45,115 nt of DNA from a bacterium (GTDB lineage: Bacteria > Patescibacteriota > Minisyncoccia > UBA6257 > GWB1-50-10): the NCBI GenBank assembly GCA_021824045.1, contig JAKALR010000004.1, positions 1 through 45,115 of the forward strand. The letters run 5' to 3'. The translations under genes were made by a program, and so were the position numbers. The notes beneath the pieces were generated by a model. That model saw only the letters and a list, made by a program, of their open reading frames with translations. It did no database searches and was not told where the DNA came from. Below are positions 1-45,115 of this stretch, in pieces (positions within the stretch are counted from its first letter, which is position 1; the number at the start of each line of letters is the position of its first letter).

Positions 1-80
1 TAACGACCCCCTCAACGACCCCCTTTTGGGTCAGGAATTCGTGGTAAAATAGGTTCTGACTGAACGATATAAACGCACCA

Positions 81-118
81 AAGCAAAAGAGTGTGCTTTA
101 TAGCGCACTCTTTTGCTT
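81..118. terminator. bidirectional hairpin terminator
   Basis: AAGCAAAAGAGTGTGC-TTTATA-GCGCACTCTTTTGCTT stem-loop with flanking A/T. Confidence 0.6.
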
Positions 119-189
119 CTGATGTTTTCTCGACGGAATCGAACCTGAGCGGAGTATAATAAAAACAGGACACCAAAATCGGAGGCATC

Positions 190-387
190 ATGTACACGCG
201 ACTGACCAAACGGGAAGAGGAAGAGCTTTTCAAGGCGGTCATTGCCGGCTACCTCAGAAATAAGATCGACCTCGAGATATACCCCAAAGGGATTAGCATT
301 AAAGAGGCGGGGAATCCCGAGGCAAAAGAAATTTTCTTCCCTTTCGACGAACACGACGAAAGGGACCCCCGGTATCCGGAGGAGTGA
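190..387 (+). CDS. small hypothetical protein (65 aa)
   Basis: ORF MYTRLTKREEEELFKAVIAGYLRNK..., purine-rich upstream (cggaggcatcATG). Confidence 0.45.
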   Translation: MYTRLTKREEEELFKAVIAGYLRNKIDLEIYPKGISIKEAGNPEAKEIFFPFDEHDERDPRYPEE

Positions 388-439
388 TACCGGAAAAAGT
401 GATGGTGAAGGAGAGGGTTTTGCGCGCAACAAAACCCTC

Positions 440-1804
440 TTATTTGTATTGTCTTTCGATAAGCTTCACTGCTTCCGCGGCGCGGGTTTCCGCTTCTTCC
501 GCGGTTCGCGCTTCCGCGATGACGCGGAGGATCGGTTCGGTATTGGATTTTCGGAAATGGACCCAGTAATCGGGGGCGTCGATCTTCAAGCCGTCGTCGG
601 CGTTCATGTTGAATTTTGCATAATGCCTTTTGATCCGTTGGAGAACATCGCCGTACCGTTCGTTCCCGAGGGTGATTTTCTTTTTGACGATTTCGAATCG
701 GGGGAGCGCATTTTTCAGTTCCGACAAAGTTCCGCCGGACTCAAGGAGATTTTGGAGCGCGAGGGCGATGCCGACCATGGCGTCGCGGCCGTAATGCACT
801 TCGGGGAGAATGACACCGCCGCTCCCTTCGCCGCCGATCTCCGCGCGGACCTTTTTCATTTTTTCCACGACGTTGATTTCCCCGACGGCAGACCGGTATA
901 TTTTCCCGTTCCGTCTTTTGGCAACTTCATCCGCGGCGCGGGTCGTCGAGAGATTCACGACGGCAATCCTCTTCTCCCGGGATGTTTTTCGGAAGATGAA
1001 ATCGATGGCTTGGATGATGGTATATTCTTCGCTGAATGGTTCGCCCCGCTCCGTCACGAGGACGAGGCGGTCGGCGTCCGGATCGACGACGATTCCGAGA
1101 TCGGCGTGTTCCCGTTTGACGCGTCGCATGACGGCCGTGATGTTTTCCGGGAGCGGTTCCGGTTTCCGCGGGAAAATGCCGGTTGGTTCACAGTTCATGG
1201 GAACAACACGGCATCCCAGCGCGCCGAGGAGCCGGGGAACGATGACGGATCCCGAGGCGTTCACCGCATCGAGGACCACCTTGAAATTCCTTTTCCCGAT
1301 CGCCTCCGGATCGATCGCCCGTATCGCGAGGATGCGTTTCAGATGATCGTTAATGAAGAACGAGCCGTCTTCCGTCGTCCCGATCGATCCGTTGCGCGCG
1401 ACCCTCGTCCCTTTCTCGGCCAGGCGGAAAAATCTTTTATTTTCAGAAGCGTTTAAGAAAACGCCGTTCCGGTTCACAAATTTCAACCCGTTCCATTCTT
1501 GTGGATTGTGGCTCGCGGTCACGATGACGCCCCCCGCCGCGTTCGAGTGTTCGACGGCGAGCTGTACCGTCGGCGTCGGACAAATGCCGATGTCTACAAC
1601 TCGGCGGCCGCTCGCGACGAGCGTCCTCCTCAAAACGTCGTGGAGCTCTGCGCCGTGATGCCTGCCGTCCCGGCCGATGATTATTTTCCCGGGTCCCGGA
1701 AAATGCGCAAAGGCCTCGGCATATTTCACGACGACGTCCGGCGTGAGTGTCGTTCCGACCACTCCCCGGATCCCCGAAATGCTCGCGATAAGTTCTTTTT
1801 TCAT
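440..1804 (-). CDS. glmM: phosphoglucosamine mutase / phosphomannomutase family
   Basis: SGIRGVVGTTLTPD, phosphoserine loop TASHNPQEWNG, metal loop DPDADRLVLV. Confidence 0.88.
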   Translation of the reverse strand: MKKELIASISGIRGVVGTTLTPDVVVKYAEAFAHFPGPGKIIIGRDGRHHGAELHDVLRRTLVASGRRVVDIGICPTPTVQLAVEHSNAAGGVIVTASHNPQEWNGLKFVNRNGVFLNASENKRFFRLAEKGTRVARNGSIGTTEDGSFFINDHLKRILAIRAIDPEAIGKRNFKVVLDAVNASGSVIVPRLLGALGCRVVPMNCEPTGIFPRKPEPLPENITAVMRRVKREHADLGIVVDPDADRLVLVTERGEPFSEEYTIIQAIDFIFRKTSREKRIAVVNLSTTRAADEVAKRRNGKIYRSAVGEINVVEKMKKVRAEIGGEGSGGVILPEVHYGRDAMVGIALALQNLLESGGTLSELKNALPRFEIVKKKITLGNERYGDVLQRIKRHYAKFNMNADDGLKIDAPDYWVHFRKSNTEPILRVIAEARTAEEAETRAAEAVKLIERQYK

Positions 1805-1821
1805 TTGTCAGCACTCTCAGT

Positions 1822-1958
1822 TTACCCCCACACCTATCGGGGAGCAATGTGTTTTGGTGCCTCTGGAGATATTTCGACGATTTAGTATGAATCTCCCCGT
1901 GGGTTAATTGGCTGGGTTGTAATAATCCACCCCCCGATAGGTGTGGGGGTTTACCCCT
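1822..1958. repeat. MITE-like inverted-repeat element, copy 1
   Basis: gtttacccccacacctatcgggg ... ccccccgataggtgtgggggtttac; related to 22393-22533. Confidence 0.7.
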
Positions 1959-1993
1959 TACGTCCGGAGATTTACTATAGAGGGAAAGGTGCC

Positions 1994-2929
1994 ATGAAGA
2001 AAAAAGAAGACTTCACGCAGTTCAGGATCAAGAAAAACGTCAAGCTTGCTCCGCTCGCGACTTTCCGGATCGGGGGAACGTGCGATTATTTCACCGTGGC
2101 GGAAACGCCCGAGAAATTTATCGCCATCGCCGAGTGGGCGAAGAAAAATGGCCTGCGGCTCACCCTGTTCGCCGGGGGGAGCAATGTGGTCTTCCCGGAT
2201 GAAAAGCTCAAGGGCCTCGTCTTGCGGTTCCTCGGCGGGAAGATGTCGTTCGAAGGGAATGAATGTGTCGTGGACGGCGGTGTTCTCCTCGGCGACGTCA
2301 TCAGGAAATCGGTGAACCGCGGTCTTCGCGGACTCGAGACGCTCTCCGGGATACCGGGGACGATTGGGGGAGCGGTTGTCGGAAACGCGGGTGCGTACGG
2401 CCATGCCGTCGCCGAGGCCGTCCATGACGTGGAGATTTGGGACGGCGCGAAGCGGCGGTGGATTCCGAGGGATCAATGCCAATTCGCCTACCGGGAGAGC
2501 GTTTTCAAGAAAAAGCCGTTCCTGGTTCTGCGGGTCAAATTGAAATTCAAAAAGGGGAACGCGGCCGAATTGAAAAAGATTTCGAGGAGCATCATAACAA
2601 TACGGGAGAAAAAATATAAACCCGGCATCAAATGTCCCGGCAGCTTTTTCAAGAACGTGCTCGTCAAAGATGTTGCTCCGCGATCACTCGCGGCAATCGA
2701 CCGCACAAAGATCATCGAGGGGAAAATTCCGGCGGGGTATCTCCTGGAGTCGATCGGCTCGAAGGGGATGCGCGTCGGCGGTATCGCGATTGCGAATTTC
2801 CACGGGAATCTGTTCGTGAACCGCGGTAGAGCGAAAGCGTCCGACGTGAAAAAGCTGGCCGACATCCTGCGGAAAAAGGTCCGCGCGAAATTTGGCATCA
2901 CCCTTGAGGAGGAAGTGCGGTACGTGTAG
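1994..2929 (+). CDS. murB: UDP-N-acetylenolpyruvoylglucosamine reductase
   Basis: FRIGGTCDYF, FAGGSNVVF, GLETLSGIPGTIGGAVVGNAGAYG, PGSFFKN; start set at MKKKEDF. Confidence 0.93.
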   Translation: MKKKEDFTQFRIKKNVKLAPLATFRIGGTCDYFTVAETPEKFIAIAEWAKKNGLRLTLFAGGSNVVFPDEKLKGLVLRFLGGKMSFEGNECVVDGGVLLGDVIRKSVNRGLRGLETLSGIPGTIGGAVVGNAGAYGHAVAEAVHDVEIWDGAKRRWIPRDQCQFAYRESVFKKKPFLVLRVKLKFKKGNAAELKKISRSIITIREKKYKPGIKCPGSFFKNVLVKDVAPRSLAAIDRTKIIEGKIPAGYLLESIGSKGMRVGGIAIANFHGNLFVNRGRAKASDVKKLADILRKKVRAKFGITLEEEVRYV

Positions 2930-2933
2930 GGGG

Positions 2934-3135
2934 TGATTCCGATTTCGTTTCCCCATTGAAGAAGCTTACGGAAGCGAAAAAGCTCGGTTCCGCCCTCGTG
3001 GGCGGATTTTTCGCTGAGAAGCAGCGGGCTCTTGCCGCTGGAGCAAGAGAACCGCGATTCTGAAAGACGCATGCGCTTGGACACCGTGCCTGCTCGGACT
3101 CCGAACGGTTTGCTCTGCAAAATCGGAATCACCAT
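2934..3135. repeat. composite hairpin element
   Basis: GGTGATTCCGATTT ... AAATCGGAATCACC terminal inverted repeat enclosing CCGCCCTCGTGGGCGGATTTTT. Confidence 0.55.
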
Positions 3136-3172
3136 CGCCAGGTTGAAAATTAGCCATTATAATAAGTACGAT

Positions 3173-3520
3173 ATGGTTTTCGCTTACCTAGCTCAGAAGT
3201 TCTTGTGGAGGATAGTCGATTTTTTAAGGCATTGGTATGTCCGGAGCGCGAAATTGTATTCCAACTACGTTCTCGATAAGTTGCACGACTTCGACAAGAT
3301 CCTCGCCTGGAAGATAACCCTTCAGAATCTTTTTACGCCGCTCTATAAGGATTACACGCTCATCGGATACGTCTTGGGGTTTTCCCTCCGGGCGGTCCGC
3401 CTCCTCGTCGCCTCGGTTTTTTACGCGGTTGTTTTTGCGGTCGCGATCGTCTGCTATGGCATTTGGCTTCTTATCCCGCCCGTGTTGGTCGCCGTATTTT
3501 TAGGTATTCTCCATGGGTAA
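3173..3520 (+). CDS. small membrane protein upstream of membrane-anchored Clp ATPase
   Basis: ORF with hydrophobic C-terminal segment; stop overlaps the start of the next CDS. Confidence 0.65.
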   Translation: MVFAYLAQKFLWRIVDFLRHWYVRSAKLYSNYVLDKLHDFDKILAWKITLQNLFTPLYKDYTLIGYVLGFSLRAVRLLVASVFYAVVFAVAIVCYGIWLLIPPVLVAVFLGILHG

Positions 3521-6005
3521 GGTTTACTTTAAGGATAAAAGGATTTTTCTGAGCCAGATCGAAGATTTCGTGGCGAGACTCGTCGGATATTCGGGGTATG
3601 TCGTCCTCGTTGCCGTGACCGCGATTCTGCTGTTGTCCAGGAACGTGAGATTGGAAGCCTTGGGTGTTCTTTTCGCGTTATACCTCATCGATCGGATGAT
3701 GCATATCGGAGACGGTGAGAGGAATCTGGATGAGGTGCAGAGCGGGAAGGGAAATATGCGGGATGCTTTGGCGCCGTCCTCCTACCGGATCTTGAGTTCC
3801 GCGTTCCGGAAGTCCAAGGGGGCGAATGCGAGTTTTTATTTCATCCTGCTGGAATTTTTGATTGAGCGCGATGATATCCGCGAGATTTTGAAGCGCTTGG
3901 ACATCAAGCCGGATATTTTCCTCAAGAAGGCCGGTGTTGTGTTCGAGGGAAAGGGGAAATTTTCCGGAGACAGCTACCTTCCGGTTTTGGATGGTTTGGT
4001 TTCGCAGGCGTATGCGAATGCCCTCGTCCACAACGATTCGTTTATTTACCCGCGGAATCTCTTCGCCGCCGTCTTCGATGTCGGTGATGAAGATTTGGAA
4101 AAGGTTTTCATCGCCTCGGGTCTGAAGAAGGAAGATGTTGAATCGGCGGTGGTGTTCGGCAAGTGGAGGAAAATCTTCGGCAAGGCGAGATTTATCCCGA
4201 AATCGATCGGCGGGTTCGCCCATCGCCCGGGATTTTTGCGGCATCGGGTCATGAATCGGGCGTGGACGGCAAGGCCGACCCCGACGCTCGACAAGTTCTC
4301 GACCGATCTGACCGATTTGGCGCGCGCCCGGGCAGTGGGATTTCTCATCGGGCACCAAAAAGAATATGAAGAGCTTTTGCAGATTATTGCGCGCCCGGGG
4401 AAACCAAACGCTATCCTGGTTGGTGAAGCGGGAGCGGGAAAATCGACCATCATCGATCATTTGGCTTTCGCCATCATGAAAGACGAAGTTCCTGAGGTTC
4501 TTTTCGACAAGCGTTTGGTTTCTCTCGAAATCGGGAACCTTCTGGCGAATGCCACACCAGACGTTTTAAATGCCAGGCTCCAGGCCATCGTTGAGGAAAT
4601 CATGCTTTCCGGGAACATCGTTCTCTTCGTCCCCAATATGCATGATCTCTTCAGGACGTCATCGGAAACCGTGAATGCCATCGACGTTATCCTGCCCATC
4701 ATGAAGGATGCGGCTATCCCCGTCGTCGGGGAAACCTATCCCCGGGAATTCAAGATGTACATCGAGCCCCGGTCCGATTTCTTGGAGCAGTTTGAGGTGG
4801 TGCGGGTTGAGGAGATCAGTGAAGAGGAGGCGGTGAAATTCCTCATCTACCAGAGCCTGCTTTTGGAGCGGGAATACCGCGTATTCATGCCGTTCAGCGC
4901 CATTAAGGAATGCGCATATCTCGCGAAGCGGTACTTCCACGCAAAGCCGCTGCCGGGGAGCGCCGTCGATCTTTTGAAACAAGCGCTTGCCAAAGCGGTC
5001 GAGGGGAAGAAAAAGTCAATCGCCGTCCAAGACATCGATCTGGTGGCCGAGAAACTTTCCCGAATCCCGATTCAGCGGGTTACCGCGAATGAGGCGGCGA
5101 AGCTCCTGGGGTTGGAAGACGTCATCCACAAAAAACTGATCAATCAAGATGCGGCGGTCTTGGCGGTCTCGCGAGCGCTCCGGGAATATCGGAGCGGACT
5201 TTCGCGGAGAGGCGGTCCCATCGCCACCTTCCTGTTTGTCGGCCCGACCGGCGTCGGGAAGACGGAACTTTCGAAAATACTAGCCGAGGTGCAATTCGGT
5301 TCCAAAACCGCCATGCAGCGGTTTGATATGTCCGAGTACCAGGACAAAACGAGCATCTTCCGCTTGATCGGCACTCCCGATGGATCGAAGACGGGAACGC
5401 TGACCGACGCGGTATCAGAAAATCCGTATTCCTTGGTGCTGCTCGATGAATTTGAAAAAGCGCACCCCGACGTCTTGAATCTCTTCTTGCAGGTTTTCGA
5501 CGACGGGCGCCTGACCGACAGCCTGGGGAAGACGGTTGATTTTCAAAATACGATCATCATCGCGACATCGAACGCGAACTCCGATTTCATCAAGTCGGAA
5601 ATAGAACGGGGGAAAAGCGTCGAAAGCATTTCTGAAGAGTTGAAGAAAAAACTTTCCGACTTCTTCCGCCCCGAACTCCTGAACCGGTTTTCGGACATCG
5701 TTGTTTTCCGGGGGCTCAAGGAGGATGAGATCAAGAAGATCGCGGGGCTCTTGATCGATGATTTGAAAGAAACCTTGGGTGAGGAGAAAGGAATTGACAT
5801 CGTCTACGATGACGCGGTTTTGGGGGAACTCGGCAGGCGCGGCTACGATCCGGTTTTCGGCGCGCGGCCCTTGCGGAAGGTTATTTCCGACAGCGTGAAA
5901 AGTGTCTTGGCCGATAAGATTCTCGAGGGGAGCCTTGGAAGCGGGGACAGCGTCGTAATTTCCCTGAAAAACGGCGCATTTGATTTCCAAGTCTCAAAAG
6001 ATTAA
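3513..6005 (+). CDS. membrane-anchored Clp-type AAA+ ATPase, degenerate D1
   Basis: N-terminal hydrophobic segment; D1 Walker A GEAGAGKS; D2 [33 protein letters not shown]. Confidence 0.85.
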   Translation: MGKVYFKDKRIFLSQIEDFVARLVGYSGYVVLVAVTAILLLSRNVRLEALGVLFALYLIDRMMHIGDGERNLDEVQSGKGNMRDALAPSSYRILSSAFRKSKGANASFYFILLEFLIERDDIREILKRLDIKPDIFLKKAGVVFEGKGKFSGDSYLPVLDGLVSQAYANALVHNDSFIYPRNLFAAVFDVGDEDLEKVFIASGLKKEDVESAVVFGKWRKIFGKARFIPKSIGGFAHRPGFLRHRVMNRAWTARPTPTLDKFSTDLTDLARARAVGFLIGHQKEYEELLQIIARPGKPNAILVGEAGAGKSTIIDHLAFAIMKDEVPEVLFDKRLVSLEIGNLLANATPDVLNARLQAIVEEIMLSGNIVLFVPNMHDLFRTSSETVNAIDVILPIMKDAAIPVVGETYPREFKMYIEPRSDFLEQFEVVRVEEISEEEAVKFLIYQSLLLEREYRVFMPFSAIKECAYLAKRYFHAKPLPGSAVDLLKQALAKAVEGKKKSIAVQDIDLVAEKLSRIPIQRVTANEAAKLLGLEDVIHKKLINQDAAVLAVSRALREYRSGLSRRGGPIATFLFVGPTGVGKTELSKILAEVQFGSKTAMQRFDMSEYQDKTSIFRLIGTPDGSKTGTLTDAVSENPYSLVLLDEFEKAHPDVLNLFLQVFDDGRLTDSLGKTVDFQNTIIIATSNANSDFIKSEIERGKSVESISEELKKKLSDFFRPELLNRFSDIVVFRGLKEDEIKKIAGLLIDDLKETLGEEKGIDIVYDDAVLGELGRRGYDPVFGARPLRKVISDSVKSVLADKILEGSLGSGDSVVISLKNGAFDFQVSKD

Positions 6006-6063
6006 TCTTGAGTACGTTCCCATGAAAATTCCGCACTTAAAAATAAGTTTTGGGGAGACGAAG

Positions 6064-6690
6064 ATGAATAAGGTGGTGAAGTTCTTCATCCTTTCCGACT
6101 ACCTGTTTTGGGGCGGTTGGGGTCTCATTTCTCCCATCTTCGCGGTCTTCATTCTGCAACGGATCGGCGCCGCGAACGTATTTACCGTTGGTGCTGCCGC
6201 GGCACTGTATTACCTGACGAAGGCGATTTCGGAATTGCCGATATCGTTCTATTTGGACCGGCATGAGGGAGAAAAGGACGATTTCTACGCCCTTTTGATC
6301 GGACTTTTCCTCGGCGGTCTCGTTACCCTCATCTTTTTGGCGGTCACGAGCGTCGCGGCGCTCCTCCTCGCCATGGTTGTCCAGGGATTCGCGTTCGCGC
6401 TCTACTCTTCGTCGTGGCCGGCGATATTCTCGAGGCACTTGGACAAGAATCATTATTCCCTCGAGTGGGCGCTCGACCATTTCGGCATTGATGTCGTCTC
6501 CGCCGTCACGGCGTTTCTCGGCGGGAGTATCGCGCTGCTCTTGGGATTCAATCTCATTTTCATTTTGGGGGCCGTGGCGGCCTTTAGCGGAACGGCTCTG
6601 CTGTTCTTCGTTCCGGATCTGATTCTCCCCAAACAAACCACCAAAGAACCAATTTTAATGGATCATGCTGGACCAACCATCGGTAAATAA
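6064..6690 (+). CDS. MFS-like integral membrane protein (about half-size)
   Basis: about 6 hydrophobic segments; GGGGAG ahead of ATG 6064. Confidence 0.6.
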   Translation: MNKVVKFFILSDYLFWGGWGLISPIFAVFILQRIGAANVFTVGAAAALYYLTKAISELPISFYLDRHEGEKDDFYALLIGLFLGGLVTLIFLAVTSVAALLLAMVVQGFAFALYSSSWPAIFSRHLDKNHYSLEWALDHFGIDVVSAVTAFLGGSIALLLGFNLIFILGAVAAFSGTALLFFVPDLILPKQTTKEPILMDHAGPTIGK

Positions 6691-7159
6691 AAACAAAAAT
6701 GACGGGGATCTTTCGATCTCGGCGGGAGTCATTATTTTCAGGCGCACCGAAGAAGGGGTAAAATTCCTCCTCCTCTATCACGGCGGCAATTATTGGAATT
6801 TTCCCAAGGGAAAACTCGCCGAAGGAGAAAAGAGCTTCAAGGCCGCTCTCCGGGAAGTCGAGGAAGAAACGGGCATAAAATCCCGCGACTTACGTTTCAT
6901 CAATTGGTTCAAGGTGTCCGATCGGTTCGTTTTTTATACCAAGGAAAAAAAGAGGATTCCGCGGCTGGTAATTTACTATTTGGCGGAGACGAAGACGCAG
7001 GCGGTCACCATCGTTCCGCGGGAACACCAGGGGTACGGATGGTTCCTCTATAAAGATGCCGTGAAAATGCTCAAGGCTCCCAATCTGAAATTAAATCTCA
7101 AAAAGGCCTACGTTCCCATTATGAGGGGAACGCAGGCCGCGCAGGCGAAAAAGCTCTGA
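6665..7159 (+). CDS. Nudix hydrolase
   Basis: Nudix box GKLAEGEKSFKAALREVEEETGI. Confidence 0.88.
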   Translation: MLDQPSVNKNKNDGDLSISAGVIIFRRTEEGVKFLLLYHGGNYWNFPKGKLAEGEKSFKAALREVEEETGIKSRDLRFINWFKVSDRFVFYTKEKKRIPRLVIYYLAETKTQAVTIVPREHQGYGWFLYKDAVKMLKAPNLKLNLKKAYVPIMRGTQAAQAKKL

Positions 7160-7186
7160 ACCTATCTCGTAATATGAGATAGGTTC
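7160..7186. terminator. convergent terminator hairpin
   Basis: AACCTATCTC-GTAATAT-GAGATAGGTT between convergent genes. Confidence 0.6.
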
Positions 7187-7533
7187 TAGTGTTTGACCGC
7201 GCTGATGATTTTTTTGAATACTTCCGGTTCGTTTTGAGCGAGCTCGGCGAGTATTTTCCGGTCTATTTTGACGTTTGCCTTCTTCATGAGGCCGATGAGT
7301 TCGCTGTATTTCGTTCCGTTCATTCTGGCGGCGGCGTTGATTTGGACTTGCCAGAGCGCGCGGTAATTTCTCTTTTTTTCTTTTCTCCCCTTGAATTTCC
7401 GGCTCATGCCGTGGAGGAGCGCCTCTTTGGCGGCCCGCTCTTTTGATTTTCTGCTCCATTTGTAGCCCTTGCTCTTCTTGAGCAGCTTTTCTCTTTTTTT
7501 GTGGGCGATCGTGCCCCGTTTGACTCTTGGCAT
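7186..7533 (-). CDS. rplT: 50S ribosomal protein L20
   Basis: MPRVKRGTIAHKKREKLLKKSKGY...INAAARMNGTKYSELIGLMKKA. Confidence 0.95.
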   Translation of the reverse strand: MPRVKRGTIAHKKREKLLKKSKGYKWSRKSKERAAKEALLHGMSRKFKGRKEKKRNYRALWQVQINAAARMNGTKYSELIGLMKKANVKIDRKILAELAQNEPEVFKKIISAVKH

Positions 7534-7534
7534 G

Positions 7535-7705
7535 TTAGTTGTTGATTACTTTATTCATTTTTACTCCCTCGAGCGACCTCGTGTTCTTTTTTCTTTTTAT
7601 TTGCGTGGTCCTCTTATTGATTCTCGAGTGCCCCAGGGTCATCGCCCGGCGGCGCACCTTCCCCGTTTTGGTTATGTGTATCCTTTTTGATATGCTTTTC
7701 TTCAT
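7535..7705 (-). CDS. rpmI: 50S ribosomal protein L35
   Basis: MKKSISKRIHITKTGKVRRRAMTLGHSRINKRTTQIKRKKN; position between infC and rplT. Confidence 0.85.
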   Translation of the reverse strand: MKKSISKRIHITKTGKVRRRAMTLGHSRINKRTTQIKRKKNTRSLEGVKMNKVINN

Positions 7706-7707
7706 TG

Positions 7708-8244
7708 TTATTTCTTGGTTATTTGCATGACGTACCCCCTTCCTCCCTGCCGCGGCTCCATCGTTATCTGGTGGGGCATCGTTATTGTTCCGATGAATTC
7801 TTTGAGTCTGCCGAGCGCCCATTCCTTGTTGGCCTTCTCCCGGCCCCGGAGCCGCAGGTTGATCTCAACCTTGTGACCTTCAGAAAGAAATTTCTCGGCT
7901 TGCTTCGCTTTCATGAGAAGATCGTTTTTGGCGATGCGGGCGGAAATCTGCACTTGTTTCAATTCCTTCTGCTTCTGTGCCTGTTTCGCCTTCCGCTCTT
8001 CTTTTTCTTTCACATACCGCCACTTGTCGAAGCTCATGATCCGCGCGACGGGGGGATTGGCGGTCGGCGCTATCTCAATGAGATCAAGCCCGGCATTCAT
8101 GGCTTTCGCCAAAGCCTCCTCTTTTTTCATGACGCCGAGATTTTCTCCTTTTTCGTCGATAACCCGGAGTTCCGCTGCCGTGATTTCGCTGTTGATCCGC
8201 TGGCGGGGAGTCAGTATTCTTCTTTGTGGTCCTTGGTAAGCCAA
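7708..8244 (-). CDS. infC: translation initiation factor IF-3 (probable TTG start)
   Basis: RINSEITAAELRVIDEKGENLGVM...RGREKANKEWALGRL; operon order infC-rpmI-rplT. Confidence 0.9.
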   Translation of the reverse strand: MAYQGPQRRILTPRQRINSEITAAELRVIDEKGENLGVMKKEEALAKAMNAGLDLIEIAPTANPPVARIMSFDKWRYVKEKEERKAKQAQKQKELKQVQISARIAKNDLLMKAKQAEKFLSEGHKVEINLRLRGREKANKEWALGRLKEFIGTITMPHQITMEPRQGGRGYVMQITKK

Positions 8245-8374
8245 GTAGTGAAAATGCGATTGCGGTTTATGTTGACGCAGAGCGCATTTGATTTTTAGGT
8301 TTGACTTTTATTTTTCGGCTGCCAAGTAATAAGAATAAACGAACCAATTAACTTATCGCATTTCTACTACTTGG
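8241..8374 (-). promoter_or_regulatory. infC leader with inverted repeat occluding the start codon
   Basis: 8241-8260 ccaagtagtgaaaatgcgat is complementary to 8355-8374 atcgcatttctactacttgg (18/20). Confidence 0.5.
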
Positions 8375-8399
8375 TAAGCGATAGGAAAATAGTAATAAA

Positions 8400-8560
8400 A
8401 AACGCCCCAAAATGCAAATGAGGAACTCCGGCGAGAGGGTGAGCCGTTGCAATTCGCCGTACGGCGAATTGCTCCCTGACACCTTGCGGTTTTAGTGCTT
8501 CCACAACGGAAAACCTCCCGGTTTTCCGACCCCTTCCCCGGCTCAATCTCTCTTACACAT
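8400..8560 (-). repeat. structured element downstream of ssrA
   Basis: contains GCAATTCGCCGTACGGCGAATTGC palindrome and ggctcaatctctc (inverted T-arm-like); core similar to 28722-28760. Confidence 0.5.
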
Positions 8561-8563
8561 CAA

Positions 8564-8604
8564 GCAATTAAAAATACCGACAATAAATGCCGGTATTTTT
8601 AATT
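8564..8604 (-). terminator. ssrA terminator
   Basis: AATTAAAAATACCG ... CCGGTATTTTTAATT. Confidence 0.65.
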
Positions 8605-8605
8605 G

Positions 8606-8943
8606 TGGAGGCGGAGGGATTGAACCCTCGTCCAAGAAAGTATTCAAAAATATTCTACAAGCTTAGTTCTCCCGAGGGAGAGCGGAAATCGTTCCCGATG
8701 GTTTAACCCGTTTTATTGGGAACGCCTTTCAGCGGGCGATCCTGCGGTATGACACCGGTTACCCTCGAGCAGGAGTAAAGGACCGATGCCCGATCATAAG
8801 ACCGGGGCCGGCATTAAGCGAAAGCCAATGCCGGGGCTGCAACTTTATTGTTGGCAGTTCTTGATTTGCGACGAGTTTAACGAGATGATCGCGAGCTCGG
8901 CTTGCTACTTTTAAAGACCTCTCCTGTCGAAGCGTGCGCCCCC
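8606..8943 (-). ncRNA. ssrA: transfer-messenger RNA (tmRNA)
   Basis: tRNA-like ends GGGGGCG/CGCCTCC, GGTTCAATCCCTCC T-arm, TTCGACAGG near the 5' end, adjacent smpB; candidate tag ANNKVAAPALAFA-stop. Confidence 0.85.
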
Positions 8944-8967
8944 ATACTTTTGAAATGGGCTCTGGTT

Positions 8968-9408
8968 CTAGGCAAATTTCTTTATTTCCCGTTCGGTCTC
9001 TCTTTTCTTGATTACTTCCCGTTTGTCGGTTTTCTTCCTGAATTTTCCGAGGCCGATTTCAAGTTTTATCTTGCCGTGCTTATTATACATCTTAATCGGG
9101 ATTAGTGTCAATCCTTTGGTTTTCCCAATGAGGTAGTCGATCTCGCTTTTTTTCACGAGCAGCTTCCGCGATCTCTTGGGGTCGTAGATCCCGGGAATGT
9201 TCTTCGGCTGGTACGCCGGAATGTCGAGATTGACGATCCAAAGCTCTCCCCGCACGAGGGCGGCGTGGGCGCCGGAGAGATTCACGCGGCCGCTCGTTAC
9301 GGCTTTTGCTTCATAGCCCTTCAGCACGATGCCGGCCTCGAATCGTTCGAGGATCTCGTAATTGAAGAGCGCTCTTTTGTTTTCCGCGAAGGTAGCCATC
9401 GTATGCAT
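8968..9408 (-). CDS. smpB: SsrA-binding protein
   Basis: ENKRALFNYEILERFEAGIVLKGYEAKAVTSGRVNLSGAH, YNKHGKIKLEIGLGKFRKKTDKRE. Confidence 0.94.
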   Translation of the reverse strand: MHTMATFAENKRALFNYEILERFEAGIVLKGYEAKAVTSGRVNLSGAHAALVRGELWIVNLDIPAYQPKNIPGIYDPKRSRKLLVKKSEIDYLIGKTKGLTLIPIKMYNKHGKIKLEIGLGKFRKKTDKREVIKKRETEREIKKFA

Positions 9409-9433
9409 ATTATTTTATACTAAACAACGGATA

Positions 9434-11023
9434 ATGACGATAAAAGAACGTATAGCGGCGCGATTGAAGGAGCTCACGGGTTTGGGGGCCGGATTTTTGG
9501 TTGCCGCACCCGATGGGAAAGCGACCGATGCCGACTATTCCTCGAATATCGCATTTGCGCTCGCGAAAGCGGAAAAAAAATCTCCGCGTGAAGCGGCGGA
9601 TGCGATTGCCCGCGCTTGGGAGCGCTCGCCGATTGCCGTGGTTGAGCGGATCGGTGTTTCGGCGAACGGGTTCATGAATTTTTGGATTGCGAAAGCAGCG
9701 CTCCAAAACGAAATCGGGGAGATTTTGAAGGCGGGATCGAAATATGGCTCATCTCGATCGGTGAAGGGGAAAGTGCAGGTTGAATATATCTCTGCGAACC
9801 CAACCGGCCCCCTGACTCTCGCGAACGGCCGGGGCGGCTTTTATGGCGATGCCCTTTCAAACATCTTGGGTTTCAACGGCGCGAAAGTGGAAAAAGAATA
9901 TTACGTGAATGACAGTGGCAATCAGGTCTTGACACTTGGGAAGTCGATCCTCGCCTCCCTGGGCCTCATTGAAAATTCCGAGAAATTTTATCAAGGCGAT
10001 TACGTGAAAACGTGGGCCGGGCAGCACCGCGATTTCGCGGAGAAGAACCGGGAACATCCCGAAACCGTCGGCGAGCGGGCGGCGGACGACTTTATGGAGG
10101 GAATTAAGCGGGTACTTGAGGAGAAGTCGGGTGTATCATTCGATCGCTACACATCCGAGCGGATCATCCGGAAGAAGAAATTGCCGGAGAAAGCCCTGAA
10201 GGTGCTCCGTAAGTCCGGCAAGGTGTATGAAAAAGACGGCGCCGTCTGGCTCCGGACGACTGATTTTGGCGATGACAAAGACCGGGTGATCATAACAAGT
10301 AGTGGAGCGCCGACCTATCTGCTCGTCGATGCCGGCCACTATTTCGAAACAAAGAAGCGGGGATTTGATTGGAAGATCAATATTTTAGGGCCCGATCACT
10401 ACGGGTACATGAAGAGAATCCAAGCGGTCGCCAGTATTCTGGAACTCAATCGATCCGACGTTTTGATAACCCAAGCAATCCGCATTAAGCAGGGGGATGA
10501 GTTCGTGAAGATGTCCAAACGCAAGGGCGCATTCATCACGTTTGAGGATTTAGTGGACGAGGTCGGCATCGACGTCGCGAAGTTTTTCTTCTTGATGGTT
10601 GATACCAATTCACACATCGATTTCGATCTGGGTCTGGCGAAGGAACGCTCATCGAAAAACCCGGTGTTTTATGCCGAATATGCGTACGTGCGGGCCAAGA
10701 AAATCCTCGCGAAATCCGGCGCCGGAAAACCGAAGGCGAACGCGAATATGACGGCGGCGTTGAACTCCGGCGCGGAGCGGGAGCTCATGGTCGCGCTCGC
10801 GGGATTCCCTGACGTCGTCAGAGAAACGGCGAAGGATTATGAGGTTCACCGCCTCACGCGCTATCTCCTGCAAACCGTGAAATCGTTCCATAATTTTTAC
10901 GAAAAAGAACAGGTTGTCGGCGGCGAAGACGAACGGGCGAAGCTGGCTTTAGTTGCCGCTTCCGCAATCGTTTTCGGCAACACTTTCCGCCTCCTCGGCA
11001 TCGTGCCGCCGGAGGAAATGTAG
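9434..11023 (+). CDS. argS: arginyl-tRNA synthetase
   Basis: VEYISANPTGPLTLANGRGGFYGDALSNIL, KMSKRKG variant, DALR-like C-terminus. Confidence 0.93.
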   Translation: MTIKERIAARLKELTGLGAGFLVAAPDGKATDADYSSNIAFALAKAEKKSPREAADAIARAWERSPIAVVERIGVSANGFMNFWIAKAALQNEIGEILKAGSKYGSSRSVKGKVQVEYISANPTGPLTLANGRGGFYGDALSNILGFNGAKVEKEYYVNDSGNQVLTLGKSILASLGLIENSEKFYQGDYVKTWAGQHRDFAEKNREHPETVGERAADDFMEGIKRVLEEKSGVSFDRYTSERIIRKKKLPEKALKVLRKSGKVYEKDGAVWLRTTDFGDDKDRVIITSSGAPTYLLVDAGHYFETKKRGFDWKINILGPDHYGYMKRIQAVASILELNRSDVLITQAIRIKQGDEFVKMSKRKGAFITFEDLVDEVGIDVAKFFFLMVDTNSHIDFDLGLAKERSSKNPVFYAEYAYVRAKKILAKSGAGKPKANANMTAALNSGAERELMVALAGFPDVVRETAKDYEVHRLTRYLLQTVKSFHNFYEKEQVVGGEDERAKLALVAASAIVFGNTFRLLGIVPPEEM

Positions 11024-11026
11024 TCA

Positions 11027-11150
11027 CAAATTTTCAATTACCAATTCTCAATTTTCATTAAATTTTCAGTACACAATTTTCAAACACTTTTGTCTCATTG
11101 ATTCATTGAAAATTGATTGGAAATTCTAAATTGAAAATTGTAAATTAATC
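11027..11150. repeat. AT-rich imperfect palindromic intergenic repeat
   Basis: caattttcattaaattttcag ... gaaaattgattggaaattctaaattgaaaattgtaaatt; resembles 40575-40690. Confidence 0.5.
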
Positions 11151-11185
11151 CGCTAAAATGCTTTTAATGCTCGATGATTCTGACA

Positions 11186-11351
11186 GAACCCACTCCAAAG
11201 ATATTTTTCGTCGCGACGTCCACCCTGGTTCGAATGAGGCAGGGAACGACGACGAGGCTGTATTGGCGAAGCGAATCCAGCGAGGAGGAGTGACGAAGCC
11301 GCAGCCGAACCAGATGGATAGAAGCAGAAAAGATATTTTTGGAATGGGTTC
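11186..11351 (+). promoter_or_regulatory. long-range hairpin over the ileS start
   Basis: GAACCCACTCCAAAGATATTTTT (11186-11208) pairs with AAAGATATTTTTGGAATGGGTTC (11329-11351). Confidence 0.45.
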
Positions 11352-14300
11352 CGCGTTTTCCCTGCCGGAAGTCGAAGAAAAAATCCTGAAATTCTGGAAA
11401 GAGAATGACATTTTCGGCAAATCGCTGAAAAAGAACAAGTCGAAGAAAAAATTCGTCTTCTATGAAGGGCCGCCGACCGCGAATGGGAGACCGGGTATCC
11501 ACCATGTGCTCTCGCGGTCGTTCAAAGATATCGTCCTCCGCTATAAAACGATGTCCGGATTTTTCGTTCCCCGGCGTGCCGGATGGGATACGCACGGCCT
11601 GCCGGTCGAAATCGAAGTGGAAAAGAAGCTGGGGTTGAGATCGAAAAAGGAAATCGAGGAATATGGCATCGCCGCATTCAATAAAAAATGCCGTGAGTCG
11701 GTGTGGGAATATAAGGACGAGTGGGAGAAAATCACCGAGCGCATCGGATTCTGGCTCGATATGGATCATCCGTATGTCACATACGAGAAGAATTACATGG
11801 AGAGCTTGTGGTGGATCTTTTCCGAGGTTAATAAGAAAAAACTTCTCTACCAGGGGCACAAGGTGATTTCATGGTGCACGCGGTGCGGGACAGCTCTTTC
11901 CTCCCACGAACTTGCCCAGGGGTACAAAACAACCGAGGATACATCTGTTTACGTGAAATTCAGGCTTTTGCCGAACCAAACGATCGGCCGGAGTTTCACG
12001 ACCGACGATAAAACGTACATCCTTTCATGGACCACGACGCCGTGGACGCTTCCCGGGAATGTCACCTTGGCCGTCGGCGAATCGATTGAGTACGCGCTCG
12101 TTTCCGTCGAGAGCGGGGAAAAATATCTTCTGGCAGTTTCCCGTCTTGGTATTCTGGAAAAATACGAGGTGAAGGCCAAACTGAAGGGCAAGGATCTCAT
12201 CGGTCTTGAATATGAGCCGCTCTTCAATGTTCCGAAGCTGAAAACCGAGAAATCATACCGGGTGTATCCGGCCGGTTTTGTGACGACGGAGGACGGCTCC
12301 GGCGTCGTTCACACGGCGGTCATGTACGGCGAGGACGATTACCAGCTGGGGACGAAAATCGGCCTGCCGAAGCATCACACCGTCGATACGTCGGGGAAAT
12401 TCACCGCCGACGTTCCGGAGTTTGCGGGATCATATGTGAAAGCGAAAGAGACCGAAGAGAAGATTTTTGAAATACTGAGGAAAAATAACAACCTCCTCCG
12501 GACTGAGAAGTACGAACATGAATATCCCTTCTGCTGGAGGTGCGGGACGCCGCTCTTGTACTACGCCCGTGATTCGTGGTTCATCGGCATGAACACGTTG
12601 AAGCAAAAACTCCTGGCGTCAAACAAGACGGTGAACTGGATTCCGGAAACGATCAAGAACGGGAGGTTCGGCGAATGGCTGAAAGACGTCAAAGATTGGG
12701 CGATCTCGCGCGAACGGTATTGGGGGACGCCGTTGCCGGTCTGGACGTGCGGGAAGTGCGGCACGACGGAAGTTTTGGGAAGTGTCGCGGAGCTCGAAAA
12801 GAAGCTGGGGCATTCGAAGAATGCCTATTGGGTGATGCGCCACGGCGAAGCGGAGAATAACGTTCTTGATATCATCGATGCGACAAAAACGAAATTTCAC
12901 CTGACAGCGCGCGGCAGGAAGCAAGTTGAAGCATCGATCAAGAAGTTCAGGCGGGAACTTTCCCGGCACAACAAGAAGATCGACGTTGTCATAACGTCCG
13001 ATATCTTGCGGACGAAGGAGACGGATGCGATTGACCTGAAGGTGCTCGGGGATGCCGCGTCAAAAGTCGATAAGCGTCTCCAGGAGATCGATTTCGGCAT
13101 GGATCTCGGGGGTTGCCACGATGAGAAATACCACGTCCTGTTCCCCACGTACGCGTCAAAGTTCGAAAAACGCCCCGTGGGAGGGGAGTCGGTGCGGGAT
13201 CTCCGGACTCGCCTTTGGGATTTTCTCCGGGAATGCGAGTCGAAGTATGAAGGGAAGAATATCCTCCTCGTGACCCACGAGTATCCCGCGTGGATGCTGT
13301 TCCAGATCGCCGAGGGATGGACCGAACGGGAAGCCGTCGCTGAAAAAGAAAAACGGGGCAGCGATTTCGTGAAATTCGCCGAAGTCAGAAAACTCAGCTT
13401 TGCAATGGTGCCGCGAAACGATACCGGCGAGATCGATATCCATAAGCCGTACGTCGACGAGGCAGTTTTCAAATGCCGGTGCGGCGGGACCATGAAACGG
13501 ATACCGGAAGTTGCGGATGTCTGGTTCGATTCCGGTTCGATGCCGTTCGCGGAGGATCACTATCCCTTTGAAAATAAGACTACAATCGCCTATCCGGCCG
13601 ACTACATCGTCGAGGGCATCGATCAAACGCGTGGCTGGTTCTACACGCTTCTCGCCGTTGCGACCCTCCTCGGCAAGAAGGCGCCGTACCGAAACGTCAT
13701 TTCTCTGGGTCTTCTGCTCGACAAGAATGCACAGAAAATGTCCAAATCCAAGGGCAATGCGGTGAGTCCGTGGGATATGATCCAGAAATACGGGGCCGAT
13801 ACGGTCCGATGGTATTTTTACACCGTGAATCCGCCCGGTGAACCGAAGAAATTCGACGAAGCTGACCTCGGTAAGGTTCTCCGGCAGTTCGTTCTCATGA
13901 TGTACAACTCATATGTTTTCTATAAAACCTACGCGGATAAAAATTCGAAATTCCCTCCCTTCGCCAAGGCTTCGGGGGGCAAGCAAATTCGAAATTCAAA
14001 ATTGACGAATGTTCTCGATCGGTGGATTCTTGCGCGCCTCGACGAGACTGTTGCCGCTTCGACTAAAGCGCTTGATGCTTACGATATCGGCGGCGCCGGA
14101 AAGTCAATCGAGGATTTCGTCAATGATCTCTCGAAGTGGTATATCCGCCGGTCGCGAAGGCGTCTCCAAAAACCGGACGACAAAAAGGATTACGCCGCCG
14201 CTTCGGCCACCCTCGGGTATTGCCTCGCGGAGCTTGCGAAGCTCATCGCTCCTTTTATGCCGTTCTTCGCGGAATCGCTCTATCAATCCGTGTTGCCGAA

Positions 14301-14865
14301 GGGCAAACTCTCGGTTCACTTGGAGGATTGGCCGGAAGTAAACTCAAAACTCAAAGCTCAAAATTCAAAATTATTATATGACATGAAAACGGTGCGGGAT
14401 CTCTCGAGCGTTGCTCTCGCGAAGCGCGCTGAACTGGGCATCAAAGTCCGTCAGCCGCTCCAGTCATTAAAAATTAAAAATTTAAAATTAAAAATTAACA
14501 AAGATCTCCTGGATATTTTGAAGGATGAGATAAACGTGAAAGAGATAATCTTCGACGCCAAGCTCAAGGATGACTTCGTCCTCGATACGAATATAACGCC
14601 GGAACTCAAGGAGGAGGGAGCCGTACGCGAACTGGTGCGGATGGTCCAGGGTCTCCGTCAGGACGGGGGATTGACCCCAAAAGACAGGATCGTCCTGATG
14701 CTGGAGGCCGGGCCGGAGGTGAAAGGCGCAGTTCAGCGGAACAAGAACGTCATTATGAGAGAAATCAACGCTTCGGATATCGTCTTGAAACGCTCAGAAA
14801 AATTCGATATCGAACTCGAAACGAAATTCGACGGTGAGCCGATCTGGCTCGGGATAAAAAAATAG
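11344..14865 (+). CDS. ileS: isoleucyl-tRNA synthetase with embedded histidine-phosphatase domain
   Basis: GPPTANGRPGIHH, TTTPWTLPGN, WFDSGSMPFAEDHYPFE, KMSKSKGN, IKVRQPL; inserted VMRHGEAENN...LLVTHEYPAW. Confidence 0.92.
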   Translation: MGSAFSLPEVEEKILKFWKENDIFGKSLKKNKSKKKFVFYEGPPTANGRPGIHHVLSRSFKDIVLRYKTMSGFFVPRRAGWDTHGLPVEIEVEKKLGLRSKKEIEEYGIAAFNKKCRESVWEYKDEWEKITERIGFWLDMDHPYVTYEKNYMESLWWIFSEVNKKKLLYQGHKVISWCTRCGTALSSHELAQGYKTTEDTSVYVKFRLLPNQTIGRSFTTDDKTYILSWTTTPWTLPGNVTLAVGESIEYALVSVESGEKYLLAVSRLGILEKYEVKAKLKGKDLIGLEYEPLFNVPKLKTEKSYRVYPAGFVTTEDGSGVVHTAVMYGEDDYQLGTKIGLPKHHTVDTSGKFTADVPEFAGSYVKAKETEEKIFEILRKNNNLLRTEKYEHEYPFCWRCGTPLLYYARDSWFIGMNTLKQKLLASNKTVNWIPETIKNGRFGEWLKDVKDWAISRERYWGTPLPVWTCGKCGTTEVLGSVAELEKKLGHSKNAYWVMRHGEAENNVLDIIDATKTKFHLTARGRKQVEASIKKFRRELSRHNKKIDVVITSDILRTKETDAIDLKVLGDAASKVDKRLQEIDFGMDLGGCHDEKYHVLFPTYASKFEKRPVGGESVRDLRTRLWDFLRECESKYEGKNILLVTHEYPAWMLFQIAEGWTEREAVAEKEKRGSDFVKFAEVRKLSFAMVPRNDTGEIDIHKPYVDEAVFKCRCGGTMKRIPEVADVWFDSGSMPFAEDHYPFENKTTIAYPADYIVEGIDQTRGWFYTLLAVATLLGKKAPYRNVISLGLLLDKNAQKMSKSKGNAVSPWDMIQKYGADTVRWYFYTVNPPGEPKKFDEADLGKVLRQFVLMMYNSYVFYKTYADKNSKFPPFAKASGGKQIRNSKLTNVLDRWILARLDETVAASTKALDAYDIGGAGKSIEDFVNDLSKWYIRRSRRRLQKPDDKKDYAAASATLGYCLAELAKLIAPFMPFFAESLYQSVLPKGKLSVHLEDWPEVNSKLKAQNSKLLYDMKTVRDLSSVALAKRAELGIKVRQPLQSLKIKNLKLKINKDLLDILKDEINVKEIIFDAKLKDDFVLDTNITPELKEEGAVRELVRMVQGLRQDGGLTPKDRIVLMLEAGPEVKGAVQRNKNVIMREINASDIVLKRSEKFDIELETKFDGEPIWLGIKK

Positions 14866-14890
14866 GAGCGGTTCTTTCGAAACCGCTCCC
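14865..14890. terminator. convergent terminator between ileS and trpS
   Basis: GGAGCGGTT-CTTTCGA-AACCGCTCC. Confidence 0.6.
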
Positions 14891-14904
14891 GTCAAAGCCG
14901 TTTT

Positions 14905-15897
14905 TTAGTCAAGTGATAGGCCTATTTTCTCTTTTACTTCCTTGATTTTTTTATCGGCAATCAGACTCGCTTTTTTATTCCCGGCAGCGAGTGTTTTTTT
15001 GATGATGTCTGGGTTTGCAAGGAATTTTCGCTTCTTTTCCTGGAATGGCGCGAGGGCTTGCACAATGATCTCGGCGAGGCCTTTTTTGAAATCGCCATAT
15101 CCTTTTCCTTGGAATTTTTTCTTGATCTCGTCTATGCGGATGTCCGCCATATTTTCATAGATGTTCATAAGATTCGAAAGCGCTGGTTTCCGTTCTGGGT
15201 CGTATGTGATTTCGTTTCCCGAATCGGTTACTGCTCGCTGGATTTTTTTGCGGATTACATCGGGTTCGTCGTCGAGGAAGAGGCATCCCTGGGGCCGTGA
15301 CTTGGACATCTTTTTTGTCGGGTCGTCCAGGCTCATGATGCGTTTGGCTTCCGTGAGAATAGGCTCCGGCTCGATGAATGTTTCCCCGAACTTCGCGTTG
15401 AATTTGCGGACGAGCGTCCGCGCGAGTTCGAGGTGCTGGGTTTGGTCTTCTCCGATTGGTACGACCGCCGCATCGTAGAGGAAGACATCGGCTGCCATGA
15501 GGACGGGGTAGTCGAAAAGTCCCATGTTGACGTTCTCCGCCTGGCTTTTAGACTTGTCCTTGAATTGGGTCATCCGCTTCATTTCGCCTATAGACGCGAA
15601 ATTATTCAGGATGATCGCGAGTTCGCTGTGTGCCGGCACTTCGGATTGCTGGAAGATGACTGATTTTTTCGGATTGAGGCCGGCCGCCAGATAATCGGCG
15701 GCGACGTTCACGATTTGGTCGTGCTTTTCCTTCGGGTCAAAATTTTCAGTCAAAGAATGGAGGTCGGCGATGAAAAAGAAGCAGTCGTACTCATCGAGGT
15801 TTTGGAGCGTCACGAAATTCTTGAGGGCCCCCAGAAAATTCCCGATATGCAGTTTTCCCGTCGGCTGGATACCCGACACGAGTACTGGTTTTGACAT
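14905..15897 (-). CDS. trpS: tryptophanyl-tRNA synthetase
   Basis: VSGIQPTGKLHIGNFLGALKN, KKMSKSRP, PVLMAADVFLYDAAVVPIGEDQTQHLELAR. Confidence 0.94.
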   Translation of the reverse strand: MSKPVLVSGIQPTGKLHIGNFLGALKNFVTLQNLDEYDCFFFIADLHSLTENFDPKEKHDQIVNVAADYLAAGLNPKKSVIFQQSEVPAHSELAIILNNFASIGEMKRMTQFKDKSKSQAENVNMGLFDYPVLMAADVFLYDAAVVPIGEDQTQHLELARTLVRKFNAKFGETFIEPEPILTEAKRIMSLDDPTKKMSKSRPQGCLFLDDEPDVIRKKIQRAVTDSGNEITYDPERKPALSNLMNIYENMADIRIDEIKKKFQGKGYGDFKKGLAEIIVQALAPFQEKKRKFLANPDIIKKTLAAGNKKASLIADKKIKEVKEKIGLSLD

Positions 15898-15914
15898 AAG
15901 AATATTATACAATT

Positions 15915-16010
15915 TTACCGGATATAAGTAGATAAGGACGGATATGAATAAAAATACAGTAGGTTTTTATATCTACTGTATCTCTACCTATTTCCCCGTA
16001 TATCCTCGTT
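15915..16010. repeat. intergenic imperfect palindrome (GGATA/TATCC-rich family)
   Basis: ggatataagtagataaggacggatatgaataaaaatacagta ... tactgtatctctacctatttccccgtatatcc. Confidence 0.5.
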
Positions 16011-17722
16011 TATATTTCTATGATTACCGGCAGAACCATCGGCCGCCGTTTCGTCTTGTTGTAGAGGAATTGACCGACCTGGTCCCGGATGAGCGCTTTC
16101 AGGTAATCCGTATCCACCTGCTGGTGGTGGGGGATTCTCCCGAAAATACTCCGTATTTTTCTCCGGATCTCGTCCAGGAGCTCCTGGTTTTCCCGGAGAT
16201 AGATGAAGCCCCGGGAGATAATGTCGGGGTTTTTCACGACGCGGCCGGTTTTCCGGTCGACGGTCGTGATAATCACAAACATTCCCTCTTGGGCAAGCAT
16301 CAGGCGGTCGCGGAGGACCACTTCCCCGATGTCGCCGACGCCGAGGCCGTCCACCAAGACGTAGTTCGCCGGCACGGTTTCATTGGCGACGACAAACTCA
16401 TCCTTCGTGAGCCGCGCGACCTGGCCGTTGTCCATGAGCCGGACGTTCTCGGGCCTCACCCCGCCCGCGACGGCGTTTTGCCCGTTCGCGAACCGCATGA
16501 AGTAGTAGCCGTGAACCGGCATGACGAACTTCGGCCTCAGGGCCCGCATCACGAGTTCGATGTCTTCTTTCATGGCATGGCCGCTCACGTGAATGTCGAT
16601 AATGGACGACGTGAAGACGACTGCTCCCTGCCGCGCGAGGTTGTCCTTCAGGGTTTGGACGCCGCGCTCGTTCCCCGGGATGACGGACGATGAAAAGATC
16701 ACCGTGTCGCCGACTTTAATCCGGACATATTTGTGGGCGCCGGTCACGATTTTCATGAGTCCTGCGGACGATTCGCCCTGTGCGCCGGTCGAAAGAATGA
16801 GAACTTCACTGTCTTTGTATTTATTGATGTCCTCGACCGCGATTAAGGTATCCTTGTTTTTGGTTTTAATGTATCCCAGGTTTTTGGCGATGAGGACGTT
16901 GTCACGCATCGAGCGGCCGTTGATGGCGACTTTTCTCCCGAGCCGTTCCGCAATCTTCACGATTTCGGCGATGCGGGTAAGCATGGAGGAAAAGGTCGAG
17001 AGGATAATTCTCCCCTGGGCCTGCTTGATGAGCATCTCGATGTTTTTTTCGATGACCTTCTCGGACAGGGATCGCCCTTCCCGTTCCGCGTTCGTGCTGT
17101 CGACCATGAAGGTGTGGACGCCCATATCCCCGATGCGCTTGAAGGTTTCAATGCCCTGCGGATCCCCCGCTTCATTGTATTCAATGCGGAAATCGGCGAA
17201 GTGGACGATGTTGCCGATCGGGGTTTTCACGACGACGCCGATGGTTTCGGGGATCGTGTGATCGACGCCGAAGAATTCCAGTTCAATGTTCTCGCTGATC
17301 TTGAACTTGTCGCCGTACTTCACCTCCTGGAACCTCAGTTTGGGAGCGTTCGTGAATTCGCTCTGGCGCTTTTCGATGATGGCCCGCGACATTCTCGTCG
17401 TGTAGATCAGCGGATTACCGAGTTTCCCCATGAGGTAGGGGATTGCTCCGATGTGATCAAGGTGGGCGTGCGTGATGACGACCGCTTTGATGTTTCCTTT
17501 TTTTTCTTCGAGGCAGGCGACGTTGGGGATGATGAAATCGACGCCGGGCGTCGATTCCTCCGGAAATTGGAGTCCCATGTCGATGGCCACGATGTCGTTC
17601 TTATATTCAATGAACGACATGTTGCGGCCGATTTCCTCAAGTCCGCCGAGTGCCGCGAGGCGGACGTGATCGCCGGATACTTTTTCCGGCATTTTGTTTG
17701 TTTTTACTCCTCTTGGAGTCAT
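16010..17722 (-). CDS. rnj: ribonuclease J
   Basis: metallo-beta-lactamase motif VVITHAHLDHIGAIPYLM, STGAQGESSAGLMKI, HVSGHAMKEDIE; start placed downstream of tRNA-Leu. Confidence 0.9.
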   Translation of the reverse strand: MTPRGVKTNKMPEKVSGDHVRLAALGGLEEIGRNMSFIEYKNDIVAIDMGLQFPEESTPGVDFIIPNVACLEEKKGNIKAVVITHAHLDHIGAIPYLMGKLGNPLIYTTRMSRAIIEKRQSEFTNAPKLRFQEVKYGDKFKISENIELEFFGVDHTIPETIGVVVKTPIGNIVHFADFRIEYNEAGDPQGIETFKRIGDMGVHTFMVDSTNAEREGRSLSEKVIEKNIEMLIKQAQGRIILSTFSSMLTRIAEIVKIAERLGRKVAINGRSMRDNVLIAKNLGYIKTKNKDTLIAVEDINKYKDSEVLILSTGAQGESSAGLMKIVTGAHKYVRIKVGDTVIFSSSVIPGNERGVQTLKDNLARQGAVVFTSSIIDIHVSGHAMKEDIELVMRALRPKFVMPVHGYYFMRFANGQNAVAGGVRPENVRLMDNGQVARLTKDEFVVANETVPANYVLVDGLGVGDIGEVVLRDRLMLAQEGMFVIITTVDRKTGRVVKNPDIISRGFIYLRENQELLDEIRRKIRSIFGRIPHHQQVDTDYLKALIRDQVGQFLYNKTKRRPMVLPVIIEI

Positions 17723-17833
17723 ATGTTTTTTTGATTGATTATTACGTTCGTTACGACTTTTTATTGGAGAATTCTGAATCGCGCGTCCCGCACCTTTCCG
17801 GCTAGGTTGAGGCCTTCTTGATTTCAGTATTCT

Positions 17834-17920
17834 TGGTGCCGGGGGCGGGATTCGAACCCGCAAGCCCTTACGAGCACAGCGTCCTGAACGCTGCGTGTCT
17901 GCCAGTTCCACCACCTCGGC
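17834..17920 (-). tRNA. tRNA-Leu(CAG), CCA encoded
   Basis: cloverleaf with long variable arm; anticodon loop TTCAGGA; GGTTCGAATCC T-arm. Confidence 0.9.
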
Positions 17921-17985
17921 TTGTTGCGTTTATTATAACCTATAAAAGGTTCGGGATTCCGCCATCTGCCCTTGCCTGTTTTAAA

Positions 17986-18936
17986 TTACAACTGCTTCAA
18001 TCTTCGAATGACGTCGACTTCCGTCGGATTCTTTTTGTGCCGTTTCGCCAGGAAAAAACTTGTGAAGTGGGAAAGCATGATGCCGTTCCACGTTTTCTCG
18101 AATATGCCCTTCCCCGGTATGGCGATTTCCAACGTCGATATCTTTTTCTCCTTCAATTCCCGCACCAGGAAATCTTTCTTTTTTGCGAATCTCTTGAAAT
18201 CGTCGAGAAGGATAACTGTCCAGCGGCCCTCGATATGCCCAAACCCCTCGATTTCATTATGGTTCATTTCGGGGTAGGTATTCATGAACGCGGCATTTTT
18301 GCCGGTCTCGTTAAAATTATTTTTCCAGATCGTCGAGACGTGGGAAAGCTCGTTTTGCGAGTAAATGATGATGTTGCCGTCGATATTCCCGGCGATTTTC
18401 TTGCCGAGACGGGCCAAAGACGCTGGCGTTGCCAACGTGAATTTTGGGATTCTGACTTCGAAAGCGGCTTCTAAGATCTTGAAAACTCCGTAGTACATTA
18501 TGCCAGATGCTTCTCTCGGCGTCAAGTCTCCCGGGGAAAAGGCAGCAAACGCCAGTCTTTTTTCTCCCGCGATCCTCTTCATATTCCCGCCGCTCGTCAC
18601 CAGCGCGACGTTCTTTTTGCCGATTTTTTTCAAAGCCTCGTCTGCCGCGGCGAGTGTTTCTTCCGTATCGCCCGAGAAGGAAACGAAGATGAAGAGAGGA
18701 TTTTTCGAGACCGTTTCCGGCAGCCGGTAGTTTTTCACCGCCGAAACGGGGCATCGAAGGCCGATTGCGGCGGCGGTATTTTCGAATGCCGTTCCAACAG
18801 CTCCAGATCCGCCCATGCCGACTATGACGACGGAGTCAAAGGAACCTTTCTTGAGGTTTTCCAAATTGCCGGTTCGGATGGTCTTGGATGAAAGCTGCCG
18901 GGGGAACAACGTCGCGTGTTTTTCGTAGAGTTCCAT
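17986..18936 (-). CDS. bifunctional phosphoglucose/phosphomannose isomerase (SIS domain)
   Basis: VVIVGMGGSGAVG, VSFSGDTEETL, C-terminal MNHNEIEGFG. Confidence 0.82.
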   Translation of the reverse strand: MELYEKHATLFPRQLSSKTIRTGNLENLKKGSFDSVVIVGMGGSGAVGTAFENTAAAIGLRCPVSAVKNYRLPETVSKNPLFIFVSFSGDTEETLAAADEALKKIGKKNVALVTSGGNMKRIAGEKRLAFAAFSPGDLTPREASGIMYYGVFKILEAAFEVRIPKFTLATPASLARLGKKIAGNIDGNIIIYSQNELSHVSTIWKNNFNETGKNAAFMNTYPEMNHNEIEGFGHIEGRWTVILLDDFKRFAKKKDFLVRELKEKKISTLEIAIPGKGIFEKTWNGIMLSHFTSFFLAKRHKKNPTEVDVIRRLKQL

Positions 18937-18941
18937 GTTGT

Positions 18942-20549
18942 TTATTTTATGACCCGCACTTCCGCGATTGACCATTGATTGACGTTTTGGAAGACGTTGG
19001 GGGGAGTTCCTCCGTTGTCGGTCGAGAATCCCCGAAGTTCATCCGAGTGGATGTAGGCGTAGGGGAGCGAAAAGAGGAATGCAGCCGGATCGTCGTTCAG
19101 GATCATGGTTTGGAGTTTCGCGAGAAGAACCTGCCGCTCGCCGTCGTCGGTGGTCTGCCGGATCGTCTCCATGAGATTGTCCGCCTTGGTATTTTGATAT
19201 GCGGCGAGATTGAGGCCGGGATAGATTTTCTGCGAAGAATGCCAGAAGGGGAAGAGATCTTCGGGGTTCTGGAGGAAATTGCCGAAGAGGAAGGCGTCAT
19301 AATCCCTGGTCTTGAGAGGAGAATTCACCGGATCGGATGTGTCGACAGTTTGAATGTTCACCTGATCGATGCCGACGCTTTGCCAATCGTGCTGTATCAT
19401 TTGAGCGATGCTCTTCATGAAGTCGACGTCGGGCACGGTGAGAGTGAGAGAAAGTTGTGCATTCTTGTTTTTCGATTTGAATTGGGCGATGAGAGCGCTC
19501 GCCGTTGAGGTGTCGTAGGTCGAGGTCGTGCTCTCGATGCCGGGGATGAGAATCGGACTTGTTATCTTCTGAGCTCCGGAGGAGAGCGCATTTTTGATGA
19601 TTGCGTCTTTATCGATACTCATCGTGAGCGCGGCCCGGATGTTCGGATCTTTGAGGATGGGATTGGCGCTCTGATTGAAAAAGACGGCGTAATAATCGGA
19701 AACGGGCATCGTATCGACAATGAAGCCCTTGAGAGGTGACGGGTCGATGCCGGTTGGCCACAGCGAACCGTAGCCGTTGATTTCATGCAGTTCAAGCGCG
19801 TTTTGGATGTCGGCGACATTCTCGAAGAATTTGAAATAGAAGTCGGATATCAAAGGCTTGCTGCCGGAGAAGAAGGGGTTGGCGGTCAGGTGATAGGAGG
19901 TGATGAAGCCGTCCTTTTGTTTGGAGAAGCTCTTGAATTCGTAAGGGCCGTTGCCGATCGGCTGCAGCGTATAATCCGACAGCGAGAAATTCGGTATCGG
20001 TATCGAGCCGTAGATGTGTTCGGGGATGAGGGGAAGATTTTCCGCGCTGTCCATGAAGAACACGTTTTGGTTCGGGAGAGTCATTTTTATCTGAATGGAA
20101 CTCACGCGTTCCACGGACACGCCCTGCCAGCTCTGGTACAGCGGCGAATGGGCGTTGTAATTCTGAATCGTATTAATGGTAAAGATGACGTCATCGCTCG
20201 TGAGGGGCTGCCCGTCGCTCCACCTGAGGCCATCTTTGAGTTCCAGGGTGTAGGTTTTGCCGTCGGGACTCGCGCTCCAGGTCGCGAGAAGATTGCCGAG
20301 CGGCGAGTAAAGGAGCGAGCTCATCTCTTGATCCGCGGAGTTCGCGGAAAGAACCGGATCGATGTTGATGGGCTGGCCGACAATCCCTTCGGTGTATGAT
20401 CCTCCGGGTATCGAGACGAAGGTGCCGGATTCCCGTATGGTCAGGAACGCGAGGAGGATGAGCGAGAGAACCAGGATGCCGATAGCGCCGAAGAACATCC
20501 TTCTTTCCTTCGGCGAAAACTTCTCGAAAATAATGCTGAGTAAATTCAT
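18942..20549 (-). CDS. ABC transporter substrate-binding protein, family 5
   Basis: LEDGLRWSDGQPLTSDDVIFT-type segment (LKDGLRWSDGQPLTSDDVIFTINTI); N-terminal hydrophobic anchor. Confidence 0.85.
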   Translation of the reverse strand: MNLLSIIFEKFSPKERRMFFGAIGILVLSLILLAFLTIRESGTFVSIPGGSYTEGIVGQPINIDPVLSANSADQEMSSLLYSPLGNLLATWSASPDGKTYTLELKDGLRWSDGQPLTSDDVIFTINTIQNYNAHSPLYQSWQGVSVERVSSIQIKMTLPNQNVFFMDSAENLPLIPEHIYGSIPIPNFSLSDYTLQPIGNGPYEFKSFSKQKDGFITSYHLTANPFFSGSKPLISDFYFKFFENVADIQNALELHEINGYGSLWPTGIDPSPLKGFIVDTMPVSDYYAVFFNQSANPILKDPNIRAALTMSIDKDAIIKNALSSGAQKITSPILIPGIESTTSTYDTSTASALIAQFKSKNKNAQLSLTLTVPDVDFMKSIAQMIQHDWQSVGIDQVNIQTVDTSDPVNSPLKTRDYDAFLFGNFLQNPEDLFPFWHSSQKIYPGLNLAAYQNTKADNLMETIRQTTDDGERQVLLAKLQTMILNDDPAAFLFSLPYAYIHSDELRGFSTDNGGTPPNVFQNVNQWSIAEVRVIK

Positions 20550-20552
20550 GAA

Positions 20553-20630
20553 AGCGAGATAAGGCGGATACTACAGATAAAGGCGGAGATACGTTGTATG
20601 TCTAATATATCCGGTTCTCTCTATCCTACA
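20553..20630. repeat. intergenic GGATA/TATCC-rich repeat
   Basis: gagataaggcggatactacagataaaggcggagatacg ... tatatccggttctctctatcc. Confidence 0.4.
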
Positions 20631-20832
20631 GCAGATTCGCTATCGCGAGTCCCGCGAAAATAACCGCGAACACGATGGTTGCATAGAAAATCGTTTTTTC
20701 CAGCCCCCGCCTCGTTTGGTAGGGGGTGGCCCCTTGGCCGCCGAAAACGCCGGAAATGCCGCTGGCCCGCTCCTGAATGATGACGAGGACGATGAGGATG
20801 ATTGAGACGAGTATTTGCAGTGCGATGATCAT
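20626..20832 (-). CDS. secG: preprotein translocase subunit SecG
   Basis: IIQERASGISGVFGGQGATPYQTRRGLEK. Confidence 0.88.
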   Translation of the reverse strand: MIIALQILVSIILIVLVIIQERASGISGVFGGQGATPYQTRRGLEKTIFYATIVFAVIFAGLAIANLL

Positions 20833-20963
20833 TTTGTACCAGGAAGTAGAAATTCGATTTTATCTGATTTCGGATATTTTCTACTTTCTAATGTTATTTT
20901 GTTGTTTTTGACCCTTTGTCGTATACATCGAGTTGTGAAAGTTTTAGAAATCTTATCGAATTT

Positions 20964-21329
20964 TCACTTCCTGGCGTATCCGAGCTTTGCCGAAGAACTT
21001 ATGACGAAATTTACGAAACTGATGATAAGCGTCGCGATGATAAGTTCCTTCAATCCTTGAATTGTAATCGCTTGGCTTACCATGTCAAGAATATAGATTG
21101 ATGCGGCATTGATGACGATGGTGAAGAGGCCGAAGGTGAGGAGAATGAGGGGGCCCGACAGAAGTTTCAGGACCGGCTTCAGGAAAGCGTTGATGGCGGC
21201 GAGGATGAGCGCCGCGATGGCGAGTTCCCGTATTCCTCCGGAGAAGAACCCCGGTACCGCATAGTTGGTCACAAGGATTGCAACCCCGTTCGAAAAGATT
21301 TGGAAAATGAACCTGCCGATAAACTTCAT
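20964..21329 (-). CDS. phage-holin-family (4-TM) membrane protein
   Basis: 4 hydrophobic segments, LILAAINAFLKPVLKLLSGPLILLTFGLFTIVINA. Confidence 0.75.
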   Translation of the reverse strand: MKFIGRFIFQIFSNGVAILVTNYAVPGFFSGGIRELAIAALILAAINAFLKPVLKLLSGPLILLTFGLFTIVINAASIYILDMVSQAITIQGLKELIIATLIISFVNFVISSSAKLGYARK

Positions 21330-21333
21330 CCCG

Positions 21334-21441
21334 TTAGAAACAAAACACCTTTTTCATAAGCGGCTGCTTATGATGTGAGGTGAACTCGACTCCTTTAGTA
21401 ATCATCTTTTCCATAAATTTGCGGTTTCTCACGGGACTCAT
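21334..21441 (-). CDS. putative leader ORF MSPVRNRKFMEKMITKGVEFTSHHKQPLMKKVFCF (copy A)
   Basis: same length and frame as 28509-28616; stop TAA then CGGG then ATG of 20964-21329. Confidence 0.45.
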   Translation of the reverse strand: MSPVRNRKFMEKMITKGVEFTSHHKQPLMKKVFCF

Positions 21442-21443
21442 GG

Positions 21444-22076
21444 TTATTGCAGCGATTGGTCGAAAGTGCCGATCTCCTGGAGGAAGGTCTGGTTGAGGCT
21501 GTTGATGGAATCTACTTTTTTATTGATTTCATCGAGGGACGCCTTGATCTTGTTCTCGATGGTCGGATTGTCGTTGGTGACTGAGCCTCCGAGGAGGGTG
21601 AGGAAGTTATCTAAAAGCTTCGAATAATTGATGAATTCGCTGGTCAGGGAGATTTCGGTTGCGATGGCTCTGGCCGCCAACGCCTGGCTCGTCGTTGAAG
21701 AAAAACCACTCAATGACCTCGACATTTCCTGGAGACCGGAGGAGAAACTCTCGGCCTCTTGAAGCGCTTGGGCGTTTGTTTGTTTCGCCTGATTGATCGT
21801 CGCGAGGGCCTTCGCGTCGTCGCCGGCCTTCTTGGCGTTCTGGATGGTTGTGATTTGAGCCGATAGTTGTTGATTCAGATTCGCGATGCCCCTGCTGATT
21901 GTCGCGAGGTTTTGGCGGGAGGTAACGAAGCTTTGGGGCGGCTCTGTGGTGTTTTGGCTTGCTGCCGCATAGACGGCGAAGCCGACTACCACAATGACCG
22001 GTATGACGAGAACCGCTATCTTTTTCCTCAAATGCTTATCTTCGATGATGTCGGATTTCTTTTGCTTGAATTTCAT
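21444..22076 (-). CDS. hypothetical membrane-anchored coiled-coil protein
   Basis: ORF with N-terminal TM and alpha-helical repeats. Confidence 0.65.
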   Translation of the reverse strand: MKFKQKKSDIIEDKHLRKKIAVLVIPVIVVVGFAVYAAASQNTTEPPQSFVTSRQNLATISRGIANLNQQLSAQITTIQNAKKAGDDAKALATINQAKQTNAQALQEAESFSSGLQEMSRSLSGFSSTTSQALAARAIATEISLTSEFINYSKLLDNFLTLLGGSVTNDNPTIENKIKASLDEINKKVDSINSLNQTFLQEIGTFDQSLQ

Positions 22077-22081
22077 CCCGT

Positions 22082-22201
22082 TTAGAAATAGTACGCATAC
22101 GCGCCCTGCGCTTTGCGTATAGTATTATATTTGCTGTCTTTGACCATTTTGATTATCTGATAAATTGATGTCATGCGTACGCGATTTCTAACGGGATTCA
22201 T
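22082..22201 (-). CDS. putative leader ORF MNPVRNRVRMTSIYQIIK... (variant copy C)
   Basis: same MNPVRN start and TTTCTAA-ACGGG-ATGAA end as the other leader ORFs. Confidence 0.35.
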   Translation of the reverse strand: MNPVRNRVRMTSIYQIIKMVKDSKYNTIRKAQGAYAYYF

Positions 22202-22291
22202 CCCTTTGACTCTATCATCAAACCGGGCCTTTTTCCAGAGCCATGCCTTGTCAGGGAAATGCTTTTTGTTTAAGATGATGAACGATCCCAC

Positions 22292-22362
22292 GCGGGTATC
22301 GTATATCGGTATTATCACAGGTTTCCAACCTGTTGAGAGGGGTTCGACTCCCCTTACCCGCT
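22292..22362 (+). tRNA. tRNA-Gly(TCC)
   Basis: GCGGGTA/TACCCGC acceptor; loop TTTCCAA; GGTTCGACTCC T-arm. Confidence 0.88.
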
Positions 22363-22392
22363 CAAAATCTATCTTGGGAGTCGAACTCCTCT

Positions 22393-22533
22393 ATTTACCC
22401 CCCACACCTAACGAGGAGCGCAGGGTCGTGTTTCTTCCACCTTTATGAAGGAAGTTTGGTGAAGGCGGGGGAGCTCGAAGAATTTCCGGAGTCTTGGCGA
22501 CAAGTATACCCCCCGTTAGGTGTAGGGGTTTAC
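22393..22533. repeat. MITE-like inverted-repeat element, copy 2
   Basis: atttaccccccacacctaacgaggagc ... ccccccgttaggtgtaggggtttac. Confidence 0.65.
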
Positions 22534-22635
22534 TAATAATGCGGTTATTGCTACCATTTTTTTGATGCTGTTACACGCTGTTACACGCTGAATCTGTAAC
22601 AGAGAAACGAAATAGTGTAAGCGTCGTTTTAAACT

Positions 22636-23205
22636 ATGGAGGACGAAAAGCTCTTGATAAAAGCCAAAAAAGGGGACAGTCCTTCTTTTGGTCAAATATA
22701 CGACAAATATGCCCCTCGGATCTACCGGTATTTTTTCCTCAAGCTTGGCGGAAAGAAGGGAGAAGCCGAAGATCTTACCCATGAGGTATTTTTGAGCGCC
22801 TGGAAAAGTATCGAGACATTCGACATCCGCGGCGTGCCATTTTCCAGTTATCTGTATCGAGTGGCGAGGAACGCCGTAATCGATTATTGGAGGACGAAGA
22901 GGCCGACTCTCGATATCGACGTTCTCCCGGAAGAATTATTTTCCGAAGATCCCGATGTCGGGGAGAAGATGGATCTGGACGCCGATATGGAAATGGTAAA
23001 AAGGCGTGTCGCTTCCCTGGACCCCGTCTATCAAGATGTCCTTATCATGAAGTTCGTGGAAGATTTGTCGAACCGGGAAATAGCCGACGCCCTCGATAAG
23101 AGCGAGGGGGCCATACGGGTCATTCAGCACCGGGCGTTGAAACAGCTGAAAAAAGAGATTGAGAAACATGAATCAGAATTTTCAAAAACAACTCAAGAGG
23201 CTTAG
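22636..23205 (+). CDS. ECF-type RNA polymerase sigma factor
   Basis: FGQIYDKYAPRIYRYFF, EAEDLTHEVFLSAWKSIETFD, LSNREIADALDKSEGAIRVIQHRALKQLKK. Confidence 0.9.
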   Translation: MEDEKLLIKAKKGDSPSFGQIYDKYAPRIYRYFFLKLGGKKGEAEDLTHEVFLSAWKSIETFDIRGVPFSSYLYRVARNAVIDYWRTKRPTLDIDVLPEELFSEDPDVGEKMDLDADMEMVKRRVASLDPVYQDVLIMKFVEDLSNREIADALDKSEGAIRVIQHRALKQLKKEIEKHESEFSKTTQEA

Positions 23206-23650
23206 GGTCATCGAGCCGGATGCGGCTTTTTTGGCGAAGAGCCGTGCGACCATTCTTTCCCTTGAAAAGCAGAGGGGATTTTCCATGGGCATGAGGATGT
23301 ATATAACCGCGTGGGCCGCGTCGTTCGCGCTCATCGTTCTCCTCATGGGAGGATTTTTGTTCGTGCCGGCCTTAATGACGGGGAAGAAAGTCGGCGTTCC
23401 CATCGCAAGCGCGGAGACGTTGAACAATGAATTGAACGCCATGAGCATCAATATTGCCTTAAACGAGGTGACCTATAATAATCAGGTGAACCAGACGATC
23501 GACAATGCCATTTCGGCCATCACGAGCAATAAGGCCCCGCACTTGAATGCCGAAGTCCTCGAATCGGAAGGTTTGAAATTGTCCGCGGGAGCCTCTTCGA
23601 CGTCGGCCGATTCCCAAATCAACAGTCTCTTGAACCAAATCTCGCAATAA
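23168..23650 (+). CDS. single-TM protein, candidate anti-sigma factor
   Basis: start overlaps the sigma gene; one TM segment; position-based inference. Confidence 0.5.
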   Translation: MNQNFQKQLKRLRVIEPDAAFLAKSRATILSLEKQRGFSMGMRMYITAWAASFALIVLLMGGFLFVPALMTGKKVGVPIASAETLNNELNAMSINIALNEVTYNNQVNQTIDNAISAITSNKAPHLNAEVLESEGLKLSAGASSTSADSQINSLLNQISQ

Positions 23651-23651
23651 T

Positions 23652-24626
23652 ATGAAAAAGAAACTCATTCCGTTCATTGTTCTTCTCCTCGTTGCAAGCT
23701 TTGGGTATGTGACATCCGCGGCGGCCGCGTCGACGGACAACACGAGCGCCGTCAATCAGGTTTTTCAGAGCGCGAAAGACGCCCTCGACAGCTTGGTCTC
23801 CGCGAAGGATGCCGGAAATATCAATGATGTCGCTTTGCGCGTTGACGCTTTCAACCAGGTCTTGGACTTATCGACGGCAGAGGCGAAGGATTTTGAATTG
23901 AAGCTTTTGACGACCGACAAGAGCTCCGACTATAGCGCGTGGGTAAAAAACGCGCTGGACAGTCTCACAAACGCCCTGGTGTACTACGATTCGGAGCGGC
24001 AAACTATCGCGAGCTCATCGCCGAGCTTGGATGGCATAAAATCGATGGCTTCCGATTTTAAGACGTGGAGAGACGAAAATTACGTCCCCCTCCTGAATCA
24101 ATTGCAGGATTTCTTCCTGGTGAAGCAGGAATTTTCCGCGATCGGGACGTCCGAGAAACGGCTCGGTAATATCCAAAGCGACCTCTCAACCTTGAGCTTT
24201 AAATCCCGGGACGAAAAGACGATCAATGGGATGCTCGATGCCGCGGCGAGTGATATCAAGGAGGCGAAGGATTTCAATAATCAGGCATACGATCTGTTTT
24301 TGAGCACATACGCGGAACCGTTGAATGCCACCTCTTCGGTGAGCACCTCGACTTCGAGCAGTACCAAAGCGACTTCCACGGAGACCACTTCCACGGAGAC
24401 CACTTCCACGGAGGCCACTTCTTCCATTATCGCTACCTCGACCGGAACTTCCACCGAGGATGTTTCGACTTCTTCAATCACCACTTCGACTGATACCGCG
24501 GTAAGTTCCAGCACCCCTCAAATCATATCAATTAAAGGTTTGGTAGGTTCATCGTTGAGTAAAATCAAGGATGCCTACCAAAACTTTATTGATATAAGCA
24601 ATTTTGTGAGGAAATTGCTTCAGTAA
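23652..24626 (+). CDS. secreted protein with Ser/Thr-rich linker
   Basis: signal peptide; TSTETTSTETTSTEATSS tract. Confidence 0.7.
   Translation: MKKKLIPFIVLLLVASFGYVTSAAAASTDNTSAVNQVFQSAKDALDSLVSAKDAGNINDVALRVDAFNQVLDLSTAEAKDFELKLLTTDKSSDYSAWVKNALDSLTNALVYYDSERQTIASSSPSLDGIKSMASDFKTWRDENYVPLLNQLQDFFLVKQEFSAIGTSEKRLGNIQSDLSTLSFKSRDEKTINGMLDAAASDIKEAKDFNNQAYDLFLSTYAEPLNATSSVSTSTSSSTKATSTETTSTETTSTEATSSIIATSTGTSTEDVSTSSITTSTDTAVSSSTPQIISIKGLVGSSLSKIKDAYQNFIDISNFVRKLLQ
24372..24416 (+). repeat. 3 x 15-nt tandem repeat within CDS
   Basis: acttccacggagacc x3 (last copy acttccacggaggcc). Confidence 0.85.
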
Positions 24627-24656
24627 TCAGTAAAGTTAAAAGTGAGTAAATAAAAC

Positions 24657-24684
24657 AAAAAACTCCCCCTTGGGGAGTTTTTTG
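24657..24684. terminator. convergent terminator
   Basis: AAAAAACTCCCCCTTGGGGAGTTTTTT. Confidence 0.7.
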
Positions 24685-24702
24685 TTAAGAAGTACTTCCT
24701 AC

Positions 24703-24978
24703 TTATTTCACTGCTTCCTTGAGAAGCTTTCCGGCCCTGAACTTCGGCTTCGTGGAAGCCGCGATCTGGATCTTTTCTCCGGTTTTCGGATTAACGCCCA
24801 TTCTGGCCGCCCTTTTCGCTATTCTGAACGTGCCGAATCCGGCTATCGCGACCTCTTCTCCTCTCGACAGCGATTTCACGATCGTCTCGAAGACAGCATC
24901 GACGGCCTGCTGAGCCTGTTTCTTGGTTTCCGTGTTGGCTGCTTTAATGACAGCCTCTACCAATCCATCCTTTTTCAT
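24703..24978 (-). CDS. hup: HU-family DNA-binding protein
   Basis: VAIAGFGTFRIAKRAARMGVNPKTGEKIQI. Confidence 0.94.
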   Translation of the reverse strand: MKKDGLVEAVIKAANTETKKQAQQAVDAVFETIVKSLSRGEEVAIAGFGTFRIAKRAARMGVNPKTGEKIQIAASTKPKFRAGKLLKEAVK

Positions 24979-25044
24979 AGTTGTTGTTATTTAGCGACCT
25001 TTTGTTTCTTTGAAAACATTATACCAAACCCGCCTCTATTTTAC

Positions 25045-25150
25045 TACGATTTACGGATAGAGATGGATAGCGCTGATATTTACGGATAATACTATTTTCT
25101 TTATCCATTCTATCTTTCTATCCGTAAGTATCCGCCTTCCTGCTTCCTAC
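25045..25150. repeat. intergenic GGATA/TATCC imperfect palindrome
   Basis: tttacggatagagatggatagcgctg ... ctatctttctatccgtaagtatccgcc. Confidence 0.5.
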
Positions 25151-26664
25151 CTGGCGTATTCCACTGCCCGTATCTCCCGTATGACGGTTACCTTAATCTC
25201 GCCGGGGTATTGGACGTCCGATTGGATTTTGCTGGATATCTTCTTGGCGAGTTCCAAAGCTCCGAAATCGTCTATTTTCTCGGGAACGACGAAAACCCTG
25301 ACCTCTCTTCCCGCCGAGACGGCGTATGATTGCTTGACGCCTTCGAAGCTCCCGACGGCTTTCTCGATATCCTCCAATCTCTTGATGTATTTTTCGAGTG
25401 TATCGCGACGGGCGCCGGGCCGAGCCGCTGAAATGACATCGGCAGCCGCCACGAGATAGGATTCCGGCGTCGCGTAGGGATATTCCTCATGGTGGGATTC
25501 CATGGCTTGGATGACGTTCTCGGCAATGCCGTATTTCTTCAAAAGTTTTCTGCCGATTTCCACATGGGTTCCTTCCACTTCATGGTCGATCGCTTTCCCG
25601 ATGTCGTGCAGGAGCGCACCTTTCTTCGTCACGTCGACGTTCAGGTGGAGTTCGGCGGCCATCATGCCAGCGATGTGCGCCATTTCCACGGAGTGCAGGA
25701 GGACATTTTGTCCGTAGCTCGTCCGGAAATTCAACCTCCCCAAGAGATGCACGATCTCTTTCGGGAGATCCATGATGCCCACTTCATACGTCGCTTCTTC
25801 TCCGATTTTCTGCACCCGCTGTTCCAGTTCTTGCCGCGCTTCCTCGACTTTCTCCTCGATCTTCGCCGGGTGGATCCTGCCGTCTTTGATCAATTTTTCG
25901 AGCGCCATTTTGGCGAGTTCCCGCCGCATCGGATCGAACGACGATAAGATGACGTTCTCGGGCGTGTCGTCGACGATGACCTCCACGCCGGTCAGTCGTT
26001 CAAATGCCCGGATATTCCTCCCTTCCTTGCCGATGATTTTCGCTTTGATGTCTTCATCGGGGAGATTGACGACGGAAGTCGTCACGTCGGCGACGGCATT
26101 CCTCGAATACCGCTGGATCGCGGTTGTGATGATTTCGTTTGCTTTCTTTTCCACTTCTTCCATCCGCTCTTTCTCGAGTTTGGCGATTGAAGTCGCGAGG
26201 TCTTGCTTGGAAGAAATTTCCAGTTCCTCGAAAATGGCCTTTCTCGCCTCGTCGCGCGTCAGCCCCGAGACTTTTTCCAGCTCGGTAACCGCCCGTTCCC
26301 GCAGATGCTCGACGTCCTGTTCCTTTTCCTTGATGTCGCTTTCTTTGGACTTCAGGAGCTTTCCGTCGTTATCGAGGTCCCGCGTTTTTTGGTCGAGTAG
26401 ATCCTCGCGCTTCAAAAGACGCTCTTCGAGCTGCCGGAGTTCTTGTTTCCGTTCTTTCTCCTCCCGATTGGCATCCTCCAGGATCGAGGAGGCCTTGTCC
26501 TTCGCTTCGACGACTATTTCCTTCGCCTCCGTCTTCGCGGATTCAAGTTGAGCTTCCGCCTTTTTTTCTATCGAACTTTGGAGTTTCTTGGCGACTGAAA
26601 CCCGTATGCCGTACCCAATTGCCAAACCCGCTACCACGCCCACTACCCAGGGAATAAAATTCAT
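25147..26664 (-). CDS. rny: ribonuclease Y
   Basis: KAKIIGKEGRNIRAFERLTGVEVIVDDTPE (KH), GALLHDIGKAIDHE (HD), N-terminal TM plus coiled coil. Confidence 0.95.
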   Translation of the reverse strand: MNFIPWVVGVVAGLAIGYGIRVSVAKKLQSSIEKKAEAQLESAKTEAKEIVVEAKDKASSILEDANREEKERKQELRQLEERLLKREDLLDQKTRDLDNDGKLLKSKESDIKEKEQDVEHLRERAVTELEKVSGLTRDEARKAIFEELEISSKQDLATSIAKLEKERMEEVEKKANEIITTAIQRYSRNAVADVTTSVVNLPDEDIKAKIIGKEGRNIRAFERLTGVEVIVDDTPENVILSSFDPMRRELAKMALEKLIKDGRIHPAKIEEKVEEARQELEQRVQKIGEEATYEVGIMDLPKEIVHLLGRLNFRTSYGQNVLLHSVEMAHIAGMMAAELHLNVDVTKKGALLHDIGKAIDHEVEGTHVEIGRKLLKKYGIAENVIQAMESHHEEYPYATPESYLVAAADVISAARPGARRDTLEKYIKRLEDIEKAVGSFEGVKQSYAVSAGREVRVFVVPEKIDDFGALELAKKISSKIQSDVQYPGEIKVTVIREIRAVEYAR

Positions 26665-26750
26665 AGATGAAATTTTTTGTTCTATTGACCTTCATCGACT
26701 TTATGGTTCTATTATAGCCGGAATCCCGTTTCGTTTCAAATGATGATAGA

Positions 26751-28316
26751 ATGATGAATATGAAGGAAACGCTGGTTTTGGTCGTTTTGGACGGCTGGGG
26801 AGTGGGGAAACTCGACGAATCGAACCCGATCTACAAAACAGATCCCAAGACGATCAGGTATATCAGGGAAAATTTTCCCTGCGGAGCGCTCCAAGCGTCC
26901 GGCATGGCGGTCGGTTTGCCCTACGACGAAGAGGGAAACAGCGAGGTTGGGCATCTGACGATGGGCGCGGGGCGCGTCTTTTGGGAACATTTCCCCAAGA
27001 TTTCTCTGGCGGTGAAGGACGGGAGTTTTTTCAAGAATGAGGTGCTGCTTTCGGCGATCAATTGGGCGAAGCGGAAGAAATCCCGCCTGCATTTGGTGGG
27101 GCTTCTGACGGAAACCAACGTTCATTCCTCGCTGGAGCATCTTGAGGCGCTGATAGCCATGGCGCGCAAGAACGGCGTTGAAGATTTTTCCCTCCACTTG
27201 TTCTCCGACGGGCGGGACAGCGCGCCGCAATCGTTCCTTGCGCTCCTCGCGCGGCTCGGGAAAGATGTCGGATTCGACGTTCTGAAAAACGTCGCGAGCG
27301 TTTCGGGAAGATATTATGCCATGGATCGGGATAAGCACTGGGACAGGACCGAGAAGGTGTACCGGGTTCTGACCGGCGATGTCGCTCCCATCGGAACCGC
27401 GGCCGAAGCCGTCCAGAAAGCGTATGTCAAAAATTTGGACGACGAGTATGTGGATCCGTCGGCGGTGGGGGAGCCGCATCCGATCGCCGACCATGACGCC
27501 GTGCTGTTCTTCAATTTCAGGGAAGACCGGATGCGGCAGCTCACCGCCGCCTTCATCGATCCGGATTTCAAAAATTTCACCACGAAGCCGATCGCAGATC
27601 TCTTCGTGGTTACCATGACCACGTATGATCAAACCTTCGCGGTGCCCGCCGCTTTCCCGGATGCGTTCGTGGAAAAACCGCTCGGAGAAGTGCTGTCCGA
27701 AGCGGGGAAAACGCAGCTCCGGGTCGCCGAAACGGAAAAGTACGCCCATATCACGTATTTCTTCAACGGGCTTCGGGAGAAGCCTTTCCCGAACGAGTTT
27801 CGGGTCCTGATCCCGTCGCGGAACACGATTCACTACGAGGATCATCCGGAGATGATGGCAAAGCCGATCACGGATCGGGTCATCGCCGCTCTGGGGGAAG
27901 GAACCTTCGATTTTATTCTGGTGAATTACGCGAACGCGGACATGGTCGCCCATACCGGAAACTACGAGGCGACGAAGATGGCCATCCGCGCGATCGACGA
28001 TGAACTCAAGCGACTCCTCGAAAATTCGCTGCCCCTGGGGCACGTCGTCATGATCACGTCGGATCACGGCAATGCCGAGGTGCTCTTGGATCTCGATACC
28101 GGCGAGCCGGAAACCAAGCACGACCCGAGTCCCGTCCCGTTCTACCTCGTGGGGAGACAGTTTAAAAAGAAAACGCCGACCCCGGCGCAGACGCCGCTGC
28201 CGGTCGTCGGAATGATTTCCGATATCGCGCCGACCATCCTGAGTCTTTTGAGGGTACCGAAGCCGAAAGAAATGACTGGTCAGAGTTTACTGCCGGAACT
28301 TTTGGAAGAAATTTAA
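26751..28316 (+). CDS. gpmI: 2,3-bisphosphoglycerate-independent phosphoglycerate mutase
   Basis: VVLDGWG, GNSEVGHLTMGAGR, HLFSDGRD, FNFREDRMRQL, ITSDHGNAE. Confidence 0.95.
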   Translation: MMNMKETLVLVVLDGWGVGKLDESNPIYKTDPKTIRYIRENFPCGALQASGMAVGLPYDEEGNSEVGHLTMGAGRVFWEHFPKISLAVKDGSFFKNEVLLSAINWAKRKKSRLHLVGLLTETNVHSSLEHLEALIAMARKNGVEDFSLHLFSDGRDSAPQSFLALLARLGKDVGFDVLKNVASVSGRYYAMDRDKHWDRTEKVYRVLTGDVAPIGTAAEAVQKAYVKNLDDEYVDPSAVGEPHPIADHDAVLFFNFREDRMRQLTAAFIDPDFKNFTTKPIADLFVVTMTTYDQTFAVPAAFPDAFVEKPLGEVLSEAGKTQLRVAETEKYAHITYFFNGLREKPFPNEFRVLIPSRNTIHYEDHPEMMAKPITDRVIAALGEGTFDFILVNYANADMVAHTGNYEATKMAIRAIDDELKRLLENSLPLGHVVMITSDHGNAEVLLDLDTGEPETKHDPSPVPFYLVGRQFKKKTPTPAQTPLPVVGMISDIAPTILSLLRVPKPKEMTGQSLLPELLEEI

Positions 28317-28504
28317 TCTCCTCCGTACTTGTCGTCGTTCTCGTAGATGCCGTCTTCGTTTTCGAAGCTCTTCTTGAATTCTTCTTCGGACGTTTCTTCC
28401 GGCAGTTCGCTTACGTGAGCATCGCCCTTCGCGGCGTCGGCTTCCTCCAATACAGCCAATTCCTCCTCGTTCTCGACGTTATTTTCTGAAAATTTTTCGT
28501 TCAT
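28313..28504 (-). CDS. small acidic hypothetical protein
   Basis: 63 aa ORF; start codon lies at the right end of a leader element. Confidence 0.45.
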   Translation of the reverse strand: MNEKFSENNVENEEELAVLEEADAAKGDAHVSELPEETSEEEFKKSFENEDGIYENDDKYGGD

Positions 28505-28508
28505 CCCG

Positions 28509-28616
28509 TTAGAAACAAAGCGCTTTCTTCATAAGCGATAGCCTATGATGCGCGGTTAATTCGACTCTTTTGGTAATCATCTTTTTCATAAGTTTCTGGT
28601 TTCTCACGGGATTCAT
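28509..28616 (-). CDS. putative leader ORF MNPVRNQKLMKKMITKRVELTAHHRLSLMKKALCF (copy B)
   Basis: indel-free match in frame to 21334-21441; TAA-CGGG-ATG junction. Confidence 0.45.
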   Translation of the reverse strand: MNPVRNQKLMKKMITKRVELTAHHRLSLMKKALCF

Positions 28617-28642
28617 GGTTTCATTATACCAAGCGGCGGTAA

Positions 28643-28806
28643 ATTTGTCGGGGCGCCGAGAGTTGAACGTCGCCCTTCGCCGAACTCGGGGCTCCCACGA
28701 ACCCAGCGGTTCGTGAGCTCCGCCACGGGGAAACTCCCGTTTCCCCGACCCCTTTTCCATTCAAATCTCGAATGACTTTGATTTGTCGGGGCGCCGAGAT
28801 TTGAAC
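28643..28806 (-). repeat. tRNA-Pro 3'-end duplication element
   Basis: atttgtcggggcgccgagagttgaac (28643-28668) vs atttgtcggggcgccgagatttgaac (28781-28806), 25/26 identical. Confidence 0.75.
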
Positions 28807-28856
28807 TCAGACTAAATCCTCCCAAAGGACTCGTGCTACCGTTACACTACGCCCCG
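28786..28856 (-). tRNA. tRNA-Pro(TGG)
   Basis: CGGGGCG/CGCCCCG acceptor, loop TTTGGGA, GTTCAAAT T-loop. Confidence 0.85.
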
Positions 28857-28913
28857 AAATCATTTACATTCTAGGGGAAAATAGGTATATTGTAAAACAG
28901 ATTTTAGCCCTTT

Positions 28914-28985
28914 CCCCTCGTAGCTCAATGGATCGAGCAGAGCTCTTCTAAGGCTTTGATGCGGGTCCGATTCCTGCCGAGGGGA
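28914..28985 (+). tRNA. tRNA-Arg(TCT)
   Basis: CCCCTCG/CGAGGGG acceptor, loop CTTCTAA, GGTCCGATTCC T-arm. Confidence 0.87.
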
Positions 28986-29008
28986 CCTGTTTTCGTTATT
29001 GCAAAAAC

Positions 29009-30127
29009 ATGAGAAAAGATTCATTGGTCAATGTCATCGTTCTTGTCGCAAGCATCGTTCTTGTCGTTTTTGGTTTTCGGAGCGGAATGCCCTCGGCGCC
29101 GCCTGCGCCACTGACGCCGGCCGGAAGCGCGCCGAGCGACGGAACGAGCACCGCGGTGGAGATGAGCACTTCGACAGCCGTTGTCTCGCCCGCTGATGTC
29201 CGCGCCGTGTATTTGACCGCCGCAACCGTTTCTATTCCATCAAACGTCCGGGCGATCATCGATCTCGTCAAATCGACGCGTCTGAACGCCGTCGTCATCA
29301 ACGTCAAAGACGGCGATGGCACGTATCTGGGGAAAGGAATGCAAAATGTCGTGGATGAGTTTCAGAAAGCCGGCATTTACACCATCGCCCGCGTCGTCGT
29401 CTTCCAGGACAACGCGATGGCGAAAGAGCATCCGGAGATTGCGCTCCACGATGCATCGGGCGGGCTATGGTCCAATAACGGCGGTGGGTCCTATTGGGTT
29501 GATCCCGCGAGCAGTGAGGCTTGGAATGTGAATGTCGCCGCCGCGGTCGGGGCGCTCAAGCTCGGATTCAACGAGGTGAACTTCGATTACATCCGTTTCC
29601 CGTCGGGGAGCATCCAGACCGCCGTGTATCCGGTGTACGACGGCATGTCCTCGATGACCGGCATCATGAACAGTTTCTTCCAATATCTCACCTCGCACAT
29701 CCGCGCTTCCTATCCCCGCGCGGTTCTCTCGGCGGATCTTTTCGCCTACAGTTTTGTGAAAAACGACGGGCTCGGCGTGGGACAGCAGGTGGGCGATGCC
29801 GCGAAATATTTCAATGTCATTTCCCCCATGATTTACCCGTCGCTCTACACGCCCGGCAATTTCGGTTTCCCGAATCCGGCGGAAGAGCCGTATCAGGTGG
29901 TTCTGCAAACGCTCGAAGACGGCAAAAAATTCCTGCCGGCGACCTCGACGGTTATCGTGAGACCGTGGATCCAGAGCTTTACCATGGGAACGGTCTATGA
30001 TCCGCAGATGGTAGGCGACGAAATACGGGCGATTCATGACGCCGGATACGGTGACACATGGATGGCCTGGAATCCCGCGAACTCGTACGACCCGACACCG
30101 TTCCTCTCAATTTCATCGCGGCCGTAA
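29009..30127 (+). CDS. putative glycoside hydrolase (DUF4015-like)
   Basis: VRAVYLTAATVSIP, NAVVINVKDGDGTYL, FNEVNFDYIRFPSG; signal anchor. Confidence 0.82.
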   Translation: MRKDSLVNVIVLVASIVLVVFGFRSGMPSAPPAPLTPAGSAPSDGTSTAVEMSTSTAVVSPADVRAVYLTAATVSIPSNVRAIIDLVKSTRLNAVVINVKDGDGTYLGKGMQNVVDEFQKAGIYTIARVVVFQDNAMAKEHPEIALHDASGGLWSNNGGGSYWVDPASSEAWNVNVAAAVGALKLGFNEVNFDYIRFPSGSIQTAVYPVYDGMSSMTGIMNSFFQYLTSHIRASYPRAVLSADLFAYSFVKNDGLGVGQQVGDAAKYFNVISPMIYPSLYTPGNFGFPNPAEEPYQVVLQTLEDGKKFLPATSTVIVRPWIQSFTMGTVYDPQMVGDEIRAIHDAGYGDTWMAWNPANSYDPTPFLSISSRP

Positions 30128-30209
30128 TCCTGGACTTCTGTACATCAACTCCGAATTCCCGTGCATTAACCCCGAATCTTTGTGCATCGGGCTCGTCCTT
30201 GCTGTTAAT

Positions 30210-30243
30210 TGTATCACTTCTGACGATCGTCAGAAGTGATACA
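30210..30243. repeat. perfect 34-bp palindrome, downstream of the Cas2-fold gene
   Basis: TGTATCACTTCTGACGATCGTCAGAAGTGATACA. Confidence 0.9.
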
Positions 30244-30260
30244 GAATAGCAGGAGGAGGT

Positions 30261-30749
30261 TCAGACGATATCTTCCTTCGTTGCTCTGAAGAATTTTAAA
30301 AAATTCAGCATATGTAACTCGCTGAGCGATCGAATGAATTCTTCCGGGAGTGGAGATGGACCGAACCACACGCTTTTCTGAATTGGTTCGAATCCCAGGT
30401 TGGTAAGTTCGAACCTCAACCACGCCCGTTTTCTCTTGTAGGTTTCCGGTATGTCAAAGGCGATGATCATGTTTTTGTTTATTTTCGGGGAGAGCGATTT
30501 CGTGGCTGTGTGCGGTAGTCTTCGATTTTCACTTCGGATAAATTCTCTTCCGCTTTTTGTAATGTTCCACGTAGAGCCGTTTTTTGAGATAAGCCCCTTA
30601 TTTTTGAGTCGATAGAGAGTTGTTCGCAAGGTATCTTCATTGAATTTCCTGCGCTCTGGGTGGGTGCGTCCGTGCATGATATCTATCATTCTCTTGTAGC
30701 CGCCGGAGTAGCTTGTGAGGATAATGAGAATGTCGTCTGCAACTGACAT
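30261..30749 (-). CDS. wHTH + Cas2-fold (PaaX-like) protein
   Basis: N-terminal wHTH; C-terminal NMIIAFDIPETYKRKRAWLRFELTNLGFEPIQKSVWFGP. Confidence 0.72.
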   Translation of the reverse strand: MSVADDILIILTSYSGGYKRMIDIMHGRTHPERRKFNEDTLRTTLYRLKNKGLISKNGSTWNITKSGREFIRSENRRLPHTATKSLSPKINKNMIIAFDIPETYKRKRAWLRFELTNLGFEPIQKSVWFGPSPLPEEFIRSLSELHMLNFLKFFRATKEDIV

Positions 30750-30776
30750 GGCTTTTGTTTATTACCTTCCTCTCAT

Positions 30777-30810
30777 TGTATCATTTTAAACGATCGTTTA
30801 AAATGATACA
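30777..30810. repeat. perfect 34-bp palindrome, upstream of the Cas2-fold gene
   Basis: TGTATCATTTTAAACGATCGTTTAAAATGATACA. Confidence 0.9.
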
Positions 30811-30867
30811 GATTTTGGACAAAGATGAAGAATTGGGATATCATGGGAGAAGTTTAATTGCAGGTAA

Positions 30868-31141
30868 GCCGTGGTAGCTCAGTGGTAGAGCATTCGCCTG
30901 AACTCTTCGGGCACCGATTCAGCAATGAGTCGGAGAAAACTGGGTGAATTCGGGGGAACTTCGTAAGAACAATCCCGAGCCAAGCCCCAATGCAGGATTG
31001 GGGAAGGTGTAGAGACTATCCCTTCGGGGAGTACTCCGATGCAAATCGGGGGAAGCGCCCAGCTCCGCGCAAGCGGATGATGATATAGTCCAACTTCGCA
31101 GGAAGAGCGATTGGTCGGGGGTTCGATTCCCTCCCGCGGCA
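30868..31141 (+). tRNA. tRNA-Phe(GAA) interrupted by a group I intron (exons 30868-30899 and 31102-31141)
   Basis: GCCGTGG/CCGCGGC acceptor; spliced loop CT-GAA-GA; GGGTTCGATTCC T-arm. Confidence 0.78.
30900..31101 (+). ncRNA. group I intron (tRNA-Leu-intron-like core)
   Basis: GCCT/GGGC P1 with U.G at the splice site, AATCCCGAGCCAAGCC, GGTGTAGAGACTATC, GATGATATAGTCC, terminal G. Confidence 0.75.
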
Positions 31142-31186
31142 CAAATTGCAAAGGCATCCACCTTGGGATGCCTTTGCAATTTGTGC
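31139..31186. repeat. perfect 21-bp-stem hairpin abutting tRNA-Phe
   Basis: GCACAAATTGCAAAGGCATCC-ACCTTG-GGATGCCTTTGCAATTTGTGC. Confidence 0.8.
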
Positions 31187-31342
31187 CTCTGGAATCAAAC
31201 GGAACCCGAGCACGTGTGTGGCACGATACAGCGAGGGTCCGTGGCTCCGATTCAAAGCACTAAATCCTATTTGGCATTTTAGAATTTTGAATTTATTTTT
31301 GAATTTATTTAGGATTTTGAATTTAGGATTTATAATAGTGAT

Positions 31343-31693
31343 ATGAATCTTTTATCTCAAAAGTGCGTGCCGTGCGAAGGGGGAATGCCCCCGATGACGG
31401 AAGAAGAAGCGAATAAATATTTATCGGAAACCTTAGGGTGGAAACTTGCGGATGACAAGAAGAGCATCAGCCGCAATTTTGAATTCAAGGATTTCAAGGG
31501 ATCGATGGAGTTCGTCAATAAGGTTGCCGATATCGCGAACGCCGAAGGCCACCATCCGGATATTTCTATTTTCTACAACAAGGTGAAACTCGAACTCTCG
31601 ACGCACGCCGTGGGCGGCCTTTCCGAGAATGATTTCATTCTCGCCGCCAAAATCAACCAATTAAATCCCCAAGTCCTAAACCCTAAACCCTAG
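31343..31693 (+). CDS. phhB: pterin-4-alpha-carbinolamine dehydratase
   Basis: LGWKLADDKKSISRNFEFKDF, ANAEGHHPDISIFYNKVKLELSTHAVGGLSENDF. Confidence 0.92.
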   Translation: MNLLSQKCVPCEGGMPPMTEEEANKYLSETLGWKLADDKKSISRNFEFKDFKGSMEFVNKVADIANAEGHHPDISIFYNKVKLELSTHAVGGLSENDFILAAKINQLNPQVLNPKP

Positions 31694-32460
31694 ACCCCAT
31701 CCTCGTCTTTCTCCTCTTCGCGCTTGAAAATATTTTCCGCGTGCTTGCTCTTCACCCGGTTCGTCTCGGACTTTTGATCATCCGGCGCATTGCTCTCCTC
31801 CAATTTCTCATTCAATTTCTCTCCCAGGTCTTTTGCCTTTGATTCGAAAGACAGGGCCCTCCCGAGCATCCGCTTCAAGAAAACCTCTCCCCCGATCATG
31901 ATAACGAGGACGACCGCGATGCCGATTTCAACCTGCCTGAAGACTTTCTCGGCTTTCAGGAGGTAGACACCGCCGGCGAGGAAATACGCCACGATGGTCA
32001 TGCCGAAGAGCCACGAAGCGACGGCGAGAAGGTGCGGTTTGAAGAACTTCCTGAATTTCACCTTCGTCCATCCGACGGCGAGCATGGCGATGAAATTGGT
32101 GCCGATGAGGAACTTCGAGAGGATGGTGATTTTCTTCAGATTTTGCGAAACGTAGTAGGTGTAGAACTGAGCCGTCTTGTTCTGTTTGAGTTTTTTGTAC
32201 ATTTTCCACCCGAACCTGGTGTCCCGGAGCGTCTTTCCGATGAAGTAGAGGAGATAGTCGCCGAGGAGAATGCCGAGGAACGCCGGGACGAGAAAGTCGA
32301 GCCATCCCAAGCTCCCGTTGATGACCAAATAGACGGAAACCAGGACGGTGATCTCGCCCTGGAGGAGAATGCCGAGGGCGATCAGGTAGTGGCTCCACGC
32401 CTGGTGGGTCAAAACGATCTGGCCGAGGTTGTCGAGGAATCCTCCCATGGAGACCATCAT
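31690..32460 (-). CDS. DedA/VTT-domain membrane protein
   Basis: ILLQGEITVLVSVYLVINGSLGWLDFLVPAFLGILLGDYLLYFIGK. Confidence 0.8.
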   Translation of the reverse strand: MMVSMGGFLDNLGQIVLTHQAWSHYLIALGILLQGEITVLVSVYLVINGSLGWLDFLVPAFLGILLGDYLLYFIGKTLRDTRFGWKMYKKLKQNKTAQFYTYYVSQNLKKITILSKFLIGTNFIAMLAVGWTKVKFRKFFKPHLLAVASWLFGMTIVAYFLAGGVYLLKAEKVFRQVEIGIAVVLVIMIGGEVFLKRMLGRALSFESKAKDLGEKLNEKLEESNAPDDQKSETNRVKSKHAENIFKREEEKDEDGV

Positions 32461-32628
32461 AGCATACTTGTGCGTAAGCCCTGTTGTCAGGCGCCGGTTT
32501 TGGGTTTACTATCAAACCAAGGAGAGGTTTTATCACTGCCAAGTCTTTAGACAACTGAAAACTTCGAAAAACTCCGTTAGTGTGTCGTCGAGAACATTAG
32601 CCTCTGGTTGAATTTGGCAAGAAAGCAT

Positions 32629-32701
32629 GGTGGGCGTAGCTCAATGGTAGAGCATCTGCCTGTGGAGCAGAGGGTTACGGGTTCGATCCCCGTCGTCCAC
32701 C
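32629..32701 (+). tRNA. tRNA-His(GTG)
   Basis: G-1:C73, loop CTGTGGA, GGGTTCGATCCCC T-arm. Confidence 0.9.
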
Positions 32702-32860
32702 CAAAAACAAAGAGCCGCCCCTTGTGGGCGGATTTTTGTTGTTTGAATCGTTCGGGGATCGAACGGAACTTCCGCGCCCGCATTGCGGGATGAAGCGGAA
32801 GTCCGCGGCTCCGAAGGAGGAGCGAAGCGACGGGTGAGGAGGATCCCCGTCGTCCACCCA
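32685..32860 (+). repeat. tRNA-His 3'-end duplication element
   Basis: gatccccgtcgtccaccca at 32685-32703 and 32842-32860 (19/19); inverted cggggatcgaac at 32753-32764. Confidence 0.75.
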
Positions 32861-32868
32861 GCGAACCA

Positions 32869-32892
32869 AAAATCCCCGAAATGGGGATTTTT
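32869..32892 (+). terminator. terminator after the tRNA-His element
   Basis: AAATCCCC-GAAAT-GGGGATTTTTTT. Confidence 0.7.
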
Positions 32893-32978
32893 TTCTCCAA
32901 TGAACTTCAGTTCTAAGGCGAGCGTTTCTTGATGTGGGTGTATTTGTCTCAAAAGCAAGCTTTAGTAATTACTAAAGC

Positions 32979-34166
32979 TTAAGCCTCAAAAATGGGCAGA
33001 GGCGCTTGTTTAAAGGTTTTTTTAGCTCTTTTTGCTGTTTTATCCACAGTTTTTTGATTTAGTTTTTTCTTAACTAACACAGATTCATCTGTTATCTCTG
33101 GTGCTCCCAAGCTGAACCACAGCTGTTTTCCTATTTTCTCCTCAATAAGTATTTGTGCTGCTCGCAGAGGCTTAAGGATCTGGTTTACACGTCCCGATGT
33201 AATGTTGCCCAAATGAACAGCAAGCTCGGGATAAGACGCTCTTTCTCGTGCATAGAGAAATTCAAGAACTTTATTTTGACTATCAGTAATAAGTCCAGTC
33301 TTCCTTAAATGTTCGACGCGGATATTTAGTTGGAGGATTCGGCTAGTTACGGTTTTAATTTTGCTGGTTTGTTGCAAGTATGACCCTATGAAAAAACTTA
33401 ACCATGGAGAAAGATCCTCTTGAAAATTCATTGAGGGGGACAGGGGATTGCATTTATTTGTTTTCTTGAGCGTGTCGTAATACTCTGCTTGATTTCTGTT
33501 GTAATAGTCAGAAAGGGCAAAGTACTTCACACCTTCAGATTTCTTCTTGATTAAGAGTAGGGTGGTAAGAATACGAGCAACTCTACCATTGCCATCGGCG
33601 AAGGGGTGTATCCAAACAAACCAAAAATGGCATATTCCACCCGCCACAATAGGAGAGAATGCCTTATCACTCGCGGCAGTATTAAACCACTTGATGAATT
33701 CATCAAGTAGAAATCCAACCTGTGGTGTCGGTGGAGGTGTGTAGATTATTGTCCCATTCCTTTTGATTGCATTTTGTTCGGTGCGTATTTTACCGGGCCT
33801 TGCTTTTGGATCACCGGCGGTGACATATTCATGAATTCTGAGAAGAAGGTTGATCGAAAACCCAGTGTCAACTTGTTGTTTTATAAATTTTAATGTCCTG
33901 TAATAACTCTCAAATTCACGTCTCTCTCGTTCCCCAATTTTTACGTCTCTAGTGCCAACGGTGATTGCTTTTGCTTGTGCAATAGAAACCACAGTTCCCT
34001 CAATTCCAATAGACCCAACCGCTTCCTCTAATCTTGCCTGGCGTTCCAAAATCTCTGACCACGCTGGATTCATTTGTAAGACCTGTAAGTTCCCATTGGT
34101 TTGGGAAATTAATTCAAGATTCCTCACGTCAGAATTCGACAAATTGTACCGTACACGAAAACTCAT
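32979..34166 (-). CDS. Fic family protein (N-terminal inhibitory motif)
   Basis: HPFADGNGRVAR catalytic motif; SIGIEG ([S/T]xxxE[G/N]) inhibitory motif. Confidence 0.92.
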   Translation of the reverse strand: MSFRVRYNLSNSDVRNLELISQTNGNLQVLQMNPAWSEILERQARLEEAVGSIGIEGTVVSIAQAKAITVGTRDVKIGERERREFESYYRTLKFIKQQVDTGFSINLLLRIHEYVTAGDPKARPGKIRTEQNAIKRNGTIIYTPPPTPQVGFLLDEFIKWFNTAASDKAFSPIVAGGICHFWFVWIHPFADGNGRVARILTTLLLIKKKSEGVKYFALSDYYNRNQAEYYDTLKKTNKCNPLSPSMNFQEDLSPWLSFFIGSYLQQTSKIKTVTSRILQLNIRVEHLRKTGLITDSQNKVLEFLYARERASYPELAVHLGNITSGRVNQILKPLRAAQILIEEKIGKQLWFSLGAPEITDESVLVKKKLNQKTVDKTAKRAKKTFKQAPLPIFEA

Positions 34167-34290
34167 ACCTTATTATATTCTCCTCTTTTTAAGAGAGGAA
34201 TCAAGTTCATACATCTCAAAAGAGTTCTTAATGCGTCAGTTTCATCTACTTATTTCCAGATCTCGGGCCGGGTTATATAATGTTTTCAAC

Positions 34291-34713
34291 ATGTCCAGAG
34301 AAAAATTTCCAACCCCCCTCTCTTCGGATGAAGAATATCGAAACGAATTGGAACGGAAGAAAGAAGTAAGGAGGGAAAACCGGGTCAGGGAAATCGCCGA
34401 GCGGCGTTCTGCTGAACTCGTGTCTTTATTTCCGGATGAAGCGGAGAATTTCGAGGTTGTATATGAAAAGATCCATGAGTACTGGAGTTCTCTTTTTGAG
34501 GATATAACGGAAATCCGGTCGGACGACCAGCCGGCGTACGGTATCTTTATCAGATTGAAATCTAGCCCAGCCAGTAAGTACATGATTGAACACATGTTCC
34601 GGCAAGATCTTGATGCTCAGAAAGCGACTTCCGATATGCTGTCGCGGCAGAGTTTTGCCGACAACATTACCAAGGCGGTGGAGCAATTGAAACGGCGGCG
34701 CGGCAAGAGGTAG
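34291..34713 (+). CDS. hypothetical charged helical protein
   Basis: ORF MSREKFPTPLSSDEEYRNELERKKEVRREN... Confidence 0.5.
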   Translation: MSREKFPTPLSSDEEYRNELERKKEVRRENRVREIAERRSAELVSLFPDEAENFEVVYEKIHEYWSSLFEDITEIRSDDQPAYGIFIRLKSSPASKYMIEHMFRQDLDAQKATSDMLSRQSFADNITKAVEQLKRRRGKR

Positions 34714-34714
34714 A

Positions 34715-35758
34715 ATGAAGCTCATTATGGAAAAACCTCAAACATACGATGAGATGAAAGGAAAAACGGGCCTCGCGATCGAGTATTTGCCGCGGGAAGA
34801 CGGATCGGCGGCCGTGCGAGTCGTTTCGGCGGACGGATCACTCGCAGCTGAAGCGATTTTTAAAAAGGATCGGATCGATGAAGCGCATATCCTGTATATG
34901 GAAGTGACCGAACTTTTGCGGTCGCGCGCCGCTCTCGGCGAAAGCCCCGCGGCCATTCGGGAACGGGCATCGAAACTCCTCGCGCTTTTCCGGGGCGAGA
35001 AAGTTTCTTTCGGCGATGCGTCTGCCGCGGTCCCGGAGCGCAAGCCATCCGGCGAATTTATTGCGAACCCGGGGAAAAAAATCGAAATCGATGTGGATGG
35101 CGTACTCTACCAGCGCTTGCCGGTCCGCACCCGCCTTTTGACCGAGAAGGATACCGATCTTTTGCCAATCCTCGAGGAGTATGTGAAACCGTACTTGAAA
35201 CCGAACGACCTGTTGTTCGTGAGCGAGAAAGCGCTTTCCGTGACACAGGGCCGCGTCGTCAGCATGGGCGATATCAAGCCATCGCGGCTTGCGCGGTTTC
35301 TCGGTCGGAATGTCGGCAACTATTACGGCTCGAGTCAGTTCCACGGCTTTGGCCACGGCACGTCGATCGCGATGCAGCTTCTTATCGAGGAAGCGGGGTA
35401 CCCGCGCGCCGTTTTCGCGGCAATCGTTTCAGCCCTCACGCGCCCCTTGGGCGTGAAGGGTCTCTTTTACCGTATTTGCGGCAAGCAGGCGAAATCGATC
35501 GACTGCCCGATGTCATTCCTCGTTCTTGAATATGCGCACTCGGCGAAACTCGCGCCCCGGGATCCGTTTGGCGCGGCGCGGCGGTTCAGAAAAGCGCTCG
35601 GGTGCGAGACGGTGATCCTCGACGCCAACTACCGAGGTGCGTTTTCGCTCGGCAAATCAACCCGCGCGCTTTCGGAAACGTTCATCGGAAAACTCTTCCG
35701 CGACAATCCGCTCGGCCAGTCGGACGAAATGACCCCCTTCGCGATCGTCAGGAGATGA
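34715..35758 (+). CDS. F420-0:gamma-glutamyl ligase (CofE)-like protein
   Basis: LPVRTRLLTEKDTDLLPILEEYVKPYLKPNDLLFVSEKALSVTQGRVV. Confidence 0.72.
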   Translation: MKLIMEKPQTYDEMKGKTGLAIEYLPREDGSAAVRVVSADGSLAAEAIFKKDRIDEAHILYMEVTELLRSRAALGESPAAIRERASKLLALFRGEKVSFGDASAAVPERKPSGEFIANPGKKIEIDVDGVLYQRLPVRTRLLTEKDTDLLPILEEYVKPYLKPNDLLFVSEKALSVTQGRVVSMGDIKPSRLARFLGRNVGNYYGSSQFHGFGHGTSIAMQLLIEEAGYPRAVFAAIVSALTRPLGVKGLFYRICGKQAKSIDCPMSFLVLEYAHSAKLAPRDPFGAARRFRKALGCETVILDANYRGAFSLGKSTRALSETFIGKLFRDNPLGQSDEMTPFAIVRR

Positions 35759-35759
35759 G

Positions 35760-35812
35760 ACCTCCCGAGCACTCCTCGTGCTGAGGATAAACTCCGGCCG
35801 CTCGGGAGGTAT
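35760..35812 (+). promoter_or_regulatory. hairpin carrying the SD of the downstream gene
   Basis: ACCTCCCGAGC ... GCTCGGGAGGT followed by ATAATAGATATATG. Confidence 0.4.
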
Positions 35813-35821
35813 AATAGATAT

Positions 35822-36397
35822 ATGAAGACTAACTTCTATACCGGCCGGGGAGACGGAGGAAAAAGTTTGTACGGTAACCAGCGCCTGCCGAAAAGCTCAC
35901 CCCTCTTCGATGTTTTGGGAGATCTCGACGAGCTCGACGCGTGGCTCGGCGTCTGCCGATCGATAATTTCGAAAAAAGAACAATTCAAGGTGAAAAAACT
36001 TTCGCTCGATGCGATCCTCATTTTCATCGAAGAGAGTTTATTCATGCTTCAGGCGGAAGTGGCGGCCGCCGGTTTCGAGTATTCAGCGAAGGAGTTTAAG
36101 AAAATAACCGCGGAGAAATCCAGCTTCATGGAAAGCATCATTCTGGAGATCGACGCGAAACTTCCGCCGATCCGGAATTTTATTATCCCCGGCGGGAGCC
36201 GGATGGGCGCTTCGCTCGATTTCGCGAGGACCTTGGCGCGCCGGGCCGAGCGGACACTCGTCAAATTCGGCGAAAAGAAAAAGATATCGGATGAATCGAT
36301 GGCTTTCATGAACCGGCTCTCGAGTTTATTTTTCGCCCTCGCGCGGTATGCAAATGACAAGGCGGGCGTGAAAGAAACCAACCCGTCATACCAATAA
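35822..36397 (+). CDS. ATP:cob(I)alamin adenosyltransferase (PduO type)
   Basis: YTGRGDGGKSLYG, FIIPGGSRMGASLDFARTLARRAER. Confidence 0.85.
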   Translation: MKTNFYTGRGDGGKSLYGNQRLPKSSPLFDVLGDLDELDAWLGVCRSIISKKEQFKVKKLSLDAILIFIEESLFMLQAEVAAAGFEYSAKEFKKITAEKSSFMESIILEIDAKLPPIRNFIIPGGSRMGASLDFARTLARRAERTLVKFGEKKKISDESMAFMNRLSSLFFALARYANDKAGVKETNPSYQ

Positions 36398-36457
36398 TTT
36401 TTAAATAAAACTTTAGAAAATTATTTATAAAATTAAAAATTCTGTTATAATCACTAT

Positions 36458-36934
36458 ATGTTGACTCTCACCGACATGCTCATTCGCCTTGGAGCCGCCG
36501 TGGTCCTCGGATTTCTCGTCGGATTGGAGCGGGAATCCATCGGCAAGGAAGCGGGCGTCCGGACCGACATGCTGGTTGCCGCCGGCGCGGCGATCTTCGC
36601 GATGATCGGTCTAACCCTGCCGTATATCGTATCGGCCCCGACCAACAATCTCGCCGATGTCATTGCGCGGAACAGCGGATTTTTGGCAGTTATCGCGAAC
36701 GTCGTCGTCGGCATCGGATTTCTCGGCGCCGGCATCATCGTGAAGCAGGGGGTCCACGTGCGGAGCGTGACAACGGCAGCGACGGTTTGGTTTGTCGCGG
36801 CGATCGGCATCCTCTGCGGCATCGGGCTCATGGAGTTCGCCGCCATCGCGACGGTCGCGATGATCGTTCTGCTCCTCATATTCAGGAAATTGAATTTTCC
36901 GGTTCTCATCGAGAAAGCGGAAGAGAAGCAATAA
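36458..36934 (+). CDS. MgtC/SapB family membrane protein
   Basis: RLGAAVVLGFLVGLERESIGKEAGVRTDMLVAAGAA, GIGFLGAGIIVKQGVHVRSVTTAATVW. Confidence 0.9.
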   Translation: MLTLTDMLIRLGAAVVLGFLVGLERESIGKEAGVRTDMLVAAGAAIFAMIGLTLPYIVSAPTNNLADVIARNSGFLAVIANVVVGIGFLGAGIIVKQGVHVRSVTTAATVWFVAAIGILCGIGLMEFAAIATVAMIVLLLIFRKLNFPVLIEKAEEKQ

Positions 36935-36985
36935 CGGGTATCAACGGATATCAAATAGAGATACAATTGATATCTCTTTATCTCT

Positions 36986-38278
36986 ATGCCTATCAAACCG
37001 ATTTACCTCGACTATGCCGCTTCCACGCCGGTCGCGAAGGAGGTTTTGAAAGCGATGATTCCCTATTTCTCCAAGAAATACGGGAACCCGGGGTCGCTCC
37101 ATTCGTTCGGCCAGGAAGCGATGGCTGCCGTTGATCTCGCGCGCGAAACCGTCGCGAAGGCGCTCGGCGCCGATTTCAGGGAAATCGTTTTCACCGGCTC
37201 CGCGACGGAGGCGAACAACCAGGCGCTCCGCGGCGTCGTAAAAGGGTATAGGGAACATAACAGCGGAGGAACCCTTTCCCCTAAACCCTATCCCCTCGTC
37301 CCTAAAATAATAGTGAGCGCCATTGAGCACGAGTCGATTCTCGACACGGCACATGATCTTGAGCGCGAAGGCGTCGAAGTCGTCGTGCTGCCGGTCGACC
37401 GAAAGGGGATCGTTGATTTAAAAAAACTGGAGGAAGAGCTCGACGAACGGACCATTCTCGTTTCCGTGATGTACGTGAACAATGAAATCGGCGCCATTCA
37501 ACCAATCTCGAAAATTGCGAAAATATTGAATAACTTCAAAGCAGAGAAGAAATCTTTTTATTCGAAGTCCCTATACCCTGATCCCTCTGCCCTCTACCCT
37601 CTATTCCACACCGATGCGGCTCAAGCTCTTATGTATCTCGATTGCGACGTCCGGCATCTCGGCGTCGACCTCATGACCCTCTCCGGCCAGAAAGGGTACG
37701 GCCCTAAGGGCATTGGCGCCCTTTACGCAGGGTATAGGGATCAGGGGCTAGGGTATAGGGAACATAACGGCGGCAAAATTCTATCCCCTAGACCCTATAC
37801 CCTAATCCCTTCGATTACCGGCGGCGGCCAGGAATTCGGGCTCCGTTCGGGAACGGAGAACGTCCCGTCGATTGTCGGCGCAGGCGTTGCGATCCGGCTT
37901 GCTGCGGCGGCGCAGGACAAGAATGCGAAGCAGGTTCGGGGTGTCAGGGATTATTTCTGGAAGAAGCTCAAAGGCGTTTATAAAAAAGCGGAGATCAACG
38001 GGAGCGCCGACGCGCCCCATGTCTTGAACGTTTACCTTCCCGATGAATTTACCGGCGAGTTCTTGGTGAAGCTCGACCGGGCGGGGATCGCGGCGTCTGC
38101 CGGATCCGCCTGCTCGGCGCGGGCATTCGTTCCGTCGCATGTCCTGCAGGCACTCCGGCTCCCGGAAGAGCGTGTCAGGGGGAGCGTCCGGTTCAGTTTC
38201 GGAACTCCAACCACGCGGAGAGAAATCGATGAAGCCATCGAACGGATAAGGCGGATACTTACGGATATTCGCGGATAG
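36986..38278 (+). CDS. iscS: cysteine desulfurase with in-frame repeat insertions
   Basis: PIYLDYAASTPV, FTGSATEANNQA, GQKGYGPKGIGALY, SAGSACSA. Confidence 0.92.
   Translation: MPIKPIYLDYAASTPVAKEVLKAMIPYFSKKYGNPGSLHSFGQEAMAAVDLARETVAKALGADFREIVFTGSATEANNQALRGVVKGYREHNSGGTLSPKPYPLVPKIIVSAIEHESILDTAHDLEREGVEVVVLPVDRKGIVDLKKLEEELDERTILVSVMYVNNEIGAIQPISKIAKILNNFKAEKKSFYSKSLYPDPSALYPLFHTDAAQALMYLDCDVRHLGVDLMTLSGQKGYGPKGIGALYAGYRDQGLGYREHNGGKILSPRPYTLIPSITGGGQEFGLRSGTENVPSIVGAGVAIRLAAAAQDKNAKQVRGVRDYFWKKLKGVYKKAEINGSADAPHVLNVYLPDEFTGEFLVKLDRAGIAASAGSACSARAFVPSHVLQALRLPEERVRGSVRFSFGTPTTRREIDEAIERIRRILTDIRG
37242..37303 (+). repeat. in-frame palindromic repeat 1 in iscS
   Basis: agggtatagggaacataacagcggaggaaccctttcccctaaaccctatcccctcgtccct. 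Confidence 0.75.
37567..37607 (+). repeat. in-frame partial repeat 2 in iscS
   Basis: gtccctataccctgatccctctgccctctaccctctattcc. Confidence 0.6.
37729..37810 (+). repeat. in-frame palindromic repeat 3 in iscS
   Basis: gggtatagggatcaggggctagggtatagggaacataacgg ... ctatcccctagaccctataccctaatccct. Confidence 0.75.
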
Positions 38279-38340
38279 TTTCAATTTCTATCCAATAGCT
38301 ATGGCATATCTGTTTATATCCATCCGTGCTTTTGCTATAA
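38252..38340. repeat. GGATA/TATCC repeat at the iscS 3' end
   Basis: ggataaggcggatacttacggatattcgcggatag ... ctatccaatagc ... tatatccatccgtgc. Confidence 0.45.
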
Positions 38341-38341
38341 T

Positions 38342-39127
38342 ATGAATATGAACACGGAAAAAGTGAAGAGCTACCTCTATGTAGCTGTTATCGTGGGGGT
38401 TCTTGCAATGGGGTATGCGGCTATTTCCGCGGCCGGCACGTATGGCAACGCGGTCCAGCCGTCGTCGTACCGGAGCTTTTCGGTCACGGCCGACGGGAAG
38501 GCAATCGGCGTTCCCGATGTCGCCGCATTCACCTTCAGTGTCGTGACGGAAGGGGGGAAGGACCTCGGATCGCTCCAGACGCAAAACACGACCGCGATGA
38601 ATAAGGCCATTGACTTCGTGAAGAGCGAAGGCGTCGATGCCAAGGATATCCAGACGAGCGGTTATGCAATCAATCCGCGATACCAATACTCGAATTGCGG
38701 CATGTATGCGGGAACCGTCTGCCCGCCGCCCCAGATCGTGGGGTACACCGTGACGCAGAACGTTTCCGTGAAAGTGCGTGATTTCTCGAAAATTGGCGAC
38801 ATCCTTTCGGGCGTCGTCGCGAACGGCGCCAATACCGTTTCATCGTTGAACTTCACCATCGACGATCCGACGGCGGTTCAGGCTGTGGCGAGAGCGCAGG
38901 CGATCCAGAAAGCCGAAGCGCAGGCTGAGGCGATCGCCCAGGAAGCCGGATTCACCGTGGGACGCCTGCTCTCCATTAATGAGTACAACAATACCCCGCA
39001 GCCGGTGTATGCCATGAATGAGATGGCCATGAAATCGGTGGCCGGCGCTGCCGCGCCGTCGCCGACCATCGAGGCCGGTTCCGAAGAGGTGCACGTTGCT
39101 GTAACACTTCAGTACGAAATTAAGTAA
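38342..39127 (+). CDS. SIMPL-domain (DUF541) protein
   Basis: FSVTADGKAIGVPDVAAFTFSVVTEG, ALLSINE-like ARAQAIQKAEAQAEAIAQEAGFTVGRLLSINE. Confidence 0.87.
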   Translation: MNMNTEKVKSYLYVAVIVGVLAMGYAAISAAGTYGNAVQPSSYRSFSVTADGKAIGVPDVAAFTFSVVTEGGKDLGSLQTQNTTAMNKAIDFVKSEGVDAKDIQTSGYAINPRYQYSNCGMYAGTVCPPPQIVGYTVTQNVSVKVRDFSKIGDILSGVVANGANTVSSLNFTIDDPTAVQAVARAQAIQKAEAQAEAIAQEAGFTVGRLLSINEYNNTPQPVYAMNEMAMKSVAGAAAPSPTIEAGSEEVHVAVTLQYEIK

Positions 39128-39223
39128 ATAAATATAAGAGATAAATGGAGATGCGGTAGAGATAGATTGTAACTATCCGTTTCCGCCTATATCTATGTAT
39201 CTCCGTCCATATCCGTTTATATC
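39125..39223. repeat. GGATA/TATCC imperfect palindrome
   Basis: gagataaatggagatgcggtagagatag ... ctatatctatgtatctccgtccatatccg. Confidence 0.5.
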
Positions 39224-39224
39224 C

Positions 39225-40508
39225 ATGTCCAACAAGAAAATTACTTCATTTATTGTTATTGCCGCGTTGATTGGCGGTTTTGTGGGTTCGATTGCGAGTT
39301 CCGGCACCGCCCACGCGGATATCCTGAGCAATATCTGGAATTTTTTGAGCGGCAAGCCGGCTTCGACGTCTTCTTCAACCTCGGGAACCGCCGCGACCTC
39401 GACGCCCTACCAGTCGGCCAACAGCTATGAACAGGCGGTCATCGACGCGGTGAAGAAAGCCTCGCCTGCCGTCGTTTCGATTGTCATCTCAAAAGACGTT
39501 CCGATCATCGAGCAATGCCCGCAATCATTCAGCCCGTTTTCCAATCTGCCGCCCGAGTTCCAGCAGTTCTTCGGGAATAATTTCGGCGGCGGCAATTTCC
39601 AGACGTATGTGCCGTGCCAAAAAGGGACACAGAAGCAGGAAGTGGGCGGCGGTTCGGGGTTCATCGTTTCTCCGGACGGCCTCATTGTGACGAACAAGCA
39701 CGTCGTTGCCGACACCACGGCTGATTACACCGTCCTTTTGAACGATGGCAAGAAATATACGGCGAAGGTTTTGGCGCGGGATCCGGTGCAGGATCTGGCG
39801 TTGATAAAAATAGACGCGACGAACCTGCCGACGGTGACCTTGGGCAACTCCAGCGGCGTGGAGCTCGGCCAAACCGCGATCGCGATCGGGAACGCACTGG
39901 GTGAGTTCCGGAACACGGTTTCCGTCGGTGTCATCTCGGGTCTTGCGCGCACAATCACCGCTTCCGGCGCGACCTACGGAACGGAGACGATCCAGGGGGT
40001 GATGCAAACCGACGCGGCCATCAATCCGGGGAACTCCGGCGGCCCGCTTTTGGACCTCAATGGCGACGTCATCGGTATCAACACAGCTATCGTTTCCGGC
40101 GCGCAAAACATCGGCTTCACCATCCCCATCAATCAGGCGAAGCGGGACATTGAATCAGTGCAGAAGAGCGGCGTTATTCAAACACCCTACCTCGGCGTGC
40201 GATACCTCACCGTGACCGCCGATATGGCGAAGACGCAGAATTTGTCGGTTGACCACGGCGCGCTCCTCCGGGGCGACGACACGGGACCCGCTGTCGTGCC
40301 GGGTTCTCCGGCCGCGAAAGCCGGCCTTCAGGCGGAAGATATCGTCCTCGAAGTCGACGGTACGCCCGTTGATGCGACGAACACCCTCATAGCACTCATC
40401 GATCAGTACAATGTCGGCGACACGGTGACGCTGAAAGTCCAGCGGGGGAGCCAGACCTTGAGTATTCCCGTAACGCTCGCCGAGCGCCCCTCGACACTCA
40501 CCCAATAG
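39225..40508 (+). CDS. HtrA/DegP-type serine protease with PDZ
   Basis: GGGSGFIVSPDGLIVTNKHVVAD, QTDAAINPGNSGGPLLDLNGDVIGINTA. Confidence 0.94.
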   Translation: MSNKKITSFIVIAALIGGFVGSIASSGTAHADILSNIWNFLSGKPASTSSSTSGTAATSTPYQSANSYEQAVIDAVKKASPAVVSIVISKDVPIIEQCPQSFSPFSNLPPEFQQFFGNNFGGGNFQTYVPCQKGTQKQEVGGGSGFIVSPDGLIVTNKHVVADTTADYTVLLNDGKKYTAKVLARDPVQDLALIKIDATNLPTVTLGNSSGVELGQTAIAIGNALGEFRNTVSVGVISGLARTITASGATYGTETIQGVMQTDAAINPGNSGGPLLDLNGDVIGINTAIVSGAQNIGFTIPINQAKRDIESVQKSGVIQTPYLGVRYLTVTADMAKTQNLSVDHGALLRGDDTGPAVVPGSPAAKAGLQAEDIVLEVDGTPVDATNTLIALIDQYNVGDTVTLKVQRGSQTLSIPVTLAERPSTLTQ

Positions 40509-40574
40509 CGCGTTAGCACTCGAGTCACCCTCTTGCTAATCCTCGTAAAAGGGAGTAGCATGACGTATAATAGA

Positions 40575-40690
40575 AATAAGTAATTTTCAATTCCCAATTT
40601 CCAATTTTCATTGAATGTTACAATGTGAAAATTTTCAAACGTTTGGAAATTGATTGTAAATTGCAAAATTGTGAATTGTAAATTTTAGTC
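40575..40690. repeat. AT-rich imperfect palindromic repeat
   Basis: aattttcaattcccaatttccaattttcattgaatg ... ggaaattgattgtaaattgcaaaattgtgaattgtaaatttt. Confidence 0.5.
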
Positions 40691-40692
40691 CC

Positions 40693-43326
40693 ATGCCCAA
40701 TTTTCAACGTTTTACCATAAAAGCCCAGGAAGCCCTGCAATCGGCGCAGGAAATGGTCATGCGCTATAACCACGGCGAGCTCCGGGCAAGCCATCTCCTC
40801 GCGGCGTTGACCGACGATGAAGCCACCCTCGTGCGTCCGCTCCTCGAAAAAGCGCACATCGATCTTCTCGCGCTCGAGCGGGAGGTTATAAAATCACTCG
40901 AACTGTTGCCGAAAGTTTTCGCGAGCGGCGGAAGCGTGGGCCAAATGTATCTGTCACAGGAAATCATCCGCATTTTGGATAAGGCGGCGGAAATATCCGG
41001 GCGCTATAAAGACGAATTCGTTTCCTGTGAGCACTTGCTTCTGGCGCTCCTCGAAGTTCCGTCCCCGGCCGCCGAGATCCTCATCAAAGCCGGCGCCAAG
41101 AAAGAAACACTCCAGAAAGCGCTCCGCGATCTCCGCGGGGCGGTTCGCGTTACCGACGAGACGCCCGAATCGAAGTTCCAGGTTCTCGAAAAATACGCCG
41201 TCAATTTGACCAACAAGGCCAAGCAGGGGAAGCTCGACCCGGTGATCGGCCGCGAAGAAGAACTGCGTCGGGTGATGCAGATCCTCTCGCGGAGGACGAA
41301 GAATAACCCCGTCCTGATCGGCGAATCCGGCGTCGGCAAAACCGCCATCGTGGAAGGATTGGCCGAGAAGATTGTTACCGGCGACGTGCCGGAGCCTTTG
41401 AAAAACAAAGAAGTTTTGACGCTCGATCTTGGGTCCCTGGTCGCCGGGACGAAATTCCGCGGCGAGTTCGAAGACCGCCTGAAGGCGTTCCTCCGGGAAA
41501 TCGAGCGCGCCGAGGGGAAAATCATCCTCTTTATCGACGAGATCCACATGATTGTCGGCGCCGGCGCGGCGGAGGGAGCCGTGGACGCCTCGAATCTTCT
41601 GAAACCCGCTCTCGCGCGGGGAGAGCTCCACGCGATCGGCGCGACGACCTTGAAGGAATATCAAAAATACATCGAAAAGGACGGGGCGCTTGAACGGCGC
41701 TTCCAGCCGGTCATCGTGGAAGAGCCGACCATTGAGGATTCCATTGCCATCCTCCGCGGCCTGAAGGAAAAATACGAAATGCACCACGGGCTCAAGATCA
41801 CCGACAACGCCATCGTGACAGCGGTCAATTTGAGCGCCCGCTACATCACCGACCGGTTCCTGCCGGACAAGGCGATCGATCTCATCGACGAGGCCGCCGC
41901 CGCGCGGCGCCTGGAGTCGGACAGCATTCCTTCCGAGATCGAGAAAATCAGGAAAGAAATCATGCGGCTCGAAGTCGAGAAATCGGCGCTCGGGAAGGAC
42001 GGCTCCAAAAACAAGCCGGTCCGGTTGAAGGAGATCAATGCGGAACTGAAAAAATTGAAACTGGAAAATACGCGCCTTTCCTCGCAGTGGGAAGGTGAGA
42101 AAAAAGGTGCGAGCGGCCTCCACGATCTCCGGAAGCAGATTGAGGACTTGCGGCACGAAGCGGATCTCGCCGAGCGCGAAGGAGATTTCGAAAAGGTTGC
42201 GGAGATTCGCTATGGCTTGCTGCCGAAGGCCGAGAAGGATTACGTGAAAACAGAGAAGGTCGCCGGCGCGAAGGCGAAAGGAAAATCCGGCAATTTCATC
42301 AAGGAATCGGTTGACGAAGAAGATATCGCCGGCGTGGTTTCGCGATGGACGGGGATTCCGGTCTCGAAGATGCTCGAATCCGAAGTGAAGAAGCTTGCGC
42401 GCATGGAAGAGGAGCTCGGGAAGCGGGTAGTCGGCCAAGAGGAAGCGGTCAGTGCCGTTTCGCGCGCGCTCCGGCGGAGCCGCGTCGGTCTCGCCGATGA
42501 GGATCGGCCGAGCGGATCATTCATGTTTTTGGGCCCGACCGGCGTCGGGAAAACCGAGCTCGCGCGGGCGCTCTCCAATTTCATGTTCAACGACGAGAAG
42601 GCGCTCATCCGCATCGACATGTCGGAGTATATGGAGCGCCACGCGGTGTCGCGCCTCGTGGGTTCCCCGCCGGGATACGTGGGCCACGAAGAAGGCGGGC
42701 AGCTCACGGAAATCGTCCGGCACCGGCCGTACAGCCTGATCTTGTTCGATGAAATCGAAAAAGCGCATCCGGAGGTGTTTAATATTCTGCTCCAGGTTCT
42801 CGACAACGGGAGGCTCACCGACGGCAAGGGGAAGACGGTTAATTTCAAGAACGCAATCATCATCCTGACGTCGAACGTCGGGAGCCAATACTTCAAGGAA
42901 ATGTCCGGTCTCGGGTTCCAGATGGGCGAATCGCGCGAACTGGAAGACAAAGAAGAAGCATTCGGGGAACAGGCGATGGAATCCCTGAAGGAAACCTTCA
43001 AGCCGGAATTCCTGAACCGGCTCGACGAAGTCATTATTTTCAAATCGCTGACGCCGAAGGACGTCGAGCATATCGTCGATATCCAAATCGGCGAAGTCGA
43101 GAAGCGTTTGGCCGGCCGGGGCATATCATTGAAGATCAAACCCGAGGTGAAGCGCTATATCGTGGAGAACGGATTCGATCCCAACTACGGCGCGCGGCCG
43201 ATCAAGCGCTTGATCCAGAAGGTCATCGTCGACGCCCTGGCGGATAAAATGGTCCGCGGACTTTTGAAAGATGGTAAAGAAGTTCATATCTTCATTAATA
43301 AATCGAACAAAGTGGAAGTTGCTTGA
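40693..43326 (+). CDS. Clp ATPase with ClpB-like middle region and ClpC-like LGF loop
   Basis: Clp-N; D1 [60 protein letters not shown]2 [20 protein letters not shown]. Confidence 0.9.
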
Positions 43327-44023
43327 GAAAACGCTCCTCGCGGTCGCGGCGCTCGCCCTGACCTTCTTTTTGTCGTTCTCGTTCTTCGCCGTCCTCGGAT
43401 TTCTCTTCATTCTGCTCTTCGTCTACCTCTCTGAGGGGGGAGGGAGGCGCGATTTCAGGTTTTCGTTCTGGCTCACGCAGGTCGTTTTCCTCCTCGCGCT
43501 GTCATCACTCCCGCTCCCGTGGCTCGTTCTCGCGGTTTACGCCGCTCTCTCCTTCGTGATCCTCGGCCTCATGGGGAACGCGTTTTCCAACAAATTTTTC
43601 GTCTATGGCATCGCTTCTCTCGTACTCGCCTTCTCGTTTTTTGCCGTCTTGTTCTCCCGGGCGCCGTCGTTCTCCGCGGATTCCTTCTGGAGCCAGTTTT
43701 TCTGGATGCTCTTCGATTTTCTGGTCGTCTATTTCCTCTTCAGGGAATACTGGAAGACGTTTGGCGGGTGGCAGTCGCGAAAAATGCGCCTCTTCGGGAT
43801 GTCCCTGGGCGTCCTTTCGGCGGAACTATCGGCCGTTCTGGTGTTCCTCCCCTTGGGGTTCTTGAACGCCGCCGCTTTTATGGCGCTCCTCCTTTTGGTC
43901 TCCCGGGATTCCCTGATGGCCCATGAAAACGGCTTCATGAACGCCTCTTTCGTCTTCCGGGAAATAACCCTGTTTGTGGTCATTGCTACGGTCATTTTCG
44001 CCACTGTCAGCTGGAAGATCTGA
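43271..44023 (+). CDS. polytopic membrane protein
   Basis: about 7 hydrophobic segments; overlaps the clp 3' end by 56 nt. Confidence 0.65.
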
Positions 44024-44066
44024 CGGATAGAAACGGAAATACAATAGATATAAAATAGAGATAAAT
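44022..44066 (+). repeat. left flanking repeat of S23 gene
   Basis: gacggatagaaacggaaatacaatagatataaaatagagataaatggag. Confidence 0.5.
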
Positions 44067-44430
44067 GGAGTTGGGGGATTTAGAGGTTTATAGACTTGCG
44101 AGAGGTATTTCAAAAGATGCCTGGGGTATTTATAAGCAGTTTGACTGGCAAACAAAAAAGAAGATGATAGGCGATCAGTTTATAACGGCCGTTGATTCGA
44201 TAGCCGCCAATATAGCAGAAGGCTTTGGAAGGTTCCATTACCTTGACCGGAATAAGTTCAATTACAATGCCAGGGGATCGCTTTTTGAGTCCCTCCATTG
44301 GGTTGATGCTCTTGAGGAAAGAGAACTTATTGAGAAGGGAGAAGCAGAAAATCTAAAGAAGGGGCTCAACTCTCTCTCCGTAAGATTGAATAACTATATA
44401 TCTACAACCAGAAGTCTGCACAAATCCTAG
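44065..44430 (+). CDS. four-helix-bundle protein (23S rRNA intervening-sequence/S23 family)
   Basis: LEVYRLARGISKDAWGIYKQF, QFITAVDSIAANIAEGFGRFHYLDRNKFNYNARGSLFESLHWVD. Confidence 0.9.
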   Translation: MELGDLEVYRLARGISKDAWGIYKQFDWQTKKKMIGDQFITAVDSIAANIAEGFGRFHYLDRNKFNYNARGSLFESLHWVDALEERELIEKGEAENLKKGLNSLSVRLNNYISTTRSLHKS

Positions 44431-44437
44431 CTTTTTA

Positions 44438-44490
44438 GTCTATTTCCGTTCCTATCTACCTTATATCTATTTATATCCCGTTGTATCCTC
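44438..44490 (+). repeat. right flanking (inverted) repeat of S23 gene
   Basis: tctatttccgttcctatctaccttatatctatttatatcccgttgtatcc. Confidence 0.5.
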
Positions 44491-44567
44491 TGATTTTCGT
44501 AACACTTCAGATATTCCCTCGTTTTATCTACTGTACCGATAGCAATTCCAGTTTTTTGCACCGATTC

Positions 44568-44595
44568 TTGAAAGTTTCCCGTAATTTGTTATAAT
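44568..44595 (+). promoter_or_regulatory. sigma70-type promoter
   Basis: TTGAAA-16 nt-TATAAT. Confidence 0.65.
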
Positions 44596-44601
44596 AGAAT
44601 C

Positions 44602-44752
44602 AAGAGTTAGAGCTTGGAAGTGAGGCCAGGCGCTAATGGAGTAGAACTGTCAAAATCCGCCTCACGGCGGATTTGCGCGTATAAAGGGCATCCCCCTCTG
44701 CGCGGTTCATATTCATAGCACCAAACCTCGCCTCCTCGCGAGGATTTTTTGT
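44602..44752 (+). ncRNA. candidate structured non-coding RNA
   Basis: strong promoter, hairpin AAATCCGCCTCACGGCGGATTT, terminator CCTCG...CGAGGATTTTTT, no ORF. Confidence 0.45.
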
Positions 44753-44952
44753 GAGTTTATCTACCGCGTTCCTGTATCTCCATCCCTATCCTGTATATCC
44801 GTAAATATCTGTTCAAGTGGTTACTAGTGCCGTCGGCGGATCTGATCGAACGATTTCGCAGGGCGGCATTCCGAAAAAATGTGTCAAAGGTCGACTCTGC
44901 CTCAAAAAAGGCGGGGAAAATAGTAAAAATATTGTCGAAAATAAAAATAAAA

Positions 44953-45115
44953 ATGAAAATGAATAGTTTTAGTCGAAAAGCAATATCAGTAGGATTGGTT
45001 TTCGCGACCGCTTTGTGGTTCGCGGGTTCCAGTTTTGCTCCTTTGGCTTCTGCTGCCGGTCTTTCGACTCAGCAAGTTGACTCAATTTTGAGTTTATTGC
45101 AGAGCTTCGGAGCTG
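44953..45115 (+). CDS. secreted protein, N-terminus only (truncated by window end)
   Basis: MKMNSFSRKAISVGLVFATALWFAGSSFAPLASAAGLSTQQVDSILSLLQSFGA; signal peptide. Confidence 0.65.
   Translation, partial: MKMNSFSRKAISVGLVFATALWFAGSSFAPLASAAGLSTQQVDSILSLLQSFGA

Follow-up and report, generated by a model that had tools for sequence, protein, structure and literature searches.

The window analysed here, a 45,115-nucleotide stretch of a Patescibacteria contig, carries on its forward strand an open reading frame (11158-14865) that we identified as an isoleucyl-tRNA synthetase (IleRS) by its match to TIGR00392 (883.9 bits, cut-off 621.4); PF00133 and PF08264 also matched. IleRS, an essential and universal enzyme, attaches isoleucine to its tRNA; Patescibacteria are ultra-small bacteria forming a large group known almost only from DNA. 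Judging from where homologues begin to align, the ATG at 11344 is likely the start of the gene, ileS, and the in-frame codons upstream of it are probably non-coding. No T-box or other Rfam element was found 5' of ileS at the Rfam gathering score. Farther downstream, the window also contains a group I intron (30870-31140, +; RF00028, 53.6 bits) located in the anticodon loop of a tRNA gene, and in silico excision of 30899-31100 yielded a tRNA-Phe(GAA) according to ARAGORN.

The synthetase is nearest to type 2 (IleRS2) rather than to type 1 (IleRS1) enzymes, with phmmer scores of 804 bits to the IleRS2 8c8w and 345 bits to the IleRS1 8c9e. The AlphaFold model of the full-length protein (pLDDT 90.6, pTM 0.84) had the Priestia megaterium IleRS2 8c8v as its top Foldseek match, and the GIHH, KMSKS and editing-domain motifs as well as the C-terminal domains are all retained. 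Furthermore, the ileS product is the only IleRS found in the 612-kb genome, which is 97.7% complete, and for this reason we infer that it still charges tRNA-Ile. GXHH variants of the class I HIGH motif are known in some IleRS2 and confer mupirocin hyper-resistance (PMC10485003). By analogy, the GIHH that replaces HIGH in the window would predict hyper-resistance to mupirocin.

The first-pass annotation, made from the sequence alone, had placed a histidine-phosphatase domain inside this IleRS, between its editing and KMSKS parts. A Pfam scan bore this out, as PF00300 matched ORF residues 558-722 (E=6e-24; 85.2 bits for the whole protein and 90.1 for the segment, cut-off 21.7). The alignment of the synthetase to the solved IleRS2 8c8w ends at ORF residue 552 and picks up again at 758; therefore, the insert corresponds to about 205 extra residues encoded at 12814-13428, at most 3 bases away from the 12811-13428 originally proposed. 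More exactly, it sits inside the zinc ribbon, flanked by its two Cys pairs (C469/C472 and C711/C713), and all the motifs read as its hallmarks are present (Table 1). AlphaFold modelling, which had been suggested as a check, gave confident predictions for the synthetase and for the isolated domain alike (domain pLDDT 91.3, pTM 0.89). The 50 PDB matches listed by Foldseek for the domain model were histidine phosphatases, mutases or their relatives, and the domain resembled small-molecule phosphatases and mutases with a TM score of about 0.7 at about 20% identity. The PF00300 profile, the catalytic residues and the predicted fold are thus all those of branch 1 of the histidine-phosphatase superfamily.

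Table 1. Features of the ileS locus. Residues are numbered from the ATG at 11344 unless ORF residues are specified.
Feature	Position	Strand	Basis
In-frame stretch 5' of the likely ileS start, 62 codons	11158..11343	+	Homologues and solved IleRS align from about ORF residue 65
ileS, type-2 isoleucyl-tRNA synthetase with embedded histidine-phosphatase domain	11344..14865	+	1173 aa from ATG 11344
GIHH (class I HIGH motif, GXHH variant)	11494..11505	+	Sequence
Zinc ribbon Cys pair 1, C469 and C472	12748..12759	+	Sequence
Histidine-phosphatase domain insert, about 205 aa	12814..13428	+	PF00300, breakpoints relative to solved IleRS2, AlphaFold
Catalytic R499-H500, RHG motif	12838..12843	+	Invariant in 118 distinct IleRS inserts
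Second catalytic Arg, R556	13009..13011	+	Invariant
Acid, E581	13084..13086	+	Glu in 117/118, Asp in 1
E615 of the GGES motif	13186..13188	+	Invariant
Second catalytic His, H645	13276..13278	+	Invariant
Zinc ribbon Cys pair 2, C711 and C713	13474..13482	+	Sequence
KMSKS motif	13735..13749	+	Sequence

Comparison of the 118 distinct IleRS inserts revealed that the Arg and His of RHG, the second Arg, the Glu of GGE and the second His never vary, with much variation elsewhere. The insert of the window compared to that of a congener gave a dN/dS of about 0.11 within the genus (roughly 0.13/1.18). Among all the domains embedded in aminoacyl-tRNA synthetases (aaRSs) that we collected, a true catalytic replacement was found only in the valyl-tRNA synthetase (ValRS) of genome G142, in which the second His is replaced by Ser. 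A split HMM match at locus L089 reflected gaps only, not a catalytic replacement. Given the invariant catalytic residues, the purifying selection and the confidently predicted fold, the embedded domain is very probably catalytically competent, in agreement with the active phosphatase originally proposed.

No characterised family that was compared accounted for a specific reaction. The NCBIfam cut-offs for cofactor-dependent phosphoglycerate mutases were missed (dPGM_arch, 59 vs 225 bits; GpmB, 34 vs 261 bits), and the window encodes a separate cofactor-independent enzyme, gpmI (26751-28316, +; 549 bits), as the first-pass annotation had pointed out. For both reasons, glycolytic phosphoglycerate mutase was rejected as the obvious role of the domain. 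The CobC, PspA and SixA equivalogs also scored far below cut-off (52 vs 162.9, 35.5 vs 350 and 21.5 vs 74.5 bits, respectively). Because no NCBIfam equivalog cut-off was reached, no substrate can be assigned from characterised families; the sequence and the predicted fold correspond to branch-1 small-molecule phosphatases in general and single out no substrate. We infer that the insert acts as a phosphatase on a small molecule.

A survey of IleRS length and domain order across Patescibacteria showed that the insert recurs. In the order to which the window belongs, 79 of 99 genomes had an insert match in an ORF of at least 690 aa; about 30 of these 79 were checked by sequence, all being IleRS, and the remainder were assigned by ORF length. 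A phylum-wide sample of 239 genomes contained about 37 insert-bearing IleRSs. We then measured the gap between the two flanks of the site in 190 IleRS ORFs, a set that includes repeats of the same genome, and obtained values of -2 to 12 residues (n=47), 140 to 246 residues (n=137) and 379 to 395 residues (n=6). These classes correspond to no insert, one domain and two domains, respectively, and the first of them confirms that other IleRSs hold only a short linker at this spot. All six double-domain IleRSs belong to family f96 and contain two different phosphatases in tandem. The reading frame of one surveyed IleRS (L224, genome G085) runs across 19 in-frame TGA codons, which suggests that this genome or bin includes an organism that recodes TGA.

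IleRS is not the only host. Eight ValRSs (G096, G059, G314, G142, G101, G320, G144 and G284) carry a histidine phosphatase between their zinc-ribbon motifs, a site equivalent to that of IleRS, and the zinc-ribbon loop is the commonest insertion site in both synthetases. The ValRS of G144 contains two histidine phosphatases. In that of G320 (L182, 1-3657), the editing region accommodates a HAD domain, and a serine hydrolase adjoins the histidine phosphatase. The 1572-aa IleRS ORF of G333 (L205, 2167-6882) contains three histidine-phosphatase domains at three sites, namely the zinc ribbon, a position between YPF and ADFIAEG, and a position directly before the anticodon domain. In the IleRS of the related genome G144 (L179, 1138-5490, -), the site between YPF and ADFIAEG is occupied by a GNAT acetyltransferase, and the third site, before the anticodon domain, by a histidine phosphatase. 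The f75 lineage uses two further IleRS sites, one of them occupied by a GNAT domain. Furthermore, a PF00300 search of the 239 genomes revealed that, among the matches listed (about 150, with E up to about 3e-33), every ORF of at least 600 aa was an IleRS or a ValRS, the long ORFs being identified by reading. Shorter fusions exist with other partners: a single 486-aa ORF of G226 (L198, 1222-2679) combines a histidine phosphatase with a pyruvate kinase according to Pfam, and in G217 and G164 (L196 and L197; 550 and 552 aa) inspection placed a histidine phosphatase C-terminal to a 2-hydroxyacid dehydrogenase-like protein.

In a tree of the domains, most IleRS inserts formed one clade, and the ValRS inserts and the second domains of f96 fell elsewhere. 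Placing all the aaRS-embedded domains in one clade, as expected from a single insertion, was rejected by an AU test (p=0.025); this is weak to moderate evidence, because the group was named with the tree in view. On the IleRS backbone tree (FastTree), presence and absence of the insert switch at least 10 to 13 times, gains and losses being indistinguishable. Identity is normally about 12 points lower in the insert than in the backbone. In two genomes, the insert was 61-68% identical to that of the genus of the window, compared to 43-57% for the synthetase parts. G070 illustrates this pattern (insert, 61-63%; flanks, 43-50%). For G003, a congener of the window, sliding windows gave identities over most of the synthetase core of 60-90% with the insert-free IleRS of G007 and of about 40-60% with that of the window. 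Over the insert and the C-terminal end, identity with the window was about 50-83%. As the insert is closer to that of the window than the surrounding synthetase is, the domain was transplanted between synthetases in two genomes. These comparisons indicate that the phosphatase domain can move independently of its host synthetase.

We also searched for free-standing relatives. In ten genomes of the order, IleRS is intact and lacks the insert. Five of the ten, which belong to families f12 and f22, contain a free-standing gene (E of 2e-17 to 2e-22) that falls inside the insert clade. Conversely, no free-standing match at an E of 1e-12 or better was found in the 79 insert-bearing genomes. Outside the class, f55 and f88 also carry free-standing genes of this kind. 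This distribution, which involves few lineages, suggests that one role may be served by a fused or a free protein. Some complete genomes of the class (G007, G089, G095 and G297) have a close relative in neither embedded nor free-standing form, and the function is therefore dispensable. An attempt to assign a substrate through the neighbours of the free-standing genes failed, as these vary by lineage: by sequence inspection, they include a Nudix gene in G152, isochorismatase- and deaminase-like genes in G134, an alkyltransferase-like gene in f12 and a secA-like gene in f22. No common theme and no pattern tying them to tRNA emerged.

We consider it probable that the insert is an active phosphatase of small molecules, maintained because of its own reaction and physically linked to the charging of isoleucine and valine. 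According to this explanation, a complete branch-1 histidine phosphatase would sit in an exposed zinc-ribbon loop of the only IleRS of the cell, and the host enzyme would go on charging tRNA-Ile. Phosphohistidine chemistry is established for the histidine-phosphatase superfamily. Here, the phosphohistidine would form on H500, with R499, R556 and H645 making up the phosphate pocket and E581 acting as the acid, and the domain would dephosphorylate a small molecule, the likeliest substrates being nucleotides and sugar or metabolite phosphates. The domain would be retained for this activity, and its housing in IleRS or ValRS would bring some benefit, either co-localisation or co-expression with isoleucine and valine charging. 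The architecture, the conservation of the catalytic residues and the purifying selection were observed, as were the repeated uptake of the domain by hardly any host other than IleRS and ValRS, its transplantation between synthetases and the related free-standing genes of some lineages that lack the insert. The repeated choice of the same two synthetases, the use of several sites and the retention of the domain through synthetase exchange argue for coupling. Since site and copy number are variable, strict geometric coupling is unlikely to be required. Against this explanation count the dispensability of the function and the one ValRS domain (G142) that lacks the second catalytic His. The same domain, together with the location of the site near the core of a tRNA-binding enzyme, would fit a structural or regulatory insert that has no turnover and either senses a phosphometabolite or shapes tRNA binding. 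Dead phosphatases usually lose their catalytic residues, which in IleRS are the best conserved positions of the domain, and we regard such a role as improbable. An assembly artefact or a gene-calling error could be suspected given that most genomes are metagenome assemblies. However, the same junctions occur in dozens of independent genomes and no stop codons interrupt them; because the insert is found in the same place in so many genomes, it is neither a product of chance nor a chimera, and we hold this explanation refuted, with next to no probability left to it.

Two further explanations offer different answers to why a phosphatase is housed there, and the confidence given to each overlaps with that given to an active, coupled phosphatase. 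The fusion could be neutral or driven by expression, a housekeeping phosphatase being well expressed when lodged in an insert-tolerant loop and having no functional tie to charging. The preference for the zinc-ribbon loop fits this scenario, as do the lodging of other enzymes (GNAT in the G144 IleRS, HAD and serine hydrolase in the G320 ValRS) and the fusions to pyruvate kinase and to a 2-hydroxyacid dehydrogenase-like protein. Yet the strong aaRS bias of the long ORFs among the matches listed speaks against it, and so does the domain being kept while the surrounding synthetase was replaced, which suggests selection for the combination; we find a neutral origin rather unlikely. Alternatively, the domain may act in cis on the IleRS or ValRS reaction or on the tRNA, its target being AMP or adenylate that remains after editing, a tRNA whose 3' end is damaged, or an inhibitor resembling an aminoacyl-adenylate, and thus constitute a second proofreading, repair or detoxification site. 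In favour of this possibility, domains of more than one clade (AU test) were taken up repeatedly and almost exclusively by IleRS and ValRS, which are close relatives and both edit, and two further IleRS sites are in use in the f75 lineage. There is also a precedent, as histidine-triad hydrolases detoxify adenylate-like antibiotics (PMC7157772). Nevertheless, a cis role leaves the restriction to isoleucine and valine unexplained, since ATP, AMP and adenylates take part in the reaction of every synthetase, and the free-standing relatives, the variable site and copy number and the dispensability of the function argue against an obligatory one. We therefore view action in cis as unlikely, slightly more so than a neutral fusion. 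We extend only tentative credence, at a similarly low level, to a broader proposal that sees the IleRS and ValRS of Patescibacteria as platforms for the repeated recruitment of enzyme domains (mostly histidine phosphatases, but also GNAT, HAD and serine hydrolase). Their target would be a substrate, a by-product, an inhibitor or a form of damage peculiar to isoleucine and valine charging, and the recruited domains would represent a new type of aaRS module that acts in cis in quality control or detoxification.

Beyond what the first-pass annotation had noticed, our results reveal that both IleRS and ValRS recurrently contain the domain within Patescibacteria, that it can be present in tandem or triple copies and that it has free-standing relatives. 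Both synthetases bearing extra domains and fusion proteins with a histidine phosphatase were already known. What appears to be new here is the combination of a histidine phosphatase with IleRS or ValRS, recurrent and well conserved in many Patescibacteria, of which we found no description in the open-access literature searched. The union physically joins an essential, universal enzyme to a second enzyme in a large bacterial group, and its repeated formation with the same pair of hosts suggests an unrecognised link between isoleucine and valine charging and a phosphate-ester reaction. A single purified protein and its point mutants would allow such a link to be tested directly, and the fusion has consequences for annotation and for the use of Patescibacteria IleRS as a marker or drug target.

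The IleRS of the window shares its catalytic core, CP1 editing domain, zinc ribbon, and anticodon and C-terminal domains with P. megaterium IleRS2 8c8v (PMC10485003). In contrast, none of the solved IleRSs that it matched contains a phosphatase, and the loop that accommodates about 205 residues in the window has about 5 in 8c8w. The IleRS family with an N-acetyltransferase domain (NF040702) likewise contains a foreign enzyme domain, but of a different enzyme family; the IleRS of the window scored 341.5 bits against this model (cut-off 1999), which had no match at an E of 1e-300 in the 239 Patescibacteria genomes, a threshold at which the controls were silent as well. The insert itself is alike in fold (TM about 0.7) and catalytic residues to branch-1 histidine phosphatases (PF00300) such as PspA (4ij5), a riboflavin-pathway phosphatase (9mmh), GpgP Rv2419c (4qih), PhoE (1h2e) and CobC (6e4b), from which it differs by its low identity (about 20%) and by being housed within another enzyme. 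Its best NCBIfam match, the bifunctional RNase H/acid phosphatase NF005567 (60 bits, cut-off 326), is also a phosphatase fused to a nucleic-acid enzyme, but in that protein the fusion is terminal, whereas in IleRS the phosphatase is an insert.

What the first reader, a model, noticed from the sequence alone, without database searches (positions are those of the whole stretch)
28643..28806. tRNA-Pro is followed by an element holding an inverted copy of its T-arm and a direct copy of its 3' end
Seen (minus strand): tRNA-Pro ends GTTCAAATCTCGGCGCCCCGACAAAT; about 20 nt later comes CGAGATTTGAA, the exact reverse complement of its TTCAAATCTCG; then a hairpin-rich core (GGGGTCGGGGAAACGGGAGTTTCCCCG...); then GTTCAACTCTCGGCGCCCCGACAAAT, 25/26 identical to the tRNA 3' end and beyond. 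Same architecture at tRNA-His and, more decayed, at ssrA, tRNA-Phe and tRNA-Gly. Each inverted copy matches its own tRNA. Inference: either a mini-element integrating at tRNA 3' ends (att-like duplications) or a tRNA-templated regulatory or processing device with an antisense T-arm.
Basis: partly seen in the sequence, partly recalled or inferred. Interest (0 to 1): 0.82.

Follow-up and report, generated by a model that had tools for sequence, protein, structure and literature searches.

The report
Target-matching mobile cassettes at tRNA ends
Tiny structured DNA elements, each carrying a short stretch complementary to the gene end it sits behind plus a copy of that gene end, are inserted behind tRNA and other essential genes across the ultra-small Patescibacteria; they look like an undescribed kind of mobile element that finds its site by base pairing.

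Summary
The tRNA-Pro element belongs to a family with a structured core (157 distinct copies collected; found in 97 of 289 genomes of the class). Among 107 distinct core sequences, 98.7% of predicted pairs hold and 13 of 16 show compensatory changes. Directly before the core lies a 7-17 nt 'guide', the reverse complement of a target usually 25-110 nt upstream: a match of 10 nt or more to the own target in 59% of elements, against 8.7% for swapped and 0% for shuffled targets. After the core comes a copy of the gene end. Targets are mostly tRNA T-loops, but also ends of ssrA, rpmG, rpsI, nusG, rplK, fusA, lepA, typA, rnhA and dnaB, so it is not a tRNA device. At four protein-gene sites the two gene-end copies differ mainly at synonymous codons, as if from different lineages. 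Tandem units and cargo-bearing versions (1.1 and 3.3 kb) occur. Best reading: a non-autonomous, cassette-like mobile element whose guide selects the site. The enzyme is unknown: reverse transcriptase, IS110, TnpB, Y1 transposase and large serine recombinase are all absent from some carrier genomes. Guided targeting is inferred, not shown.

The parts
28785..28856 (-). tRNA-Pro(tgg), target gene
   Evidence: ARAGORN; Rfam tRNA
28781..28806 (-). target and retained gene end: T-left GTTCAAA + T-right/B1 TCTCGGCGCCCCGACAAAT
   Evidence: sequence
28760..28770 (-). guide: CGAGATTTGAA, exact reverse complement of the tRNA-Pro T-loop/T-stem
   Evidence: sequence; cognate versus non-cognate test
28691..28758 (-). 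structured core, type 1 (hairpin A and hairpin B)
   Evidence: covariance model R1 match 87.1 bits; covariation
28669..28690 (-). variable third stem and GCGAC lead-in to the right end
   Evidence: sequence and fold
28662..28668 (-). T2-left GTTCAAC: element right end, pairs with the guide except at the junction base
28643..28661 (-). second copy of the tRNA-Pro 3' end (T-right/B2)
8605..8943 (-). ssrA (tmRNA), target gene of a second type-1 element
8540..8552 (-). decayed guide GAGAGATTGAGCC at ssrA
   Evidence: sequence
8471..8539 (-). type-1 core at ssrA
   Evidence: R1 match 87 bits
8430..8445 (-). decayed gene-end copy GGCTCACCCTCTCGCC at ssrA; still pairs with its guide
32630..32702 (+). 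tRNA-His(gtg), target gene of a type-2 element
32753..32764 (+). guide CGGGGATCGAAC, reverse complement of the tRNA-His T-arm
32765..32841 (+). type-2 core and right end
   Evidence: recurs at other tRNAs
32842..32860 (+). copy of the tRNA-His 3' end GATCCCCGTCGTCCACCCA
31191..31250 (+). decayed type-2 element (guide GGAATCAAAC and core) after intron-containing tRNA-Phe
22376..22389 (+). antisense T-arm piece GGGAGTCGAACTCC after tRNA-Gly(tcc), no recognised core; the orthologous tRNA in G002 has a type-1 element and in G004 its core is missing

Best explanation
The feature is one copy of a small, non-autonomous, cassette-like mobile element of Patescibacteria. Its unit is [T-right + gene end B1 + spacer or cargo] - guide - structured core - T2-left. 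It is inserted between the left half (6-7 nt) and right half of a target in the T-loop of a tRNA or in a conserved coding motif near the end of an essential gene. The host gene keeps working because the unit supplies a complete gene end, and a second gene end remains beyond the element. Inferred: the guide, acting as RNA or as single-stranded DNA, base-pairs with the target strand to choose the site, and also with the element's own right end T2-left, so the same guide aligns donor end and target for strand exchange by an enzyme supplied in trans. Shown: recurrence, covarying core, cognate guide, duplicated gene ends, non-tRNA targets, tandem units, cargo versions, patchy distribution. Not shown: movement itself, whether the working molecule is RNA or DNA, and the enzyme.
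For: Recurrent core in 35 of 60 relatives, 97 of 289 genomes of the class and 60 loci of the species collection, with Patescibacteria record titles or unnamed MAGs apart from two likely misbinned contigs. Compensatory changes in 13 of 16 core pairs, 0 of 500 shuffles. Guide matches own target >=10 nt in 59% against 8.7% swapped and 0% shuffled. At the orthologous tRNA-Pro the guide follows the different T-stem of G002/G004 (GCCCAGATTTGAACTGG) versus the window (CGAGATTTGAA). Right end T2-left tracks the target purine (29 of 31, P = 9e-7). Sites with 100% identical gene-end copies, hence apparently recent, include rnhA L051 and dnaB L281, where guide and target agree over only about 7 nt next to the core, suggesting a short seed suffices. 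Gene-end copies at rpmG, fusA (two) and rplK differ mostly synonymously (P <= 0.0021 each), as expected if one came from another lineage. Sites without the element: rpmG in G003 and tRNA-Pro in G001. Exact tandem units at tRNA-Ala and rpsI. Cargo of 1.1 kb (L186) and 3.3 kb (L274).
Against: No enzyme is linked to the element. About 31% of elements have no target match with an exact 7-nt seed nearby, presumably decayed or displaced. A few native flanks carry an antisense T-arm without a core (L107), so the antisense piece may sometimes predate the core. The polymorphisms seen between sister genomes G002 and G004 are core losses, not clean insertions. The guide-target match could in part reflect copying from the target rather than target choice.
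Confidence: 0.55

Rival explanations
1. Integron-like cassette: guide-core-T2 is an attC-like folded site and a tyrosine recombinase (Xer or IntI type) inserts circular cassettes at G|TT or a nearby point.
For: Cassette topology, tandem units and cargo are the same as in integron arrays; T begins G-TT at tRNAs; Xer-type genes are nearly universal (55 of 60 genomes).
Against: The left half of the right-hand target copy belongs to the element (GTGARA or mismatched junction base), so the junction lies after 6-7 nt, not at G|TT. The core is a multibranched structure with strongly conserved unpaired sequence, not a single imperfect hairpin. G020, with 4 elements, 4 contigs and 98% completeness, has no tyrosine recombinase hit. 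Many targets do not begin GTT.
Confidence: 0.12
2. Retroposition: an RNA ending in T2-left is reverse-transcribed at a nick in the target (target-primed), the gene-end copies being long target-site duplications of 20-90 bp.
For: Precise right end, variable left end, direct repeats of variable length that are 100% identical at apparently recent sites (L051 56 bp, L067 65 bp, L258 66 bp, L192 51 bp).
Against: No reverse transcriptase in the window's genome or in several carriers, including G044, which holds an apparently recent copy. Cargo versions contain ordinary genes on both strands. Synonymous-type divergence between gene-end copies needs a further exchange step.
Confidence: 0.13
3. Fold-back origin: the antisense piece is only a by-product, copied from the target by hairpin-primed or template-switch synthesis at the terminator, and the elements spread between strains by ordinary homologous recombination of gene ends.
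For: In some copies the inverted repeat runs from the T-arm through the acceptor end into the terminator (L088, L082, L087, L098); some antisense T-arms occur without a core.
Against: The apparently recent insertions L051 and L281 match over only about 7 nt, not over a copied length. Covarying core and pairing between right end and guide under constraint point to a functional structure.
Confidence: 0.12
4. RNA regulatory or tRNA-processing device with an antisense T-arm.
For: Stable RNA fold (z -2.8), location behind tRNAs, exact antisense to the T-arm.
Against: Same elements at protein-gene 5' ends in the orientation where the RNA would be sense; often separated from the tRNA by a terminator; absent at orthologous tRNAs of a congener.
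Confidence: 0.04
5. Attachment-site remnants of large serine recombinase islands or prophages.
For: Two such islands sit between a tRNA and an element (L187, L188).
Against: No association: about half of genomes with and without the element have the recombinase; the window's genome and G053, with 14 elements, have none. In L187 and L188 the islands appear inserted into the tRNA upstream of an already complete element.
Confidence: 0.03

Closest known systems
Integron gene cassettes with attC sites
   Same: Cassette topology, tandem units, optional cargo, folded recombination site at the 3' end of each unit
   Different: Target recognised by a matching guide that changes with the site; multibranched conserved core; exchange point after 6-7 nt; no integron integrase tied to it
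IS200/IS605 elements and their non-autonomous derivatives (guide sequences at hairpin feet; recalled, not tested by homology)
   Same: A short sequence beside a hairpin pairs both with the element's own end and with the target
   Different: Seed of about 7 nt up to 17 nt instead of 4; gene-end duplication; Y1 transposase absent from many carriers
IS110 bridge RNA
   Same: A structured RNA-like element that could pair with donor and target
   Different: IS110 transposase in 1 of 60 relatives and not in the window's genome
TnpB/IscB omega-RNA systems (IscB recalled, not tested)
   Same: Guide next to a structured scaffold
   Different: TnpB-type domain over cut-off in 1 of 60 genomes; no match of the element to any Rfam family
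Integrative islands at tRNA 3' ends (tyrosine or serine integrases)
   Same: Insert at the T-loop and restore the gene end
   Different: Usually 130-250 bp, no integrase, with a guide and core not seen at attP sites
Group I/II introns
   Same: Short guide pairing with the left flank (IGS or EBS-like, 6-7 nt)
   Different: No catalytic core; gene functional without splicing; Rfam group I model finds the true intron at 30890-31112 but not the element

Membership tests
Integron attC cassette | Recombination point between G and TT of the R box | tested here: not met
   Junction lies after 6-7 nt of T
Integron attC cassette | Single imperfect hairpin with R and L boxes | tested here: not met
   Two to three hairpins closed by the guide/T2-left stem
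Integron attC cassette | IntI-type integrase | tested here: inconclusive
   Mostly one Xer-like gene per genome, none found in G020 and G033 which carry elements; IntI itself not modelled
IS110 bridge RNA | DEDD transposase in or near the element | tested here: not met
   Absent from 59 of 60 genomes
TnpB/IscB RNA-guided | TnpB/Cas12f-like nuclease | tested here: not met
   Over cut-off in 1 of 60 genomes; IscB not searched
IS200/IS605 | Y1 transposase | tested here: inconclusive
   26 of 60 genomes, one divergent copy in the window's genome, absent from many carriers
Retroelement (TPRT, retron, DGR) | Reverse transcriptase | tested here: not met
   None in the window's genome or in G044
Large serine recombinase att site | Recombinase in carriers | tested here: not met
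   No association, none in G000 or G053
Group I intron | Group I catalytic core | tested here: not met
   Rfam scans
Known RNA families (Rfam 15) | Match over the gathering score | tested here: not met
Mobile element in general | Observed excision or transposition | not testable with these tools
   Only comparative evidence is available

The most novel reading that the evidence does not exclude
A previously unknown nucleic-acid-guided integration system: a 7-17 nt guide next to a compact structured core directs insertion of cassettes into conserved genes, with an unidentified trans-acting enzyme unrelated to TnpB, IscB, IS110 or Cas proteins, spread through the Patescibacteria.
Probability: 0.3. 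Interest if true: 0.95.

Novelty: categorically new. Interest (0 to 1): 0.86.

Why it matters
If guide choice is confirmed, this is a new way for DNA to find its insertion site, with a very small guide-plus-scaffold part, in a phylum with tiny genomes and few described mobile elements. It would also explain where many repeated tRNA and ribosomal-gene ends in these genomes come from, show how cargo genes can be parked behind essential genes without harm, and give a concrete handle (circular junctions, guide-target pairs) for finding the enzyme.

Tried and rejected
Reverse transcriptase, tyrosine recombinase, Y1 transposase, large serine recombinase, IS110 and TnpB as the linked enzyme, each by presence or absence over 60 relatives: none is tied to the element. 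Autonomous versions: elements without a nearby target were followed upstream; two turned out to be large serine recombinase islands inserted in the same T-loop, one carries a cargo gene of no known family. Viral contigs, phage and plasmid collections hold no core. Rfam has no match. The literature searches found no description; one query was malformed, and subscription journals are mostly not held. Sister genomes G002 and G004 were expected to give clean empty sites but showed core deletions instead. Other core families with the same layout (types 2, 3 and 4) were noted but not modelled.

Full report
WHAT IS IN THE WINDOW. On the minus strand, tRNA-Pro(tgg) (28785-28856) is followed by an 11-nt exact reverse complement of its T-loop and T-stem (28770-28760), a core (28758-28691), a variable third stem, and a 26-nt second copy of the tRNA 3' end (28668-28643, 25/26). 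Related arrangements lie behind ssrA, tRNA-His and intron-containing tRNA-Phe; behind tRNA-Gly only the antisense piece is clear. The genome is 612 kb in 32 contigs.

IT IS A REPEATED FAMILY, NOT LIMITED TO tRNAs. In this genome the same core follows tRNA-Arg(tcg), tRNA-Ser(cga), tRNA-Lys(ttt), ssrA and the ribosomal protein gene rpmG. At rpmG the antisense piece is complementary to the rpmG 3' end, and a second, diverged rpmG 3' end with stop codon follows the core. The core is found in 35 of 60 relatives and 97 of 289 genomes of the class. An exact pattern over the species collection gives 60 loci, with Patescibacteria titles (Jorgensen-, Colwell-, Lipton-, Harrison-, Niyogi-, Vogel-, Moran-, Komeili- and Berkelbacteria, Kazan) or unnamed MAG titles, apart from contigs labelled Omnitrophica and Nanoarchaeota. 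The latter has the same length as G007:C49, a genome of this class, so it is probably misbinned; for the former misbinning is an assumption. None is in the viral, phage or plasmid collections.

ANATOMY. Over 157 distinct copies the plan is: gene body - T-left (6-7 nt; GTTCRA in tRNAs) | T-right + gene end B1 - spacer, often the gene's own terminator - guide - core - T2-left | T-right + B2. Requiring an exact 7-nt seed, guide-target matches of 10 nt or more occur in 59% of 116 copies with the own target, 8.7% with another element's upstream region, 0% in shuffled DNA. The core has two hairpins with conserved unpaired stretches. In 107 distinct sequences 98.7% of pair cells are standard pairs, 13 of 16 pairs show changes on both sides, the covariation score is 0.372 against 0.129 in shuffles (0 of 500), and sliding the partners destroys it. 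The alignment was fitted to the model, which favours the structure, but not to this extent. T2-left pairs with the guide except at the junction base in one class (GTTCGC, GTTCAAC). In another class it is GTGARA, where R follows the purine of the target in 29 of 31 (P = 9e-7). This suggests that pairing between guide and right end matters.

TARGETS. Besides tRNAs and ssrA: 5' ends of fusA, lepA, typA, rplK, rnhA and dnaB, and 3' ends of rpmG, rpsI, nusG and rplK (names of fusA, lepA, typA, rplK, rnhA, rpsI, nusG, dnaB and rpmG supported by NCBIfam). The gene body is always on the guide side, so the gene stays whole. For the 5'-end targets the element strand is sense to the mRNA, which excludes antisense regulation there.

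HISTORY OF COPIES. Some copies have identical duplicated gene ends (rnhA L051 56 bp; fusA L067 65 bp and L258 66 bp; tRNA-Asp L192 51 bp) and are taken as recent. In two with identical duplicated stretches, L051 (rnhA) and L281 (dnaB, 29 bp), the guide matches over only about 7 nt next to the core. At rpmG, fusA (L057, L114) and rplK (L056) the two gene ends differ mainly at synonymous codons (P = 0.0012, 0.0002, 0.0021 and below 0.0001 against random substitution), so each appears to have been a working gene end, most simply one from another lineage. At the orthologous tRNA-Pro of G002 and G004 the T-stem differs and the guide differs with it. The element is absent at rpmG in G003 and at tRNA-Pro in G001. 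Between G002 and G004 three elements differ by loss of the core with guide and gene-end copy left behind.

UNITS AND CARGO. At tRNA-Ala (L347) and rpsI (L348) two units lie head to tail. At tRNA-Gly(gcc) (L147) a type-3 element is followed by a type-1 element. L186 holds a 277-aa gene between tRNA-His and guide. L274 holds 3.3 kb with a GIY-YIG protein and an NYN protein between an intron-containing tRNA and guide, with a 45-bp repeat of the gene end after the core.

WHO MOVES IT? Not known. Reverse transcriptase, large serine recombinase, IS110 and TnpB are absent from the window's genome, and Y1 transposase from many carriers. Xer-type recombinase is nearly universal but not found in two carriers. 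G044, with an apparently recent copy at fusA, has none of these except Xer-type genes. Draft genomes may miss genes.

HOW IT MOST LIKELY WORKS. The guide pairs with the target strand across the future junction, with the 6-7 nt next to the core as seed; the same guide holds T2-left, the right end of the donor unit; strand exchange between T-left and T-right inserts the unit, leaving the gene with the unit's copy of its end. Steps shown by sequence: recurrence, cognate guide, duplicated ends, pairing constraint, tandem units. Steps inferred: circular donor, guide pairing in the reaction, enzyme in trans. The main doubts are whether the guide is cause or consequence of the site and whether RNA or single-stranded DNA is the active form. 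The fold is stable as RNA (z -2.8) and as DNA (z -3.4), so folding does not decide.

KNOWN OR NEW. It works most like an integron cassette in topology and like an IS200/IS605 or bridge-RNA element in having a pairing guide, but fails defining tests of each family examined. No Rfam family and no paper in the library searched describes it; an unindexed description remains possible.

Noticed in passing
G000:C9:28304-30097 (own genome, outside window): The Xer-type recombinase hit is split over a 723-aa frame (profile 2-135, then 135-171), as with an intein-like insert; a similar case is in G036.
   Followed up: no
window 30868-31142; L043:340-600: Group I introns in the anticodon loops of tRNA-Phe and of a tRNA-Thr.
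   Followed up: no
L001 (tRNA-Ile, tRNA-Ala), L043 (tRNA-Lys): Complete tRNA genes lie inside a second, split tRNA copy, flanked by inverted repeats (17 bp exact at tRNA-Lys); looks like another insertion type.
   Followed up: partly
L031 after tRNA-Ser(gga), L024 after tRNA-Gln(ctg), L039 before tRNA-Arg(tcg), L274:2555-2620: A different palindromic repeat (TCCTTCGCTAAAGCTACGGA...) with copies of tRNA 3' or 5' ends, sometimes read into a GIY-YIG protein.
   Followed up: no
L187:5487-13551, L188:677-3706: Large serine recombinase islands (one with terminase-like genes) appear inserted in the same tRNA T-loops, upstream of an element.
   Followed up: partly
L096, L098, L109 (all G053): Three elements carry a shared palindromic insert of about 290 nt in hairpin B.
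   Followed up: no
L147, L148, L101, L297, L178: At least three further core families (types 2-4) with the same guide and gene-end copy layout.
   Followed up: partly
L041:1699-1772: A tRNA with CTA anticodon, called tRNA-Pyl by ARAGORN, next to tRNA-Ser(cga).
   Followed up: no
L106, L107, L196: The downstream copy includes the spacer and an antisense T-arm too, so in these cases the antisense piece may predate the core or the second unit lost its core.
   Followed up: partly
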